A stretch of DNA of 57,582 nt from an uncultured Coriobacteriaceae bacterium (GTDB lineage Bacteria; Actinomycetota; Coriobacteriia; Coriobacteriales; Coriobacteriaceae), in contig CALUOB010000003.1 in NCBI GenBank assembly GCA_944322175.1, positions 1 to 57,582 of the forward strand. Reading direction: 5' to 3'. This document shows, piece by piece, positions 1 through 57,582 of the stretch (its first letter is position 1; each line of letters starts with the position of its first letter). The position numbers and the translations under genes were made by a program. The notes beneath the pieces are model-generated. The model had not been told where the DNA came from. It was given only the letters and a program-made list of their open reading frames with translations, and ran no database searches.

Positions 1-10
1 GCCCGCTCCA
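1..10 (+). tRNA. 3' end of a tRNA gene, probably tRNA-Gly (partial)
   Basis: The window opens with GCCCGCTCCA, which reads as the 3' acceptor strand, a U discriminator and an encoded CCA. Bacterial glycine tRNAs commonly begin GCGGGC and end GCCCGCTCCA, so tRNA-Gly fits best; U73 would also allow tRNA-Cys. A strong terminator follows ten bases later, as expected behind a tRNA. The body lies outside the window, so the identity is an inference. Confidence 0.6.
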
Positions 11-19
11 ATGAATGCA

Positions 20-50
20 AGACCCTCAGCAATGAGGGTCTTTTCTTGTT
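20..50 (+). terminator. Rho-independent terminator behind the partial tRNA
   Basis: An 8-bp stem AGACCCTC/GAGGGTCT with a 6-nt loop is followed directly by TTTTCTTGTT. It would end the transcript of the tRNA at the window edge. Confidence 0.85.
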
Positions 51-100
51 TGGGCATATCCCGTGGACTCGAACCCCTCAGATTTCACGTGCTTCTCGCC

Positions 101-198
101 AAAGATTACGCAGCTGTACGTATGTAACAGAAGATTACGCAGCCAGCCTAAGTTACAGCCCAGATAGTGCGCGTAGGTACGGTTTGCTGCGTAATCTT
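101..198. repeat. Intergenic AGATTACGCA repeat array, copy 1
   Basis: The motif AAGATTACGCAGC occurs twice in direct orientation (101-114 and 131-144, GATT cores 29 bp apart) and once inverted as GCTGCGTAATCTT (186-198). The first two copies flank a small hairpin (CTGT...ACAG). The same plan with the same 29-bp spacing recurs at 41652-41778. The element lies between the tRNA terminator and purB. Function unknown. Confidence 0.75.
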
Positions 199-320
199 GT
201 GGGGAATGGCGGCCGCGGCCGTTTTAGGGGCAATCCGTGACGGTCTCAACCGGGCGGGGGTGCGTCTCAGGCTGCGGTAAAATCAATGCCATACGCATCG
301 CTACTGCCGAGGAGGCTCGC

Positions 321-1667
321 ATGATCGACCGTTACACGCGCCCTGAGATGGGCCACATCTTCTCTCTCGAGAACAAGTACGCCGTATGGCAGGAGATCGA
401 GGTGCTGGCGTGCGAGGCGCAGGCCGAGCTCGGTAAGATCGGCATCACGCGTGAAGAGGCGCAATGGATTCGCGATCATGCCCACTTCGAGAAGGACGAG
501 GTCGATGCCATCGAGGCCGTTACCAACCACGACGTCATCTCGTTCCTCACCAACATGGGCGAGTACATCGACAAAGACGTTCCCGAGGGCGAGCCCAAGC
601 CGAGCCGCTGGGTGCACTACGGCATGACGAGCTCCGACCTGGGTGATACGGCGTTGTGTTACCAGCTCACCCAGGCCTGCGACATCATCATCGAAGACGT
701 GCGCAAGCTTGGCGAGATCTGCAAGCGCCGCGCGTTTGAGGAGAAGGAGACGCTTTGCGTGGGTCGTACGCACGGCATCCATGCTGAGCCCATGACCTTC
801 GGCATGAAGTTCGGCAGCTGGGCCTGGGAGCTTAAGCGCGATCTCGACCGCATGATCGATGCCCGCAAGAACGTTGCGTTCGGCGCTATCTCGGGTGCCG
901 TGGGAACCTACTCCTCCATCGATCCCGAGGTCGAGGAGTATGTCTGCGAGCATCTCGGTCTTGTGCATGACCCGCTGTCCACTCAGGTTATCAGTCGCGA
1001 CCACCATGCTTATCTCGCCGGCGTGCTTGCCACGACCGCCGCGACCTGCGAGCGCATTGCCACCGAGGTTCGCAACCTGCAGAAGACCGATACGCTCGAG
1101 GCAGAAGAGCCCTTCAAGAAGGGTCAGAAGGGCAGCTCCGCTATGCCCCACAAGCGCAACCCTATCACCATGGAGAAGGTCTGTGGTCTTTCTCGCGTGG
1201 TAAAGGCCAATGCGCAGGTTGCCTTTGACAACGTGGCTCTTTGGCACGAGCGCGACATCTCCCACAGCTCTGCCGAGCGCGTGGCGCAGGCCGACAGCTT
1301 CATTGCGCTCGACCATATGTTCCAGTGCCTTATCCGCGTTATCGATGGTCTGATCCTTTATCCCGAGCAGATGAAGGCCAACCTCAACAAGACGCGCGGT
1401 CTGATTTTCTCGTCCAAGGTGCTGCTGGCGCTGGTCGACACGGGCATTACGCGTGAGGACGCCTACAAGGTGGTTCAGGAGAACGCCATGGCCACGTGGC
1501 GCGAGGTGCAGCAGTGCGCTGGCGGCACGACGTTCCGCGAGAAGCTCGAGGCCGATCCGCGTTGCACGGTGAGCGCCGAGAAGCTCGATGAGATCTTTGA
1601 TCCGTGGGACTTCCTTGCCCGTAAGGATATTGTCTTCAAGCGCCTTGAGGCACTGTCGTTTGAGTAA
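321..1667 (+). CDS. purB: Adenylosuccinate lyase
   Basis: Catalyses two fumarate-releasing steps of purine synthesis: SAICAR to AICAR, and adenylosuccinate to AMP. The 448-aa product is normal length for the short PurB type. It carries the fumarase/ASL superfamily signature GSSAMPHKRNP in the mobile catalytic loop, with the substrate-binding segments TSSDLGDTA and GRTHGIHAEP. The ATG at 321 is preferred over the longer frame (from 237) because GAGGAG lies 7 nt upstream and homology begins at MIDRYTRPEMG. It stands alone between a repeat element and a terminator; other pur genes are at 35-41 kb. Confidence 0.97.
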   Translation: MIDRYTRPEMGHIFSLENKYAVWQEIEVLACEAQAELGKIGITREEAQWIRDHAHFEKDEVDAIEAVTNHDVISFLTNMGEYIDKDVPEGEPKPSRWVHYGMTSSDLGDTALCYQLTQACDIIIEDVRKLGEICKRRAFEEKETLCVGRTHGIHAEPMTFGMKFGSWAWELKRDLDRMIDARKNVAFGAISGAVGTYSSIDPEVEEYVCEHLGLVHDPLSTQVISRDHHAYLAGVLATTAATCERIATEVRNLQKTDTLEAEEPFKKGQKGSSAMPHKRNPITMEKVCGLSRVVKANAQVAFDNVALWHERDISHSSAERVAQADSFIALDHMFQCLIRVIDGLILYPEQMKANLNKTRGLIFSSKVLLALVDTGITREDAYKVVQENAMATWREVQQCAGGTTFREKLEADPRCTVSAEKLDEIFDPWDFLARKDIVFKRLEALSFE

Positions 1668-1718
1668 GCGACCACACAGCGCTTTTGCGCGGTAACCGAG
1701 AATATAACCGGTAAAACT

Positions 1719-1757
1719 AGCAAGGCCGCAGGTAGAATGCCTGCGGCCTTGCTTTTA
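1719..1757 (+). terminator. Terminator of purB
   Basis: A 13-bp GC-rich stem (GCAAGGCCGCAGG with CCTGCGGCCTTGC), a 7-nt loop and a short TTTT tract. It separates purB from the convergent NifU-like gene. Confidence 0.85.
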
Positions 1758-1798
1758 TACGGGTATGCGAGGCGGTTGGGCCGGCGTAGTTGACTGTG

Positions 1799-2392
1799 TT
1801 ACTCGATCTCACCGGCTTCGCGCATGTACTGGTCGACACGGCTGTCGCGCAGCGAGCAGTTCTCAGTCAAAAGGCAGTCAACGCACATTGAGTCACACGG
1901 CAGCACTTCGTCGAGCTGTGCGAGCGTGAAGTGCTTCTCACGCAGGTAGAAGTCGCCGATAAGCGCTTTAACAGCCTCGCGCGCATAGCCGAGCGTGTAC
2001 TTGCGCCCCACCGGGAGCCCGTCGAGGGCATCGAGAAGATCGTCGTCGCTGATTGCCAGAGCCTCCTCGAACGACTTGCCCTGCAGCAGATGCGCTGTGA
2101 CCGTTGCGCATCCGATGGCGGCAAGGCATCCGTGGCTGCGGAAGCCGACTTCCACAAAGCGCTCTGACTCGGGGTCGATGCGCGCGAAGAGCTGCATCTG
2201 AACGGTTCCGCGCTTCTCGCGACCAACGCTCGCAAACGCGTTGGCGCCCTCGGGGATGCCGCCGTTATCGGCGGTGGCGATCAGGGAAAGCGTCTTTTCT
2301 GAGTACTCGGTGATCGGCGCATCGTTCTCGATCTGGTACATGTCGGCCGTGCGTAAAAACGGCGTGTCTTCGGTGAGGTGCGGGCGGGGCAT
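1799..2392 (-). CDS. NifU/IscU-like Fe-S cluster scaffold protein
   Basis: A 197-aa protein resembling the IscU/NifU N-terminal scaffold. The central segment GFRSHGCLAAIGCATVTAHL matches the scaffold region holding a conserved cysteine, followed by the usual helical part (LDGLPVGRKYTLGYAREAVKAL). The C-terminus has a cysteine cluster CDSMCVDCLLTENC, where IscU normally has a single conserved Cys near HC(S/A). The extra cysteines could bind a cluster or zinc. No sulfurase (iscS/sufS) is next to it. Reading the family is fairly secure; the exact role is not. Confidence 0.75.
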   Translation of the reverse strand: MPRPHLTEDTPFLRTADMYQIENDAPITEYSEKTLSLIATADNGGIPEGANAFASVGREKRGTVQMQLFARIDPESERFVEVGFRSHGCLAAIGCATVTAHLLQGKSFEEALAISDDDLLDALDGLPVGRKYTLGYAREAVKALIGDFYLREKHFTLAQLDEVLPCDSMCVDCLLTENCSLRDSRVDQYMREAGEIE

Positions 2393-2453
2393 ACAAGCTC
2401 CTTAAGCAAGTGGTTTACAGGTTATGCGCGGTTGCGCGGTAAAAGCGGGAAAC

Positions 2454-2467
2454 CCGGGAAAACCGAG
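2454..2467. repeat. CCGGGAAAACCGAG intergenic motif
   Basis: This 14-mer lies between two minus-strand genes and recurs exactly at 10503-10516. Related sequences occur inverted at 10109-10134 and, weaker, near 16192-16209. All are intergenic. Function unknown. Confidence 0.5.
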
Positions 2468-2479
2468 AAAACAAACCGA

Positions 2480-3310
2480 TTACGGGTTGCGCTGACGTTC
2501 TACGCCGTAAAACTCGGCAAGCGCTTTTGCTTGTGCGTCGCGCAGGTAGAGGTCAGAGTAGAAGTACCATTGGCCGACGCTGGTGACGGTAACTTTGATG
2601 TCAGGGAACGAACCCGCCTCCTGCGCACGTTCGAAGAGCTGCTTTGCTTTGGCAACCGACCAGAGGAACGGAGGATTCCTAAAGCTCGACGCTGCCATAG
2701 GACGAGGGTAGATCTTGGACTCGTTGCGCACTTGGTCAACAAAGGTGCCCAGATCGTCGTCTTCGGCAGTGAGGAAGAGCATATGGGCGTAGTTGTTGGC
2801 CATAAGAGCCTCTGAGTAGAGGTAGGCTCCCTTTTTGCCCCAGAGCAGCACGATGTCGTTGACCTCGAGCTCGGGCAGGTTCTCGTTATCGGAGGATTCA
2901 CGCCCCTCGAGAAGGGCGCTCAAGTCCTGCGGAATAGCAACGCGGCCGGCATGCGCCTCGCCTGAGCTGTGGTCGTGGTCCTCGATATAGGTCAGGACCT
3001 TCTCCTCAAATGCGCGCGCGTCGCATCCTTCGGGCTGCATTGCGCGTTTGCGCCAACGGGCAGGTGTGGTGATCTTTCCATCGGCAGAGCGCTGGCGGAT
3101 ATCGGCGAGCACGGCGTCGAGCGCGCGAATAAAGGCGTTGTGCTCGAGGCGCGCCGCATGTTCGGCATCCTGCTCCTCCGAGGATGCATCGTCGTTGTGA
3201 GCGGTTTGTTCGTCAGCCACTGCTTGGGCGTCTTGCACCTCGCTCGGCGCGTCTGCGGCAGGTGCGACTTCCTGGTTGTCGACGCCCTGTTCTTCTGCTG
3301 TGGTAGGCAC
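2480..3310 (-). CDS. Uncharacterised acidic protein
   Basis: I do not recognise this protein with confidence. The first ~75 residues are Glu/Asp/Ala-rich and probably disordered. The C-terminal ~140 residues look folded (LWGKKGAYLYSEAL, NESKIYPRP, FRNPPF) and end with a Tyr-rich segment. It weakly recalls YdhW-type proteins of anaerobic oxidoreductase clusters, which I cannot verify. The frame is open to a GTG at 3415, but the GTG at 3310 has GGGAGGG at ideal distance, while a TATATT -10-like box (3356-3361) lies inside the longer version, so I use 3310. It is divergent from the LuxR gene. Confidence 0.6.
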   Translation of the reverse strand: MPTTAEEQGVDNQEVAPAADAPSEVQDAQAVADEQTAHNDDASSEEQDAEHAARLEHNAFIRALDAVLADIRQRSADGKITTPARWRKRAMQPEGCDARAFEEKVLTYIEDHDHSSGEAHAGRVAIPQDLSALLEGRESSDNENLPELEVNDIVLLWGKKGAYLYSEALMANNYAHMLFLTAEDDDLGTFVDQVRNESKIYPRPMAASSFRNPPFLWSVAKAKQLFERAQEAGSFPDIKVTVTSVGQWYFYSDLYLRDAQAKALAEFYGVERQRNP

Positions 3311-3507
3311 GGGCAATCCCTCCCGAATTCTTGCCGCGTACTCATCGTAGAAGCTAATATAGTACAGATACCCTGCAAGAGGGTACGCGGTTTGCCGGGA
3401 AGGGGGTGCGGTCACCCTCGGGTGTCAGCATATACCGGCTCAAAGTCGGCGGCCTCGTGCCGCTTTTTCGTGATGTGCAAGCTGGTTTGAGACGTGGGGT
3501 GGCACGC

Positions 3508-5154
3508 ATGGCCGATGCAATGCGAGAAGAGCGGGACCTAGGTGTTATGCCGCCGTTCTCTCTCGGGGCGTACCGCTCGCTGCTGCCCAGCATCGCAGGA
3601 CTGAGCTTGTCATCCACCGTGGTCGCTGCGATCGTGCAAGGTGCTCGTCACAGCACGGGCGTTTCCGCCGATGGCGGGGCTGTGGTGCTGGCTTCATGCG
3701 CTATCGCAGCCGTGCTCTTCATCTCGACTCTCTTCGTGAAGCGTTATACCAAGCGCTTCGTATTCTTGGGCACGTTCTTCGCCATTCACCTCTCGGGTTT
3801 GTCGGCGCTTGCGCTTGCCATGCTCGGCTTTGCGCAGACAGACCCGGCTCCTGCCTTGAACCTTGCGCTGGGCGTCGGCGTTACCTGCGGGAGCACCTGG
3901 CTGCAGTTTTATTGGCTGCGCAAGCTTCGCGGCGCTTCGGCTCAGGCGGCAGTCATCGTGGTGTTCTCGTCCCTCGGCATCAGCGAGTTTCTCGGGTACG
4001 TTCTCAGCTTCGTTTCCCAACCGGTTGTGTGCCTTGTCGGGGTCGGGCTGACGTTTGCCCAGTTCGGAGCCGTGCGCATCTCGCGCGTTCTCGATGTTCC
4101 CAGCGACGTGTTTCCGGCAGTTTCCCAGAGTTACCTGGGAACCGACCCGGAGCATTTCTCTAACACCGGCTTCTTGGTGGCCGCCGCCGTGGGCATCTGG
4201 TTCCTTTCGGTGCCTCTCGGCATGGGGCGTGGGTTCCCCGCTGGGGAGGCCATTGCCATGAGCCTGGTCCCTCGCTTCTTGAGCTTGGTGTTTACGCTGG
4301 TGGTGTGCGTGTTTTGGGTGCGTCACGGCCTGCGCTCGCGCATGCGCGCCATTACCACGAGCATTTGGGTGGTCATGGAGACGTTCTTGGGCCTCGCTGC
4401 GGTGTTCTTTGCCATCTGGCCTAACACCGTATCGGTGGGTGCTTCGTTTGTCATGGGCGCGTCGTCGGTGCTCACGGCCTTCGTCTGGTATCTGAGCATC
4501 GCTTTCGTGAGCTTTGGCTGGCGCGATCCGTTCTACTACACCTCCGGCGCGTGGATCACGGTGAACCTTCTGACCGTTGCGGGCATGCGTCTCGATACGC
4601 TCGCTACCCAGATGTTCCCTTCCAACACCCCGGTTATCGTTGCGTTCATGTGCCTCTTTACGCTCGTCAGCACCCAGGTCGTTTTTACGCGGCTGCTTGC
4701 GAGCCCCAGCCAGGAGCGCGAGGAGCGCGAGGTTCTCGCCCGAGCCGAGACCTCTGCGCCCGTTGCGGCAACAAGCGGGCAGTCCTCGGCTGAGAACAGC
4801 GCATCTCGTCCCGAGCCGCAGCAACCGACGCTTGACGCCATCAGGCGCGTGCCGCTCATGGGCGTGCTCGCCATCGCGCAGCCGCAACAGGTTCCCATGG
4901 TCAGCCAGAGCCCCGACGCGCGCATCGCAAGCTCGGTCATTGCCCTTGGCCAGCGCTTTGGGCTTACCGGCCGTGAAATCGAGGTTCTCACGCTCTACGC
5001 GCTCGGGCACACCCAGGCGCGCGTGAGCGAGGAGCTTCAGCTGTCGCAGAACACCGTCCATACGCATATCAAGCGTATCTACGAGAAGACCGACCTCCAT
5101 TCGCGCCAGGAGATTCTCGACTACATCAACGAATACGGTACGGACGGGGCATAA
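3508..5154 (+). CDS. Membrane-anchored LuxR-family transcriptional regulator
   Basis: A 548-aa protein with about 390 N-terminal residues of many hydrophobic segments (roughly 10-12 TM helices), a linker rich in Glu, Ala and Ser, and a C-terminal LuxR/FixJ helix-turn-helix at about residues 485-545 (LTGREIEVLTLYALGHTQARVSEELQLSQNTVHTHIKRIYEKT). Polytopic LuxR proteins of this plan are abundant in Coriobacteriia and are thought to sense small molecules through the membrane part. The start at 3508 is uncertain: GGGGTGG precedes it, but the frame is open from 3406. The divergent unknown gene at 2480 may be a target. Confidence 0.85.
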   Translation: MADAMREERDLGVMPPFSLGAYRSLLPSIAGLSLSSTVVAAIVQGARHSTGVSADGGAVVLASCAIAAVLFISTLFVKRYTKRFVFLGTFFAIHLSGLSALALAMLGFAQTDPAPALNLALGVGVTCGSTWLQFYWLRKLRGASAQAAVIVVFSSLGISEFLGYVLSFVSQPVVCLVGVGLTFAQFGAVRISRVLDVPSDVFPAVSQSYLGTDPEHFSNTGFLVAAAVGIWFLSVPLGMGRGFPAGEAIAMSLVPRFLSLVFTLVVCVFWVRHGLRSRMRAITTSIWVVMETFLGLAAVFFAIWPNTVSVGASFVMGASSVLTAFVWYLSIAFVSFGWRDPFYYTSGAWITVNLLTVAGMRLDTLATQMFPSNTPVIVAFMCLFTLVSTQVVFTRLLASPSQEREEREVLARAETSAPVAATSGQSSAENSASRPEPQQPTLDAIRRVPLMGVLAIAQPQQVPMVSQSPDARIASSVIALGQRFGLTGREIEVLTLYALGHTQARVSEELQLSQNTVHTHIKRIYEKTDLHSRQEILDYINEYGTDGA

Positions 5155-5349
5155 CCGCGTTCCGTCTATCGGGCTGGCTCGGTCCGTATGCCGAATTGAG
5201 CGGATCGAGACACGCGTAAGCGGGTAGGGTGTGCATCAAGGTGCGTCGGCGGGTCTTCTCGCCGGCGATGAAGACAATTGCGGTGCGCGCATGGCGCGCT
5301 GCTGAACGTAGGGCTGCCATGCGCCTCCGTCGGACCGAGGAGGTTGGCT

Positions 5350-7419
5350 ATGGGTGCGCCTGAAACCGCCAAAGTGAGGAACGTCGTCTTGGTTGGCCAG
5401 GGAGGAGTAGGAAAGACCTCTCTGGCAGAAGCGATGTTGCATCTTTCAGGCAAGACGGCCCGCTTGGGAGGCCATGCGGGCACCAAGCCGACGCTTGACT
5501 ACGACCAGGAGGAGGTCAAGCGCGGCGTTTCTATCTCTACGTCCATCGCGCCGATCGACTGGAAGGGCTACCGTCTGAACATTCTCGACGCGCCCTGCTA
5601 CCCCGACTTTATCGGCGACGCCTACGCCGCCATGGCCGTGAGCGAGACCGCGCTCTTTGTGGTCGACGCCGCCGAGGGCCCGCAGCCCACGACGGTCAAG
5701 CTGTGGTACGCCGCCGAGGATCTGCGCCTTGCCCGCGCGGTCTTTATGAACCGCATCGACAAGGAGAACGCCGATTACGCCACCACGATGGCGCAGCTTC
5801 GCGACCGCTTTGGCATGCGCCTGGGCGCCGTGACCCTGCCGTGGGGCACGGGCGACGACTTTGAGGGCGTCATCGACATCGTGCGCATGAAGGCGCGTCA
5901 CTGCGAGGGCACCAAGCAGACCGAGTTCGATATCCCCGAGGAGTACCGGGCTCAGGCCGAGGAGGCGCGCGAGACGCTCTGCGAGCTCGTGGCCGAGGCC
6001 GACGACGAGCTTATGGAGAAATACCTCGAGGGCGAGCAGCTCACGCAGGACGAGGTTGAGAACCTGCTCGGCAAGGCCATTGCCCAGCGTCTCTTCGTAC
6101 CGGTGTTCGTGGGCTCCTGCACGCACGAGCTCGGCGTGCACTCCGTCATGGACGACATCGTGACCTACTTCCCGGCTCCCACCGACTACGGCGAGATGCC
6201 GCTCGTCGACGGCGAGACCCTCAAGATCTCCTCCGAGGACGACCGTCCGGTTGCCTTTGTCTTCAAGACGCTCAACGACCCGCAGCAGGGCCGCATCAGC
6301 TTCCTCAAGGTGCTCACCGGCACGCTCAAGCCCGGCATCGAGCTCATCAACGCGCGCACCCGCAAGTCCGAGCGCCTGGCGCATCTCTACGTTATGTGCG
6401 GCCGCGAGACCACCGAGGTCGGCAAGGCCGAGGCTGGCGACATCATCGTGACCACCAAGATCGCTGCCGAGACCGGCGACACCCTCTCGGTTACCGGCAA
6501 GGTCGAGGCCGCTGCGTTCCAGTTCCCCAACAGCCAGTACCGCATCGCCATCGCTGCCGAGAACCGCGGTGACGAGGAGAAGCTCTACACCTTCATCGAG
6601 CGCGCCTGCGACGCCGATCCCACGATGAAGATCACCCGCGACGAGGAGACCGGTCAGACCATCATCTCCGCCGTGGGCGAGGCTCAGGTCAGCGTGCTTC
6701 TCAACCGCCTGGAGGAGCATACCAAGGTCAAGGCCCACAGCGTGCCGCTCAAGATCCCGTATCGCGAGACCATCCGCCGCGTGGCGAGCGCTCAGGGCCG
6801 TCACAAGAAGCAGACCGGCGGTGCAGGCCAGTTCGGCGACTGCTACCTGCGCGTCGAGCCGCTTATGGACGGCACCGACTACGAGTTTGTCGACGAGGTT
6901 GTGGGCGGCCGTATTCCGCGCGCGCTTATCCCTGCCGTTGACAAGGGCGTTCAGGAGACCATGAAGAACGGCGTCATTGCCGGCTTCCCGCTCACGGGCA
7001 TCCGCGTTGCTTGCTACGACGGCTCGTATCACCCGGTTGACTCCAACGAGATGGCGTTCCGCGCAGCTGCGCGCATCGCCCTGCAGAAGGCGTGCGCCGA
7101 GGCGAGCCCGGCGGTTCTCGAGCCTATGGAGAACATCACCGTGACCATCCCCGACAGCTACGCCGGCGCGGTCATGGGCGACGTCTCTGCCAGCCGCGGC
7201 CGCGTGACCGGCATGGACACCGACGACCGTGGCAACACAGTGGTCACCGCGACGGTGCCTTATGCCGAGCTCACCGACTACGCCACGCGCCTGCGTTCCA
7301 TTACGCGCGGCACGGGCGACTTCACCATGGAGCCCGCCGGCTACGAGCAGGTTCCGCACGATGTCCAGGAGCGTCTGGTCAAGGAGTACCAGGAGGCTCG
7401 CGAGAAGGGCAACAAGTAG
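5350..7419 (+). CDS. Elongation factor G-like GTPase
   Basis: A 689-aa protein with full EF-G architecture: G domain (P-loop GQGGVGKTS), domain II, and domains III-V (KKQTGGAGQFGDC marks domain IV). It belongs to the EF-G-like (FusA2) branch rather than canonical FusA. The G3 motif, usually D-T-P-G, reads D80-A-P-C, with Tyr instead of the catalytic His, and G4 is NRID rather than NKID. GTP hydrolysis may therefore be slow or altered. The ATG at 5350 follows GAGGAGG. A palindromic terminator follows. The role in translation or in an unrelated GTP-dependent process is unknown. Confidence 0.85.
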   Translation: MGAPETAKVRNVVLVGQGGVGKTSLAEAMLHLSGKTARLGGHAGTKPTLDYDQEEVKRGVSISTSIAPIDWKGYRLNILDAPCYPDFIGDAYAAMAVSETALFVVDAAEGPQPTTVKLWYAAEDLRLARAVFMNRIDKENADYATTMAQLRDRFGMRLGAVTLPWGTGDDFEGVIDIVRMKARHCEGTKQTEFDIPEEYRAQAEEARETLCELVAEADDELMEKYLEGEQLTQDEVENLLGKAIAQRLFVPVFVGSCTHELGVHSVMDDIVTYFPAPTDYGEMPLVDGETLKISSEDDRPVAFVFKTLNDPQQGRISFLKVLTGTLKPGIELINARTRKSERLAHLYVMCGRETTEVGKAEAGDIIVTTKIAAETGDTLSVTGKVEAAAFQFPNSQYRIAIAAENRGDEEKLYTFIERACDADPTMKITRDEETGQTIISAVGEAQVSVLLNRLEEHTKVKAHSVPLKIPYRETIRRVASAQGRHKKQTGGAGQFGDCYLRVEPLMDGTDYEFVDEVVGGRIPRALIPAVDKGVQETMKNGVIAGFPLTGIRVACYDGSYHPVDSNEMAFRAAARIALQKACAEASPAVLEPMENITVTIPDSYAGAVMGDVSASRGRVTGMDTDDRGNTVVTATVPYAELTDYATRLRSITRGTGDFTMEPAGYEQVPHDVQERLVKEYQEAREKGNK

Positions 7420-7446
7420 CCCTCATTGCGCTCTGGCATGAATGCA

Positions 7447-7480
7447 AGCGGGGAGCAGCTCGAGCTGCTCCCCGCTTTTG
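7447..7480. terminator. Bidirectional terminator between convergent genes
   Basis: A perfect 30-bp palindrome (AGCGGGGAGCAGCT then its complement) followed by TTTT on the plus strand. It serves the EF-G-like gene, and may also serve the convergent gene ending at 7534. Confidence 0.85.
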
Positions 7481-7533
7481 CTGCGGGCTTGATGTACGGA
7501 TGCGCGGTGCCCGGGCGCGTCTCGGATACCGGG

Positions 7534-8373
7534 TTATTCCTCCCTGCGTTGCGGAAGGGAGCCGAGGGCACGGCGAACTTCAACTACCTTGCGCTTTGGG
7601 ATGGGCAGCAGGGTTTCGTCGGCAAGCAGGATCGTGTTGCCCTCTACTTTTGAGACGTACAGCACGTTTACGATGTGCTTGCGCGAGATGCGCGCGAACT
7701 CGCGCGGCAGTGACTCTTCGATGGATCCGAGCAGTTGACGTACCGTTGTCGTGCCGTTGGTGAGGTGCAGGATGCTTTCTTTGCCATTGGCCTCTGCGTA
7801 GAGAAGGTCCTCGGGGTTCACGTATATCGTCGAGGGTCCCGACGCGATCGCGATGCGCCCCTGCGAGCCGCTCAGCTGCTTGCTGGCACGCAGAATCGCC
7901 TGGACGTAGCGGTAGGTCTGCTCGCTGACTCGGATGGGGAAGTTCTGGTCCTCGCCCAGCGGGGCCCAGCGGTTTGAGACATGCACCAGGTAGGCGCGCC
8001 AACGATCGCCGTCCCAGCGCAGGTTCATGGTTACGCGCTGGATCTCTGACGAGATCGCCTTGGTGTTGCCGTCCGAGAAAATCGCATAGCTGCCGGCCAC
8101 GACGACGTCGTTCTCGGAATCGGTGGGGATGAGCTCGAAGCGTTCGTCGCGCACGGTGTACCGGGGGATGATCGGTTCTTTTCCAATGCGCTTCTCGAGA
8201 TCTTCGCGACCGCGAAACGTGTTCACGCCCGCCCCGATAAAGAGGCAGTCATCGGTCATGTGAGCGAACAACGTGTCGAAGTTCCGATCGAACGCCTCTC
8301 GGATCATGGTGATGACGAGAGCGACGGGATCGTTATTCGCTGGTGCTTTGTTGTGCGTTGCTGGTGTAGTCAT
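7534..8373 (-). CDS. SnoaL-like/LytTR fusion regulator
   Basis: A 279-aa protein with two parts. Residues ~15-150 look like a SnoaL/NTF2-like fold (MIREAFDRNFDTLFAHMTDDCLFIGAG, FRGREDLEKRI, late Trp-rich strand RWDGDRWRAYLVHVSNRW), a pocket often used for ligand binding. Residues ~175-270 are a LytTR DNA-binding domain (LYAEANGKESILHLTNG, FARISRKHIVNVLYVSKVEG). No receiver domain is present, so it is probably a ligand-responsive one-component regulator. It is divergent from the Wzz/CpsD-like gene 260 bp away, its most obvious candidate target. Confidence 0.8.
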   Translation of the reverse strand: MTTPATHNKAPANNDPVALVITMIREAFDRNFDTLFAHMTDDCLFIGAGVNTFRGREDLEKRIGKEPIIPRYTVRDERFELIPTDSENDVVVAGSYAIFSDGNTKAISSEIQRVTMNLRWDGDRWRAYLVHVSNRWAPLGEDQNFPIRVSEQTYRYVQAILRASKQLSGSQGRIAIASGPSTIYVNPEDLLYAEANGKESILHLTNGTTTVRQLLGSIEESLPREFARISRKHIVNVLYVSKVEGNTILLADETLLPIPKRKVVEVRRALGSLPQRREE

Positions 8374-8632
8374 GGCGGCACCGACCCTCTTTGAGCACTC
8401 AAACCGACCTATTGAGCGATGGGGTTTTATCGTAGCGCAGCGCCGCGTGCTGCGTGGCCGGCTGCGTTCGAACGGCTCGCTGGGAGTGCGAACGGTAGGG
8501 TGTTTGAACGGATTGTGAGTGAAAATTGAGGGAACTGAAGGGCGTCACAAAGGAATGGACGTGCTTTCTCTGCAACTAAAGGTTGAAAACAGATAGCGTT
8601 ATACCGTTCTCATGCACCAAGATAGGAGTTTT

Positions 8633-10063
8633 GTGGCAAGGCGCGGGCATCAAGCATACGATGAGGGGCGCTCGTTGTGGGCGCGGCCGGTTTTGTGTGC
8701 GGTTGCGGTTCTCTTGGCTGCGGCGACGGTTGGTGCGCTTGTTGCTTGGACGCTGACCGATTGGCTGGTTACGCCGCTCTACACAGCCGAGGCAAGGTTG
8801 TTTGTCTCTGAAGATCCTGCCGGTGCCTCTGAGACCAAGCCGGCTGCGTCTGCGGGCGATGATCTGGCATCCTCGTGCGCGGTCATGATCGAGTCTGACG
8901 ACCTCCTTGTGTACGTGGCTACGCAAACGGAGTTTCCGTACGTTATTGAGGCGCTACGTGAAGCCATAGAGGTGGTGCCCGGCGGCTCTCAAGGAGAGCT
9001 TCTCGTAAGCGTGACGCTTAACAACGCTGAAGAGGCTGCCTCGGTGGCCAACACCGTGGTGAGCGTCAGCGCAGAGCGACTTCCCCAGATGCTTGCAGGC
9101 GTATCGGCAACGGTTATTGCCGAAGCCGACGTTCCCCAGGTGCCCTCATCGCCCGATATGCTCGTTGCCGCGTGCATAGGGGCAGTTGCGGGTGCGTTCT
9201 TCGGTGGCACAGCCCTGGTGGCGGTTGCCCTGCTCGATAACCGCGTACGCGGCGCCTCAACGCTGCGGCGCATCAGCTCCCTGCCCGTGCTGGCGCGCAT
9301 TCCCGACCCGCGGCTTCTCGCGGGTGGCGACAACGACGAAGACCTGAGCGAGGCCCCGCCGCACCGTCGGTCTGACGGTGCCGACTGCACCACGCAACTG
9401 ACCGCCGAGGCGGATTCCTTCACACGTGCGTTTAGGCTCTTGAGCGTAAACCTCGAGTCGGCGCTGCCGTTGCGTGATCGTCGCCGCGCTGCCGCGCGCG
9501 TTGTCGGTGTTACCAGCTCGGTTCACGGCGAGGGCAAAACGTGCACGGCTATCAACTTGGCTATCGTGCTCGGTCAGAGCGGGTATCGCACTTTGCTTAT
9601 CGATGCTGATCTGCGTGCGTCCCACGTGGCACCCCTGCTCTCGCTCGCGGCGGCTCCGGGGCTGTCGGACGTTCTGGTAGGCTCGGTTGACCTGCGCAAC
9701 CCTCTTCAGTACATATCGGGTGCGGATCGCCTGTTTGCGCTTGTTGCGGGGAGACCGGTGAGCCGTCCCGCCAACTTGCTGCGCGGCGATCGTGTTAAGG
9801 CTGCGATGCGCACGTATGCGCAGGCGTTCGACGTGATTATCGTCAACCTGCCTCCCGTGGTGCCCGCAACCGACGAACTGCTCTTCTCGCGTATGACCGA
9901 TGGTGTGCTCATGGTTGTTCAGCGCGGCAAGAGCAGAAACGAGGACGTACGCGAGTCTCTCGAGAAGCTCGATCTCGCCCATGCTCCCGTGCTTGGCTTT
10001 GTGCTTACCTGTGCGGCTGTTTCCAGCCGAAAGAGCTCTCTGTCGAACACGGTATCGGAATAG
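8633..10063 (+). CDS. Wzz/CpsD-like polysaccharide chain-length and BY-kinase-type ATPase protein
   Basis: A 476-aa single-chain protein: a Wzz-type periplasmic loop between two TM segments (about residues 20-195), then a cytoplasmic P-loop ATPase like CpsD/Wzc (Walker A SSVHGEGKT, Walker A' LLIDADLR). Walker B reads VIIVNLPP, with Asn where BY-kinases have Asp, and there is no C-terminal Tyr cluster, so tyrosine autophosphorylation is doubtful. Start GTG 8633 has AGGAG 4 nt upstream; the ATG at 8612 has no Shine-Dalgarno. No other exopolysaccharide genes are adjacent. It probably acted in surface polysaccharide length control. Confidence 0.8.
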   Translation: MARRGHQAYDEGRSLWARPVLCAVAVLLAAATVGALVAWTLTDWLVTPLYTAEARLFVSEDPAGASETKPAASAGDDLASSCAVMIESDDLLVYVATQTEFPYVIEALREAIEVVPGGSQGELLVSVTLNNAEEAASVANTVVSVSAERLPQMLAGVSATVIAEADVPQVPSSPDMLVAACIGAVAGAFFGGTALVAVALLDNRVRGASTLRRISSLPVLARIPDPRLLAGGDNDEDLSEAPPHRRSDGADCTTQLTAEADSFTRAFRLLSVNLESALPLRDRRRAAARVVGVTSSVHGEGKTCTAINLAIVLGQSGYRTLLIDADLRASHVAPLLSLAAAPGLSDVLVGSVDLRNPLQYISGADRLFALVAGRPVSRPANLLRGDRVKAAMRTYAQAFDVIIVNLPPVVPATDELLFSRMTDGVLMVVQRGKSRNEDVRESLEKLDLAHAPVLGFVLTCAAVSSRKSSLSNTVSE

Positions 10064-10108
10064 GCTGTTTCCGATATCTGGGGACTCTTCCACATCTTCG
10101 TCCGCTTT

Positions 10109-10516
10109 CTCGGTTTTCTCGGTTAGTTCCCGGTGTGTTGCTCGGTGTTTCACGCACTGGTGCCGGCTGATAAGTATGTTGGAGACAGCGTGCGCGCAAG
10201 GCTCTTCGTCGGCGGGATCCTCTGCGCAAAGCAGCAAGCCCACGGGCGGCGCGCTGTCTGCAACAGGTGATCTCGCGGCGGCTCTTGCGGGTATCTCGCG
10301 CGGTGGTGTCGCGTTGGTTGCCGCGGGCGTTTGGGCTCATCGCAGAGCGGTGCGTTCAAATCGTTGCTCCCGCGACGGTACCGAGCACAGCGCGTAAGTA
10401 TCCCGCCGCGAGGTTTGCTTCGTAGAGACCGATATAAGCTTTGACCTGCGGTCTGCTGCCTTTCTCGGGTGGCGGACCGCTTTTCTCGACCGGGAACAAA
10501 ACCGGGAAAACCGAGC
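10109..10516. repeat. 408-bp non-coding segment bounded by imperfect inverted repeats
   Basis: Left end 10109-10134 (CTCGGTTTTCTCGG then GTTCCCGGT) is nearly the reverse complement of right end 10490-10516 (ACCGGGAAC then CCGGGAAAACCGAG). The segment has no intact gene but includes a sorting-signal-like remnant. The right-end 14-mer also occurs at 2454. This could be a MITE-like element or a regional repeat; no target duplication was identified. Confidence 0.4.
10176..10397 (+). pseudogene. Remnant of a sortase-anchored surface protein C-terminus
   Basis: The frame reads a Ser/Ala/Gly-rich stretch, then LSATGD, a hydrophobic run (LAAALAGISRGGVALVAAGVWA) and basic HRR. That order (pentapeptide-like signal, TM segment, positive tail) is the cell-wall sorting signal; LSATGD would be a variant of LPxTGD. 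Nothing upstream in the frame looks coding and no Shine-Dalgarno is seen, so it is most likely the decayed 3' end of a surface protein gene. Composition bias could mislead here. Confidence 0.4.
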
Positions 10517-10694
10517 ACTAAAACGTATCCTGTCTAGATATGTAACAAAAATGGACTCATATGTTAGAAGGCGAATCAGGCATTAAAGCCGCCGTTGGCC
10601 GGGTATGATCCCATACGAACGCCGCCGCGCCGTGTTCGGCCGGTGTCCGTGCTTTAGCAACCAGTGCGTTTCTCAAGAGAGAGGACCCGTGCAC

Positions 10695-11879
10695 ATGCTT
10701 AACGCCATCGAGGTTTCGCCCAAGGTCTGGTGGGTCGGCGGTATCGACTGGAACGAGCGTTCGTTCCACGGCTACACCACCGAGAAGGGCATCACCTACA
10801 ACGCCTACCTCATCATGGACGAGAAGATCACCCTTATCGACACGGCCAAGGCGCCGTTTGCCGACGAGCTGATCGAGCGCATCAGCGAGGTTGTCGACCC
10901 CGCTAAGATCGAGGTCGTCATTGCCAACCACGTCGAGATGGACCATTCGGGCAGCCTGCCGCGCATTAAGAAGGAATGCCCCAACGCAACCATCTACGCA
11001 AGTGCGCCCCAGGGTGTGAAGGGTATCAAGGCCCACTTCGGCATCGACTGCGAGGGCGTCAAAACCGGCGACACGCTCAACATCGGCGAGCGCACGCTGC
11101 ATTTCGTGACCACCTCGATGGTGCACTGGCCCGACAACATGGTGACCTACTCCGACGTTGACGGCATCCTGTTCTCCAACGACGCCTTTGGCCAGCACTT
11201 TGCCTCCACCAAGCGCTTCGACGACGAGAACGACCTGTGCGAGGTCATGAAGCAAGCCAAGAAGTACTACGCCAACATCGTGTGGCCCTATGGCATGCAG
11301 GCGCACAAGGCGCTCGAGGCATGCGGCGGGCTCGACATCAAGCTCATCTGCCCGAGCCACGGCGTTATCTGGCGCAGCCACATCGCCGATATTCTCGCCA
11401 AGTACGAGGCTTGGACTACCTACCAGACCGAGGAGAAGGCCGTGGTGGTGTACGACTCCATGTGGCACTCCACCGAGGCTATGGCCCGTGAGATCGTGGA
11501 CGCCTTTATCAAGGAGGGCATCTCGGCGCAGCTGCTCGACGTGAAGGACAACCACATCTCCGACATCATGCTTGCGTGCTGCGACGCCCGCTACATGGCG
11601 GTCGGCTCGCCTACGCTTAACTCCAACATGATGCCGACCGTGGCGTCGTTCCTCACCTACTTCCGCGGCCTGTCGCCCAAGAACAGCCAGCGTATCGGCA
11701 TTGCGTTCGGTTCTTACGGTTGGGCTCCCATGGGTCCCAAGCAGGTTGATGAGCAGATGAAGGCCATCGGCTTCGAGATGCCGCTGCCGGTTATCACGCA
11801 GCAGTGGATCCCGAGCAAAGAGAAGCTCTCCGAGATCCAGCAGACCGTCTGCAAGATGATCGAGGACACCCGCGCCTAA
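10695..11879 (+). CDS. Flavodiiron protein (FprA/A-type flavoprotein)
   Basis: A 394-aa soluble enzyme that reduces O2 to water and/or NO to N2O, protecting anaerobes. The N-terminal metallo-beta-lactamase fold carries the diiron ligands: H-x-E-x-D-H in NHVEMDHSG, His in MVHWPDN, Asp in SNDAFGQH and His in CPSHG. The C-terminal ~145 residues are a flavodoxin domain (VVVYDSMWHSTEAMAREI, VGSPTLN, FGSYGWAP). AGAGAGGA precedes the start; GTG at 10689 is an in-frame alternative. A strong terminator follows, so it is probably monocistronic. It fits with rubrerythrin at 54.7 kb. Confidence 0.95.
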   Translation: MLNAIEVSPKVWWVGGIDWNERSFHGYTTEKGITYNAYLIMDEKITLIDTAKAPFADELIERISEVVDPAKIEVVIANHVEMDHSGSLPRIKKECPNATIYASAPQGVKGIKAHFGIDCEGVKTGDTLNIGERTLHFVTTSMVHWPDNMVTYSDVDGILFSNDAFGQHFASTKRFDDENDLCEVMKQAKKYYANIVWPYGMQAHKALEACGGLDIKLICPSHGVIWRSHIADILAKYEAWTTYQTEEKAVVVYDSMWHSTEAMAREIVDAFIKEGISAQLLDVKDNHISDIMLACCDARYMAVGSPTLNSNMMPTVASFLTYFRGLSPKNSQRIGIAFGSYGWAPMGPKQVDEQMKAIGFEMPLPVITQQWIPSKEKLSEIQQTVCKMIEDTRA

Positions 11880-11911
11880 CGGCCTGTTCTTCCCATAACG
11901 CACCCCTTCTT

Positions 11912-11952
11912 CGGCGGCGCGCACTCTTCCAGGGTGCGTGCCGCCGTTTTTT
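11912..11952 (+). terminator. Terminator of the flavodiiron gene
   Basis: A 13-bp stem CGGCGGCGCGCAC/GTGCGTGCCGCCG with a 9-nt loop and six T residues. Confidence 0.9.
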
Positions 11953-11973
11953 GTCGCGCTCCGGAAGCCCCGC

Positions 11974-12723
11974 CTACAGCGGCCCGCCCTTTTCGCTTTG
12001 CAGCTTAAAGAGAACACGCTCAAAGGCCAGGATGCAGCAGCCGGTAAAGCTTCCCGATTCGTAGTTCATAGAGTCCAGTGGCTGGTCGTCTTCTACGAGG
12101 AACAACATATCTGCCGCCTCAGCTATAGGGCTGCTTACGTTGCCTACGAACGCGGCAAGCGGGATCCCGTGCTCGGCGCACTCCCGCGCCGTGTTGACCG
12201 TAGCGGCGGTGGTTCCGGACTTGGACACCACAATGACCATCGAGAGCTTGTCGATCAAACCGTGAACAAACTGGTCGGAGTCGAGGTAGCTCTGCTCCAC
12301 AACGGGGTAGCCGCGCCCTAAAAGCTTGCGCTGCATGTACTCGCTGATCAGGTGGGAATATCCTTCCCCCTTGATGCCTACCAGCTGTTTTTGGTTAAGC
12401 AGCTGATAGAACCGCTCAAGATGCTCGGCGCTGTACACCACGTTCGCGCGCAGCTCTTTGGAGGAGATGATGGTGTGTCGGTCCGGTCCTTCAGTAACGC
12501 GCAGGCCGTAGACCATTTCGCGAAACCCAGCGTAGCCGAGCTTTTTAGCAACACGCGTAACCGTCGTCATGCTTGTGTAGCAGGCGTCGGCGACCTTGCG
12601 GATAGAGAGACGCTCCTCTTCGGGCGCATGGTCGATCAGGTAGGTGAGGACGTTTTTCTCGGTTAGCGTGAGCGTGTTGTTGGGAAAGAGCTTGTCGGCC
12701 TTGGTTTGTTCGTTATCTGCCAT
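11974..12723 (-). CDS. RpiR/MurR-family transcriptional regulator
   Basis: A 249-aa protein with an N-terminal RpiR helix-turn-helix (LSIRKVADACYTSMTTVTRVAKKLGYAGFREMVYGL) and a C-terminal SIS sugar-phosphate-binding domain (VVVSKSGTTAATVNTARECAEHGIPLAAF). Divergently placed 232 bp from the alpha-glucoside PTS gene, it is almost certainly the regulator of that PTS/GH4 operon, with a phosphorylated sugar as effector. GAGGAG lies upstream of the ATG. A perfect palindrome in the intergenic region is the candidate operator. Confidence 0.9.
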   Translation of the reverse strand: MADNEQTKADKLFPNNTLTLTEKNVLTYLIDHAPEEERLSIRKVADACYTSMTTVTRVAKKLGYAGFREMVYGLRVTEGPDRHTIISSKELRANVVYSAEHLERFYQLLNQKQLVGIKGEGYSHLISEYMQRKLLGRGYPVVEQSYLDSDQFVHGLIDKLSMVIVVSKSGTTAATVNTARECAEHGIPLAAFVGNVSSPIAEAADMLFLVEDDQPLDSMNYESGSFTGCCILAFERVLFKLQSEKGGPL

Positions 12724-12792
12724 GGCGCTCCTCGGTTTGGCCGTCGCATAAGCGTCGTACAGCGTTGGGATAAAAGCAACCGTTATGCGCGA

Positions 12793-12806
12793 TGTGAATA
12801 TTCACA
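12793..12806. promoter_or_regulatory. Candidate operator for the RpiR regulator
   Basis: TGTGAATATTCACA is a perfect 14-bp palindrome in the divergent intergenic region, flanked by GCGCG and CGCGC arms. A related half site (ATTCATATCAC) follows at 12815. It lies about 150 bp upstream of the PTS gene start. It also resembles a CRP-type site with a shorter spacer, so RpiR binding is an inference from position. Confidence 0.5.
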
Positions 12807-12955
12807 GAAACGCGCATTCATATCACGGGCTTGTTCGGACATCACCTTACTACAATCAAAAACGGCAGAAAAGAGCAGATCAACGCACCGGTGCTCACGT
12901 TGTCTGAGGTACTGCGCAAGCAATTTGCCAACAACTAAAAAAGGGGGAGAAAGCT

Positions 12956-14578
12956 GTGAAAGACACATCGACCGGCAAGCACCGGATCGGTATGGCAGAG
13001 TTTCAGCGCTTCGGCGGCGCCATGCTGACACCTGTGCTCTTCTTCATGTTCTCCGGTATCGTCGTGGCGATCACCTCGGTGCTCACGAACACCATGCTTG
13101 TGGGCGACATCGCGGCTGAGGGCACGGTGTGGTACGGCTTCTGGACGACCGTCAACAACGGTGGCTGGACGGTCTTCAACAACATGGAGATCCTCTTCGC
13201 CATCGGCCTCGCTTTTGGCCTGTCCAATGAGGCGAAGGGACGCGCGGCGCTCGAAGCGTTCGTGCTTTACATGACCTTCAACGTCTTTGTCAACAACATC
13301 CTGACGTTCTTTGGTCCGACGTTCGGCATCGATCTCGAAACCGCCGAGACGGGCATCAAGGCCATCGGCGGCATCACAACGCTGGACACCGGATTCCTCG
13401 GCGCCATCTTTGTTGCGGCTGTGATCGTGTGGCTGCACAACCGCTTCTTCAACAAGCGCCTGCCCGAGTGGCTCGGCATTTTCCAGGGCTCCGCTCTTGT
13501 GGCTGCCGTGGGTTTCCCGGTCATGCTGGCGCTTGCGTTCCTGTTCTGCCTGGTTTGGCCCACGGTTCAGGGCGCGATCAACTCTCTGCAGTACTTCATG
13601 TCCAACGCCGGCCTTCTCGGCGTGTGGATCTACACCTTCCTCGAGAAGGCTCTGCTGCCCACTGGTCTCCATCACTTCATTTACAGCCCGTTCCAGTACG
13701 GCCCGGCGGTTGTAGAGGGCGGTATCACCTACTACTGGATGGAGCATCTGCAGGAGTTTGCCACCTCTACGCAGGGACTCACGACGATCTTCCCCGAAGG
13801 CGGCTTCCAACTGCAGGGTCTGTCCAACTTCTTCGGCATTCCCGGCATCGCGCTCGCGTTCTACTTCACCTCCAAGAAGGAGAACCGCAAGAAGATGCTC
13901 GCCCTGTGCATTCCCGGTGTCATCACCGCTGCGCTGTGCGGCATTACCGAGCCTTTTGACTACACGTTCCTCTTCGTTGCTCCGCCGCTGTTCTTCGTGC
14001 ACGCGTTCCTCGCTGCGACGTTTGCGACGATTCAGTACGCTTGCGGCCTGTCGGGCGACATGGGCGGCGGTCTGATCGACATCTTTGCCAAGAACATCAT
14101 CCCGATGTGGCAGAACCACTGGGGCTCCTACGTCATGATGTTCGTAATCGGTGCTGTTTCGATTCTCGTGTACTTCCTGGTATTCCGCTTCCTGATCCTC
14201 AAGTTCGACTTCCAGACCCCCGGCCGTGGTCAGGACGTCGAGTTCCACACCAAAGCGGACTACCGCGAGAAGCTCGCGTCGGGCGCTGAAGCTGACGCGG
14301 CGTATCTCGACGAGGCTGCCGGCTACTTGGTGGCGTTCGGCGGTCCTGAGAACATCGCTTCCGTAACGAACTGCATGACGCGCTTGCGCGTATCGGTGCA
14401 CGACTCGAGCCTTGTCAAAGAGGACGCGGCTTTCCAGGAGTGGGGAGCTAAGGGTGTTGTGCGCAACGGCGACGCGTACCAGGTAATCGTGGGCCTTTCT
14501 GTTCCCCAGATTACCGAGGCCTTCAAGAAGCTCGTCGAGGGCCGAGCCCAGATTCCCGAGGGGATTGTCACTAAGTAA
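12956..14578 (+). CDS. PTS transporter subunit IICB, alpha-glucoside type
   Basis: A 540-aa membrane permease that takes up and phosphorylates a sugar. The N-terminal ~430 residues are the EIIC domain with many TM helices (LTPVLFFMFSG start, GLHHFIYSPFQ, GITEPFDYTFLF). The C-terminal EIIB domain holds the phosphorylatable Cys in TNCMTRLRVSV. There is no IIA domain, so a separate IIA must supply phosphate. Start GTG 12956 follows GGGGGAG. Cotranscribed with the GH4 gene 97 bp downstream; the pair imports and cleaves an alpha-linked disaccharide such as maltose or an isomer. The exact substrate cannot be read from sequence. Confidence 0.92.
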   Translation: MKDTSTGKHRIGMAEFQRFGGAMLTPVLFFMFSGIVVAITSVLTNTMLVGDIAAEGTVWYGFWTTVNNGGWTVFNNMEILFAIGLAFGLSNEAKGRAALEAFVLYMTFNVFVNNILTFFGPTFGIDLETAETGIKAIGGITTLDTGFLGAIFVAAVIVWLHNRFFNKRLPEWLGIFQGSALVAAVGFPVMLALAFLFCLVWPTVQGAINSLQYFMSNAGLLGVWIYTFLEKALLPTGLHHFIYSPFQYGPAVVEGGITYYWMEHLQEFATSTQGLTTIFPEGGFQLQGLSNFFGIPGIALAFYFTSKKENRKKMLALCIPGVITAALCGITEPFDYTFLFVAPPLFFVHAFLAATFATIQYACGLSGDMGGGLIDIFAKNIIPMWQNHWGSYVMMFVIGAVSILVYFLVFRFLILKFDFQTPGRGQDVEFHTKADYREKLASGAEADAAYLDEAAGYLVAFGGPENIASVTNCMTRLRVSVHDSSLVKEDAAFQEWGAKGVVRNGDAYQVIVGLSVPQITEAFKKLVEGRAQIPEGIVTK

Positions 14579-14675
14579 CGAACCGCGTGGCCGGAGTTAG
14601 TCTCCGGCCACCTCTTCCAGGCAAGATAGATGCGCATCTTGCCTGGCCGCACGCTGTCCGGAACGGAGGAATTAC

Positions 14676-16046
14676 ATGAAGCTCACGGTGATTGGCGGCG
14701 GTGGTGTCCGATCGCTCTTCTTGGCCAAGAGCCTTGCTCAGCAGGCCGAGAAGCTCGGCATCACGACGCTTGTTTTCATGGACAACGACGCCGACAAGCT
14801 CAAGATCTACGGAACGCTCGCGCGCCATGTTGCGCTGATGCTTCACCCCGGTCTCGAGTTTGTCCTGACGACCGACGCTGTTGAGGCGGTGACCGACGCG
14901 GATTACGTCATCACGACAATTCGCGTTGGCGGCGACCATCTGCGCGTGCGCGATGAGCGTCTCGCACTGGCGCACAACGTGCTCGGTCAGGAGACGACCG
15001 GAGCTGCCGGCGTGTCGTTTGCCATGAGGTCAATTCCTGCTCTCGCTGAGTACTGCGAGTTGGTGAAGCGTTACGCGAAGCCGACGGTCAAGGTGTTCAA
15101 CTTCACCAACCCTGCTGGCGTGGTTTCCCAAGCGCTTCACGATATGGGCTACACGTTCACCTATGGCATTTGCGACGCTCCGAGCGGAATGCTGCGGCAG
15201 TTTGCCGAGCTTTATAACGCTGATCCGGCAAAAGTCTATGGCGAGTGCTACGGTCTCAATCACCTCTCGTTCTTCTCGAGCATCACTGTTGACGGTCGCG
15301 AGGTCGTGCCCGAACTTATCGAGAACGACGAGACGTATCGTTCTACCGACATGCACTTCTTTGAGAAGGATCTCGTGAGGAGCCGTAAGAGCATTCTCAA
15401 CGAGTACCTGTACTACTTCTACTACCGCGAGAAAGCGGTCGAGAATATTCAGCGTGCGGGCATTACGCGCGGCGAGCAGATCGAGGAGATCAACCGGTGC
15501 ATGACCGCGGAGCTTGCCCAGGTAGACATTGACGCCGATTTTGACCGCGCCCTTGCGATCTACGAGAAGTGGTACGGCAAGCGCGAGAACGCTTACATGG
15601 CAAACGAGACGGGCATGAAGCGCGAGAAGCCTTGGAGCTTCGACGTGTTTAGCCCCGATGCCGGAGGCTATGCGGGCGTTGCCCTGCGCTACATCGAGCT
15701 CGTGCAGTCGGGCGAGAAGGGTCGCATGATCCTGTGCGCTCCCAACGACGGCGCCATCCCGACCCTCGAAGACGACGATGTGGTGGAGATCACCTGCGAC
15801 ATCACGGCTGACGCATGCGTGCCGCATCGATTTGCCCTGAGCGACATTCCTGCCGGCAACTTGGAGCTTATCCGCCGCGTGAAGTACTACGAGAGGCTTG
15901 CCGCGCGCGGCATCGTGAACCGGTCGAAGGCTGACATCGTGGAGTGCCTGACCATGCATCCATTGGTTAACTCGTACTCCATTGCCACGGATCTTGCTGA
16001 CAAGTACATCGAGCTCAATAAGGACTTTATCGACGGTTGGAAATAA
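14676..16046 (+). CDS. GH4 family 6-phospho-alpha-glucosidase
   Basis: A 456-aa NAD- and metal-dependent glycosidase of family GH4, which cleaves by oxidation-elimination. Seen: N-terminal nucleotide fold (VIGGGGVRS), FNFTNPAGVV, the metal cysteine in GICDAPSGM, and the metal histidine in GLNHLSFF. The CDAP segment is near the CDMP signature of 6-phospho-alpha-glucosidases rather than CN(V/I)P of the beta type, and this agrees with the alpha-glucoside PTS upstream. It releases glucose 6-phosphate and glucose in the cytoplasm. GGAGGAA precedes the ATG. Confidence 0.9.
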   Translation: MKLTVIGGGGVRSLFLAKSLAQQAEKLGITTLVFMDNDADKLKIYGTLARHVALMLHPGLEFVLTTDAVEAVTDADYVITTIRVGGDHLRVRDERLALAHNVLGQETTGAAGVSFAMRSIPALAEYCELVKRYAKPTVKVFNFTNPAGVVSQALHDMGYTFTYGICDAPSGMLRQFAELYNADPAKVYGECYGLNHLSFFSSITVDGREVVPELIENDETYRSTDMHFFEKDLVRSRKSILNEYLYYFYYREKAVENIQRAGITRGEQIEEINRCMTAELAQVDIDADFDRALAIYEKWYGKRENAYMANETGMKREKPWSFDVFSPDAGGYAGVALRYIELVQSGEKGRMILCAPNDGAIPTLEDDDVVEITCDITADACVPHRFALSDIPAGNLELIRRVKYYERLAARGIVNRSKADIVECLTMHPLVNSYSIATDLADKYIELNKDFIDGWK

Positions 16047-16077
16047 CCCGGCTGCCCCTTGCCCTTTCTTGCTTGCT

Positions 16078-16119
16078 GGCCGCCCTTCGCCGGAGCGTGG
16101 TTCTCGGCGAAGGGCGGCC
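16078..16119. terminator. Strong hairpin between convergent genes, probable terminator
   Basis: A perfect 15-bp stem GGCCGCCCTTCGCCG/CGGCGAAGGGCGGCC with a 12-nt loop just after the GH4 gene. No U-tract follows, so intrinsic termination is less certain. Confidence 0.5.
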
Positions 16120-16181
16120 GCTGCGTATGTGTCCGGGGTACGCTCCCTGCCTTGCACAACGTTGGCAGCGCTCTGCGGTGT

Positions 16182-17186
16182 TTACGCGCCGTTTCCCGGT
16201 GTTCTCGGTATGCCGTAGCTGCTGAGTATCGAAGCGAGACGCGCGGGGTCCATGATGTCGCGGTAGCAGAGGCGCAGCATCGGTGCGCCGAGCAGCGTGA
16301 GCTGCGATTCACGATGCTGCTCGTCGGCGAGTACGCGTGCGGCACTTCTCCCTTTGAGCAGGCGCGGGTCCTCGTACTTTACGTTGCCGTCGAACTCGCC
16401 AAACACGCGGCTTCCATCTTGCAGCGTCCAGCAGAAGTCGATGCGGTAAGTGCGGCTGGGTTCAAGCGGACGCGTGACCTCTACCTGCAGCTCGGGAACC
16501 GCAAAGCCGAGTTCGATCATGGCCGCCCGCGCCATGGACTCGCCGGCGCTTTCGCTAAGGGCGTTGGCGTGGGATGCAGCATATAAGGCCTGTTGTCGCT
16601 GTCTGTGCCTGCCTGGGATGCTTTGAAACGCGCTGACCAGCTGCTTTGGGCTCCAGCCCAACCTTCGCAGCAGCGCATCGCAAATGGCCAGCCCATGCCC
16701 AAAGTCAAACACCCGCGCGCAATCAAACCCAGTCCGCAGCAAAGAGGTTGCTCGAACATTGTTGACAACGACGACATCCGCCCCGTGCACAACATGTCGT
16801 ATGACCCTGTCTGCGTTGGATCGTCGTGCGCGGCGCGCTGTAATGTGGACCTCTGTAAGAAAGGCGTGTGCAACAGGAAGCCGGTGTGCCACTGCGGCCG
16901 ATTGCGCGCAAAACACCCATTGTGGATTTAAACTCTGTATCGTTCTGAGGAGATGGATGTAGCGCTGGGTTTTGCTGAGTTTATGCCAGTAAGCGCTGCG
17001 TGCGTACATTCCGTGACGGGGGCATACGGTCGACGCTTGCTCATCGACGCCAGTCTTGCCCGACGCGTGCGCAAGCCGACGCTCAAGCAACTGCTGCATG
17101 TGCTTGTCGCCCGGAACCAGAAACATGCCGCATTTCTCTGCCTCGATAAGGGCGAGGTCAACAAGACGATCGTTAGCAAGGCTCAT
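16182..17186 (-). CDS. AbiEi/DUF559-like protein with a nuclease-type C-terminus
   Basis: A 334-aa protein. The C-terminal part has a PD-(D/E)xK-like pattern (RIDFCW, then VFGEFDGNVKYED: Asp, Glu and Lys in order), as in DUF559/Vsr-type endonuclease folds. Actinobacterial proteins with this arrangement are often annotated as type IV AbiEi-like antitoxins. The middle recalls AbiEi C-domain patterns (TEVHITARRARRS, VNNVRATSLLRTG). No partner nucleotidyltransferase toxin (AbiEii) is adjacent, so it is an orphan. The ATG at 17186 has a perfect GAGGAGG; the longer frame to 17231 does not. Function unproven. Confidence 0.6.
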   Translation of the reverse strand: MSLANDRLVDLALIEAEKCGMFLVPGDKHMQQLLERRLAHASGKTGVDEQASTVCPRHGMYARSAYWHKLSKTQRYIHLLRTIQSLNPQWVFCAQSAAVAHRLPVAHAFLTEVHITARRARRSNADRVIRHVVHGADVVVVNNVRATSLLRTGFDCARVFDFGHGLAICDALLRRLGWSPKQLVSAFQSIPGRHRQRQQALYAASHANALSESAGESMARAAMIELGFAVPELQVEVTRPLEPSRTYRIDFCWTLQDGSRVFGEFDGNVKYEDPRLLKGRSAARVLADEQHRESQLTLLGAPMLRLCYRDIMDPARLASILSSYGIPRTPGNGA

Positions 17187-18020
17187 GAGATACCTCCTCT
17201 CTATGCCGGAGCATAAGTGGCTAGGGTACAAACGAGGTCCGTCCGTAACGTTTGGGGACGGTTGGCGCGCTATTAAGTTATGGCGATTGATCTGGCTAAT
17301 TACTGTGCGGAGCCGTTCGCCTCATATGATAACAAATAGAAAAATACGGCCAGCTGCCTGCACGAGATTGTTGTCGTAAGACCAATGTGCACCTGCCGCC
17401 GCACACCTAAGGGGTGACATATGCGCTGAGAGGTGTCGACAGACATTAAAGGAACCTCACTTTTGAGTGGCTAAACGCAACAGACATTAGAGAATCCTCA
17501 TTATTCGGGCAGAAAGTGAGGATTCTTTAATGTCTGTTAACAGGAAGTCCGGAGAAACGAGGATTTCTTAATGTCTGTTGCCAGCGATCGGGTGCGGGGG
17601 GTTCTGCCACCGTGCGGCGGGCTTCTGATGCCGTGGGTAAGGAGAAGCACGCCACCGCTGAAGGCCTGGGTGGCGGCACGCAGTCCGGATGGTAGGGCGC
17701 ACGCCGTGGCTCGGACACAGGCCGGGGGGCGGCGCAGGCCGGAAGTAGGACGCGGTCCAGTGTTGAGCGCAGCGGTTGCTAAAGGCGAGAATCACGTGCG
17801 TCACCCGCAAATGGTGCTGCGGCGCGAGAAGCTCAGGGGGCCGGCCGGCCGGTCAGGCCGCCGCTCAGCCCCTATCAGCGGGGCCAATGCGTGTAATTTC
17901 TCACCACCGCACCCCTCTATGCGGAGTAGACTTATACGGAATGGCGATTTCGTGATTTGGGAGTGATCACGGTATACGCCTGGACAGTACGGCTCCATGG
18001 GGATTCCAGAGGGGGAAAGC
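17187..18020. other. Long non-coding region ahead of the hydrogenase operon
   Basis: No convincing gene is seen in these 834 bp. A frame at 17571-17966 encodes Arg/Pro-rich sequence without domain features, and minus-strand frames are similar. It holds the four-copy repeat array at 17439-17578 and must contain promoters for both flanking divergent genes. TTATAC near 17931 and GGTATACG near 17971 are possible -10 elements, but neither has a good -35. Confidence 0.5.
17439..17578. repeat. Mirror-image array of four 22-bp repeats
   Basis: Consensus ACAGACATTAAAGAATCCTC plus two bases. Copies: 17439-17460 and 17480-17501 forward, 17516-17537 and 17557-17578 inverted. Each pair is spaced exactly 41 bp and the array is symmetric about 17508. 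The 19-bp spacers are unrelated. Function unknown; it is not a CRISPR (only two units per strand). Confidence 0.8.
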
Positions 18021-20885
18021 ATGGGACTTATAGCGTTTCTCGTCGCTGCGCCGTTGATCGTAGCTGCGTTGCTGATGCTGTTCCGCAGCAATGCGCAACG
18101 CAAGGTCATCACCGTCGCGGGTGCGCTCGTTACCGGCGTTGCGTCGGTAGCGTTTGCCGCTTCGTATCTGGCAAGCGGCCAGGTGTTCTTTGAGCTATCG
18201 CAGGACACCTCCTATCTGATTTCGATCGTTATGACGGCGATCGACATCCTGCTGTGCGCGGTGATTTTGTGGTTCGCCGTGCGGTACAAGAACCGCCTTG
18301 CGCTGGTGCTTGGCCTGGTGCAAACCGTCGGCGTGATCCTGTTTGCCAACATGGCCCTCGGCGCTGGTGCCGAGCACATGCTGGTCGAGCCGCTCTACAC
18401 CGACGAGCTGAGCGTGATCATGACGCTCATCATCGGCCTCGTCGGCAGCGCCATCTGCGTGTACGCGCTCGGCTATATGGAGGACTTCCAGCATCACGAG
18501 CCGGCTGGCGCGCCTGATCGCCGCCACTTCTTCTCGGCGCTGATGTTCCTGTTCCTCTCCGCCATGTACGTGATCATCTTCTCCGACAACCTCGAGTGGA
18601 TGTTCACCGGCTGGGAGATCACCACCACGTGCTCCTTCCTGATGATCGGCTACACCCGTACCGAAGAGGCCCTGAAGAGCGCCTTCCGTCAGATCATCCT
18701 CAACATGATCGGCGGCATCGCCTTCCTCTTTGCGCTGATCCTCATTCATGTCGCCGGGCTCGAGCTTTCGCTTTCGGGCATCATCGCCGATGCCGGGACC
18801 GGGGCCGTCGCCCTTCTCGTGCTGCCCGTTCTGCTGCTCTCGGTCGCCGGCCTTACCAAGGCGGCTCAGATGCCGTTCCATACGTGGCTGCTCGGCGCCA
18901 TGGTCGCGCCCACGCCCACGAGCGCGCTGCTCCACTCCTCCACGATGGTCAAGGCAGGCGTCTTCCTGCTCGTAAAGCTCGCTCCGCTTTACATGGCCAT
19001 TCCCGTTGCGTCCACCATGGTGGTCACCATCGGCGGCGTGACGTTCGTGCTCTGCTCGTTCATGGCAATCAGCCAGAGCAACGCCAAGCGCGTGCTGGCC
19101 TACTCCACCATCGCCAACCTCGGCCTGATCTCGGCTTGCGCCGGTGTCGGTACGCCTGAGGCGCTGTGGGCCGCGATCTTCCTGATCATCTTCCACACTG
19201 TGTCCAAGTCCATCCTCTTCCTGTGCGTCGGCACCGTCGAGCACCGCATCGGCAGCCGCAACATCGAGGACATGGACGGCCTGTTTGACCGTTTGCCGCA
19301 TCTGTCGCGCTTCATGATGCTCGGCATCATGGGTATGTTCGTCGCGCCGTTCGGCATGCTTATCTCCAAGTGGGCGACGCTCGTGTCGTTTGCCGAGACG
19401 GGCAACGTCGTGTTCCTGATCCTGCTCGCCTTCGGCTCCGCTGCCACGTTCTTCTTCTGGGCCAAATGGCTCGGCAAGCTCGCCGGCGTTATTCAGAAGT
19501 CCACGAACGTGGAGAAGGGCGTGCATCGCTCCGAATGGTTCGCCATCGGCTTCATTGCGGTGCTGCTCCTCGGCTGCTGCCTCGGCCTGCCGCTGATCTC
19601 CATCGACGTGGTCACGCCCTACCTGAGCGGCCAGTTCGGCTCGTCGCCCGAGCTCATCGGCATCGACAACCTGATCCTCATGGTCGTCATCGTGGCGTTT
19701 ATCGCCATCGTGCTGCTCACCCCGTTTGGCCGCGACACCAAGAAGCGCCGCGTGAGCGTGTACCTGTCGGGCGCCACCGTCAACAGCGAGACCCGCACCT
19801 ACCAGGGCTCCATGGGCTTCTTGCGCAACGCCACCAAGCGCAACTGGTACCTCGACGGCATCTTCGGCGAGAAGCGCCTGAAGCCGCTGGGCCAGATTCT
19901 CTGCACCGCCGTGCTGCTCATGTGCTTTGCGGCGTCGTTCATCTTTGATCCCGAGGTCCTCGCCGGCGGTTCGTTCTTCGTCGAGCGCATCGTGCTGCTC
20001 GTCGGTCCCGACCTGGTCGGCATCCTCATCGGCGTCGTGGTGTTTGCCGTTCTCGCCCCCATTGCCGGCTGCCTGCTCGACGGCCTCGACCGCAAGGTGA
20101 GCGCTCGCATGCAGGGCCGCGTTGGGCCCAAGCTGCTCCAGCCCTACTACGACGTGCGCAAGCTTCTCGCTAAGGAGCAGGTCACCGTCAACGGCGTTGA
20201 CGAGGCATACGTCAGCTGCGCCATCATCTTCGTGATGCTGGCCGGCGGTCTGTTCATCTCGGGCTCCAACCTGCTGATGACCATCTTCCTTGTGACGCTC
20301 GCCACGCTCTTCGTCATCATTTCGGCGTTCTCGGGCCGCAGCCCCTACGCCGACACCGGTGCCGACCGCGAGTGCCTGCAGGTCATGTCCTACGAGCCCA
20401 TGCTCATGATCATGACGGTCGGCTTCTTCACCGTGACCCAGTCCTTCGACACCGCGGTGCTCTTCCAGCTCGACCAGCCGATCATCGGCATGCTGCTGCC
20501 CATCTTCTTCGGCCTGCTCTTCATCCTGACCATCAAGCTGCGCAAGTCGCCGTTTGACCTTTCCTACAGCCACCATGCGCACCAGGAGATCGTCAAGGGC
20601 ATCACGACCGAGATGAACGGCCGTACGCTTGCCAAGGTCGAGGTCATGCACTGGTGCGAGAGCATCCTGTTCCTCATGTGGGTCGGCATGTTCTTCGTCT
20701 GGAGCAACCCCGTCTCGATCGTCGTCGCGCTTGTCGTGATGGCCGTCGTGTGGTTCCTCGAGGTTCTCATCGACAACAACTTCGCGCGCGTTAAGTGGCA
20801 GACCTGCCTCGGCAGCGCCTGGCTCGTTGCCCTCGTTGCCGGCGTGGTGAACCTCTTCTACGTCATCGTCATCCCCTTTATGTAA
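18021..20885 (+). CDS. Fused HyfB-HyfC membrane subunit of group 4 [NiFe] hydrogenase
   Basis: A 954-aa polypeptide that joins two membrane subunits normally made separately. Residues 1-~640 are a NuoL/HyfB/HycC antiporter-like protein (MEDFQHHEP, NLEWMFTGWEITTTCSFLMIG, TKAAQMPFHTWLLGAM, APTPTSALLHSSTMVKAG). Residues ~655-954 are a NuoH/HyfC/HycD subunit (LLDGLDRKVSARMQGRVGP, QPYYDVRKLLAKE, HHAHQEIVKGITTEM). The frame is continuous with no sign of a sequencing join. ATG 18021 has GAGGGGGA upstream. First gene of a five-gene operon; it should carry the ion-translocating arm in the cytoplasmic membrane. Confidence 0.92.
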   Translation: MGLIAFLVAAPLIVAALLMLFRSNAQRKVITVAGALVTGVASVAFAASYLASGQVFFELSQDTSYLISIVMTAIDILLCAVILWFAVRYKNRLALVLGLVQTVGVILFANMALGAGAEHMLVEPLYTDELSVIMTLIIGLVGSAICVYALGYMEDFQHHEPAGAPDRRHFFSALMFLFLSAMYVIIFSDNLEWMFTGWEITTTCSFLMIGYTRTEEALKSAFRQIILNMIGGIAFLFALILIHVAGLELSLSGIIADAGTGAVALLVLPVLLLSVAGLTKAAQMPFHTWLLGAMVAPTPTSALLHSSTMVKAGVFLLVKLAPLYMAIPVASTMVVTIGGVTFVLCSFMAISQSNAKRVLAYSTIANLGLISACAGVGTPEALWAAIFLIIFHTVSKSILFLCVGTVEHRIGSRNIEDMDGLFDRLPHLSRFMMLGIMGMFVAPFGMLISKWATLVSFAETGNVVFLILLAFGSAATFFFWAKWLGKLAGVIQKSTNVEKGVHRSEWFAIGFIAVLLLGCCLGLPLISIDVVTPYLSGQFGSSPELIGIDNLILMVVIVAFIAIVLLTPFGRDTKKRRVSVYLSGATVNSETRTYQGSMGFLRNATKRNWYLDGIFGEKRLKPLGQILCTAVLLMCFAASFIFDPEVLAGGSFFVERIVLLVGPDLVGILIGVVVFAVLAPIAGCLLDGLDRKVSARMQGRVGPKLLQPYYDVRKLLAKEQVTVNGVDEAYVSCAIIFVMLAGGLFISGSNLLMTIFLVTLATLFVIISAFSGRSPYADTGADRECLQVMSYEPMLMIMTVGFFTVTQSFDTAVLFQLDQPIIGMLLPIFFGLLFILTIKLRKSPFDLSYSHHAHQEIVKGITTEMNGRTLAKVEVMHWCESILFLMWVGMFFVWSNPVSIVVALVVMAVVWFLEVLIDNNFARVKWQTCLGSAWLVALVAGVVNLFYVIVIPFM

Positions 20886-20894
20886 GGAGCGGCT

Positions 20895-21434
20895 ATGGGT
20901 TACTCTTCTAAGTCTCCGTGGCTGATCCATTACGACGGATCCAGCTGCAACGGATGCGACATCGAGGTGCTCGACTCCATGATGCCGCTCTACGACATCG
21001 AGCGCTTTGGCATCATCAACACCGGCAACCCCAAGCACGCGGACATCTTCCTCGTGACCGGGTCGATCAACCATCAGAACGTCAAGGTCGTGCGTGAGAT
21101 CTACGACCAGATGACCGAGCCCAAGGTCGTCGTGGCCTGCGGCATCTGCGCCTGCACCGGCGGCGTCTTCCGCGACTGCTACAACGTTCTCGGCGGCGTC
21201 GACAAGGCCATCCCGGTCGATATGTACGTTCCCGGCTGCGCCGTTCGTCCCGAGAACATCATCGACGCCGTGCTCAAGGCGGTGGATATTCTCGACGAGA
21301 AGGCCAAGAAGCTCGCGGCGGGCGAGACGATCGAGAAGCGCGAGGTCGGCGAGTCCCTGCACGAGGCTGTCGACGGCGAGCTGCCCGTCCGTCAGCCCGA
21401 ACACACCAAGCCCGGCGCCAAGAGGGAGGCGTAA
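20895..21434 (+). CDS. Group 4 [NiFe] hydrogenase small subunit (HycG/HyfI/NuoB-like)
   Basis: A 179-aa subunit holding the proximal [4Fe-4S] cluster next to the Ni-Fe site. Cysteines are in place: SSCNGCDIE, ACGICACTGGVF and VPGCAVRPE. The last ~35 residues form a charged tail beyond the usual end. The Shine-Dalgarno AAGGAG overlaps the stop of the preceding gene, and the stop overlaps the next start, so translation is coupled. Confidence 0.93.
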   Translation: MGYSSKSPWLIHYDGSSCNGCDIEVLDSMMPLYDIERFGIINTGNPKHADIFLVTGSINHQNVKVVREIYDQMTEPKVVVACGICACTGGVFRDCYNVLGGVDKAIPVDMYVPGCAVRPENIIDAVLKAVDILDEKAKKLAAGETIEKREVGESLHEAVDGELPVRQPEHTKPGAKREA

Positions 21435-22165
21435 TGTATACCGTTGAGTTCCAGGAGCTGAAGCTCGAGGACTTGCTGCCGACCGTGCAGTCGCTCAAGT
21501 ACCTCGGCGCGCGCTTCGTCCAGATGTTTGCCGAGAACCCCGAGTCGGGTCTCGACCTCGTGTACACGTTCTACGACGAGCAGGCGCAGGTCGCCACCAA
21601 CTACGTTGTCGGCGACATCACGCCCGAGACGCCCGTCCCCTCCATCCAGAACCTGTACCTCTCGTCGTTCAGCTATGAGAACGAGGCGCACGACCTCTTT
21701 GGCGTGTGGTTCGTCAACATGAAGCTCGACTTCGGCGGCCACTTCTTCAACGTCGCCGAAGAGGCTCCCATGGCGATCATCACCCCCGAGGTCGCTGCGG
21801 CCCGCGCCAAGCGCGCCAAGGTCCGCGCTGCTCAGGAGGCCAAGGCCAAGGCTGCCGCCGCCAAGGAGAAAGCCGCTGCCGCAGGTGCCGGCGCCGCTGC
21901 TGTGGGCACTGCCCAGGCTGCCGCCGTTGCCGCCGCCAAGGCCCAGGCCGCTGCCGACGCTGCTCCGGCGAGTAAGGCCAACCCCGATGCCTCAACGCCG
22001 GTCGAGGTCAAGACGACCTCCGAAGCGGGCGGCATCACGGCCGACCAGCGCGCCAAGATGATGGAAGAGAAGCTCGCCGCCATGGATCCCGAGAAGGCGG
22101 CGAAGGTCCGCGCGGCACTTGCTGCGAAGGCGGCCCGCGAAGCCGCCGCGAAGGATGGTGAGTAG
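21434..22165 (+). CDS. NuoC-like subunit (HycE N-terminal domain) with Ala/Lys-rich tail
   Basis: 243 aa. Residues 1-~115 match the 30-kDa/NuoC-like subunit, which in E. coli HycE is fused to the large subunit but here is separate (LYLSSFSYENEAHDLFGVWFVNMKLDFGGHFF). Residues ~118-243 are a long Ala/Lys/Glu-rich, low-complexity segment likely to be helical or disordered; it is not part of the family fold. The start overlaps the previous stop (TAATG), and the large-subunit gene begins 3 bp after the stop. Confidence 0.9.
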   Translation: MYTVEFQELKLEDLLPTVQSLKYLGARFVQMFAENPESGLDLVYTFYDEQAQVATNYVVGDITPETPVPSIQNLYLSSFSYENEAHDLFGVWFVNMKLDFGGHFFNVAEEAPMAIITPEVAAARAKRAKVRAAQEAKAKAAAAKEKAAAAGAGAAAVGTAQAAAVAAAKAQAAADAAPASKANPDASTPVEVKTTSEAGGITADQRAKMMEEKLAAMDPEKAAKVRAALAAKAAREAAAKDGE

Positions 22166-22168
22166 CCG

Positions 22169-23263
22169 ATGGCACGTCAGACGATCCTGCCCTTCGGCCC
22201 GCAGCACCCGGTGCTGCCGGAGCCGATCCACCTCGACCTCATCGTCGAGGATGAGCACGTGGTCCAAGCCGTTCCTCAGATCGGCTTCGTGCACCGCGGT
22301 CTCGAGAAGCTCGTGCAGACGCGCGACTACAACCAGTTCGTCTACATTGCCGAGCGCGTGTGCGGCATCTGCAGCTTCGGCCATGGCTACGGTTACGCAA
22401 GCGCGACCGAGCAGCTGCTCGGCATCGAGATCCCGCGTCGCGCCGAGTACCTCCGCGCGATCTTCGAGGAGCTCTCGCGCGTGCACTCGCACCTGCTGTG
22501 GCTCGGCCTGCTCGCCGACGCCTTTGGCTTCGAGGCGCTGTTCAACCACTGCTGGCGCCTGCGCGAGACCGTGCTCGACATCTTCCAGGAGACCTGCGGC
22601 GGCCGCATCATCCTGTCGATCGTCATGGTCGGCGGCATGAACCACGACATTCCCGACGAGACCCTCGCCGGCATCTGTCAGAAGCTCGATTCCATCAAGC
22701 GCGACTACCGCGAGATCGTTAACACCATGCTCAACGACTCCTCGATCAAGAGCCGCCTGTGCGGCGTCGGCTACATCAGCCGCGAGGACGCTATTGACCT
22801 GAGCATGGTCGGTCCGTTTGCGCGCGCCTCCAATATCCAGTACGACGTGCGCTCCACCGGCTTCGGCGCCTACGGCGATCTTGACGAGTTCGTTCCGATC
22901 GTTTCCGACGAGTGCGACTGCTACGGCCGTTGCAAGGTCCGCTGCGCCGAGGTGTACCAGGCCATCGACATCATCAAGGAGCTCGTGGCCAAGATCCCGC
23001 ACGACGGCGTGGGCAAGAAGCCCGGTCCCAAGGTTCTGCCGCCCGAGAACGGTCAGGCTCACGTGCTTATCGAGCAGCCGCGCGGCGAGGCGTACTACTA
23101 CGTCCGCGGCAACGGCACCAAGAACCTCGAGCGTTTCCGCCTGCGCACCCCGACCTCCCAGAACCTGGGCGGTCTGGTCAAGGCGCTCGAGAACGTCGAC
23201 GTGGCCGACGTGCCGATGATCATCCTGACCATCGACCCCTGCATCAGCTGCACGGAAAGGTAG
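22169..23263 (+). CDS. Group 4 [NiFe] hydrogenase large (catalytic) subunit, HycE/EchE/NuoD-like
   Basis: A 364-aa catalytic subunit for proton reduction and H2 oxidation. Both Ni-Fe ligating motifs are intact: L1 RVCGICSFGH and L2 DPCISCTER, so it is a true hydrogenase and not a complex I subunit. The protein ends exactly at the L2 Arg, with no C-terminal extension; HycE-type subunits have one that a HycI-like protease removes during maturation. Ferredoxin-linked (Ech-like) or formate-linked use cannot be told here, since no formate dehydrogenase gene is in the window. Confidence 0.95.
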   Translation: MARQTILPFGPQHPVLPEPIHLDLIVEDEHVVQAVPQIGFVHRGLEKLVQTRDYNQFVYIAERVCGICSFGHGYGYASATEQLLGIEIPRRAEYLRAIFEELSRVHSHLLWLGLLADAFGFEALFNHCWRLRETVLDIFQETCGGRIILSIVMVGGMNHDIPDETLAGICQKLDSIKRDYREIVNTMLNDSSIKSRLCGVGYISREDAIDLSMVGPFARASNIQYDVRSTGFGAYGDLDEFVPIVSDECDCYGRCKVRCAEVYQAIDIIKELVAKIPHDGVGKKPGPKVLPPENGQAHVLIEQPRGEAYYYVRGNGTKNLERFRLRTPTSQNLGGLVKALENVDVADVPMIILTIDPCISCTER

Positions 23264-23269
23264 GAGCGC

Positions 23270-23776
23270 ATGGGAAGCTTCAAACTGGGAAAACTGACGC
23301 TGCGCTCGCTGTTCAGCAAGCCGGTGACGGTGCGGTACCCCTACGAGCGCCGCACGCAGCCGCCTGAGACGCGCGGCCATGTGAAGAACAACGTCGAGGA
23401 CTGCATCTTCTGCGGCATGTGCCAGCGCGCGTGCCCGGTCGGCGCCATTGCCGTTGACCGCAAGGCGGGCAACTGGGAGATCGATCCCTTCCGTTGCATC
23501 TCGTGCAAGTACTGCGTGCGCGAGTGCCCCAAGAACTGCCTCGAGATGGACGTGGAGTTTACGCACTGCGCCACCGAGATGTCGGTGACCGTTGAGCATA
23601 AGGACATGCCCGCTCCGGCGGCCAAGAAGCCCGCTGCCAAGGCCGGCGCCGCGGCGGGTGCCGCTGCACGCCCCAAGCCCAAGCTCACCCCCGAGCAGGA
23701 GGCGCGCGTAGCCGAGGCCCGCAAGAAGGCCGCTGCCAAGAAGGCCGCCGCCGCAAAGGCTGCCAAAGAGGAGTAG
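23270..23776 (+). CDS. Group 4 hydrogenase ferredoxin subunit (HycF/HyfH/NuoI-like) with Ala/Lys tail
   Basis: 168 aa. Two [4Fe-4S] motifs (CIFCGMCQRACP and CISCKYCVRECP) carry electrons to the small subunit. Residues ~110-168 are a Lys/Ala/Pro-rich tail (KKPAAKAGAAAG, KKAAAKKAAAAK) absent from E. coli HycF and resembling the tail on the NuoC-like subunit. Last gene of the operon; a terminator follows at 23809. Confidence 0.92.
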   Translation: MGSFKLGKLTLRSLFSKPVTVRYPYERRTQPPETRGHVKNNVEDCIFCGMCQRACPVGAIAVDRKAGNWEIDPFRCISCKYCVRECPKNCLEMDVEFTHCATEMSVTVEHKDMPAPAAKKPAAKAGAAAGAAARPKPKLTPEQEARVAEARKKAAAKKAAAAKAAKEE

Positions 23777-23808
23777 TTTCTTGCACGAGTCTGCATAGCG
23801 CACGAGCC

Positions 23809-23840
23809 CGAGGACCCCGCAACGCGGGGTCCTCGCTGTT
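23809..23840 (+). terminator. Terminator of the hydrogenase operon
   Basis: A 12-bp stem CGAGGACCCCGC/GCGGGGTCCTCG with a 3-nt loop, followed by the weak T-rich stretch CTGTTATAT. Confidence 0.75.
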
Positions 23841-23983
23841 ATATGCCGGTTCTGTTTTTATCTCCTTGGGTGCCATGGGCGTCTGAGTGTCCTTGATTCC
23901 ATTGACCGGGCGCGCTCACGTACGTTTTTCTCTGCGAGGCTGCCCCCTTTTGCGGCTCCAACGGGATAGCTTCAGAGTAATGG

Positions 23984-24065
23984 TGCGGACCCAAACGGAC
24001 GTTTTGCCGGGAAAAACCGTCCGAATCGGTCCGCACCTAGAGGGGAATGTCCGCTTCGGTCCGTA
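23984..24065. repeat. GCGGACCCAAACGGACG repeat array, copy 1
   Basis: One forward copy TGCGGACCCAAACGGACG (23984-24001) and two inverted copies (24018-24035 and 24048-24065, 30 bp apart). The first two can form a long hairpin with loop TTTTGCCGGGAAAAAC. A degenerate forward copy may lie at 23951. Related array at 27081. Confidence 0.7.
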
Positions 24066-24198
24066 TCAAGGCCCTTCTTGATTAATCGGGCGTACGGTGT
24101 CGCGCCGGACAGCGGCTTCTTTGACGTCATCGTTGTCTTTGCCGGGTAGAATAGCGGCAATGCGGAGAACAACGTACCTGCGACCGAGGGAGAGGCTC

Positions 24199-25149
24199 AT
24201 GAATTACCAGCAGGTTGGCGCATCGGGCGTGAAGGCTTCGCGTGTGGCGCTCGGCGTCATGCGCATCGGCGGCAAGACGGGCGACGAGGCGGCCGAGATC
24301 GTGCAGACCGCGCTCGACTGCGGCGTGAACTTCTTTGATACCGCCGACATCTACGGCGCGGGGCGCAGCTCCATGGCGCTTGGCCAGGCGCTGCGCGACG
24401 TGGGCGTGCCGCGCGAGGACGTTGTGCTTCAGACCAAGTTCGGCATCTTTATGGACCACGAGCTCAAGTTCACTACGCGCTACGACTTCTCGCGCGCGCA
24501 CCTCATGGAGGCCCTCGACCTCGAGCTCGAGCGCCTGCAGACCGACTACGTCGACTTTGCGCTGCTCCACCGCCCCGACCCGCTTGTTGACCTTGACGAG
24601 CTGGCCGCGACGTTTGCCGAGATGCGCGCGTCGGGCAAGGTCCGTCACTTCGGCGTGAGCAACATGGGTCCCTGGCAGATCGAGATGCTGCAGGCGGCCC
24701 TCGGTCCCGAGCTGCGCCTCGAGGCCAACCAGCTGCAGTTCAGTCTCATGCACACCCACGCCATCCAGGCGGAGCTCCATGTGAACATGGAGGACGATGC
24801 GAGCATCATGCACGACGGCGGCGTCATTCCTCATGCGCGCCTGCGCAACATGACGATCCAAGCCTGGAGCCCGTTCCAGTACGGCACGTTCAGCGGCTGC
24901 TTCATCGGAGACCCGCAGTTCCCCAAGCTCAACGCCAAGCTCGATGCCGTTGGTGCCGAGCTCGGTACGAGCGCCACGGCCGTTGCCGCTGCGTGGATCC
25001 TGCGCCATCCGGCCAAGATGCAGGTGGTGTGCGGCTCCATGTCGCCCGAACACATCCGCGAGACGTGCGAAGGCGCCGAGGTCGCCGACCGTATGACGCG
25101 GCAGCAGTGGTGGGACCTGTACTTCGCGCCGGGCAACGACCTGCCGTAG
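24199..25149 (+). CDS. Aldo/keto reductase
   Basis: A 316-aa NAD(P)H-dependent oxidoreductase with a (beta/alpha)8 barrel. The catalytic tetrad is visible: Asp in NFFDTAD, Tyr in ADIYGAG, Lys in LQTKFG and His in LLHRPDP; the cofactor region AWILRHPAKMQVVCGSMSPEHI is near the C-terminus. It resembles the YdhF type (motif order and length), but the substrate is unknown. ATG 24199 has GGAGAGG; the longer upstream frame runs through the repeat region. Confidence 0.9.
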   Translation: MNYQQVGASGVKASRVALGVMRIGGKTGDEAAEIVQTALDCGVNFFDTADIYGAGRSSMALGQALRDVGVPREDVVLQTKFGIFMDHELKFTTRYDFSRAHLMEALDLELERLQTDYVDFALLHRPDPLVDLDELAATFAEMRASGKVRHFGVSNMGPWQIEMLQAALGPELRLEANQLQFSLMHTHAIQAELHVNMEDDASIMHDGGVIPHARLRNMTIQAWSPFQYGTFSGCFIGDPQFPKLNAKLDAVGAELGTSATAVAAAWILRHPAKMQVVCGSMSPEHIRETCEGAEVADRMTRQQWWDLYFAPGNDLP

Positions 25150-25257
25150 GAGGCGCCGCGCCAGGCATCTTGGTCCGCAGGACCTGGCGGCCCGCCGCCT
25201 CGCCGCGTATTGTTGCGGGGGCACGACACCTGCACGCTTTCGTAAGAAGGGGCCTCT

Positions 25258-25641
25258 ATGGCAGATAACATCAACACCGATATCGACCCGGTCGAGAAGT
25301 TCGGCATGCGCCTGGCGCACGTCGGCATCAACGCCGCTACTCCCGAGGAAGCTGCCGAAATCGCCGGTTTCTTCCAGACGTTCTTTAATCTGCCTGCCGA
25401 GGATACGCCGCCCTCGTACTTCTCGGGCACGCTGGTCGAGACGATGAAGGGCTGCGGCCGAGGCGACAAGGGCCACATCGGCTTTTGGGTCAACGATATG
25501 GACGGCGCCGAGGCCTACTTCAAGGCGCGCGGTCTCACCATCAACGAGGAGTCGCGTGTGTTTTACCCCGACGGCTCGTCCAAGCTCGTGTACTTTAACG
25601 AGCAGATCGCCGGGTTTGCCATCCATATCTGCCAGCAATAG
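25258..25641 (+). CDS. Stand-alone VOC-fold protein like the C-terminal domain of KHG/KDPG aldolases
   Basis: A 127-aa protein. LAHVGINAATPEEAAEIAGFF, YFSGTLVETMKG, KGHIGFWVNDMDGAEAYFKARGL and the ending YFNEQIAGFAIHICQQ closely match, by my recollection, the glyoxalase-like C-terminal extension found on some anaerobe keto-hydroxyglutarate/KDPG aldolases (FAHVGIN... GKHGHIAIGTN... IGGFAVHLVQ). Here it is a separate gene and no aldolase domain is encoded nearby. Its function is unknown; it may assist an aldolase encoded elsewhere. Confidence 0.75.
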   Translation: MADNINTDIDPVEKFGMRLAHVGINAATPEEAAEIAGFFQTFFNLPAEDTPPSYFSGTLVETMKGCGRGDKGHIGFWVNDMDGAEAYFKARGLTINEESRVFYPDGSSKLVYFNEQIAGFAIHICQQ

Positions 25642-25673
25642 CAGCTTGCAGGGCTTTAGGTATCAGACAGCTT

Positions 25674-25710
25674 GCGGGGCGCGTACGTTCTTTTGGCGTA
25701 TGCGCCCCGC
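25674..25710. terminator. Probable terminator hairpin
   Basis: Stem GCGGGGCGCGTAC/GTATGCGCCCCGC (one G-T pair) and an 11-nt loop; only a weak T-containing tail (GCATTGTTCTC) follows. It sits between the VOC gene and the DUF362 gene. Confidence 0.55.
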
Positions 25711-25816
25711 GCATTGTTCTCTATGCCTAACAGGCATGGGGCAACGCACGTTTTAGGTTCATAATGCATAGTGCATAGACATACGCTTGCGCCAAGCGCG
25801 CAGAGGGGAGAAGCGC

Positions 25817-27001
25817 ATGGAGACGGCAAAGGTCTACTACACCAACCTCCGCACGTACGCAAAGGAAAGCCAGCTCGATAAGCTCAAGCGCCTCATCAAG
25901 AAGGCAGGCATCGAGCAGATCGACTTCGAGAACAAGTTCGTGGCCATCAAGATCCACTTCGGCGAGCTGGGCAACCTCAGCTTCCTGCGCCCCAACTACG
26001 CGCGCGCCGTGGCCGACGTGGTGAAGGAGCTCGGCGGCAAGCCCTTCCTCACGGACTGCAACACACTCTACGTGGGCAGCCGCAAGAACGCGCTCGAGCA
26101 CATCGACTGCGCGTACCAGAACGGCTTCACCCCGTATGCCACCGGCTGCCAGGTGATCATCGCCGACGGCCTTAAGGGCACCGACGAGACCCTCGTCCCC
26201 GTGAAGAACGGCGAGTACGTCAAGGAAGCCAAGATCGGCCACGCCCTCATGGACGCGGACATCGTGATCAGCCTCACGCACTTCAAGGGCCATGAGCAGG
26301 CCGGCTTTGGCGGCTGCATGAAGAACCTGGGCATGGGCGGCGGCAGCCGCGCGGGCAAGATGGAGCAGCACGCGGCCGGCAAGCCGAGCGTTCACACCGA
26401 GCAGTGCATCGGCTGCCGCGCCTGTGAGCGCATCTGTGCGCACGGCGCCATCAGCTTTGATGAGACGCGCGAGCGCGAGCTCAAGGGCGGCAAGGTCGTG
26501 ACCGTGCCTGTGGCGCACATCGATCACGACCGCTGCGTGGGCTGCGGCCGCTGCATCGGCGCCTGCAACCAGGACGCCATCGAGCCGGACTACGACGCCG
26601 CGGTGGACGTGCTCAACTACAAGATCGCCGAGTACACCCAGGCCATCGTGCAGGATCGCCCGAGCTTCCACATCTCCATTGCCATGGACATCAGCCCCAA
26701 CTGCGACTGCCACGCCGAGAACGACACGCCTATCGTGCCCGACCTCGGCATGTTCGCGAGCTTTGACCCGGTTGCCATCGACCAGGCGGCCATCGACATG
26801 GCGCTCGCCGCGCCGGCGCTGCCCAACTCCGAGCTCACCGACATGAAGGCTAAGCTCGAGGCCGAGGGCGGTGTCCCTGAGCGCTGCCAGCATGACCACT
26901 TCAACCTCACGCACCCGGACACCAACTGGCGCTCCATGATCGAGCACGCCGAGAAAATCGGCCTCGGTACGAGCCGCTACGAGCTCATCGAGGTCAAGTA
27001 G
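25817..27001 (+). CDS. DUF362 domain protein with two [4Fe-4S] motifs
   Basis: 394 aa. A DUF362 domain (IKIHFGELGNLSFLRP, ISLTHFKGHEQAGFGGCMKNLGMG) is interrupted at about residues 194-260 by a ferredoxin insert with two clusters (CIGCRACERICAHG and CVGCGRCIGACNQD), then resumes (DISPNCDCHAENDTPIVPDLGMFASFDPVAIDQAAID). Such proteins are frequent in anaerobes; their reaction is unknown but electron transfer is likely. ATG 25817 follows GAGGGGAG. Apparently a single-gene transcript. Confidence 0.88.
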   Translation: METAKVYYTNLRTYAKESQLDKLKRLIKKAGIEQIDFENKFVAIKIHFGELGNLSFLRPNYARAVADVVKELGGKPFLTDCNTLYVGSRKNALEHIDCAYQNGFTPYATGCQVIIADGLKGTDETLVPVKNGEYVKEAKIGHALMDADIVISLTHFKGHEQAGFGGCMKNLGMGGGSRAGKMEQHAAGKPSVHTEQCIGCRACERICAHGAISFDETRERELKGGKVVTVPVAHIDHDRCVGCGRCIGACNQDAIEPDYDAAVDVLNYKIAEYTQAIVQDRPSFHISIAMDISPNCDCHAENDTPIVPDLGMFASFDPVAIDQAAIDMALAAPALPNSELTDMKAKLEAEGGVPERCQHDHFNLTHPDTNWRSMIEHAEKIGLGTSRYELIEVK

Positions 27002-27080
27002 GCGTTCTCGCCCGACAATCGCCGACTCAGAAGCGCCCCGTACGCCCAGCGCCCTGCGCTCGCGTGCGGGGCGCTTGTCA

Positions 27081-27164
27081 TGCGGACCCAAACGGACGTT
27101 CCTGCATAGTGGTACGGACCCAAACGGACGATTTTGCCAAGCAAAACGTCCGGACGGGTCCGCA
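27081..27164. repeat. GCGGACCCAAACGGACG repeat array, copy 2
   Basis: Two forward copies (27081-27098 and 27113-27130, 32 bp apart) and one inverted copy (27147-27164). Forward copy 2 and the inverted copy form a hairpin. Same 17-mer as in the array at 23984, but with two forward and one inverted unit instead of one and two. Confidence 0.7.
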
Positions 27165-27314
27165 TCAATGCGTGGGTCACGGTACCATGGGGTCGGTGCG
27201 TCAAAACGAGGGTGGCGAGCTGCAAGATCTGTGATTCCTTCCGGGGCCACTGTTCGCTATGCGGCGGGTTTGCTATAGTAGTGAGGTCTTTACCGATGGA
27301 GGGTCGATAACCGC

Positions 27315-28112
27315 ATGCCTGAATCTGGCGACAAACCCAAGCCGCGAAGTACCTTCGCGGCGCATCCCCAGGCTTCCGCAGCAACCGGCGCGGAACGTCA
27401 TGCCTCGGCAGCGGATGAGCTGCACACCTCCCAAGCTTCTGACGCACAATCTCATACCAGCGGCTCCGCCAAAGAGGACGCTCCGCTCTACACCGTAGGC
27501 GAGGAGATCGCCAACGCCGTAACGCACGGCCTCGGCGCCATGCTGTCGGTTGCGGCGCTCGTGCTGCTCATCGTCAAGGCGATGGCAGACGGCGGAGGCA
27601 TCGCCATTGCCTCGGCCATCGTGTTCGGCATCTCGCTCATCCTGGAGTACAGCGCGTCTACGCTCTATCATGCCATCACGTACCCACCGGTCAAGCGCGT
27701 GCTGCGTATCATCGACCACAGCTGCATCTACCTGCTCATCGCGGGCAGCTACACGCCGTTTGTACTCGGCCCCCTGCTGCCTCACGGCGGTCTTGTCATC
27801 TTCGCCATTGTCTGGGTTATGGCCATTGCCGGCATCACAGCCGAGCTCTTCATGCGCGAGCGCCAGCCGCGCTGGCTCACGGTGACCATCTACCTGGTCA
27901 TGGGGTGGCTCGTGGTCTTTCAGCTGCCCACCATCATCTCTGTTCTGGAGTTGCCGTGCCTGGTGCTTTTGGCCTCAGGCGGGCTGTGCTATACCGTCGG
28001 CACTGCGTTCTACCTGCTCAAGCGGGTGCGGTACATGCACAGCGTCTGGCACTTGTGGGTGCTTGCTGGCAGCGTGTGCCAGTTCTTGGCGGTGATCCTC
28101 TTCGTGATCTGA
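27315..28112 (+). CDS. Hemolysin III/PAQR family membrane protein
   Basis: 265 aa with about seven TM segments from residue ~58 on. Family residues are present: AVTHGLGAM, SASTLYHAI, IDHSCIYLLIAGSYTPF and SVWHLWVLAG (conserved His, Asp and Ser as in the metal site of the PAQR/CREST family). The first ~55 residues are a hydrophilic Ala/Ser-rich extension not typical of the family. GGAGGG precedes the ATG. Despite its name, lytic activity should not be assumed. Confidence 0.9.
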   Translation: MPESGDKPKPRSTFAAHPQASAATGAERHASAADELHTSQASDAQSHTSGSAKEDAPLYTVGEEIANAVTHGLGAMLSVAALVLLIVKAMADGGGIAIASAIVFGISLILEYSASTLYHAITYPPVKRVLRIIDHSCIYLLIAGSYTPFVLGPLLPHGGLVIFAIVWVMAIAGITAELFMRERQPRWLTVTIYLVMGWLVVFQLPTIISVLELPCLVLLASGGLCYTVGTAFYLLKRVRYMHSVWHLWVLAGSVCQFLAVILFVI

Positions 28113-28170
28113 TGAGTTCTCGCCCCTGCAATCGTTTTGTCCCGCTCATTTGGAGGTTAAATCCGATCCC

Positions 28171-29580
28171 ATGGAGATCATCGTCTTCAGCATCATCGCT
28201 ACGTTCTTGCTGACGCTCGTCAACGGCTACTTCTCGATGTCCGAGATGGCGCTCACCACGGCAAAGCGCGCCAATCTCGAGCACGATGCCGAGAACGGCG
28301 ACAAGCGCGCCGCGCGTGCCCTCAAGATTGCGGCCGACTCCGCGAACTTCCTCGCAACCATCCAGGTTGCCATCACCTTCGTCGGCTTCTTCTCGGCGAT
28401 GGTGTCGTCCACCACGCTCTCCGACCCGCTCTCGTCGTGGATGCAGAGCTTCGGCATCGAGCCTCTCTCCGCCGTGGCGCCGGTCATCTCGCCCATCATC
28501 ATCACCGTCGTGGTGTCGTACCTCTCGATCGTCATCGGCGAGCTGGTGCCTAAGCGCATCGGCCTCACCAACGCCGAGGGCATGGCCAAAAGCGTTGCCG
28601 GCCCTCTGAGCGTCTTCTCCAAGGTCGCCCGCCCGCTCGTGTGGCTCACGGGCGCCTCTGCCAACGGCATCTCGGCGCTTCTCGGCATCAAGAGCGCCGA
28701 CGACCGCCAGAACGTCTCGGAAGAGGAGATCAAGTACATGGTCTCCGAGCAGGAGGGTATGCGCGACGAGGAGAAGCGCATGATCCACGAGGTGTTTGAG
28801 CTCGGCGACGCCAAGGCCCGCGAGGTCATGGTCCCGCGCGTCGACACCACCATGGTCGAGGACACGAGCACCGTGGCCGAGGTCATGAGCCTTATGCGCC
28901 GCACCGGCTACAGCCGCATCCCGGTGTTTCACGAGGACCCCGACCGCGTGGTGGGCATCGCCCACATCAAGGACCTGCTCGCCCCCATGCTCGCCGAGCG
29001 CGGCTCCGAGGACCTGGTGCGCGACCATGTGCGCGATGCGACCTTTGTGCCCGACAGCAAGGACGTGCTCCCGCTGCTGTCCGAGATGCGCGCCGCCCAT
29101 GACCAGATGGTCATCGTGGTCGACGAGTACGGCGGTACCGCCGGCCTCATCACCATGGAGGACATCGTCGAGGAGGTCGTGGGCGAGATCGAGGACGAAT
29201 TCGACCCCGACAACAAGTACCTCACGCGCCTGACGGAGCGCGAGTGGCTCGTCGACGGGCGCTTCTCGTGCGACGACGCCGAGGACCTCGGCTGGCCGAT
29301 CGAAGAGTCCGACGAGTACGAGACCATCGCCGGCTGGCTCCTCGAGCTCTCCGACGCCGTTCCGCACATCGGCGACATCTTCGAGCAGGACGGCTACCGC
29401 TTCAAGGTGCAGTCCATGCGCGGCCAGCGCATCTCGCTCATCCGCGTGGTGGCTCCCGAGCCTCAAGCGGAGGGTGAGGACGCGGGCACCGGCGCAGACG
29501 AGAGGGACCGTGCGCGCGACGACGAGCGCCGCCGCGCGCTCACCGAGCAGCGCGAGCGCGCCCACAACGACCGCGCGTAG
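28171..29580 (+). CDS. CNNM/CorC-type (HlyC/CorC) membrane protein
   Basis: 469 aa: a DUF21/CNNM transmembrane domain (residues 1-~190, IIVFSIIATFLLTLVNGYFSMSEMAL), a CBS pair (~200-330, EVMVPRVDTTMV, VIVVDEYGGTAGLITMEDIVEEVVGEI), and a C-terminal CorC_HlyC transporter-associated domain. Family members take part in Mg2+ efflux or homeostasis. The last ~35 residues are a charged Arg/Glu tail. ATG 28171 is used; TTG 28150 is an alternative, and the Shine-Dalgarno (GGAGG 28152-28156) is 14 nt from the ATG. Confidence 0.9.
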   Translation: MEIIVFSIIATFLLTLVNGYFSMSEMALTTAKRANLEHDAENGDKRAARALKIAADSANFLATIQVAITFVGFFSAMVSSTTLSDPLSSWMQSFGIEPLSAVAPVISPIIITVVVSYLSIVIGELVPKRIGLTNAEGMAKSVAGPLSVFSKVARPLVWLTGASANGISALLGIKSADDRQNVSEEEIKYMVSEQEGMRDEEKRMIHEVFELGDAKAREVMVPRVDTTMVEDTSTVAEVMSLMRRTGYSRIPVFHEDPDRVVGIAHIKDLLAPMLAERGSEDLVRDHVRDATFVPDSKDVLPLLSEMRAAHDQMVIVVDEYGGTAGLITMEDIVEEVVGEIEDEFDPDNKYLTRLTEREWLVDGRFSCDDAEDLGWPIEESDEYETIAGWLLELSDAVPHIGDIFEQDGYRFKVQSMRGQRISLIRVVAPEPQAEGEDAGTGADERDRARDDERRRALTEQRERAHNDRA

Positions 29581-29590
29581 ATCCGACGAG

Positions 29591-29625
29591 AGGCCCGATC
29601 ATGCTGCTGCCTGGCCGGGCTTTTT
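29591..29625 (+). terminator. Terminator of the CNNM/CorC gene
   Basis: Stem GCCCG/CGGGC with a long loop, followed by TTTTT. Confidence 0.6.
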
Positions 29626-29715
29626 ATGCGCAGAAGAGTTTCTCGCGGTATCATTACCTCAATCATGGGAACGGCTTCCGGGCGGCGTTGCCGCCCGTTC
29701 TGAAAGCGAGGCAGC

Positions 29716-30264
29716 ATGGCCGGCTTGTTTGACATTCGCAAGGTCGTCGTGGGACCCGAGAAGCTCACGGCAACGATCGCAGTGAGCGCCGACGCGCCGC
29801 TTATGACGTACGAGAACCTCGAGTCTACCTCGCTCGTCTACTACCTCGCCCCGGGCATCGTCGACCAGAAGTGCCTGGGCGACGCCGGCGAGACCTTCAA
29901 GGACTGCATGGGCGCCACGGAGCTCCCGCACCTTCTCGAGCACCTGACTATCGAGATCATGAACGAGTCGGGCCTTGCGGGCCGTATCGTGAGCGGCCGC
30001 ACCCGCTGCGTAAACGAGGACGAGCGCCTCTTTGAGGTCGAGCTCTCGTGCCCCGACGACGTGCTCACCGTTGGCGCGCTCTCGTCGGCCGTGTTCATGA
30101 TGGAGTGGGCGTACCTGCGCCGCGACCAGCCCGCGCCCGACTTTAAGGGCACGGTTGCCGCGCTCGCGCACCTGGTCGAGAGCCTCGGCGGCGGCAGTGC
30201 GTCTGACGATGCCGAAGATCATCAGGACGCGCAGGCCGATCCCGGTGTAACGGACCAGCTGTAG
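29716..30264 (+). CDS. Stand-alone protein like the N-terminal domain of cyanophycin synthetase
   Basis: 182 aa. The segment LPHLLEHLTIEIMNESG...GRTR followed by LFEVELSCPDD recalls the CphA N-domain pattern (LPHxxEHxxLELQ...GRTR...VVxEY). The ATP-grasp and Mur-ligase domains of CphA are absent, and none is encoded nearby. In CphA this N-domain has been linked to primer formation by hydrolysis, so a peptidase-like or binding role is conceivable. The C-terminal ~30 residues are acidic. Convergent with the histidine kinase, only 9 bp apart. Confidence 0.55.
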   Translation: MAGLFDIRKVVVGPEKLTATIAVSADAPLMTYENLESTSLVYYLAPGIVDQKCLGDAGETFKDCMGATELPHLLEHLTIEIMNESGLAGRIVSGRTRCVNEDERLFEVELSCPDDVLTVGALSSAVFMMEWAYLRRDQPAPDFKGTVAALAHLVESLGGGSASDDAEDHQDAQADPGVTDQL

Positions 30265-30273
30265 GCGCCGGGC

Positions 30274-31581
30274 CTACTCGGCCTTTGCGAATACGGCCGT
30301 TGCCGCGGGCAGCATAAGGGTAAAGACAGTCCCGTCGGCGTTCGAGCTTGTTGCTGTGAGCGAGCCGTGGTGGCCTTCGGCGACCGTGTGCGCAATGTAC
30401 AGGCCGAGGCCAAACGACCCCCCGCCGCCTCGCGCGGGGTCGGCCCGATAAAAGCGCTCAAACAAATGGGGCAGCACGTCAGGAGCTATGGGTTCGCCGC
30501 TGTTGCGAACCCATAGCTTTATCTTTGCGCCCGCGCGCTCGGCGCTCAGCGTGACCTGCGCCTGCGCTGCCCCTTGCGCAGCGCATGGCGCGGCGTACTT
30601 CATGGCGTTCTCGAGCAGGATCTTGACCAGGCGCTCGAGCTCCTCCTCGCGCCCCTTGCAGGCAAGGCGGTCCTGAGCGGTCCAGGCAAAGCTGATGTTC
30701 TTGTCAAACGCCACCGCCTCGAGGTGCAGGCACGAACGCGCAACGAGCTCGGAAAAATCGACCACAGCCATGGGCGCGTCCGTCTTTGCTTCCGACCCTG
30801 CGACCTCCTCGTCGGCGCGCGCCGCGGCTAGAAGCTCCTCGACGAGCTTCTTCATGCGCTTGGCCTCATCTTCGATGGACGAGAGCCATTTGCCTTGCTC
30901 GCCAACGCTCTTCTCGGGGTGCTGGCCCATGATGTCGGCGCTGGCGAGAATGACCGTGAGCGGCGTCTTGAGCTCATGGGACGCATCCGCCACAAAGCGC
31001 TGCTGCTGCGCCCAAGCCTCCGCCACAGGGCGCGTCACGTAGCGCGCGCACACCACGGCGATGCCGAAGAGCACGACCATGCCAAGGGCAACGCGCTGCA
31101 GCGCGAGAACGGTGGCGCTGAGAACGTTGTCGTCGATGATCGTGGTGTCGAGAAACGCCACGTTGACGCCGTCGTCGGTTGCAACGCGCGCGTACATGAG
31201 GCTGAGGTCGTGAATGCGTCCGGTGTCGGAAGAGCTTGCCATCACGCGCCCGATAGCGTCGGCGAGCACGCCGTCGTCCATCGAGGTTGCCTTGCTGTTC
31301 GCAATCAGCGTGCCGTCCGACGAGAGCGACACGCAAAACACGGGGTAGGGGCTACCCGAGATGTTGTCAAGCTCCTTTGCGGAGGGCGTGGGCTGCTTGC
31401 CGATGCGGGGCCCGCCGAGCTTGAGCGGTCCGCGATCAGCCGACTCGATGAGGACGTTCTCGGCCGCATCGTTGAGCTTGATCAGAAGCACCACAGGGCC
31501 TAGGGCCATGCTGCCTACGAGCACGAGCCCCACGAGCACCATGATAAGTGCGACGATCTTGCGGCGTAGACGCTTGAGCAT
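30274..31581 (-). CDS. Sensor histidine kinase of an OmpR-type two-component system
   Basis: 435 aa: an N-terminal TM helix, an extracellular sensor region of ~125 residues (about 38-165), a second TM helix (VALGMVVLFGIAVVCARYV), HisKA with the phospho-acceptor in SHELKTPLTV, and a HATPase_c domain (LLENAMKYA N-box, GGGGSFGLGLYIAHTVAEGH G-boxes). All catalytic boxes are intact. It lies 21 bp behind its response regulator. The signal is unknown. Confidence 0.95.
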   Translation of the reverse strand: MLKRLRRKIVALIMVLVGLVLVGSMALGPVVLLIKLNDAAENVLIESADRGPLKLGGPRIGKQPTPSAKELDNISGSPYPVFCVSLSSDGTLIANSKATSMDDGVLADAIGRVMASSSDTGRIHDLSLMYARVATDDGVNVAFLDTTIIDDNVLSATVLALQRVALGMVVLFGIAVVCARYVTRPVAEAWAQQQRFVADASHELKTPLTVILASADIMGQHPEKSVGEQGKWLSSIEDEAKRMKKLVEELLAAARADEEVAGSEAKTDAPMAVVDFSELVARSCLHLEAVAFDKNISFAWTAQDRLACKGREEELERLVKILLENAMKYAAPCAAQGAAQAQVTLSAERAGAKIKLWVRNSGEPIAPDVLPHLFERFYRADPARGGGGSFGLGLYIAHTVAEGHHGSLTATSSNADGTVFTLMLPAATAVFAKAE

Positions 31582-31602
31582 GAGGCGCGGCCTCCGGCGC
31601 CG

Positions 31603-32280
31603 CTACGCCTCGGGCAGCGCGATGCGGTACCCGAGCATGCGGATGGTGTTGATGTCGACCGTCGAGTTGAGGAAGTTCAGCTTCTTGCGCAGAAACGAGA
31701 TGTAGGCCTCGACGCTGTTCTCGTTGGCCTCGGCGTCGATGCCCCAGACCTTGTTGAGCAGCGTCTCCTTGGAGAACACCTGGTTGGGCGAGCTCATGAG
31801 CAGGCGCGCCACCTCGAACTCCTTGTGCGAGAGATGAACCTTCTTGGGTCCGCAGACCAGCTCGTGCGTCGAGAGGTTGAGCTTGAGGTCGCCGCAGGTG
31901 ATCTCGTCAAAGATGACCTCGCCTTGGCGCCTGAGCAGGGCGCGCACGCGGGCGAGAAGCTCCTCGGCCTCAAAGGGCTTGGTCATGTAGTCGTCGGCAC
32001 CGGCGTCGAGGCCCTTGACCTTGTCGGAGGTCTCGGTGCGCGCCGTGAGCATGAGCACCGGGGTGGCGTTGCCCTGACGACGCATGGTGCGCACGATCTC
32101 GAGGCCGTCCTTCCCCGGCAGCATGATGTCGAGAAGCACCAGATCGTAGAGGTCGGAAAGGGCGTAGGTCAGGCCGTCGTTGCCGTTGTCGACGATCTCG
32201 GCGTGGTAATCGTTCTCTTGGAGGATATGGGCGAGCGCCTCGGCAAGCCGCGGCTCGTCCTCAACGATCAAGATGTTCAT
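31603..32280 (-). CDS. OmpR/PhoB-family response regulator
   Basis: 225 aa: receiver domain with the acidic pocket (VEDEP), phospho-acceptor Asp in LVLLDIMLPGKDG and Lys in TKPF, then a winged-helix DNA-binding domain (LSHKEFEVARLLMSSPNQVFSKETLLNKVWG, ISFLRKKL, MLGYRI). First gene of the pair with the kinase at 30274. Divergent from the YtxH/PRC operon, a possible target. Confidence 0.95.
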   Translation of the reverse strand: MNILIVEDEPRLAEALAHILQENDYHAEIVDNGNDGLTYALSDLYDLVLLDIMLPGKDGLEIVRTMRRQGNATPVLMLTARTETSDKVKGLDAGADDYMTKPFEAEELLARVRALLRRQGEVIFDEITCGDLKLNLSTHELVCGPKKVHLSHKEFEVARLLMSSPNQVFSKETLLNKVWGIDAEANENSVEAYISFLRKKLNFLNSTVDINTIRMLGYRIALPEA

Positions 32281-32392
32281 GCGCGGCTCCTTAAGGTCAG
32301 GATGCCCTATTGTACCCGCTGCAACTTAAAGTAGCCTGAGCAGCCCGCCCCGCCGCTTGCCGAGGCGGCGGATCGAACGGAGGGACCCGGGG

Positions 32393-32398
32393 TATAAT
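32393..32398 (+). promoter_or_regulatory. -10 element ahead of the YtxH gene
   Basis: A perfect TATAAT 41 bp upstream of the YtxH start. The expected -35 position (GATCGA) is poor, which may mean activator dependence. Confidence 0.5.
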
Positions 32399-32438
32399 GG
32401 TCAGCACGTACGCACTTCCACTGTCTATGGGAGGAATT

Positions 32439-32825
32439 ATGAGCAAGTATTCTCTCGGCTTCTTTGCGGGCGCGCTCGTCGGCGCAGCCGCAGGCACCAT
32501 CATCGGTATCCTCGTTGCGCCGCGCTCCGGTGCCGAGACCCGCGCCATGGCTGCCGATATGGCCAACGACGCCTGGGACAACGCGGTCGACATGTACGAG
32601 CGCGGCACCGAGTCCGTCCGCTCCGCGGTCGACGACTTCGGCCCCATGGTCGACGCCAAGACCGACCAGCTCCGCGCCAAGGTCGACCTGGCCCGCGAGC
32701 GCATGGACCAGCTCCGCGAGTCGCTGAACGACGCGGTATCCTCCGCCACGCCCGCTGCCGACGTTGTGGTCGAGACCGTCGTTGACCCGGTCGCTGCCGA
32801 TACCGAGGCTCCTGCCGAGGCGTAA
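32439..32825 (+). CDS. YtxH-like protein
   Basis: 128 aa. An N-terminal glycine-rich hydrophobic helix (SLGFFAGALVGAAAGTIIGILVAPRSGAETR) typical of the YtxH/gas-vesicle-like family, then a long amphipathic helical stretch and an acidic Ala/Glu tail. Probably membrane-associated, perhaps stress-related. GGGAGGAA precedes the ATG; the stop is immediately followed by the next start, so the two genes are coupled. Confidence 0.8.
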   Translation: MSKYSLGFFAGALVGAAAGTIIGILVAPRSGAETRAMAADMANDAWDNAVDMYERGTESVRSAVDDFGPMVDAKTDQLRAKVDLARERMDQLRESLNDAVSSATPAADVVVETVVDPVAADTEAPAEA

Positions 32826-33581
32826 ATGCTGAGCATAGCTGATCTTCAGCGCGTTCCGGTTTACAAGGCGGTTCCCGAGAAGCGCGCCACGCGGCGCGAC
32901 GGAACACCTCGTGAGCCGGAACGTTTGGGCAAGATTCACTTTGCCGTCTTCACGCCCGGCGGCACGCGCGTCGTGGGCTTCATGATCAAGCAGCCCGACG
33001 TTGCCGGCATGATCAAGCGCCCCGACGTATTTGTGGCGCTCGACTGCGTTCATCCGCGCGCCGGCCTGCTCGTGGTCGACGCCCGCAAAGACGCTTACGA
33101 CAAGGCCGCTATCGAGCGGCTCAAGCTCGACTTCGACCGCTGCGTCATGTGGGTCGGCATGGACGTGCGCACCGTCTCGGGCAAGCGGCTCGGGTACTGC
33201 GCCGACGCCGTCTTTGACTTTGCGAGCGGCAAGGTCGGTCACTTCGTGGTGGCCGAAGGGGCTGCGTCGCAGGCGCTCGTAGGGTCTCTCGAGCTGCCCG
33301 TTGCCATGGTGCAGGGCTACGACAAGGGCTTTATGGTGGTTTCCGACGATGCCGCCGACCTTGCGCTTACCGGCGGCGTGGCGGCAAAGGCCGCCGAGGC
33401 GTCGGTCGTGGCCGGAGCCAAGGCAAAAGAGGCCGCCAAGAAGCTCGACGACTCGGCGTCTGCCGCGGTCAGCAAAGGCAGCAAGGCCTTGGGCAAGCAG
33501 CTCAAGAAGTCCAAGGGCATGTTTGCCGCATTTAAGAGCGAGTACCAAAAAGCAGCCGGCACCGCCAAGAAAAAGCGGTAG
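32826..33581 (+). CDS. PRC-barrel domain protein
   Basis: 251 aa. Two beta-rich segments (about residues 5-95 and 95-170) resemble tandem PRC-barrels (GKIHFAVFTPGGTRVVGFMI; TVSGKRLGYCADAVFDFASGKVGHFVV). The C-terminal ~70 residues are Lys/Ala/Ser-rich, helical and basic. PRC-barrels usually bind proteins or RNA. Paired with YtxH; role unknown. Confidence 0.75.
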   Translation: MLSIADLQRVPVYKAVPEKRATRRDGTPREPERLGKIHFAVFTPGGTRVVGFMIKQPDVAGMIKRPDVFVALDCVHPRAGLLVVDARKDAYDKAAIERLKLDFDRCVMWVGMDVRTVSGKRLGYCADAVFDFASGKVGHFVVAEGAASQALVGSLELPVAMVQGYDKGFMVVSDDAADLALTGGVAAKAAEASVVAGAKAKEAAKKLDDSASAAVSKGSKALGKQLKKSKGMFAAFKSEYQKAAGTAKKKR

Positions 33582-33681
33582 CCGCGCGCAGTGCCGCCCG
33601 GGTTAAGCGCGTCGCGGATCTGGTTTCACGCGGCGCGCAGCGAGCGGCCCGGGAGCGGTCAGAGCCCGTAAAGGGGAACAC

Positions 33682-35136
33682 GTGCCAAAGCTCACCACCT
33701 CGTACCAAACGAATCAACGGCTGCGCCGCACCGTGCGCAAAAAGCGAGCGGGCTCGCAAAGCGTCCGCCTGCGCCCGAGCGACAAGAACATGCCCGACCT
33801 GAGGCATTCGCAGGGGTTCGGCAAGCGCGCGCCCAAGGCTCCCCGGCGCCGGCGCGACTCCCGCCTGACCTACGTGTTTATCGCCGTGGGCGCTGCCGTG
33901 GTGGTGTTCGTGGCGAGCATCGTGTGGTACCTCAACCGGCCGGTGACCATCACCCTCAACGATGCCGAGGCGAGCGTGCGCATCAACTCCACGATCGAGC
34001 AGGTCATCTCGTCGCAGGGGCTCGAGCTCAAGCCCGGTGACCTGCTCGCCGTCGACGACTCCGTGCTCGAGGAGGACGCCGGCGACCCCTACGCGGTAAC
34101 GGTCGACGGCAAAAAGATCTCGGTCGACGACGCGGCGACGCTTGAGCTTCATGGCGGCGAGAAGGTCGTTGTCGAAGACGGCGACGACACCTACGAGGAG
34201 CATAGCGTCGACGCCACCTCGATCGAGCCGCAGCTGACGGTTGAGGGAGACGGCCCGGTGCAGTACGTGGAAACCTGGGGCGTTCCCGGCCGCAGCGAGG
34301 TGTGGACCGGCGCCGTTTCGGGCAAGACGCAGGATCGCGGCGTGGTGCGCGAGGTTCAGGACTGCGTCGTGCGGTGCGAGAGCGTCATTCCCGACGACGA
34401 GGACAACGAGTACATCGCGCTGACGTTCAACGGATCGCCGAGCAGCGAAACCGAGGAGATTCTCGCCGTTCTCAAGGAGAAGGGCGTAACCGCCACGTTC
34501 TTCATGGCGGGCGAGGACGTTGAGGCCGACGAGGGCGCGGCAAAGAGGATCGTCGACGCGGGCTGCGAGGTCGGCTCTATGGGCCTCACGGGCGACGGGG
34601 TCTCCGGCTTGGACAACGTGACGCTGCGCGAGCAGCTCGAGGCGGGCTTCGATGCGCTCGAGACCGCAACCGGATCGCCCTCGCGCTTGTTCCGCGGGCC
34701 GCTCGAGTCGTTCGGCGACGCGCAGTGGGCGGCCGCGATGGACCTCGTTGCCTGCAACGTTCAGTGGAACATCGACTCGGGCGACTGGCTCGAGCCGGGT
34801 GCCGACACCATTGCCTCCAACGTGCTCGACTATGCGAGCAACGGCAGCATCGTCCTTCTCACCGACGGCGCTACCGACGGGCAGATGCTCGAGGCCCTGC
34901 CGATGATCATCGACGGTCTTTTGGACGACGGCTACCGGCTCGTGACGGTTACCGAGCTCATCGCCACCGACGACGATATGCCGACGCGCCTTGCCAAGGC
35001 GGAGGTCGGCATGCCGCGCGGCGCCGCGCTTCCCACCCTGCAGGACAGCGAGGGCGAGACGGACGACTCCGATGCGGCATCGTCTGAAGACGGTGCGGAT
35101 GCAGCCTCCAACGAGGCCGGCGAGGCGGCAGAATAA
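33682..35136 (+). CDS. Membrane-anchored polysaccharide-deacetylase-like protein without catalytic residues
   Basis: 484 aa: a basic cytoplasmic N-terminus (~65 residues), one TM helix ([22 protein letters not shown]), a DUF348/G5-like beta region ([22 protein letters not shown]...), then a NodB/CE4 fold (~residue 245-435) and an acidic tail. Motif 1, normally TFDDGP, is TFNGSP (N250); the HxxxH of motif 2 is missing (EVGSMGLTG); the late LLHDG-like His is Thr (IVLLTDG). The metal site is therefore lost, while RGP and DSGDW remain. Probably a carbohydrate-binding or structural wall protein. GTG start after AAGGGGA. Confidence 0.75.
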
Positions 35137-35218
35137 ATACTCTGTGACGGGCGGGCACGGGCAGCGCCAGTCGGTATACTGTCAATCGATACGCAATCGA
35201 TGTACAGGAGGTACTGCT

Positions 35219-35680
35219 ATGGCCGACACGCCGCTGGTGGGCATCATCATGGGTTCCAAGTCCGATCTTCCGGTTATGGAGGCGTGCACCGCTGAGCTCG
35301 AGAAACTCGGCGTGCCCTACGAACTCAAGATCGCGAGCGCGCACCGCACCCCTGCCGTGGTCCACGAGTGGGCGAGCACCGCAGCCGACCGCGGCATGAA
35401 GGTCATCATCGCCGCTGCAGGCAAGGCCGCGCACCTGGGCGGTGTCGTGGCTGCCTACACGCCCCTGCCTGTGGTGGGCGTTCCCATGAAGACGTCCGAC
35501 CTTGGCGGCATGGACTCGCTGCTCTCGATGGTTCAGATGCCCTCGGGCGTGCCGGTTGCCTGCGTTGCCATCAACGGCGCCAAGAACGCCGCCATTTACG
35601 CCACCCAGATCCTCGGCACTACGATGCCCGAGTACCGCACGGCCATCGAGAGCATGAAGAGCGAGATGGCGGACGCCTAG
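35219..35680 (+). CDS. purE: N5-carboxyaminoimidazole ribonucleotide mutase
   Basis: 153 aa. Converts N5-CAIR to CAIR in purine synthesis (class I) in the cytoplasm. Family residues: [13 protein letters not shown], the active-site SAHRTP, and [13 protein letters not shown] with the class I-type His. CAGGAGG lies 8 nt before the ATG, and a TATACT box (35175-35180) suggests its own promoter. No purK is in the window, although class I PurE normally needs it. The sortase gene starts one base after its stop. Confidence 0.95.
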
Positions 35681-35681
35681 G

Positions 35682-37073
35682 ATGACGGACGAGACCACTC
35701 AGGAGGGCGCGGCTGCTGACGAGCCGCGCCAAGCGGGGCGCCACTTCCGCTCTCCCTCGCCTGCTGGTGAGGCTCAGGGCGAAGCGCCTGTTCGCGAGGA
35801 GTACGTGCGCGGCGCCCACGCGGCGCCCAAGCATGCGGCTCCCGCTCACGCCGCGCCCCAGGTGGCGGACCCGTTTGCGCCTGACGACGCCGTCGGTACA
35901 CCCGCGTCCGCGCCTCTTGCCTCGGAGCCCCTCGCCGCTTCCAAGGCGGCTGCCGAGCGCGCTGACCTCGGCGAGACGAGCGCCTTTCTCAAGGCGGCGT
36001 CCGCGCCGCTCATTCCGCGCGGTCCCGTGCGCGCCGCAGAGCCGACTGAAGCCAAGCCCGCACGGCACTTCGCGCCCAAGGGCGACGCTCCCACGGCCGC
36101 GGTGCCCGTTGTGCCCACGGCGTCCCCGGTTGAGTCCACGGCGGTGTCCGAGCCGCTTGGAGAGTCCGATTCCGTTATCGGTGCGACTGCCGTCGAGGCG
36201 GTTGCCAAGGTCGTTCCGGTTCCTTTGCAAAAAGGGGTGGCCAAGATGGCTGGCGGCGTGCGTTCCGAGCGCGCTGGCGGCAAGCGTCCCAAGCGCCGCA
36301 GAAGCTCGCTTGCCCTGGCGTTTTCCAACGTTCTTATCGTGGTGGGGCTCGTGCTTCTGCTCGTGGCCGCCGGGCTCTTTGTGTTCACGCAGCTCGGGTA
36401 CCGCAAGGCCACCGAGTCCTACGACGAGCTCGGCCAGTACGCCGTCTTGGACGGCGAGGCGGCCGACGACGGAGCTACGCTGCCCGACGTTGACTTTGCG
36501 GCGCTTGCCGAGATCAACCCCGATATCGTGGGCTGGATCTACGCTCCTACGATGAACGTGAGCTACCCGGTTGTGCAGACCGACAACAACGAGAAGTACC
36601 TGAACACGCTCTTCGACGGTACGCAGAACGCGAGCGGCGCCATCTTCATGGACTGCGACGACACCGCGCCCGGCATGATGGACCAACAGACGACGATCTA
36701 CGGCCACCACATGATGAACGACACCATGTTCAATTTCGTGGATCGCGCCCAGCGCAGCCAGGACGAGTTCAACCAGGTCGACAAGGTGTACTACATCACG
36801 CCCGACACGACCTACGAGTTCGATCCGCTGTTCTGCACGCTCGTTGACCCCGGGCGCTCCGACGTGCGCCGCGCCAATTTTGACAGCACCGAGGATCTCG
36901 TAAGCTACCTCGAGGATCTCTTTGGCACGGCGTCCGTCTCCGCAGACGATGCGGGAGAGCGCCTGGCTACCTGCGAGCGCGTGATGACGCTCGTGACCTG
37001 CAACTACGGCTTCGGCAGCTCGGACCGGTCGGTTATGGTGCTCGCGCCTTCCGACTCGTATCTCACGCCGTAG
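35682..37073 (+). CDS. Class B sortase with a long N-terminal extension
   Basis: 463 aa. The last ~240 residues are a class B sortase: TM anchor (LALAFSNVLIVVGLVLLLVAAGLFVF), WIYAPTMNVSYPVVQ, catalytic His in IYGHHMMND, Cys in LVTCNYGFGSSDRS and Arg in the same segment. The first ~205 residues are Pro/Ala/Glu-rich, lack domain features and would be cytoplasmic; SrtB proteins normally have only a short N-tail. It probably anchors surface proteins or pilins. Translationally coupled to purE, which is likely chance colocation. Confidence 0.9.
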   Translation: MTDETTQEGAAADEPRQAGRHFRSPSPAGEAQGEAPVREEYVRGAHAAPKHAAPAHAAPQVADPFAPDDAVGTPASAPLASEPLAASKAAAERADLGETSAFLKAASAPLIPRGPVRAAEPTEAKPARHFAPKGDAPTAAVPVVPTASPVESTAVSEPLGESDSVIGATAVEAVAKVVPVPLQKGVAKMAGGVRSERAGGKRPKRRRSSLALAFSNVLIVVGLVLLLVAAGLFVFTQLGYRKATESYDELGQYAVLDGEAADDGATLPDVDFAALAEINPDIVGWIYAPTMNVSYPVVQTDNNEKYLNTLFDGTQNASGAIFMDCDDTAPGMMDQQTTIYGHHMMNDTMFNFVDRAQRSQDEFNQVDKVYYITPDTTYEFDPLFCTLVDPGRSDVRRANFDSTEDLVSYLEDLFGTASVSADDAGERLATCERVMTLVTCNYGFGSSDRSVMVLAPSDSYLTP

Positions 37074-37097
37074 CCCCGACGTTTACTGTTCGATGTC

Positions 37098-37137
37098 GGC
37101 GGGACCGCGCAGGACGGCCCCGCCGCTTGCTTTTTTT
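37098..37137 (+). terminator. Terminator whose U-tract touches the purF ribosome-binding site
   Basis: A 10-bp stem GGCGGGACCG/CGGCCCCGCC (one mismatch) and GCTTGC then seven T. The purF Shine-Dalgarno GGAGGAA starts immediately after the T-run and the ATG is 13 nt beyond it. It ends sortase transcription or attenuates read-through into purF. Confidence 0.75.
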
Positions 37138-37149
37138 GGAGGAACGCGC

Positions 37150-38763
37150 ATGAGCAACGTACCAGCGGATCAGGCTGCCTCTGAGAGCCGCGACGACCAG
37201 CTTCACGAGGAGTGCGGGATCTTTGGCGTGTGGGCGCCCGGACGCGACGTGGCGCGCCTCGCCTACTTTGGCCTGCACGCCCTGCAGCACCGCGGCCAGG
37301 AGTCGGCGGGCATCGCCGTAGGCGACGGCGGCACAGTGCTCGTGCGCAAGGATATGGGCCTCGTGACGCAGGTGTTCTCGGACGCCGATCTCTCCGCGCT
37401 TCCCGGTCAGCTCGCCGTGGGTCACGTGCGGTACGGAACCGCGGGCGCCAAGAGCTGGGAGGCCGCCCAGCCGCACCTCTCCACCATCAACGACGTCATC
37501 ATCGCCCTCGCCCACAACGGCACGCTCGTCAACACCGACGCGCTGCGCCGCCAGCTCATCGAGCTCGGCGTGGCGTTTCTCTCCAACTCTGACTCCGAGG
37601 TCGCAGCCAAGCTCATCGGCTACTTCACGCAGCGCACGAGGCATCTGCGCGAGGGCATCCGCAAGACCATGGAGCTCGTGCGCGGCGGCTACGCCATGGC
37701 GCTTATCAACGAGGAGGCGCTCTATGCCTTCCGCGACCCCTTTGGCATCCGTCCGCTGGTGCTCGGGCGCATTCCCGGCGACGAGGAGGCCGACGACGGC
37801 TCCGACGCGCAAGCGGGCGGATGGGTCGTGGCGAGCGAGACGTGCGCGCTCGACATCGTGGGCGCCGCCTACGTGCGCGATATCCGTCCTGGCGAGATCC
37901 TGCGCATCTCGTCGGAGGGTTTGGTGAGCGAGCAGGGCGTTCCCGCGGCGCCCGAGAGCGCCGAGTGCATCTTTGAACAGGTTTACTTCGCGCGGCCCGA
38001 CTCGCTCATGGGCGGCAAGTCGGTTTACGCGTGCCGCTACGACATGGGCCGCCAGCTGGCGCGAGAAGCGCCGGTCGACGCCGATATGGTGATCGGCGTA
38101 CCCGATTCGGGCATGCCTCCCGCCGAGGGCTTCGCGCACGAGAGCGGCATCCCCTTTGGCGAGGGTCTCATCAAGAACCGCTATGTAGCCCGCACGTTCA
38201 TCCAGCCTACGCAGGAGCTACGCGCCATGGGCGTGCGCATGAAGCTCAATCCTCTCCACGACAACATCGCCGGCAAGCGCCTCGTGGTTATCGACGACTC
38301 CATCGTGCGCGGGACCACCATGGTGCAGCTGGTGCGGATGCTGCGGCAGGCGGGTGCGGCCGAGGTGCACGTGCGCATCAACAGCCCCGAGGTCGTGTGG
38401 CCGTGCTTTTACGGCATCGACACCGACGTGCAGGCGCAGCTCATCAGCGCCAACAAGACGGTGGACGAGATCTGCTCCTTCATCGGCGCCGACTCGCTGG
38501 CGTTTCTCTCGGTCGACGGGCTCCTGTCCTGCGTCCCACCGTGCGGAGCGTGCGAGAGGGGCGCAGACGAGTTCGTGCGTGGCTACTGCACCGCGTGCTT
38601 TACGGGCGTGTACCCGGTTGCCATTCCCGAGAGCTTCGGCCGCGGCAAGTTCATGCCGGGCTACGACCCGTGCAGCCTCACCGAGACCCCGGCGCTCCCA
38701 CGCGACGTGGTGGTCGAGAAGGACCGCGACCATACCTGGGAGGCAGCGCACGGCGAAGCGTAA
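37150..38763 (+). CDS. purF: Amidophosphoribosyltransferase
   Basis: 537 aa. First committed step of purine synthesis: PRPP plus glutamine to phosphoribosylamine. After a ~21-residue propeptide, the N-terminal Ntn amidotransferase begins at Cys of CGIFGVW and has RGQESAGIA and HVRYGT. The C-terminal PRTase domain has the PRPP loop VVIDDSIVRGTTM. Cysteines in the C-terminal part (CVPPCGACERG, GYCTAC) could ligate an Fe-S cluster like the B. subtilis-type enzyme. Start chosen at the ATG after TTTTTGGAGGAA. Confidence 0.97.
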   Translation: MSNVPADQAASESRDDQLHEECGIFGVWAPGRDVARLAYFGLHALQHRGQESAGIAVGDGGTVLVRKDMGLVTQVFSDADLSALPGQLAVGHVRYGTAGAKSWEAAQPHLSTINDVIIALAHNGTLVNTDALRRQLIELGVAFLSNSDSEVAAKLIGYFTQRTRHLREGIRKTMELVRGGYAMALINEEALYAFRDPFGIRPLVLGRIPGDEEADDGSDAQAGGWVVASETCALDIVGAAYVRDIRPGEILRISSEGLVSEQGVPAAPESAECIFEQVYFARPDSLMGGKSVYACRYDMGRQLAREAPVDADMVIGVPDSGMPPAEGFAHESGIPFGEGLIKNRYVARTFIQPTQELRAMGVRMKLNPLHDNIAGKRLVVIDDSIVRGTTMVQLVRMLRQAGAAEVHVRINSPEVVWPCFYGIDTDVQAQLISANKTVDEICSFIGADSLAFLSVDGLLSCVPPCGACERGADEFVRGYCTACFTGVYPVAIPESFGRGKFMPGYDPCSLTETPALPRDVVVEKDRDHTWEAAHGEA

Positions 38764-38814
38764 GCGCCTCGCGGCTCGTAGGGCCACCTCTCCGGCAGCG
38801 CGCCCTTCACTCAG

Positions 38815-38880
38815 GTCTCTCAGCTATCTCTCAAATCTGACTCAGAATCTGAGGGACAGTTGAGAGATGATTCGAGAGAC
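38815..38880. repeat. Large imperfect palindrome upstream of purM
   Basis: GTCTCTCAG and ATCTCTCAA (38815-38834) are mirrored by TTGAGAGAT and CGAGAGAC (38860-38880). The central part contains CTCAGAATCTGAG (38841-38853), itself a hairpin. It is 120 bp upstream of purM and ahead of its likely promoter; it could be an operator, the purF terminator structure or a repeat element. Confidence 0.6.
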
Positions 38881-38950
38881 GTCTCGGGCACTGCCGTGTC
38901 GAAGACTTGGCGAAGGGAGTCCAATGCGTTCGTTCGCGAGGCTCCCGGCC

Positions 38951-38959
38951 TGCTATGAT
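38951..38959 (+). promoter_or_regulatory. Extended -10 promoter of purM
   Basis: TGCTATGAT (extended -10, TGnTATGAT) lies 41 bp before the purM ATG. The -35 region is weak. Confidence 0.45.
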
Positions 38960-38999
38960 TTTGGGTATCTTCTGGGCTTTCTTGTGAAAGGATGCGCGC

Positions 39000-40109
39000 A
39001 TGAGCGACACTCCCAAGCACGTTACGTACGAGGACGCCGGCGTAGACACCGCCGAGGGCGGCCGTGCGGTCGACGCGATCAAGCAGATGGTGGCTTCGAC
39101 GAACCGTCCCGAGGTCGTAGGCGGCATCGGAGGCTTTGGCGGTCTCTTCTCGGCTGCCGCGCTGAAGGACATGGAGGACCCTATCCTCATCAGCGGCACC
39201 GACGGCGTGGGCACCAAGCTCGTGCTGGCGCAGATTCTCGACCGCCACGAGACGGTCGGCCAGGACCTCGTGGCCATGTGCGTGAACGACATTCTCGCCT
39301 CGGGCGCCGAGCCGCTGTTCTTCCTCGACTACGTGGCCATCGGCCACATCGAGGCCGAGCACATGGCCAAGATCGTCAAGGGCGTTGCCGACGGCTGCAA
39401 GCTCGCCGGATGCGCGCTTGTGGGCGGCGAGATGGCCGAGCACCCCGGCGTCATGCGTCCCGACGACTACGACCTGGCGGGCTTTACCGTGGGCGTGGTC
39501 GACCGTCCCAAGATGATCGATCCTGCCAACGTGCGTCCTGGCGACGTGATCCTGGGTCTCGGCAGCTCGGGCATTCATTCCAACGGCTACTCGCTCGTGC
39601 GCAAGGTCATCGGCGTCGACGGCATCGTGCCGGGCACGCCCGAGGCCGAGGCGAAGAAGGCCGAGCTCGACCAGCCGCTCGAGGAGCTCGGCGGCAAGAG
39701 CCTGGGCGAGGCGCTTCTCGCGCCCACGCGCATCTACGTCAAGCCGGTGCTCGAGGTTCTGCGCGGCGGCGCGCCGGTGCATGCGATCGCGCACATTACG
39801 GGCGGCGGCATCACCGAGAACCTCAACCGCGCGCTGGCCGACAACGTCGACGCGGTCGTTGATCGCGCGGCCGACGGCAGCTTTGCGTGGGACGTTCCGC
39901 CGGTGATCGGCTACGTCTGCAAGCAGGCGCAGCTTACGCCCAACGAGGCGTGCAAGACCTTCAACATGGGCGTTGGCCTCATGATCATCTGCGCTCCCGA
40001 GGACGAGGCGCAGGTTGCCGCCGCCCTCGAGGCCGTGGGCGAGAAGCCCTTCCGTGTGGGTACGTGCGTGCCCGGTTCCGGCAAGGTGGTGTACGCCGAT
40101 GAGCAGTAA
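39000..40109 (+). CDS. purM: Phosphoribosylformylglycinamidine cyclo-ligase (AIR synthetase)
   Basis: 369 aa. ATP-dependent ring closure of FGAM to AIR. Shows the PurM fold signatures: TYEDAGVDTAEGGRAVDAIK, ISGTDGVGTKL, DLVAMCVNDILASGAEPLFFLDY, LVGGEMAEHPGVM, GLGSSGIHSNGYSL and AHITGGGITENL. AAGGATG precedes the ATG. Overlaps purN by 11 bp, indicating coupled translation. Confidence 0.97.
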   Translation: MSDTPKHVTYEDAGVDTAEGGRAVDAIKQMVASTNRPEVVGGIGGFGGLFSAAALKDMEDPILISGTDGVGTKLVLAQILDRHETVGQDLVAMCVNDILASGAEPLFFLDYVAIGHIEAEHMAKIVKGVADGCKLAGCALVGGEMAEHPGVMRPDDYDLAGFTVGVVDRPKMIDPANVRPGDVILGLGSSGIHSNGYSLVRKVIGVDGIVPGTPEAEAKKAELDQPLEELGGKSLGEALLAPTRIYVKPVLEVLRGGAPVHAIAHITGGGITENLNRALADNVDAVVDRAADGSFAWDVPPVIGYVCKQAQLTPNEACKTFNMGVGLMIICAPEDEAQVAAALEAVGEKPFRVGTCVPGSGKVVYADEQ

Positions 40110-40866
40110 CGAGGACCGCGCGGTTTTGGACGAGGTCGAGCGCCTGGCTGAGGAGCGCGCCCGCAAGCTCGCTGCAGCAGCGCCGAACGTCCTGGACGGC
40201 AACGAGATCCAGGCTGCCCGTGCCGCCGTGCGCGCGGCGGGCGAGAGGCTCGAGCCGCTCAAGATCGGCGTGCTCATCTCGGGCTCCGGCACCAACCTGC
40301 AGGCGCTTATCGACGAGATCGCCGCGGGCAACCTCAACGCCGAGATCGTGCTCGTGGTTTCGAGCCGCCCCGACGCCGCGGGTCTCAAGCGCGCCGCCAA
40401 GGCGGGCATCCAGACCCTCGCGCTCTCCAAGGAGATCTATGCAGACCCGTGGGATGCCGACGAGGTGATTGCCACCGAGCTCAACCGCGCGGGCGCCGAG
40501 TACATTATCATGGCCGGCTACATGCGTATGGTGCGCACGCCTCTGCTCACGCTCTGGCCCAACCGCATCGTCAACATCCATCCCGCGCTGCTTCCGAGCT
40601 TCCAGGGCGCGCACGGCATCCAGGACGCGTTCGACCGCGGCGTCAAGGTCACGGGCGTGACGGTGCATTTTGCCAACGCCGTGTACGATCAGGGCCCCAT
40701 TATCGCGCAGCGCGCGCTCACGGTCGAAGAGGGCTGGGACGTCGACACGCTCGAGACGCATATTCATGAGATCGAGCACGTGCTCTACCCGCATGTAGTC
40801 AAGCTTCTCGCCGAGGGTCGCGTGCAGGTGCGCGAGAACCTCACGGTGGCAGTTGACGAGAGCTAA
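40099..40866 (+). CDS. purN: Phosphoribosylglycinamide formyltransferase
   Basis: 255 aa. Transfers the formyl group of 10-formyl-THF to GAR. The core begins at about residue 54 (KIGVLISGSGTNLQALI) and has the catalytic Asn-His-Asp set (NIHPALLPSFQGAHGIQDA, GVTVHFANAVYDQGPI). The first ~50 residues are an extra Ala/Glu-rich helical extension. The ATG inside the end of purM is used; the frame is open further upstream but that part is the purM shadow. Confidence 0.95.
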   Translation: MSSNEDRAVLDEVERLAEERARKLAAAAPNVLDGNEIQAARAAVRAAGERLEPLKIGVLISGSGTNLQALIDEIAAGNLNAEIVLVVSSRPDAAGLKRAAKAGIQTLALSKEIYADPWDADEVIATELNRAGAEYIIMAGYMRMVRTPLLTLWPNRIVNIHPALLPSFQGAHGIQDAFDRGVKVTGVTVHFANAVYDQGPIIAQRALTVEEGWDVDTLETHIHEIEHVLYPHVVKLLAEGRVQVRENLTVAVDES

Positions 40867-40897
40867 GCCGCGCGCAAACGAGCGTTTTGTCAGCAAA

Positions 40898-40926
40898 GGA
40901 GGCCGCAGCGCACAGCTGCGGCCTCC
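40898..40926 (+). terminator. Hairpin behind purN
   Basis: Perfect 12-bp stem GGAGGCCGCAGC/GCTGCGGCCTCC with a 5-nt loop, 31 bp after purN. The following CTGCGTTTGCC is only weakly T-rich. Confidence 0.6.
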
Positions 40927-41005
40927 CTGCGTTTGCCGAGCAAGCCGCAGCGCCGCCGGCTCTGCTATGCTCAACTACGCAAACTATAGCGACGGGGAGA
41001 ACCAC

Positions 41006-41602
41006 ATGCTCAAGCGCACGTTGCAAGAGGACCTCGACCGCGCTGCGGCCTATCACGGGCATCTGTGCGGCGGGCAGTACATCGGCACGCGCATGGCGCG
41101 GCTCGCGCTCGCGTACTTTCATATCGACGATCCCGATACCTACCGCGACCTCATAGCCTTTGTGGAGTGCGACCGATGCCTGGCCGACGCGGTGTGCTCG
41201 GTGGCTGGCTGCAAGCTCGGGCGCCGCCGCCTCAAGTGGTTCGACTACGGCATCATGAGCGCGAGCTTTTACGATATGGCCACCAAGAAGGCCATCCGCA
41301 TCTCCCAGCGCCCCGACGTACCGCGCGCCCCTCACGGAGGCGACCTGGTGGCGTTTTTTGCGCCGTACGCCGACGCCGACTTGTTTTACGTGCACGAGAT
41401 CGACCTGCCCGACCTCACCGAGGACGATTTTCCGGGCAAGCCGCGCCAAACGGCGGTCTGCGAGGTCTGCGGTGAGCGCATCCACGACGGGCGCCATGTG
41501 GTGCGCGACGGGCGCACCTACTGCAAGCGCTGCGCTGGCGAGCACGTGTATTACCGCGAGCTGCGCGAGCTCACGCCCGAGGAAATCGCTGCCGGTCTGT
41601 AG
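41006..41602 (+). CDS. FmdE-family protein
   Basis: 198 aa. N-terminal FmdE domain (AAYHGHLCGGQYIGTRMARLA, VECDRCLADAV, with the conserved His and Cys of the family) and a C-terminal zinc-ribbon (CEVCGERIHDG...YCKRCAGEHVYY). FmdE proteins are associated with molybdenum/tungsten formylmethanofuran dehydrogenases in archaea but also occur in bacteria without that pathway; the biochemical role is not settled. ATG 41006 follows GGGGAG, and TGCTATGCT (40963-40971) is a likely extended -10. Confidence 0.85.
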   Translation: MLKRTLQEDLDRAAAYHGHLCGGQYIGTRMARLALAYFHIDDPDTYRDLIAFVECDRCLADAVCSVAGCKLGRRRLKWFDYGIMSASFYDMATKKAIRISQRPDVPRAPHGGDLVAFFAPYADADLFYVHEIDLPDLTEDDFPGKPRQTAVCEVCGERIHDGRHVVRDGRTYCKRCAGEHVYYRELRELTPEEIAAGL

Positions 41603-41651
41603 GTGCCCTCCCGCAGGTACTTGTGCGGCCGCGCGCTGAGCCTGCGACCCG

Positions 41652-41778
41652 AAAGATTGCGCAGCCAGGCGCCTTTGCCTGAAGATTACGCAACGAAACG
41701 GGTTACCGGGCCAAGTACGGCTCGATAACCCGTCTGCATGCGTAAGCTTGTGGCTTATGCGGGTAGCTGCGTAATCTT
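41652..41778. repeat. Intergenic AGATTACGCA repeat array, copy 2
   Basis: Two direct copies (AAAGATTGCGCAGC at 41652, AAGATTACGCA at 41682; cores 29 bp apart) and two inverted ones (TGCGTAAGCTT at 41739, TGCGTAATCTT at 41768; again 29 bp apart). Between them are hairpins CGGGTTA...TAACCCG and CAGGC...GCCTG. It lies between convergent genes (stops at 41602 and 41865), so an operator role is unlikely. Same family as 101-198. Confidence 0.75.
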
Positions 41779-41864
41779 TGCATCTCGGTGTGCGCCGCAG
41801 GGAGAAGAACAGCCTGCCCGCCGAAAGGGAACGGCCCGCGTGACGCAAGCGAGAAGAGCCGCCG

Positions 41865-42260
41865 CTACGCTTCGCGCTCGATCTCGGAGACGCACTCGTT
41901 TTTGATGGTGCCCACGAGCGTCTGCAGCGCGTCGATCACGCGGGGGCGGATATCGCCGCCGATAAGCACGAACATGATGTCGTCGCCCACGCTGAGCTCG
42001 CCTTCGTTGAGCCATGCGCGGACGTAGCTGATGCCGGGCATCTGCCGCGCGTCGGCGAGCGCCCGCTCGACCTTCTCGGCGTCGTACGAGAAGAGCATGC
42101 CGCCGACCTTGCCGGCGTCTGTTGCTCCTTCGCGTACCTGGCGCTTGGGCGTCTCGCGCACCACGCCGTTATGCACGAGGTACATGCCGCACGACCTGAA
42201 GTCGGGGTCCTGCTTGGCCTCGGCGAGCCACTGGTCCATCGACGGTGGTTTGAGAGCCAT
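41865..42260 (-). CDS. MoaE-like (molybdopterin synthase large subunit) protein
   Basis: 131 aa. Similar in plan to MoaE: HNGVVRETPKRQV near the N-terminus, a helix, WLNEGELSVGDDIMFVLIGGDIRP (the paired strands of MoaE, WLNEG in place of the HR.G), and TIKNECVSE at the end with a Lys near the catalytic position. It is shorter and divergent, without the usual HR motif, so a regulatory or alternative role is possible. No moaD is adjacent. GAGGAGG lies before the ATG; 5 bp behind the phospholipase-like gene. Confidence 0.65.
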   Translation of the reverse strand: MALKPPSMDQWLAEAKQDPDFRSCGMYLVHNGVVRETPKRQVREGATDAGKVGGMLFSYDAEKVERALADARQMPGISYVRAWLNEGELSVGDDIMFVLIGGDIRPRVIDALQTLVGTIKNECVSEIEREA

Positions 42261-42265
42261 GGGCG

Positions 42266-43210
42266 TTAGTCCTCCTCGCTGCACTCCTCGGTGGCCGAGA
42301 GCGGCCTGCCCGAGTAGTTGACGCGTCCGGTGATGTTGGGCATGCCCGAGCCCGAGACAAAGAGCTGGGCCATGCGCTCGTAGGCGTCGAGCGCGCGGGA
42401 GAAGACCTGGTCAAAGTCCTCTGTCGAGGGCTCGTTGGTGAACGGGTTCTCCCAGGGGTGGTGCGCGAGGTTGGCGGCACCGGCGGGAACCTGGGTGGTC
42501 ACGCGGTGGGCGAGCGCGCCGAGCAGCGAATGCGGGCGCACCACGCTCTCGATCATGCTGATGCCCTCGGAGCGCGCGGTTCCCGCGGGCTCGATGAGCT
42601 TGTAGGCGAGCTGCATGTCGGCAACCGAGCCTCCGTACTCCTGCCCGCCGAGCGTGATGTCAAACGCCGCGTAAGCCACGTAGCTCATGAGCGTGCCGGC
42701 AACGCGGTTGATCCGGTCGCTCGTGACGATCTCCTCGCAGGGTGGGTAGTCGGCAACCGTTGCGCCGTTGCGTTTGCGCTGGAGCATAAAGACGTCGAGG
42801 TCGCTCTCGATCACGGCGTGGACCTCGCTGCTCGCATTGGCGAGCTCGGGATCGGCTGCCTGGATGCCCCATTGCTGCGCGTACACAAAGGGGTGCGCCG
42901 TGCGGTCGAGCGCGTAGTGAGCGAGAAGGCCGAGCGCGAAGGCGCGGCCGAGCGTGGCGTCGCGTTCGGGCAGGCGGCTCACGCCGTCGCGGAGCGCCCC
43001 GAAGGCGCGGCTCATGTGGCTCGCGTGCATGCGGTGCGCCAGCTCGTGCGCGGCGCCCATCTGCAGGCTCCTCACCCGGAAGAACAGCGGGTCAGGGCCT
43101 TGGTTGCCTAGGATAAAGGCGGTCTCGTCTTGGGCGTCGGTCACGATGCCGTTTGGCAGGCGCTTGAGCGCGTCCTCGCCAAATAGGTGGTGGGTTATGA
43201 CTGCGGGCAT
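42266..43210 (-). CDS. Zinc-dependent phospholipase C-family protein
   Basis: 314 aa. Pattern of the Zn_dep_PLPC family: N-terminal ITHHLFGEDAL, ILGNQGPDPLFF and GLLAHYALDRTAHPFVY (His/Asp metal ligands), then further conserved His and Glu (AVIESDLDVFML). No signal peptide is seen at the N-terminus, so it may act in the cytoplasm and not as a toxin. Its stop lies 5 bp before the MoaE-like gene. Confidence 0.85.
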   Translation of the reverse strand: MPAVITHHLFGEDALKRLPNGIVTDAQDETAFILGNQGPDPLFFRVRSLQMGAAHELAHRMHASHMSRAFGALRDGVSRLPERDATLGRAFALGLLAHYALDRTAHPFVYAQQWGIQAADPELANASSEVHAVIESDLDVFMLQRKRNGATVADYPPCEEIVTSDRINRVAGTLMSYVAYAAFDITLGGQEYGGSVADMQLAYKLIEPAGTARSEGISMIESVVRPHSLLGALAHRVTTQVPAGAANLAHHPWENPFTNEPSTEDFDQVFSRALDAYERMAQLFVSGSGMPNITGRVNYSGRPLSATEECSEED

Positions 43211-43764
43211 AACGGGTTCCCTTCGAGTGGTCGTGCCGCTTGAGGCGCAGCCTCGCGGCGCGCATTTCTCCCATTATGCCCCGACCCGCATGCTCCATGC
43301 GCGCCATCTTGGCCCCGGCGGTGCGCGGCGCTCCCGGGGGCGTGGCCGCTCGGCACAAAAAGGCCCGCATGGGGCGGGAGTACCCACGCGGGCAACGTAA
43401 GGGGGAAGCGCGTTGCGGGAAAAGTCTTAGGCCCTCTAACCGTTTTGGTGATGATCACGTTGCTGTTGAGGCCGCAGACGTTCTCGATGACCACCTGGCC
43501 CTCGGTCACGGGCGCCTCGAGCTTGACCTTCTTGATCTCGTCCATTACGTCAAAAATCCGATCCTTGGGGATGAGCGCGCTCAGGCGCACGCTGGCAAGC
43601 GGCAGCTCGCCGCCGTCAACCAGAACCGACGTGGCAATGTTGCGCATCGGGTTGACGATCTCCTGGGTCACGTAGGTCTCGCCCTTGGGGCAGCGGTTGC
43701 CCTCGACCTCGACCGTGATGTCGCAGCCCTGAGGGCACATGATGCAGGTGAATTCTCTTAGCAT
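43195..43764 (-). CDS. DUF1667 protein with an abnormal read-through C-terminus
   Basis: Residues 1-~110 are a DUF1667 domain (FTCIMCPQGCDITVEVEGNRCPKGETY with four Cys; GLNSNVIITKTV near the natural end). The frame then runs on for ~78 residues of Pro/Ala/Arg-rich sequence that includes an intrinsic terminator (43357-43393) and overlaps the next gene. In the other frame, TAG and TAA occur immediately at the expected end (about 43427-43438), so a one-base loss, for example in the AAAA run near 43445, probably removed the stop. Last member of the glp-like operon, overlapping the preceding gene by 7 bp. Confidence 0.75.
   Translation of the reverse strand: MLREFTCIMCPQGCDITVEVEGNRCPKGETYVTQEIVNPMRNIATSVLVDGGELPLASVRLSALIPKDRIFDVMDEIKKVKLEAPVTEGQVVIENVCGLNSNVIITKTVRGPKTFPATRFPLTLPAWVLPPHAGLFVPSGHAPGSAAHRRGQDGAHGACGSGHNGRNARREAAPQAARPLEGNPLCPQS
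43357..43393 (-). terminator. Terminator of the GlpA/GlpB/DUF1667 operon
   Basis: Read on the minus strand: GCCCGCGTGGG, loop TACTCCCGCC, CCCATGCGGGC, then CTTTTTG. It lies inside the nominal DUF1667 frame, which shows that the frame beyond ~43430 is not a normal coding end. Confidence 0.85.
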
Positions 43765-44993
43765 TCCACCGTCACCTCCAGATCGCCTGCGCTCTCGAGC
43801 TTGCTGGCCGGGATCTTGACCTGGATCATCTCGGCGGGGAGCGCCTTGGGCTTCTTGATGGTCCTGATGACGCGGTCGCCCTGTGTGATCTGCACGGTGC
43901 AGCCCTTGAGCGGCCGGCGCACGCGGAACGAAACGGTTACGTCGGACGTGCCGCTGATGCGGGCGGGAACAAGGCCGCCCACGTTGGCGTCGCCGCGCAC
44001 CGCGAGCTCGCAGGCGGGCAGCGCGCCCTCGGCGATGTAGCGGGCAGCGCTGTCGGCAAGCGCCTCGGCCTCCATCGACACAAAGTCAACGAGGTCATGC
44101 ACGTGCAGCACGTTGCCAGCGGCAAAGATGCCCTCGACCGTGGTCTGGTAGCTCTCGTCGACCTCGGGGCCCTTGGTGCCCGGGTCCTCCTTGGCGCCCG
44201 CCATCCACGTGAGCTCGTTCTCGGGGATAAGGCCGACCGAGAGAATGAGCGTGTCGCAGGGGTATTCCTTCTCGGTGCCGGGGATGGGCTGCATGCGCTC
44301 GTCCACCTCCGAGATCACGACGCTCTCGAGGTGCTCGGTGCCGCGGATGTCGGTGACGGTGTGGCTGAGCGAGAGCGGGATGTTGTAGTCGTTCAGGCAC
44401 TGCTCGACGTTGCGGGGCAGGCCGCTCGGGTAGGGCTGAACCTCAAACACGCCGATCACGTGCGCGCCCTCGAGCGTCATGCGGCGCGCCATGATCATGC
44501 CGATGTCGCCGGAGCCGAGAATGACGACCTCGCGGCCGACCATCTTGTTCTTGAGGTTGATGTAGGACTGGGCAACGCCTGCGGTGTACACGCCCGCGGG
44601 GCGCGTGCCGGGGATGCTGATGGCGCTGCGGGGGCGCTCGCGGCAACCCCTGGCGAGAATCACGGCCTTTGCCTGAACGGTGATCAGGCCCTCCTTGGAG
44701 GCGGCGTACACGGTCTTCTCGGGGGTGATGCCGAGCACCGTGGTGTCGCAAAGGCAGGGGATCCCGAGCTCCTCGACCTGGCGCACGAAGCGCGCGGCGT
44801 ACTCGGGGCCCGAGAGCGTCTCGCCAAAGCGGGTGAGGCCGAAGCCGTCGTGGATGCACTGGCGCAGGATGCCGCCCGGGCGCTTCTCGCGCTCGAGGAT
44901 CAGGATGTCGGTCACGCCCTTGTGGTACAGCTCGATGGCGGCTGCGAGGCCCGCCGGGCCGCCGCCGATGATAACCGCGTCTACCTGCTTCAT
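43758..44993 (-). CDS. NAD(P)/FAD-dependent oxidoreductase (GlpB-associated type)
   Basis: 411 aa. Pyridine nucleotide-disulfide oxidoreductase fold: FAD motif VIIGGGPAGLAAAIEL, NAD motif VVILGSGDIGMIMARR, and the second FAD motif VEGIFAAGNVLHVHDLVD. RGCRERPRSAISIPGTRPAGV is typical of the enzymes encoded between GlpA-like and DUF1667 genes. The C-terminal ~80 residues form a small beta domain. It should pass electrons with the GlpA-like protein in a membrane-less or loosely attached complex. Start overlaps the GlpA-like stop by 4 bp. Confidence 0.88.
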   Translation of the reverse strand: MKQVDAVIIGGGPAGLAAAIELYHKGVTDILILEREKRPGGILRQCIHDGFGLTRFGETLSGPEYAARFVRQVEELGIPCLCDTTVLGITPEKTVYAASKEGLITVQAKAVILARGCRERPRSAISIPGTRPAGVYTAGVAQSYINLKNKMVGREVVILGSGDIGMIMARRMTLEGAHVIGVFEVQPYPSGLPRNVEQCLNDYNIPLSLSHTVTDIRGTEHLESVVISEVDERMQPIPGTEKEYPCDTLILSVGLIPENELTWMAGAKEDPGTKGPEVDESYQTTVEGIFAAGNVLHVHDLVDFVSMEAEALADSAARYIAEGALPACELAVRGDANVGGLVPARISGTSDVTVSFRVRRPLKGCTVQITQGDRVIRTIKKPKALPAEMIQVKIPASKLESAGDLEVTVEC

Positions 44994-45856
44994 CGCTCGG
45001 TCACATCCTCTCCGTCAGCGTTCGCGTTCGTTGCCGTAGGGTCCTTACGCACCGCGCCGGTGAACATCCACGAGCCTTCCTTCGAGAAGCGCACGTCAAC
45101 CGGGTCAACGCCGAGCTCCTGCTCGATCATCTCGGTGATGCGCGTCTCGCAGTAACCGCCCTGGCAGCGGCCCATGGTGGCGCGCGTGCGGTTCTTGATG
45201 CCGGTCACGGTGTGCACGCCGAGCGGGTTGTGGATGGCGCGCAGGATCTCGGCGCGGGTCACGGTTTCGCAGCGGCAGACGATCTCGCCGTAGTTGGGGT
45301 CGGCCTCGATGGCGGCCTTCTGCTCCTCGAGCGTCATGTCGTAGAAGCGCTTGAGCGCGGGGTAGACCGGGATCTTGAGGAAGGCGCCCGCCTTCTTGTC
45401 GAGCACGAAGTACTCGCCCTTGAAGCCGCGCACCGGGTAGTTGGGGTAGCCGAGCATCTCAGAGATCTGCGAGGCGTACATGCCGGCGCAGTTTACGACC
45501 CACTTGGTCGAGAAGGTTTCGGTGCCCTGCGCGGTCTCGGCGCTGATGCGGTAGGCGTCGGCCTCCTCGTCGCGCTCGATGGCGGTGACCTTGCGGTCGA
45601 AGAAGAACTTCACGCCGTTTTGGCAGGCGTTCTCGGCAAGCGCGATCGTGTACTCCATCGGGTCGAGAATGCCCGAGGAGGGGACGAAGTAGGTGAAGCC
45701 GGCGTGGAGCATGCCGGTGTTGCGGCCGCTGTTGCCGCAGGCGACGTCGAGCTCCTTCTCCAGCACACAGACGGCGAGGTCGTAACGCGAAAGCTCGCGC
45801 GCAACCGCCGATCCCTCGACGCCGGCGCCAATAACGGTAACGTCCCATCGTTCCAT
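44990..45856 (-). CDS. GlpA-like FAD oxidoreductase with an internal deletion, plus BFD [2Fe-2S] domain
   Basis: 288 aa, whereas relatives have ~480-500. Residues 1-~160 are the start of a glycerol-3-phosphate dehydrogenase-type DAO fold (VTVIGAGVEGSAVARELSRY, SGRNTGMLHAG, VVNCAGMYASQI, FKGEYFVLDKK). The sequence then jumps to RFYDMTLEEQKAAIEADPNYG and the BFD-like domain with IVCRCETVTRAEI and GRCQGGYCE. The missing ~150-200 residues normally complete the FAD and substrate site. The frame is intact. First gene of the operon. ATG 45856 has AGAGGGGAG upstream; a TATGAT -10-like box is at 45910-45915. Confidence 0.85.
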   Translation of the reverse strand: MERWDVTVIGAGVEGSAVARELSRYDLAVCVLEKELDVACGNSGRNTGMLHAGFTYFVPSSGILDPMEYTIALAENACQNGVKFFFDRKVTAIERDEEADAYRISAETAQGTETFSTKWVVNCAGMYASQISEMLGYPNYPVRGFKGEYFVLDKKAGAFLKIPVYPALKRFYDMTLEEQKAAIEADPNYGEIVCRCETVTRAEILRAIHNPLGVHTVTGIKNRTRATMGRCQGGYCETRITEMIEQELGVDPVDVRFSKEGSWMFTGAVRKDPTATNANADGEDVTER

Positions 45857-46111
45857 AGGTCTCAAGCTCCCCTCTGTTGATCTTGAACCTGCTCCTTCAC
45901 GATGGCTTAATCATACGGGGGCGGTATCCGGCCAAAACATGGTACGCGTCACAGACCCCGCCGTCCGCCGCCTGCGAGATTCTGTGCTCGCGGAGCGGTT
46001 GGGCTGATCGTTTGCTTACTCCGGGAGCGGCCGCGCGCGGCGTACAATAGCGGGAGCGCGTGCCCGAGAAGGCGGCGTGCGGGCGGTTACAGGCAACAAG
46101 GAGAAGTGCGT

Positions 46112-47371
46112 ATGGCGGGCATTACCTATACCAAGCAAGAGCGCAACTGGGTCATGTACGACGTTGGCAACTCAGCGCTCGTGCTGTTCAACACCTCCGT
46201 CGTCCCCATTTACTTCGACGCCATCAACACGGCGGCCAACTCCGCCGAGCTCGTGACCGCATGGGCGAACGCCCAGACGGTGGCCTCGCTCGTGGTGGCG
46301 CTTCTCATGCCGATCTTGGGCTCGCTTGCCGACTTTGCCGGCAACAAGATCAAGTTCTTCCTCGGCTTCTTCCTCACGGGTTTGGTGCTGTGCTTTGCCC
46401 AGGCCATCCCCATGGGCGCCATGGCGTTTTTGGTGGTGTACGTGCTGTGCACCATCGGGCTCAACTCGTCCATGACGTTCTACGACGCCATGCTTCCCGA
46501 CGTCACCACCGACGATCGCATGGACACCGTGTCGTCTTCTGGCTACGCATGGGGCTACGTGGGCTCGTGCGTGCCGTTTATCGTCTGCATCGCGCTCATT
46601 CTGGGCGGACCGGCGGCTCTCGGGCTCGACATGCTGCTGTGCGTGCGCGTTTCGTTTGTCATTACGGGCCTGTGGTGGCTCGCCTTTACCCTGCCGCTCG
46701 TGCGCACGTACCGCCAGCGCTACGCCAAGAACCTCGCTCCCGGCGAGACCCTCGGCAGCGAGGTCGCAAAGACCCTGCGCGGTCTCGGCGGCACCATGCG
46801 CCGCATCGCCGCCAACAAGGTCATCCTCCTCTACATGATCGCCTTCTTCTTCTACATCGACGGCGTCCACACGGTCATCTCGATGGCCACCACCTACGGC
46901 ACCTCGCTCGGCATCGACTCCACCCAGCTCATCCTGGCGCTTCTCGTCACGCAGTTCGTTGCCTTCCCGTCGGCCATCGCCTACGGCCGGCTCGCCGGCA
47001 AGTACGGCACGCTGCGCATGATCATGATCGCCGTGGCCGCCTACGTTGCCATCGTGCTCTTTGCGGCGTTCTTCCTCAAAACCGCGGTCGAGTTCTGGAT
47101 CCTTGCCGTTGCCGTGGGCCTCTTCCAAGGCGGCATCCAGGCGCTCTCGCGCAGCTACTTTGGCAAGCTCATCCCCAAGGAGCGCGCCAACGAGTACTAC
47201 GGCTTCTTCGATATTTTCGGACGCTACGCCTCGGTTATGGGAACTCTGCTAGTATCTGTCGTGACGTCGCTGACAGGGAATCCTTCTTTAGGAGTGCTTT
47301 CCATCGGGATTCTCCTGGTTATAGGCCTCGTCCTGCTAGCAAAGCTCTCCGGCATGCGCAAGGATGCATAG
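46112..47371 (+). CDS. MFS transporter, UMF1/Atg22-like family
   Basis: 419 aa with about 12 TM segments. The start WVMYDVGNSALVLFNTSVVPIYF, the loop ADFAGNKIKFFLGF and SRSYFGKLIPKERANEYYGFFDIFGRYASVMG near the C-terminal half are typical of the UMF1 family. Substrate unknown. AAGGAG lies 8 nt before the ATG; TACAAT at 46043 may be the -10. Confidence 0.9.
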   Translation: MAGITYTKQERNWVMYDVGNSALVLFNTSVVPIYFDAINTAANSAELVTAWANAQTVASLVVALLMPILGSLADFAGNKIKFFLGFFLTGLVLCFAQAIPMGAMAFLVVYVLCTIGLNSSMTFYDAMLPDVTTDDRMDTVSSSGYAWGYVGSCVPFIVCIALILGGPAALGLDMLLCVRVSFVITGLWWLAFTLPLVRTYRQRYAKNLAPGETLGSEVAKTLRGLGGTMRRIAANKVILLYMIAFFFYIDGVHTVISMATTYGTSLGIDSTQLILALLVTQFVAFPSAIAYGRLAGKYGTLRMIMIAVAAYVAIVLFAAFFLKTAVEFWILAVAVGLFQGGIQALSRSYFGKLIPKERANEYYGFFDIFGRYASVMGTLLVSVVTSLTGNPSLGVLSIGILLVIGLVLLAKLSGMRKDA

Positions 47372-47395
47372 ACGAGAAGCACACGCGTTCGGGGC

Positions 47396-47500
47396 CTCCC
47401 GGGCCGTCGTTGCCTGCTCAAGCACATCCTGACTCACGACGGAGGCGCCACTGGCGCCTCCTGTTCGTGCGGAATCTCGCATTCAACGACGGCCCGGGAG
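47396..47500 (+). ncRNA. Structured element, module 1 (queT leader)
   Basis: Terminal stem of 17 perfect pairs (CTCCCGGGCCGTCGTTG at 47396-47412 with 47484-47500). Inside: a 28-nt segment ending TCACGAC, a 9-bp hairpin GGAGGCGCC-ACT-GGCGCCTCC (47441-47461), linker TGTTCG and the conserved TGCGGAATCT (47468-47477). Module 2 has the same parts in inverse orientation. It could act as RNA in the leader of queT or as the 3' end of the MFS transcript. Type is assigned by structure only. Confidence 0.55.
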
Positions 47501-47543
47501 ACCTGCGCAAGGTCGCTCTTCTCCTGTGGGGCTTGGGTGCAGA

Positions 47544-47654
47544 GGGGCGCGGGGGTGATCTCCGCGCGCAGATTCCGCATGAGCAGAAAGCGCCGTTTCC
47601 GGCGCTTTCGTCGCGAAGAGGACTGACCGAGCACGGGGATCACCCCCGCGCCCC
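47544..47654 (-). ncRNA. Structured element, module 2 (inverted relative to module 1)
   Basis: Read on the minus strand: a 17-bp stem GGGGCGCGGGGGTGATC (47654-47638) pairs perfectly with 47560-47544; then a 28-nt segment ending TCGCGAC, a 10-bp hairpin GAAAGCGCCG...CGGCGCTTTC (47609-47586), linker TGCTCA and TGCGGAATCT (47579-47570). Lengths 17, 28, 6 and 10 match module 1 while stems differ, which is covariation. On the plus strand it precedes queT by 82 bp. Confidence 0.55.
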
Positions 47655-47735
47655 CCGGTCATCCTCGGGGATCTTCCTCGCTCCGGAGCTTTTGCCAGCG
47701 GATCAAGCAAAGCTCTCGAAGGTGAGGAGAACATC

Positions 47736-48341
47736 GTGAAAGCACTGTCTCAGTCCAACTATATTGCCCGAACGGGCGTCATCGCCGCTGCGTACGCGGT
47801 CTGCACGCTCGCAACCATGCTATTCTTGGGAAACCTCGCGTGGGGTCCCGTGCAGTTCCGCGTGTCGGAGGCGCTGTGCGCGCTCGCGCTCTTCTCGCCG
47901 GCGGCGGTTCCGGGGCTCACACTCGGGTGCATCATCGCCAACGCGGCCAACATCGTGCTGTCGGGCACGGGCATGCTCGGCATGCTCGACGTCGTGTTCG
48001 GCTCGCTCGCCACGTTTGCCGGAGCGCTCTTCACCTGGAAGTTGCGCCGCCGTCCCGTGCTTGCGCTTCTCGGTCCCGTGCTTGCCAACGCGCTCATCGT
48101 GCCCGCGTACCTCCCGATCATGCTTTCGGGCATCGGGTTTTACACGATCCCGTTCACGTCGATTTCGCTCGACGGTTCGTGGCCTCTTATGTATCTGTTC
48201 GGACTCGTGACGACCGGCCTCGGCGAGGCGGTTATTATGTATGTGTTGGGGCTTCCGCTCTCGCGCTCCCTTGCCCAGACGCCCTTCTTTAACCGGGAGG
48301 TTGCCCAGGCAGGAGCGGGCGGCGAGAAGCACACGAGCTGA
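47736..48341 (+). CDS. queT: QueT-family transporter (predicted queuosine-precursor ECF substrate component)
   Basis: 201 aa with about 5-6 TM segments. GPVQFRVSEALCALALFSPAAVPGLTLGCIIANA and MLDVVFGSLATFAGAL, then NALIVPAYLPIM and GLGEAVIMYVLGLPL, are characteristic of QueT. It would import a queuosine precursor (preQ0/preQ1) with a shared ECF energizing module encoded elsewhere. GTG start with GAGGAG 6 nt upstream. A hairpin GAGCTTTTGC/GCAAAGCTC (47686-47715) lies just ahead of the Shine-Dalgarno and could control initiation. No preQ1-I or preQ1-II consensus was recognised in the leader. Confidence 0.9.
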   Translation: MKALSQSNYIARTGVIAAAYAVCTLATMLFLGNLAWGPVQFRVSEALCALALFSPAAVPGLTLGCIIANAANIVLSGTGMLGMLDVVFGSLATFAGALFTWKLRRRPVLALLGPVLANALIVPAYLPIMLSGIGFYTIPFTSISLDGSWPLMYLFGLVTTGLGEAVIMYVLGLPLSRSLAQTPFFNREVAQAGAGGEKHTS

Positions 48342-48421
48342 TCAGGGTCCTTGCGGATCGCGCGCCCGCGCGCTTCTCTCGACGCTGACCAGCGGGTTCG
48401 GTAGTTGGTGAGGAGCATGGT

Positions 48422-49879
48422 ATGAACCCGGCGATCGTGATCCCGTCGTACTGGGCGGGGCAAGACACAGATCCGCTGTCGCCTGGTCGCTACGACCACA
48501 CGACGGCGATGGGGGACAGCGCCCCTGAGCTCGAGACCTGTCTTGCTTCGCTCAAGCAGGTGCGCGGCGTCATGCGCGTCATCGTTTTGGCCGTGTGTCC
48601 GAAGGACGCTACCGAGCGGGTCCGCGCCACGATCGAGCAGATCGCGAGCGCGTACCCCGAGCTTCCCGTGACCATCGTCACGAACCGCGAGGCTGCCGCC
48701 GTTCAGGACCGGATCGCGCGCATCGCGCCGGATGTGAGCGGCGAGCCGGTCTCGCTGCGCGGCTACGGCGCCATCCGCAACATGGGGCTTGCCGCGGCCG
48801 CGATTCTCGGCCACGACGTCGCCGTGTTTCTCGACGACGACGAGGTGGTTCTCAACGAGGACTTCTTGGTCCAGGCGGTGCACGGGCTCAACCAGCTCAC
48901 GCGCCAGGGCCTGCCGATCCTCGCCAAGACCGGGTACTTTTACGATCGGTCGGGCTCTCCTTTTGCCGATACCTCGCATGCGCGCTGGTGCGACCGCTGG
49001 TGGACCAAGCGCCTCAAGTTCAACGAGTGGATGCGCCACGCGCTCTCGACAACGCGCATCTCGCGGTCCAACTACGTGTGCGGCGGCTGCATGGCGCTGC
49101 ACGCCCGCGCCTACACGCGCGTTGCCTTTGACCCCTACATCACGCGCGGCGAGGACCTCGACTACCTCTTCAACCTGCGCATGAACGGGCTCGACATGTG
49201 GTTCGACAACGAGTGGGTCGTAAAGCACCTGCCACCCCTGCAGCGCTTCGTGGCGCCGCGCTTCCAGCAAAACGTGTACCGGTGGGTCTACGAGCGCGCC
49301 AAGATCGCCTACGCCAACGACCAGGTCGACCTGCATCAGATCACGCCCGCCTCGCTCGCGCCGTATCCCGGCCCGTGGATCTCGTCGGAGCTCGACGGCA
49401 AGATCACGCGCACCGCGCTGGCGCGTGCAGTTGCCACCAAGGAGCACCGCCGGTACCTGCGCGTGCTTCTGCGCGGCCGCGGCGAGGCGCGCCGGTACGC
49501 ACGCGAGAACTGCAGGAGCTACCTGCGCTTCCAGAACTTCTGGCCAACGATCATGAACGCGCTCTGGGGCGACTCCAAGCTCGCGTCGATTCTCGAGAAC
49601 GGCATGGACGCCTTCCTCGCGGCGCAGGCCCCCGAAGTCGAGATTCCGCCCGCGGTTACGAAGCCGGTGGAGGAGAGCCCCGCGGCGGCGCTCATTCCGG
49701 AGCCCGTGGCCCCTGCCGCAGACGAGCCTGCGCCGGCTGACGCTGGCGCCATCGACCCCGAGGACGCTGCCGCGGCGGCATCCGAGGCGCTCGTGGCGCT
49801 CGCCGTGTCCGATGCGTTCCGCGACCACGAAGAGAACCAGAACACCGACGAGCGCGTGCGCGCACCGCGGGAGGCCTGA
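48422..49879 (+). CDS. Glycosyltransferase family 2-like protein
   Basis: 485 aa. An N-terminal GT-A-like fold (NPAIVIPSYW, conserved VTIVTNREAAAVQDRIARI, RGYGAIRNMGLAAA, and the metal-binding DDD of VAVFLDDDEVVLN), with GEDLDYLFNLR further on (typical ED motif). The last ~80 residues are an Ala/Glu/Pro-rich acidic tail. It has no TM segments. GTGAGGAG precedes the ATG. The next gene starts one base after its stop, so it shares an operon with the LytS/LytR pair and may be made under their control. Acceptor and donor are unknown. Confidence 0.82.
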   Translation: MNPAIVIPSYWAGQDTDPLSPGRYDHTTAMGDSAPELETCLASLKQVRGVMRVIVLAVCPKDATERVRATIEQIASAYPELPVTIVTNREAAAVQDRIARIAPDVSGEPVSLRGYGAIRNMGLAAAAILGHDVAVFLDDDEVVLNEDFLVQAVHGLNQLTRQGLPILAKTGYFYDRSGSPFADTSHARWCDRWWTKRLKFNEWMRHALSTTRISRSNYVCGGCMALHARAYTRVAFDPYITRGEDLDYLFNLRMNGLDMWFDNEWVVKHLPPLQRFVAPRFQQNVYRWVYERAKIAYANDQVDLHQITPASLAPYPGPWISSELDGKITRTALARAVATKEHRRYLRVLLRGRGEARRYARENCRSYLRFQNFWPTIMNALWGDSKLASILENGMDAFLAAQAPEVEIPPAVTKPVEESPAAALIPEPVAPAADEPAPADAGAIDPEDAAAAASEALVALAVSDAFRDHEENQNTDERVRAPREA

Positions 49880-51259
49880 GTGAACGATCGATCCCGTTGG
49901 CTGCCGCAGTCGCGGCGTGCGCTTGCGATGATCGTGGTTGTGCCGACCTTCATCGCCCTTATCGCATTCAGCGCTTTTCTCGTCTGGTCCACAAGCTGGG
50001 GCGTCCTCATCTCTATTGCCGGCATCGTCTGCGTACTCGTGTTGTCGGGCGCGCTCATGTACTGCCTGGTGAACCCCGACGCGCTCCGGTCGCAGTACAC
50101 CGAGGAGGCGCTGACGACTGCCTCGGACATGCTCAAGGCCACGAGGTTCGGCCTTACGCCCGAGTCGGCCAAGGTCGTGTGCGAGCGCTTGCTCTCCGAG
50201 AGCGGCGCCATGGCCATTGCCGTGACCGACGCCGAGCACGTGCTCGCCTACGTGGGCGAGTACGAGGCCGACTTCCCGCCGGGATCGCGCCTGCACTCGC
50301 AGGCCACCAAAGAGGTTCTCGCTACGGGCGAGCCCCGCACCTTCACGACGTCCATGCGCGTGCACGGCGCGCGCGATCCGCGCATCATTCCCGCAGGCAT
50401 CGTGGCTCCGCTCAAGGTGCGCAACAAACCGGTGGGCACGCTCAAGTTCTACTACCATGGACCGCGCGATCTCAACCGCACGCAGCACGCGCTTTGCACG
50501 GGCTTTGCCGAGCTGCTTTCGACGCAGCTCGCGATCAGCGCGCTCGAGCGGCAGACGGAGCTCACGGCGCGTGCCGAGATCAAGGCGCTCCAGGCGCAGA
50601 TCAACCCGCATTTCCTGTTCAACACGCTGAACACCATCGCTGCCTTCACCCGCATCGACCCCATGCGCGCCCGCGACCTGCTGCGCGAGTTCGCGTCGTT
50701 TTACCGCGCCACGCTCGAGAACTCGGGATCGCTCATCCCGGTTACGCGCGAGATCACGCAGACCAAGCGCTACCTCATGTTCGAGAAGGCGCGCTTCGGC
50801 GAGGACCGTATCAAAGACTCGTTTGACGTCGAGCCCGGCCTCGAGCAGCTCCAGGTTCCGTCGTTTCTCATTCAGCCATTGGTAGAGAACGCGGTCCGCC
50901 ATGCCATGCGCGACGAGGGTCCGCTCACGATTGAGGTGTCGGTGCGCTCCGAGACCGACGACGTGGCCCTCATCACCGTATCCGACGACGGTGTGGGTAT
51001 GGAGAAAAGCGTGGCAGACGCGCTTTTTGCCCCCGATCCGTCCGACGACGAGACTGCGGCGGTTATCGGTTCTGCCGACGCTTCCGCTCGGCCGCAGAAG
51101 TCCTCCCAGGGCGCGGGCATCGCCCTGCGCAACATCAAGGCGCGCGTAGAGCACTACTACGGGCCCGGCAGTTGCGTTAATGTGTTATCCGAGCCGAACA
51201 TGGGAACAACATTTGTGTTGAGGCTCGACCTCAGCGACGCTGGGCTGGCTCAGAACTGA
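49880..51259 (+). CDS. LytS-type sensor histidine kinase
   Basis: 459 aa: two N-terminal TM helices (residues ~12-65), a GAF-like domain (~85-215), and a His_kinase/HATPase region with the phospho-acceptor in QINPHFLFNTLNTI and LIQPLVENAVRHAM plus DDGVGM. This is the LytS/YehU class. A 35-residue Asp/Ala/Ser insert precedes the final G-box (GIALRNIKARVEHYYG). GTG start immediately after the glycosyltransferase stop. Cognate regulator follows 47 bp downstream. Confidence 0.92.
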   Translation: MNDRSRWLPQSRRALAMIVVVPTFIALIAFSAFLVWSTSWGVLISIAGIVCVLVLSGALMYCLVNPDALRSQYTEEALTTASDMLKATRFGLTPESAKVVCERLLSESGAMAIAVTDAEHVLAYVGEYEADFPPGSRLHSQATKEVLATGEPRTFTTSMRVHGARDPRIIPAGIVAPLKVRNKPVGTLKFYYHGPRDLNRTQHALCTGFAELLSTQLAISALERQTELTARAEIKALQAQINPHFLFNTLNTIAAFTRIDPMRARDLLREFASFYRATLENSGSLIPVTREITQTKRYLMFEKARFGEDRIKDSFDVEPGLEQLQVPSFLIQPLVENAVRHAMRDEGPLTIEVSVRSETDDVALITVSDDGVGMEKSVADALFAPDPSDDETAAVIGSADASARPQKSSQGAGIALRNIKARVEHYYGPGSCVNVLSEPNMGTTFVLRLDLSDAGLAQN

Positions 51260-51306
51260 TTCAGGGGTAGAATATCTACGTCTGTTTGTAGTGAAAGGTA
51301 TACCGC

Positions 51307-52023
51307 ATGCTGCGTGCCATGATTGTCGATGACGAGGCTCCTGCCCGTTCCGAGCTGCGTTTCCTGTTGGAGGAGACCGGCAAGATCGACTCTATCATCG
51401 AGTCGTCGAGCGTGCGCTCCGCAATCGAGAAACTCATGGAGAACCGCGTTGACGTGGTGTTTCTCGACATCTCTATGCCGGGCGCGTCGGGCCTTCAGCT
51501 TGCCGAGGCGCTTCATAAGCTCAAGAACCCGCCGGCCATCGTCTTTGTGACGGCGTACAGCGAGCACGCCGTCGAGGCGTTTGAGGTCGACGCCGTCGAT
51601 TACCTCATGAAGCCCGTCGAGACCGCCCGTTTGGAGCAGGCGCTCAACAAGGTTCTTGCGCGCGTCAAACCCTCGTCCGAGCGCAAGAACGTCGTCGAGC
51701 GCATCCCGGTCGAGAAGGGCGGCCGCAAGGTCCTCATTCCGGTTGACCAGATCCGCTACATCATGGCCAAGGACGACTATTCCTGCCTGTACACCGAAGA
51801 CGACCGTTTCCTCTCCACGACGTCGCTCGCCCAGTTTGAGGGCAAGCTCGTGGACTACGGCTTCTTCCGCGTGCATCGCCGCTACATTGTGAACCTCGAC
51901 TGCGTCGAGGACGTCGAGACGGTGCCCTCGGGCGCCATGCAGCTCGGCGTGCGCGGCCTCGAGGACCGCGTGCCGGTTTCGCGCCGCCGCGTGGTTCCGC
52001 TCAAGAAGGCCCTGGGGCTGTAG
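51307..52023 (+). CDS. LytTR-family response regulator
   Basis: 238 aa: receiver domain (IVDDEAPARSEL, phospho-acceptor Asp in VVFLDISMPG, Lys in MKPVE) and a C-terminal LytTR DNA-binding domain (IRYIMAKDDYSCLYTED, FFRVHRRYIVNLDCVEDVE, VPVSRRRVVPLKKALGL). Partner of the LytS-type kinase. AGTGAAAGG precedes the ATG. Confidence 0.95.
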   Translation: MLRAMIVDDEAPARSELRFLLEETGKIDSIIESSSVRSAIEKLMENRVDVVFLDISMPGASGLQLAEALHKLKNPPAIVFVTAYSEHAVEAFEVDAVDYLMKPVETARLEQALNKVLARVKPSSERKNVVERIPVEKGGRKVLIPVDQIRYIMAKDDYSCLYTEDDRFLSTTSLAQFEGKLVDYGFFRVHRRYIVNLDCVEDVETVPSGAMQLGVRGLEDRVPVSRRRVVPLKKALGL

Positions 52024-52138
52024 CGTGGCAAAGGCGCCACATACCGGGCTCGCAGCACGCGTGCGCGCGCTGTTCTCGCGTGCGTTTGCACCCGACGCCC
52101 GCGGCGCCGCTACCGATTCTCAAACGCAAGGAGCATCT

Positions 52139-52630
52139 ATGGTGCCTGACGGCATGATTCCGGTTGATGCTAAGCGCGTCGACCTTATTTCTGATACGCA
52201 CGGGTATCTCTCCGACGAGCTGCTGCAGGAGCTCGAGGGAGCCGACCTAGTTGTCCACGCCGGCGACCTTACCTCGGAGGAGGACTGGGAGCACCTGCGG
52301 GCGCTCTTCAACATCAAGGGCGTGCTCGGCAACAACGACGGCTACTACGACTACGGTTCCGATCTGCCGCGCGTCAACGTCTTTACCTACGAGGGCCTGC
52401 GCTTCTCGGTCTCGCATTACCGCGAGGATCTGCCGCTCTCAACGTCCGATGTGGCTGTGTGCGGGCACACGCACCGCGCGGTCATCGATCAGCTCGGGCA
52501 TTGCCTGGTGGTGAACCCGGGGTCCGCCACGTACCCCCGCGGATCGCGCTGCCCCACCATGGCGCGCCTCATGGTGAAGGACGGCGAGGTTCTCTCGTGC
52601 AAGATCGTGCAGCTGCCGTCGAGGTTTTAG
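52139..52630 (+). CDS. YfcE/MJ0936-type metallophosphoesterase
   Basis: 163 aa. Dinuclear-metal phosphodiesterase fold with all ligand motifs: ISDTHG, VHAGDL, GNNDG, SHYRED and CGHTHRA, then NPGSATYPRG. ATG 52139 is chosen because AAGGAG lies 5 nt upstream; the frame extends to GTG 52025, giving an Arg/Ala-rich leader without homology. Natural substrate unknown; members hydrolyse artificial phosphodiesters. Confidence 0.9.
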   Translation: MVPDGMIPVDAKRVDLISDTHGYLSDELLQELEGADLVVHAGDLTSEEDWEHLRALFNIKGVLGNNDGYYDYGSDLPRVNVFTYEGLRFSVSHYREDLPLSTSDVAVCGHTHRAVIDQLGHCLVVNPGSATYPRGSRCPTMARLMVKDGEVLSCKIVQLPSRF

Positions 52631-52732
52631 GCGCCCGCGCTGCTCCGAGGTGCGTGCCAACAGGCGTTTGAGCAGTTCAGGGCGGTGATTCTGCCTGTCT
52701 TTGGACGCGTGGAAAAAAGTCTAAAATTCCTC

Positions 52733-52762
52733 TTGCGCGCCGCACCTTCTTCTGTGTATACT
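52733..52762 (+). promoter_or_regulatory. Promoter of tRNA-Asp
   Basis: TTGCGC (52733-52738), 18-bp spacer, TGTG then TATACT (52757-52762). The tRNA starts 20 bp after the -10. Confidence 0.7.
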
Positions 52763-52782
52763 TATCCCCGCGGAAACGCAAA

Positions 52783-52859
<77 letters not shown>

Positions 52860-52870
52860 TTCGATCTGAT

Positions 52871-52897
52871 AAGCTCCCATTCGTTGGGAGCTTTTTT
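52871..52897 (+). terminator. Terminator of tRNA-Asp
   Basis: Stem AAGCTCCCA/TGGGAGCTT, 5-nt loop, six T residues within and after the stem end. Confidence 0.9.
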
Positions 52898-53126
52898 CTT
52901 ATTGCTGCTTTGGTGCCGCCGAACAGGCTGCTTGGGCTGCATACACCTTGCGGGGCCTGGCGGCGCGCTGCTCGGGCCTACCTTACGCTGTGCTGATAAA
53001 CACCAAGTGTTGATGAGTTGTGGATAAAATTACCATGCCCAACGCATGATGATGAATAGCGTACTATGGTATAGCCTATTGTGGTAGAACCAGCCTGCCG
53101 TAGTTTCAGGGTGTCGAGGAGGACCT

Positions 53127-53630
53127 GTGGATATAACGCGGAAGACCGATTATGCGCTGCGTATGCTGGCGATGCTCGTCGAGAACGAGGGTGCGCTCAT
53201 GTCGGTCAGGGTCGCTGCCGAGGAAAACGAGATCCCGTACTCGTTTGCCCGGTCGATCCAGCACAGCTTGGTGCACGCGGGCATCATCGAGAGCCTGCGC
53301 GGTGTCCACGGCGGCATGCGTCTCAAGGTCGATCCTGCCGAGGTGACGATCAGAGAGGTCGTCGAGGCGGTGCAGGGCCCGTTCGTCATGAACGACTGCT
53401 GCGCCGAGGGCGGCGACTGCGCGCGCATCGGGTTCTGCCATTTTCATCCGCTGTGGCGCGGCGTGCAGCTTCTCGTGAGCGACTATCTGAGCTCGGTCAC
53501 GCTCGAAGACGTGGTCAAGGGCCAGAAGGCTCCGTCCATCGACCCTAAGTACGCAGATCCCAATGCCTTTGCGGCGTACGCTATGCCGGCGTGCGCGCAC
53601 TGCGCCGATACCGACGCCGATGCCGAGTAG
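53127..53630 (+). CDS. Rrf2-family regulator with IscR-type cysteines
   Basis: 167 aa. N-terminal winged helix (RKTDYALRMLAMLVENEG, YSFARSIQHSLVHAGIIESLRGVHGGM). Cysteines in CAEGGDCARIGFC have the exact C-x5-C-x5-C spacing of IscR cluster ligands, so it may bind an Fe-S cluster and sense redox or iron. GTG start with GAGGAGG. Overlaps the MutY-like gene by 11 bp. The AT-rich 53060-53095 region with direct repeats TATGGTATAG/TATTGTGGTAG may be its own promoter/operator. Confidence 0.88.
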   Translation: MDITRKTDYALRMLAMLVENEGALMSVRVAAEENEIPYSFARSIQHSLVHAGIIESLRGVHGGMRLKVDPAEVTIREVVEAVQGPFVMNDCCAEGGDCARIGFCHFHPLWRGVQLLVSDYLSSVTLEDVVKGQKAPSIDPKYADPNAFAAYAMPACAHCADTDADAE

Positions 53631-54564
53631 CGCTGCTTCACAATCGACTTTTGACGCCTTCCGTTCGCGCGTGCGGACGGAAGGCGTTCGTTTGTATCGC
53701 GATCTTCCGTGGCGCAACACGCGCGACCCGTATGAGATCTGGCTTTCGGAGGTCATGCTCCAGCAAACGCAGGTAGCGCGGGTCGAGGGCCGCTGGCCGC
53801 AATGGCTCGACCGGTTTCCGTCGGTGGAGGCACTTGCCGCTGCATCGGTGGCCGACGTGCTCGAGGCATGGCAGGGCATGGGCTACAACCGGCGCGCCCT
53901 CGCGCTCAAGTCGGCGGCCGAGAAGATCGTCTGCGAGCACCGCGGGGAGTTTCCGCACGAGACGCGCGCGTTGACGGCGCTGCCGGGCATCGGACCCGCA
54001 ACGGCGCAGGGAATCCGCGCGTTTGCGTTCGACCTTCCCGGTGTGTACCTCGAGACCAACGTGCGCTCGGTGTTTCTCCACGAGTTCTTTCCCGGAGCGG
54101 TGGGCGTGCCCGATCGCGAGCTCGTGCCGCTTATCGAGGCCTGCTGCCCGGCGGCGGGGCAAGACGCGCCCGACGAAGGGGCGCCCGACGCGGCGTTTGC
54201 CGCTCCGCAGGACGCCAATGACACGCCGCGTTCGTGGTACTATGCCCTTCTCGACTACGGGGCGCACCTCAAGGCCACGCTTCCCAATCCGTCGAGGCGC
54301 TCTGCCTCCCACGTGCGCCAGAGCCGGTTTGAGGGGTCGCGTCGCCAAAAGCGCGCCGAGCTGGTACGCATCCTGCTCGCCGCACGCGACGACGATGACG
54401 AAGCGCTCGGCCTCAGCGCGGACGATCTTCTCGAGCGCCTTGACGCGCACGAGGCGTCGGCGGGCCGGCCGCCCGTTGAGCGCGCTGTGGTGGAAGAGCT
54501 TCTCCAGGGGCTTGCCAAAGAGGGGTTCTGCCGCGAGGAGCGCGGCCTCTGGAGCATCGCGTAA
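53620..54564 (+). CDS. MutY-like adenine DNA glycosylase lacking the Fe-S cluster motif
   Basis: 314 aa. HhH-GPD glycosylase: PWRNTRDPYEIWLSEVMLQQTQVARV with the MutY-type Glu (E44), HhH loop TALPGIGPATAQGIRAFAF. The usual catalytic Asp position of DGNVKRV is Glu (ETNVRSV, E145). The C-x6-C-x2-C-x5-C motif that follows LLDYGA in MutY is replaced by LKATLPNPSRRSASHVRQSRFEGSRRQ. Cluster-less MutY-type glycosylases are known in several lineages, so this looks like that clade and not a damaged gene. No C-terminal MutT-like domain is evident. Presumably base-excision repair of A:8-oxoG. Confidence 0.85.
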   Translation: MPSSAASQSTFDAFRSRVRTEGVRLYRDLPWRNTRDPYEIWLSEVMLQQTQVARVEGRWPQWLDRFPSVEALAAASVADVLEAWQGMGYNRRALALKSAAEKIVCEHRGEFPHETRALTALPGIGPATAQGIRAFAFDLPGVYLETNVRSVFLHEFFPGAVGVPDRELVPLIEACCPAAGQDAPDEGAPDAAFAAPQDANDTPRSWYYALLDYGAHLKATLPNPSRRSASHVRQSRFEGSRRQKRAELVRILLAARDDDDEALGLSADDLLERLDAHEASAGRPPVERAVVEELLQGLAKEGFCREERGLWSIA

Positions 54565-54734
54565 TCTATCAAAAGTGCCCGAATAACTGCAGATTTGCTT
54601 TTCAGAAAAACTTCTCGACGCGGGAGGTTCCCTGCATGCTTTAGGCAAGCGGGGGGTATACCTTGAGTATCCGAGGCGCGCGTCTGTTCGGATCGCGCGC
54701 CGCGCACCGTAATGAGCAGAGAGGATGCAGGCCA

Positions 54735-55274
54735 ATGGATTTCGAGAACTCGCAGACTAAGAAAAACCTCGAGGCCGCGTTTGCCGGTGAGTCTCAGGCG
54801 CACACCAAGTACCGTTACTACGCCTCCAAGGCCAAGAAAGAGGGCTACGTCCAGATCCAGAACATCTTTATGGAGACGGCGCTGAACGAGGCCGAGCACG
54901 CCAAGCTCTGGTTCAAGTACCTGCATGGCGGCGAGGTGCCCGACACCCTCACCAACCTCAAGGACGCTGCGGCGGGCGAGAACTACGAGTGGACCACTAT
55001 GTACGACGAGTTCGCCAAGACCGCCGACGAGGAGGGCTTCAAGGAGATCGCCGCAAAGATGCGCGGCGTCGGCGCGGTTGAGAAGGCTCACGAGGAGCGC
55101 TACAACAAGCTCGCCGAGCGTATCGAGAAGGGCGAGGTCTTTGACCGCGAGGGCGTCAAGGTCTGGAAGTGCCTGAACTGCGGCCACCTGCATGTTGGCC
55201 CGGCGGCTCCCCAGATCTGCCCGGTCTGCGCTCATCCGCAGAGCTACTTCGAGGAGCAGGTCGTTAACTACTAG
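54735..55274 (+). CDS. Rubrerythrin
   Basis: 179 aa peroxide-reducing non-haem diiron protein. N-terminal ferritin-like domain with E-x6-Y/ExxH ligands ([46 protein letters not shown]), then a rubredoxin domain with two CxxC ([17 protein letters not shown]). ATG 54735 chosen by homology and an AGAGAGGA upstream. With the flavodiiron protein it gives an oxidative-stress defence typical of anaerobes. Confidence 0.97.
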
Positions 55275-55361
55275 CACACGCTTTGGCTCGGGGCGAGTCT
55301 GATCCCGAGGCGTTGCGGCTGAGACTTGGGTCCTTGCGACTCGGTAGGCCCCAAGAATCAC

Positions 55362-55401
55362 AGAGCCCTGTCGCCCGGTACTACGGGTGGCAGGGCTTTT
55401 C
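55362..55401 (+). terminator. Terminator downstream of rubrerythrin
   Basis: Stem AGCCCTG/CAGGGCT with an inner CCCG/CGGG pairing and TTTTC tail, 90 bp after the rubrerythrin stop. Upstream of the recombinase. Confidence 0.8.
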
Positions 55402-55564
55402 TTGCGATGCGCATGCCCGGTCGAGGCGTTCAAGGCCCTCGGCCACGGCGCGCTGTCGCAGCTAAGCGGTCGGATAACAAGAGTCGGAAATATGGCGTGG
55501 GTCGAGCTCGCCCGATCCTCAGCGCCGACGTACGGGGCGTCGGCCGTGAGGATGGGAGAAAAAC

Positions 55565-56173
55565 ATGGCCATGTACGGGTACGTGCGCGTTTCGAGTCGC
55601 GATCAAAACGTGAATCGCCAGGTCGACGCGCTTTGCGAGGCGGGACTAGCCGAGGACGATCTCTTTATCGATCACATGAGCGGCGCAACGTTCGATCGCC
55701 CGGCGTATCGTAGGCTCATGGCCAGTATCGGCGCCGGCGACGTGCTCGTGGTTACCAGCATCGACCGACTGGGGCGCAGCTACGACGAGATCCTCTGCCA
55801 ATGGCGCCTGCTGACGCGCGAGAAGCGCGCCGACGTGGTGGTTCTCGACATGCCGCTGCTCGACACGCGTTCCACAAACGACGCCGCGCGCGGTGTGACG
55901 GGCGTCTTTATCGCCGATATCGTGCTGCAGCTTTTGAGCTACGTGGCGCAGGTCGAGCGCGAGCATATCAAGCAGCGGCAAGCGGAGGGGATCGCGGCGG
56001 CGCGGGCGCGCGGCGTGCGGTTTGGAAGGCCCGAGCTCAAGCGGCCCGAAAGCTACGGCGACGTGGCGCGCCGGTGCGCTGCCCACGAGCTGTCGGTGCG
56101 CAAGGGCGCGGCAGTTCTCGGCGTGAGCCGCGTAACCTTTAGCAAGTGGCTTGCCCAGGACGGGCTCGCGTAG
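55565..56173 (+). CDS. Serine recombinase (resolvase/invertase type)
   Basis: 202 aa. Resolvase N-terminal domain with the nucleophile Ser in YVRVSSRDQN and VVTSIDRLGRSYDEI (arginine-rich active site), the long E helix (LLSYVAQVEREHIKQRQAEGI), and a C-terminal HTH (SVRKGAAVLGVSRVTFSKWL). Intact. There is no transposase and no recognised invertible repeat or res site nearby. GATGGGAGAAA precedes the ATG. It may be a solitary remnant of an element or a chromosomal resolvase/invertase. Confidence 0.9.
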   Translation: MAMYGYVRVSSRDQNVNRQVDALCEAGLAEDDLFIDHMSGATFDRPAYRRLMASIGAGDVLVVTSIDRLGRSYDEILCQWRLLTREKRADVVVLDMPLLDTRSTNDAARGVTGVFIADIVLQLLSYVAQVEREHIKQRQAEGIAAARARGVRFGRPELKRPESYGDVARRCAAHELSVRKGAAVLGVSRVTFSKWLAQDGLA

Positions 56174-56269
56174 CGGCTTGAGCGGGGCGCACCTGTCATT
56201 ATTCAACAAATCTTATTCCTTGGTGCTACGTCATTGTGTGAGGGCCGTAAACCGTCCAAGGGGCGTCGG

Positions 56270-56275
56270 TATAAT
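56270..56275 (+). promoter_or_regulatory. -10 element upstream of the amylosucrase gene
   Basis: A perfect TATAAT 145 bp before the ATG, with no good -35 at 16-18 bp. The ~140-nt leader contains GC-rich inverted segments but no riboswitch I can name. Confidence 0.4.
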
Positions 56276-56419
56276 CGCGCGTAAGGTGCGCCCTGCTCCA
56301 AGCGCCAGCGCAGGGTTATGCTGCTGGCAGAAACCTCCTTTCTTTGGTTCGTGCGGTTTGGCAGCAGGGCGCTGTGCGCGTATCTGCAATCGATTACGTA
56401 TGGGGGAAGGGAGCACTCC

Positions 56420-57582
56420 ATGCCACAGAAGAAGACCACGGCGGCTGCGGACGCCGCTGCCGAGAAGACGGCTGCCGCCAAGAAGCCGGCTGCCAAGAAG
56501 AGCGCCTCCACGGCTAAAGCCGCTACGCGCAAGACGACCGCCAAGAAACCGGCTGCCAAGAAGTCCACTGCTTCTAAGGCTGTCGCACCTAAGGCGGAGC
56601 TCGCCAAGAAGCAGCCTGCCGCGATGGCAAAGACGGAGTCTGCGGTTATCGCCAAGGCGGAGCAGCCCGCGGCCGAGGCTCCGGCCAAGAAGCCCGCGCC
56701 CCGCAAGGCCGCGGCAAAGAAAGCCCCTGCCAAGAAGGCGGCACCCGCCAAAAAGCCCGCTGCCAAAAAGCCGGCGCCCGAGGTGTCTGATGCCGAGAAG
56801 GCAGCTGCCGCCAAGGCCAAGTCCGACGCCGTGTTTGCCGAGCGTCTCGCGCGCCATCACGACGAGCTGCGCTGGCTCTACATGGAGCTCTACAACAACG
56901 GCGACATGTTCGCCGAGCTCACCGAGCAGATGAAGGCGTTTTACGATGCGCGCAACGACAAGCTCCGCGCCCTCGACGACGAGCGCGTTGCCGCCGGCGC
57001 GTGGTATCGTCGCCAGGACATGCTCGGCATGCAGATGTACATCGACAACTTTGCCGGCACCATCAAGGGCGTCGAGGAGAAGCTGCCCTACATCGAGAGC
57101 TGCAACGTCAACTACCTGCACCTCATGCCGTTCCTCAACACGCCCGCCGACAAGAGCCGCTCCGACGGCGGGTACGCGGTGTCCGACTTCCGTACGGTCA
57201 TGCCCGAGCTCGGCACCATGGACGACCTCGCCCACCTCGCCGAGAAGTGCCACGAGAAGGGCATCAGCCTCTGCATGGACTTCGTCATGAACCACACGTC
57301 GGAGGATCATGAGTGGGCTCGCCGCGCGCGTGCCGGCGAGGGCGAGTACATGAGCCGCTACTTCTTCACGGGCGACCAGGGCATCATCGACCAGTACACC
57401 CGCGACGTGCCGCAGGTCTTTCCCACCACCGCGCCCGGTCACTTTACCTACCTGCCGGAGCTGGGGCAATCGGTGATGACGCAGTTCTATCCCTACCAGT
57501 GGGATCTCAACTACAAGAACCCGCGCGTCTTCAACGAGATGATGTACAACTTCCTCTACCTGGCCAACCAGGGCATGGACAT
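56420..57582 (+). CDS. Amylosucrase (GH13) with a histone-H1-like Lys/Ala/Pro N-terminus; cut by the window end
   Basis: Continues past the window end; 387 codons are visible. Residues ~140-235 resemble the helical N-domain of amylosucrase (RHHDELRWLYMELYNNGDMFAEL). The GH13 barrel follows: YLHLMPFLNTP, YAVSDFRTVMPELGTMDDL, region I DFVMNHTSEDHEWA (Asp ~287), then YFFTG and PYQWDLNYKNPRVFNEMM. The enzyme makes alpha-1,4-glucan from sucrose. Residues 1-~135 are low-complexity Ala/Lys/Pro with repeated AKKPAAKK, like histone H1/HupA tails, not found on known amylosucrases. GGGAAGGGAG lies before the ATG. Confidence 0.85.
   Translation, partial: MPQKKTTAAADAAAEKTAAAKKPAAKKSASTAKAATRKTTAKKPAAKKSTASKAVAPKAELAKKQPAAMAKTESAVIAKAEQPAAEAPAKKPAPRKAAAKKAPAKKAAPAKKPAAKKPAPEVSDAEKAAAAKAKSDAVFAERLARHHDELRWLYMELYNNGDMFAELTEQMKAFYDARNDKLRALDDERVAAGAWYRRQDMLGMQMYIDNFAGTIKGVEEKLPYIESCNVNYLHLMPFLNTPADKSRSDGGYAVSDFRTVMPELGTMDDLAHLAEKCHEKGISLCMDFVMNHTSEDHEWARRARAGEGEYMSRYFFTGDQGIIDQYTRDVPQVFPTTAPGHFTYLPELGQSVMTQFYPYQWDLNYKNPRVFNEMMYNFLYLANQGMD

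Follow-up and report, generated by a model that had tools for sequence, protein, structure and literature searches.

Between the gene for an MFS/Atg22-like transporter (46106-47371, plus strand) and queT (47736-48341, plus strand; PF06177, E = 1e-36), a 57,582-nucleotide stretch of DNA from an uncultured Coriobacteriaceae bacterium (the window) carries two structured modules in inverse orientation, which raises the question of what these elements are and what keeps their arms complementary. Module 1 (47396-47500, plus strand) starts 24 nt past the stop codon of the transporter gene, in sense orientation. Its 17-bp outer stem (CTCCCGGGCCGTCGTTG / CAACGACGGCCCGGGAG, read directly from the sequence) is an inverted repeat of a locus-specific 5' arm (47396-47412) and a 3' arm (47484-47500), both on the plus strand, and encloses a tip (47415-47483, plus strand; TGCTCAAGCACATCCTGACTCACGAC - hairpin - TGTTCGTGCGGAATCTCGCATT) that is kept in dispersed copies. 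Inside the stem, a 28-nt segment ending in TCACGAC leads to a 9-bp hairpin with the loop ACT, followed by TGTTCG, TGCGGAATCT and the closing arm. Module 2 (47544-47654, minus strand), located about 80 nt upstream of queT and antisense to it, was identified by direct reading, its inverted repeat and folding. It also has a 17-bp outer stem read directly (GGGGCGCGGGGGTGATC / GATCACCCCCGCGCCCC; locus-specific 5' arm 47638-47654 and 3' arm 47544-47560, both on the minus strand), within which a 28-nt segment ending in TCGCGAC is followed by a 10-bp hairpin with the loop GAAA, TGCTCA and again TGCGGAATCT. Both modules are long hairpins in which a 17-bp outer stem leads through an asymmetric inner region to a terminal hairpin of 9-10 bp, and an independent repeat search recovers both inverted repeats. 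Folding energies are -66 kcal/mol for module 1 and -81.8 kcal/mol for module 2 (z = -8.8 and -8.9), with 0 out of 200 shuffles folding as well, and folding as DNA is also stable (z = -8.1). A covariance model of the family (see below) matches them with 110 bits and 103.8 bits (the latter over 47546-47652), respectively. The preliminary description of this locus had reported two inverted modules on one common plan that can pair with each other; direct reading and folds far better than those of shuffles bear out the former, and a possible cross-pairing over 42 nt (71%) the latter.

The same description had linked the modules to queT, as a possible riboswitch-like leader. This link is not supported. 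Modules are located upstream of queT in only two of 30 queT loci, those of the window genome and of G003 from the same genus, and the arms in G003 are entirely unlike those of the window genome. The other 28 queT loci searched have no modules before queT; one genome of the same genus with the same MFS-queT gene order (G001) has a short spacer there with neither module nor palindrome. Given this module-less relative and the rarity of modules before queT, the simplest reading is that the genus gained the pair at this site, rather than that the pair regulates queT. A queT or preQ1-related leader would account for the position of the modules in two genomes, but module 2 is antisense to queT, nearly all relatives lack modules before queT, modules elsewhere follow unrelated genes and no Rfam riboswitch matches. 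As the site is not conserved, this candidate was rejected, and we regard it as extremely improbable. Insertion into a pre-existing terminator hairpin was likewise rejected since the module-less queT site of the same genus has no palindrome, yet other sites in relatives do hold other palindromes. Directly upstream of queT (47680-47720), there is also an imperfect hairpin (GAGCTTTTGC / GCAAAGCTC), and several Collinsella have a similar one (CGGAGGGCTTTGCTG) before queT; this may be the real queT leader structure.

The modules belong to a widespread family. A BLAST search of the module region against its own genome returns about ten further places. A covariance model built from 11 copies, with a short calibration, finds 12 matches in the window genome and matches in 56 of the 61 Coriobacteriaceae genomes sampled, with one genome per species and copies related by descent. 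Up to 26 copies per genome are found in a quick search and about 32 in a deeper search. True members with the same tip are also present in other families of the order, and a few occur beyond the order. A pattern scan of named genomes yields chiefly Collinsella species and some chance matches in unrelated bacteria. Some assemblies break inside modules (the end of G000:C33 in the window genome, G068:C25, G081:C69 and contig ends in the pattern scan), so the copy numbers in draft genomes are lower bounds. The expectation of an unnamed structured family with strong covariation is thus confirmed by many further copies with compensatory changes, found by the kind of search of Coriobacteriia that had been proposed. 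No Rfam family, preQ1 riboswitches and all others included, matches the window above its gathering score, and 14 other module loci are without a match apart from one tRNA, in line with the earlier statement that no described family was known to have this plan. The one named candidate, Collinsella-1 (RF01700, PMC2864571), is a structured element named from the same bacterial group, but has a 196-position model and a different sequence and plan. In six genomes tested by name, it is absent from the window genome, G003, G060, G065 and G148. Its only matches, two in G144, form a convergent pair as modules do, but represent an element different from the modules.

Comparison of the copies reveals a division between a shared tip and site-specific arms. 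The conserved tip of about 55 nt consists of inner helices and a terminal hairpin, all of which covary. Its consensus reads TGCTC(A/G)G(A/G)CAGTCCTG, a 5-nt strand, GAC and the terminal hairpin, followed by T, a 5-nt strand and TGCGGAACT(C/G)C. The first inner helix occurs for instance as CAGTCC/GGAACTG, CAGCTTC/GAACTG or CAGTTT/AAACTG, and the second as CGCAA/TTGCG, TGCAA/TTGCA, GACAA/TTGTC, GGCAA/TTGCC, GACGC/GCGTC or GCCGC/GCGGC. The terminal hairpin exists in 41 distinct versions among 118 copies. Four-nucleotide terminal loops are all GNRA in module orientation, and U-G is frequent at the stem base. Around this tip, the outer stem varies in length from 17 to 53 bp with a sequence particular to each site. 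Whole units are 100-165 bp long. In G060, which has 26 copies, the tips are on average 84% identical (19 of 325 locus pairs are identical), whereas similarity over the outer 20 nt of the arms is 54% compared to 52% after shuffling, i.e., at chance level between loci.

The modules have a preferred position and orientation. A proportion of 62 out of 118 starts in sense orientation within 60 nt past a stop codon, 41 of them within 20 nt, while an antisense gene end within 60 nt on the other side is present in only 10 out of 118 (gene ends being predicted by a simple composition heuristic). About half of the modules are not beside a predicted stop codon in sense orientation, and few are located between divergent genes. 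This orientation bias supports either a function at the 3' end of the upstream transcript or a strong preference for inserting there. Intrinsic terminators between genes, ordinary or bidirectional, would fit the position right after stop codons and the depletion between divergent genes, and strict pairing on both strands would suit the bidirectional type. Nonetheless, the stem is not followed by a T tract: base composition gives no T enrichment beyond the first base past the right arm. A comparison by a U-tract terminator screen gives 8% versus 9% and does not discriminate. A conserved tip would moreover be superfluous for termination, making terminators an improbable explanation. Single modules are commoner than close pairs (<600 nt), of which 23 are found in eight genomes, all with a plus module followed by a minus module. 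In several pairs, convergent genes each have their own module. The genes at the queT locus are not convergent and yet the module pair is, so being paired may matter in itself; that this order is kept even with tandem genes is not explained by a simple 3'-end role. At one further locus (L243, G079:C13), the approximately 600 bp between paired modules resemble, by eye, a type II toxin-antitoxin pair.

Covariation is usually taken as proof of a selected RNA structure, and the preliminary description had read the preserved pairing with changed bases as strong evidence of selection for structure. The covariation itself is strong. Across 125 aligned matches, a few of which repeat a place already matched more strongly on the other strand, standard pairs make up 94.7% of the stem cells versus 59% in shuffled and 40-47% in slid controls, a level that is inflated as the alignment was fitted to the model, but with very large margins over the controls. 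The covariation score is 0.87 against 0.20, and the first 11 copies, aligned without a model, show the same covariation. It is no simple proof of selection on RNA, however, because the near absence of G-T pairs points to a cause or contribution at the DNA level. In the central hairpins of 118 copies, Watson-Crick pairs number 1058, next to a single G-T, two A-C and one other, while G-T accounts for 30 of the 354 pairs in tRNA genes from the same loci (8.5%; p = 9e-18 versus the central hairpins, for copies that are related and not independent). Similarly, the outermost 18 stem pairs include 34 G-T and 37 A-C out of about 1,620. A helix that is selected only as RNA would be expected to tolerate A-C less than G-U on its own strand. 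The equal rarity of G-T and A-C therefore fits pairing that is enforced at the DNA level or on both strands. As an indicator of the working strand, wobble asymmetry is ambiguous, as the conserved A-C positions point one way and a conserved U-G position points the other. A true RNA element (a 3'-UTR RNA or a small RNA), with arms shaped by compensatory mutation under RNA selection only, would agree with the sense-orientation bias, the GNRA loops and the covarying inner helices. Several percent of G-T would then be expected for a helix evolving via G-U intermediates, and whole arms would not be expected to turn over between conserved flanks as described below; we consider this explanation unlikely.

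Orthologous sites reveal how the arms change. At a first site, compared across 23 genomes that belong to one genus, the flanks hardly vary while at least four arm haplotypes occur, which are largely unrelated and each almost perfectly paired over 45-53 bp. One genome (G060) differs from its closest relatives by a single two-sided change in which G-C replaces A-T. A second site, with paired modules, has three arm haplotypes for module 1 and two for module 2, with shared flanks and outermost base pairs and further two-sided changes between close relatives. One genome has lost the hairpin there by deletion and retains half an arm; two further genomes show a deletion that fuses the paired modules. 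One-sided variants that break a pair are nearly all singletons, whereas two-sided variants are common, widespread and older, counts that are indicative only as clustering merged some haplotypes of different sites.

Template switching at quasi-palindromes would be expected to produce such an in-place turnover of arms. It has been described as making and keeping perfect hairpins (PMC8794818), the arms of inverted repeats are homogenised (PMC8604942) and quasipalindromes have been described in E. coli (PMC7202029). The modules share two-sided changes, perfect stems and multi-base jumps with such hairpins (PMC8794818, PMC8604942), which have been reported for RNA genes and inverted repeats generally and not for a dispersed bacterial repeat family. 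We thus tentatively favor, with a probability of roughly 40%, the explanation that the modules are REP-like gene-end hairpins in which a DNA-level process, probably template switching during replication, keeps the arms complementary. Replication would stall at the hairpin and switch template, by which one arm would be copied from the other, and the loss of broken copies may help to keep the arms complementary. The hairpin would act at the end of the upstream transcript by blocking 3' decay or read-through, or by docking a factor that recognizes the tip. Part of the evidence does not fit easily. Two-sided complementary changes without mismatched intermediates are observed, but selection against mismatches could also cause these. 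Template switching further predicts inversions of loop or spacer; none are found at orthologous sites, tips included, or among terminal loops, and the orientation bias is strong even though inversion is expected. The GNRA loops and the frequent U-G at the stem base, on the other hand, fit selection at the RNA level.

A related explanation, to which we give slightly less credence than to the RNA element, is a self-palindromising repeat, of which only the tip spreads, while the arms are built by fold-back copying of neighboring DNA and kept by arm-to-arm copying. A search for empty sites that may reveal the origin of the arms, at three sites, gave results that are suggestive at best. At the site of C72 in G002, which lies in a rearranged locus, there is a single occurrence of the right-arm end (CCTGTCGCC before CTCTTCGCG); this would fit fold-back copying, but may also be a deletion remnant.

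The manner of spread may also be that of a MITE-like non-autonomous mobile element without host function, with a tip recognized on the folded strand by a putative enzyme and the position behind stop codons reflecting an insertion preference. Identical tips at different loci within one genome, the gain at the queT locus, loss through hairpin deletion and convergent pairs reminiscent of REPINs speak for this possibility. Against it, no associated enzyme was found, no target-site duplication is visible by eye and copies do not carry their arms along. The Y1/RAYT family (PF01797) is absent from four module-bearing genomes (the window genome, G002, G065 and G023) and present in G072, which has no modules. 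Y1/RAYT transposases moreover adjoin different palindromes, and a RAYT/Y1 transposase was rejected as the mover on both grounds. A mobile element of this kind hence seems doubtful, if somewhat more plausible than a purely RNA-selected one. The favored gene-end hairpins do resemble REPs and REPINs (PMC3116915, PMC3733652), which are short extragenic palindromes that are dispersed behind genes and often form two units in inverse orientation, but the modules differ by a conserved tip on site-particular arms, a length of 100-165 bp and the lack of a RAYT link. The modules show the two inverted palindromic units of a REPIN; conservation of the palindrome sequence including the stem is not observed, with the outer arms at chance. 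We know of no locus-specific, self-matching arms in BOX and RUP repeats. These repeats of pneumococcus (PMC3049150) are similar to the modules as small intergenic dispersed repeats.

With hundreds of copies in dozens of species, the modules display a perfect, fast-changing complementarity almost without G-U intermediates, making the origin of two-sided changes directly testable and the family a good natural test of hairpin evolution. It also adds a class-wide, unannotated family of gene-end repeats in common human gut bacteria, whose palindromes may break assemblies.

Several module sites carry other long palindromes in relatives, some with tips of other families on unrelated arms. Conserved tips on locus-specific arms may therefore not be confined to the module family, and self-palindromising may also be a trait of several tip families of these bacteria that are unrelated to one another. 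For instance, L265 (978-1123) and L280 (130-256) share a further conserved tip (TTTCCGCAGGAC - hairpin - ACATGTCCGAGGAC) whose long arms are unrelated, and represent a second Collinsella family with module-like architecture. In L416 and L417 (G001 and G003; orthologous to G000:C72), the module is replaced by long palindromes whose tip, GA(T/G)TTCTGAGC ... GGCGAAAAGA ... TGA, is of a third kind. At a module-orthologous site in other species (L195, 2029-2140; L198; L199), different perfect palindromes with arms of 40-54 bp occur, some of which are REP-like (GGGGACAGGTCCC). Y1 transposase genes at L206, L211, L217, L220 and L223 have flanking palindromes whose motifs are of the GGGGACGT or the GGGACGGG type, and are likely true REP/RAYT systems in Coriobacteriaceae. 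Finally, the window itself comprises a separate palindromic repeat (102-201 and 41652-41779) with the boxes AAGATTACGCA / TGCGTAATCTT at a spacing of 29 nt, of which about 20 copies are present in the window genome.
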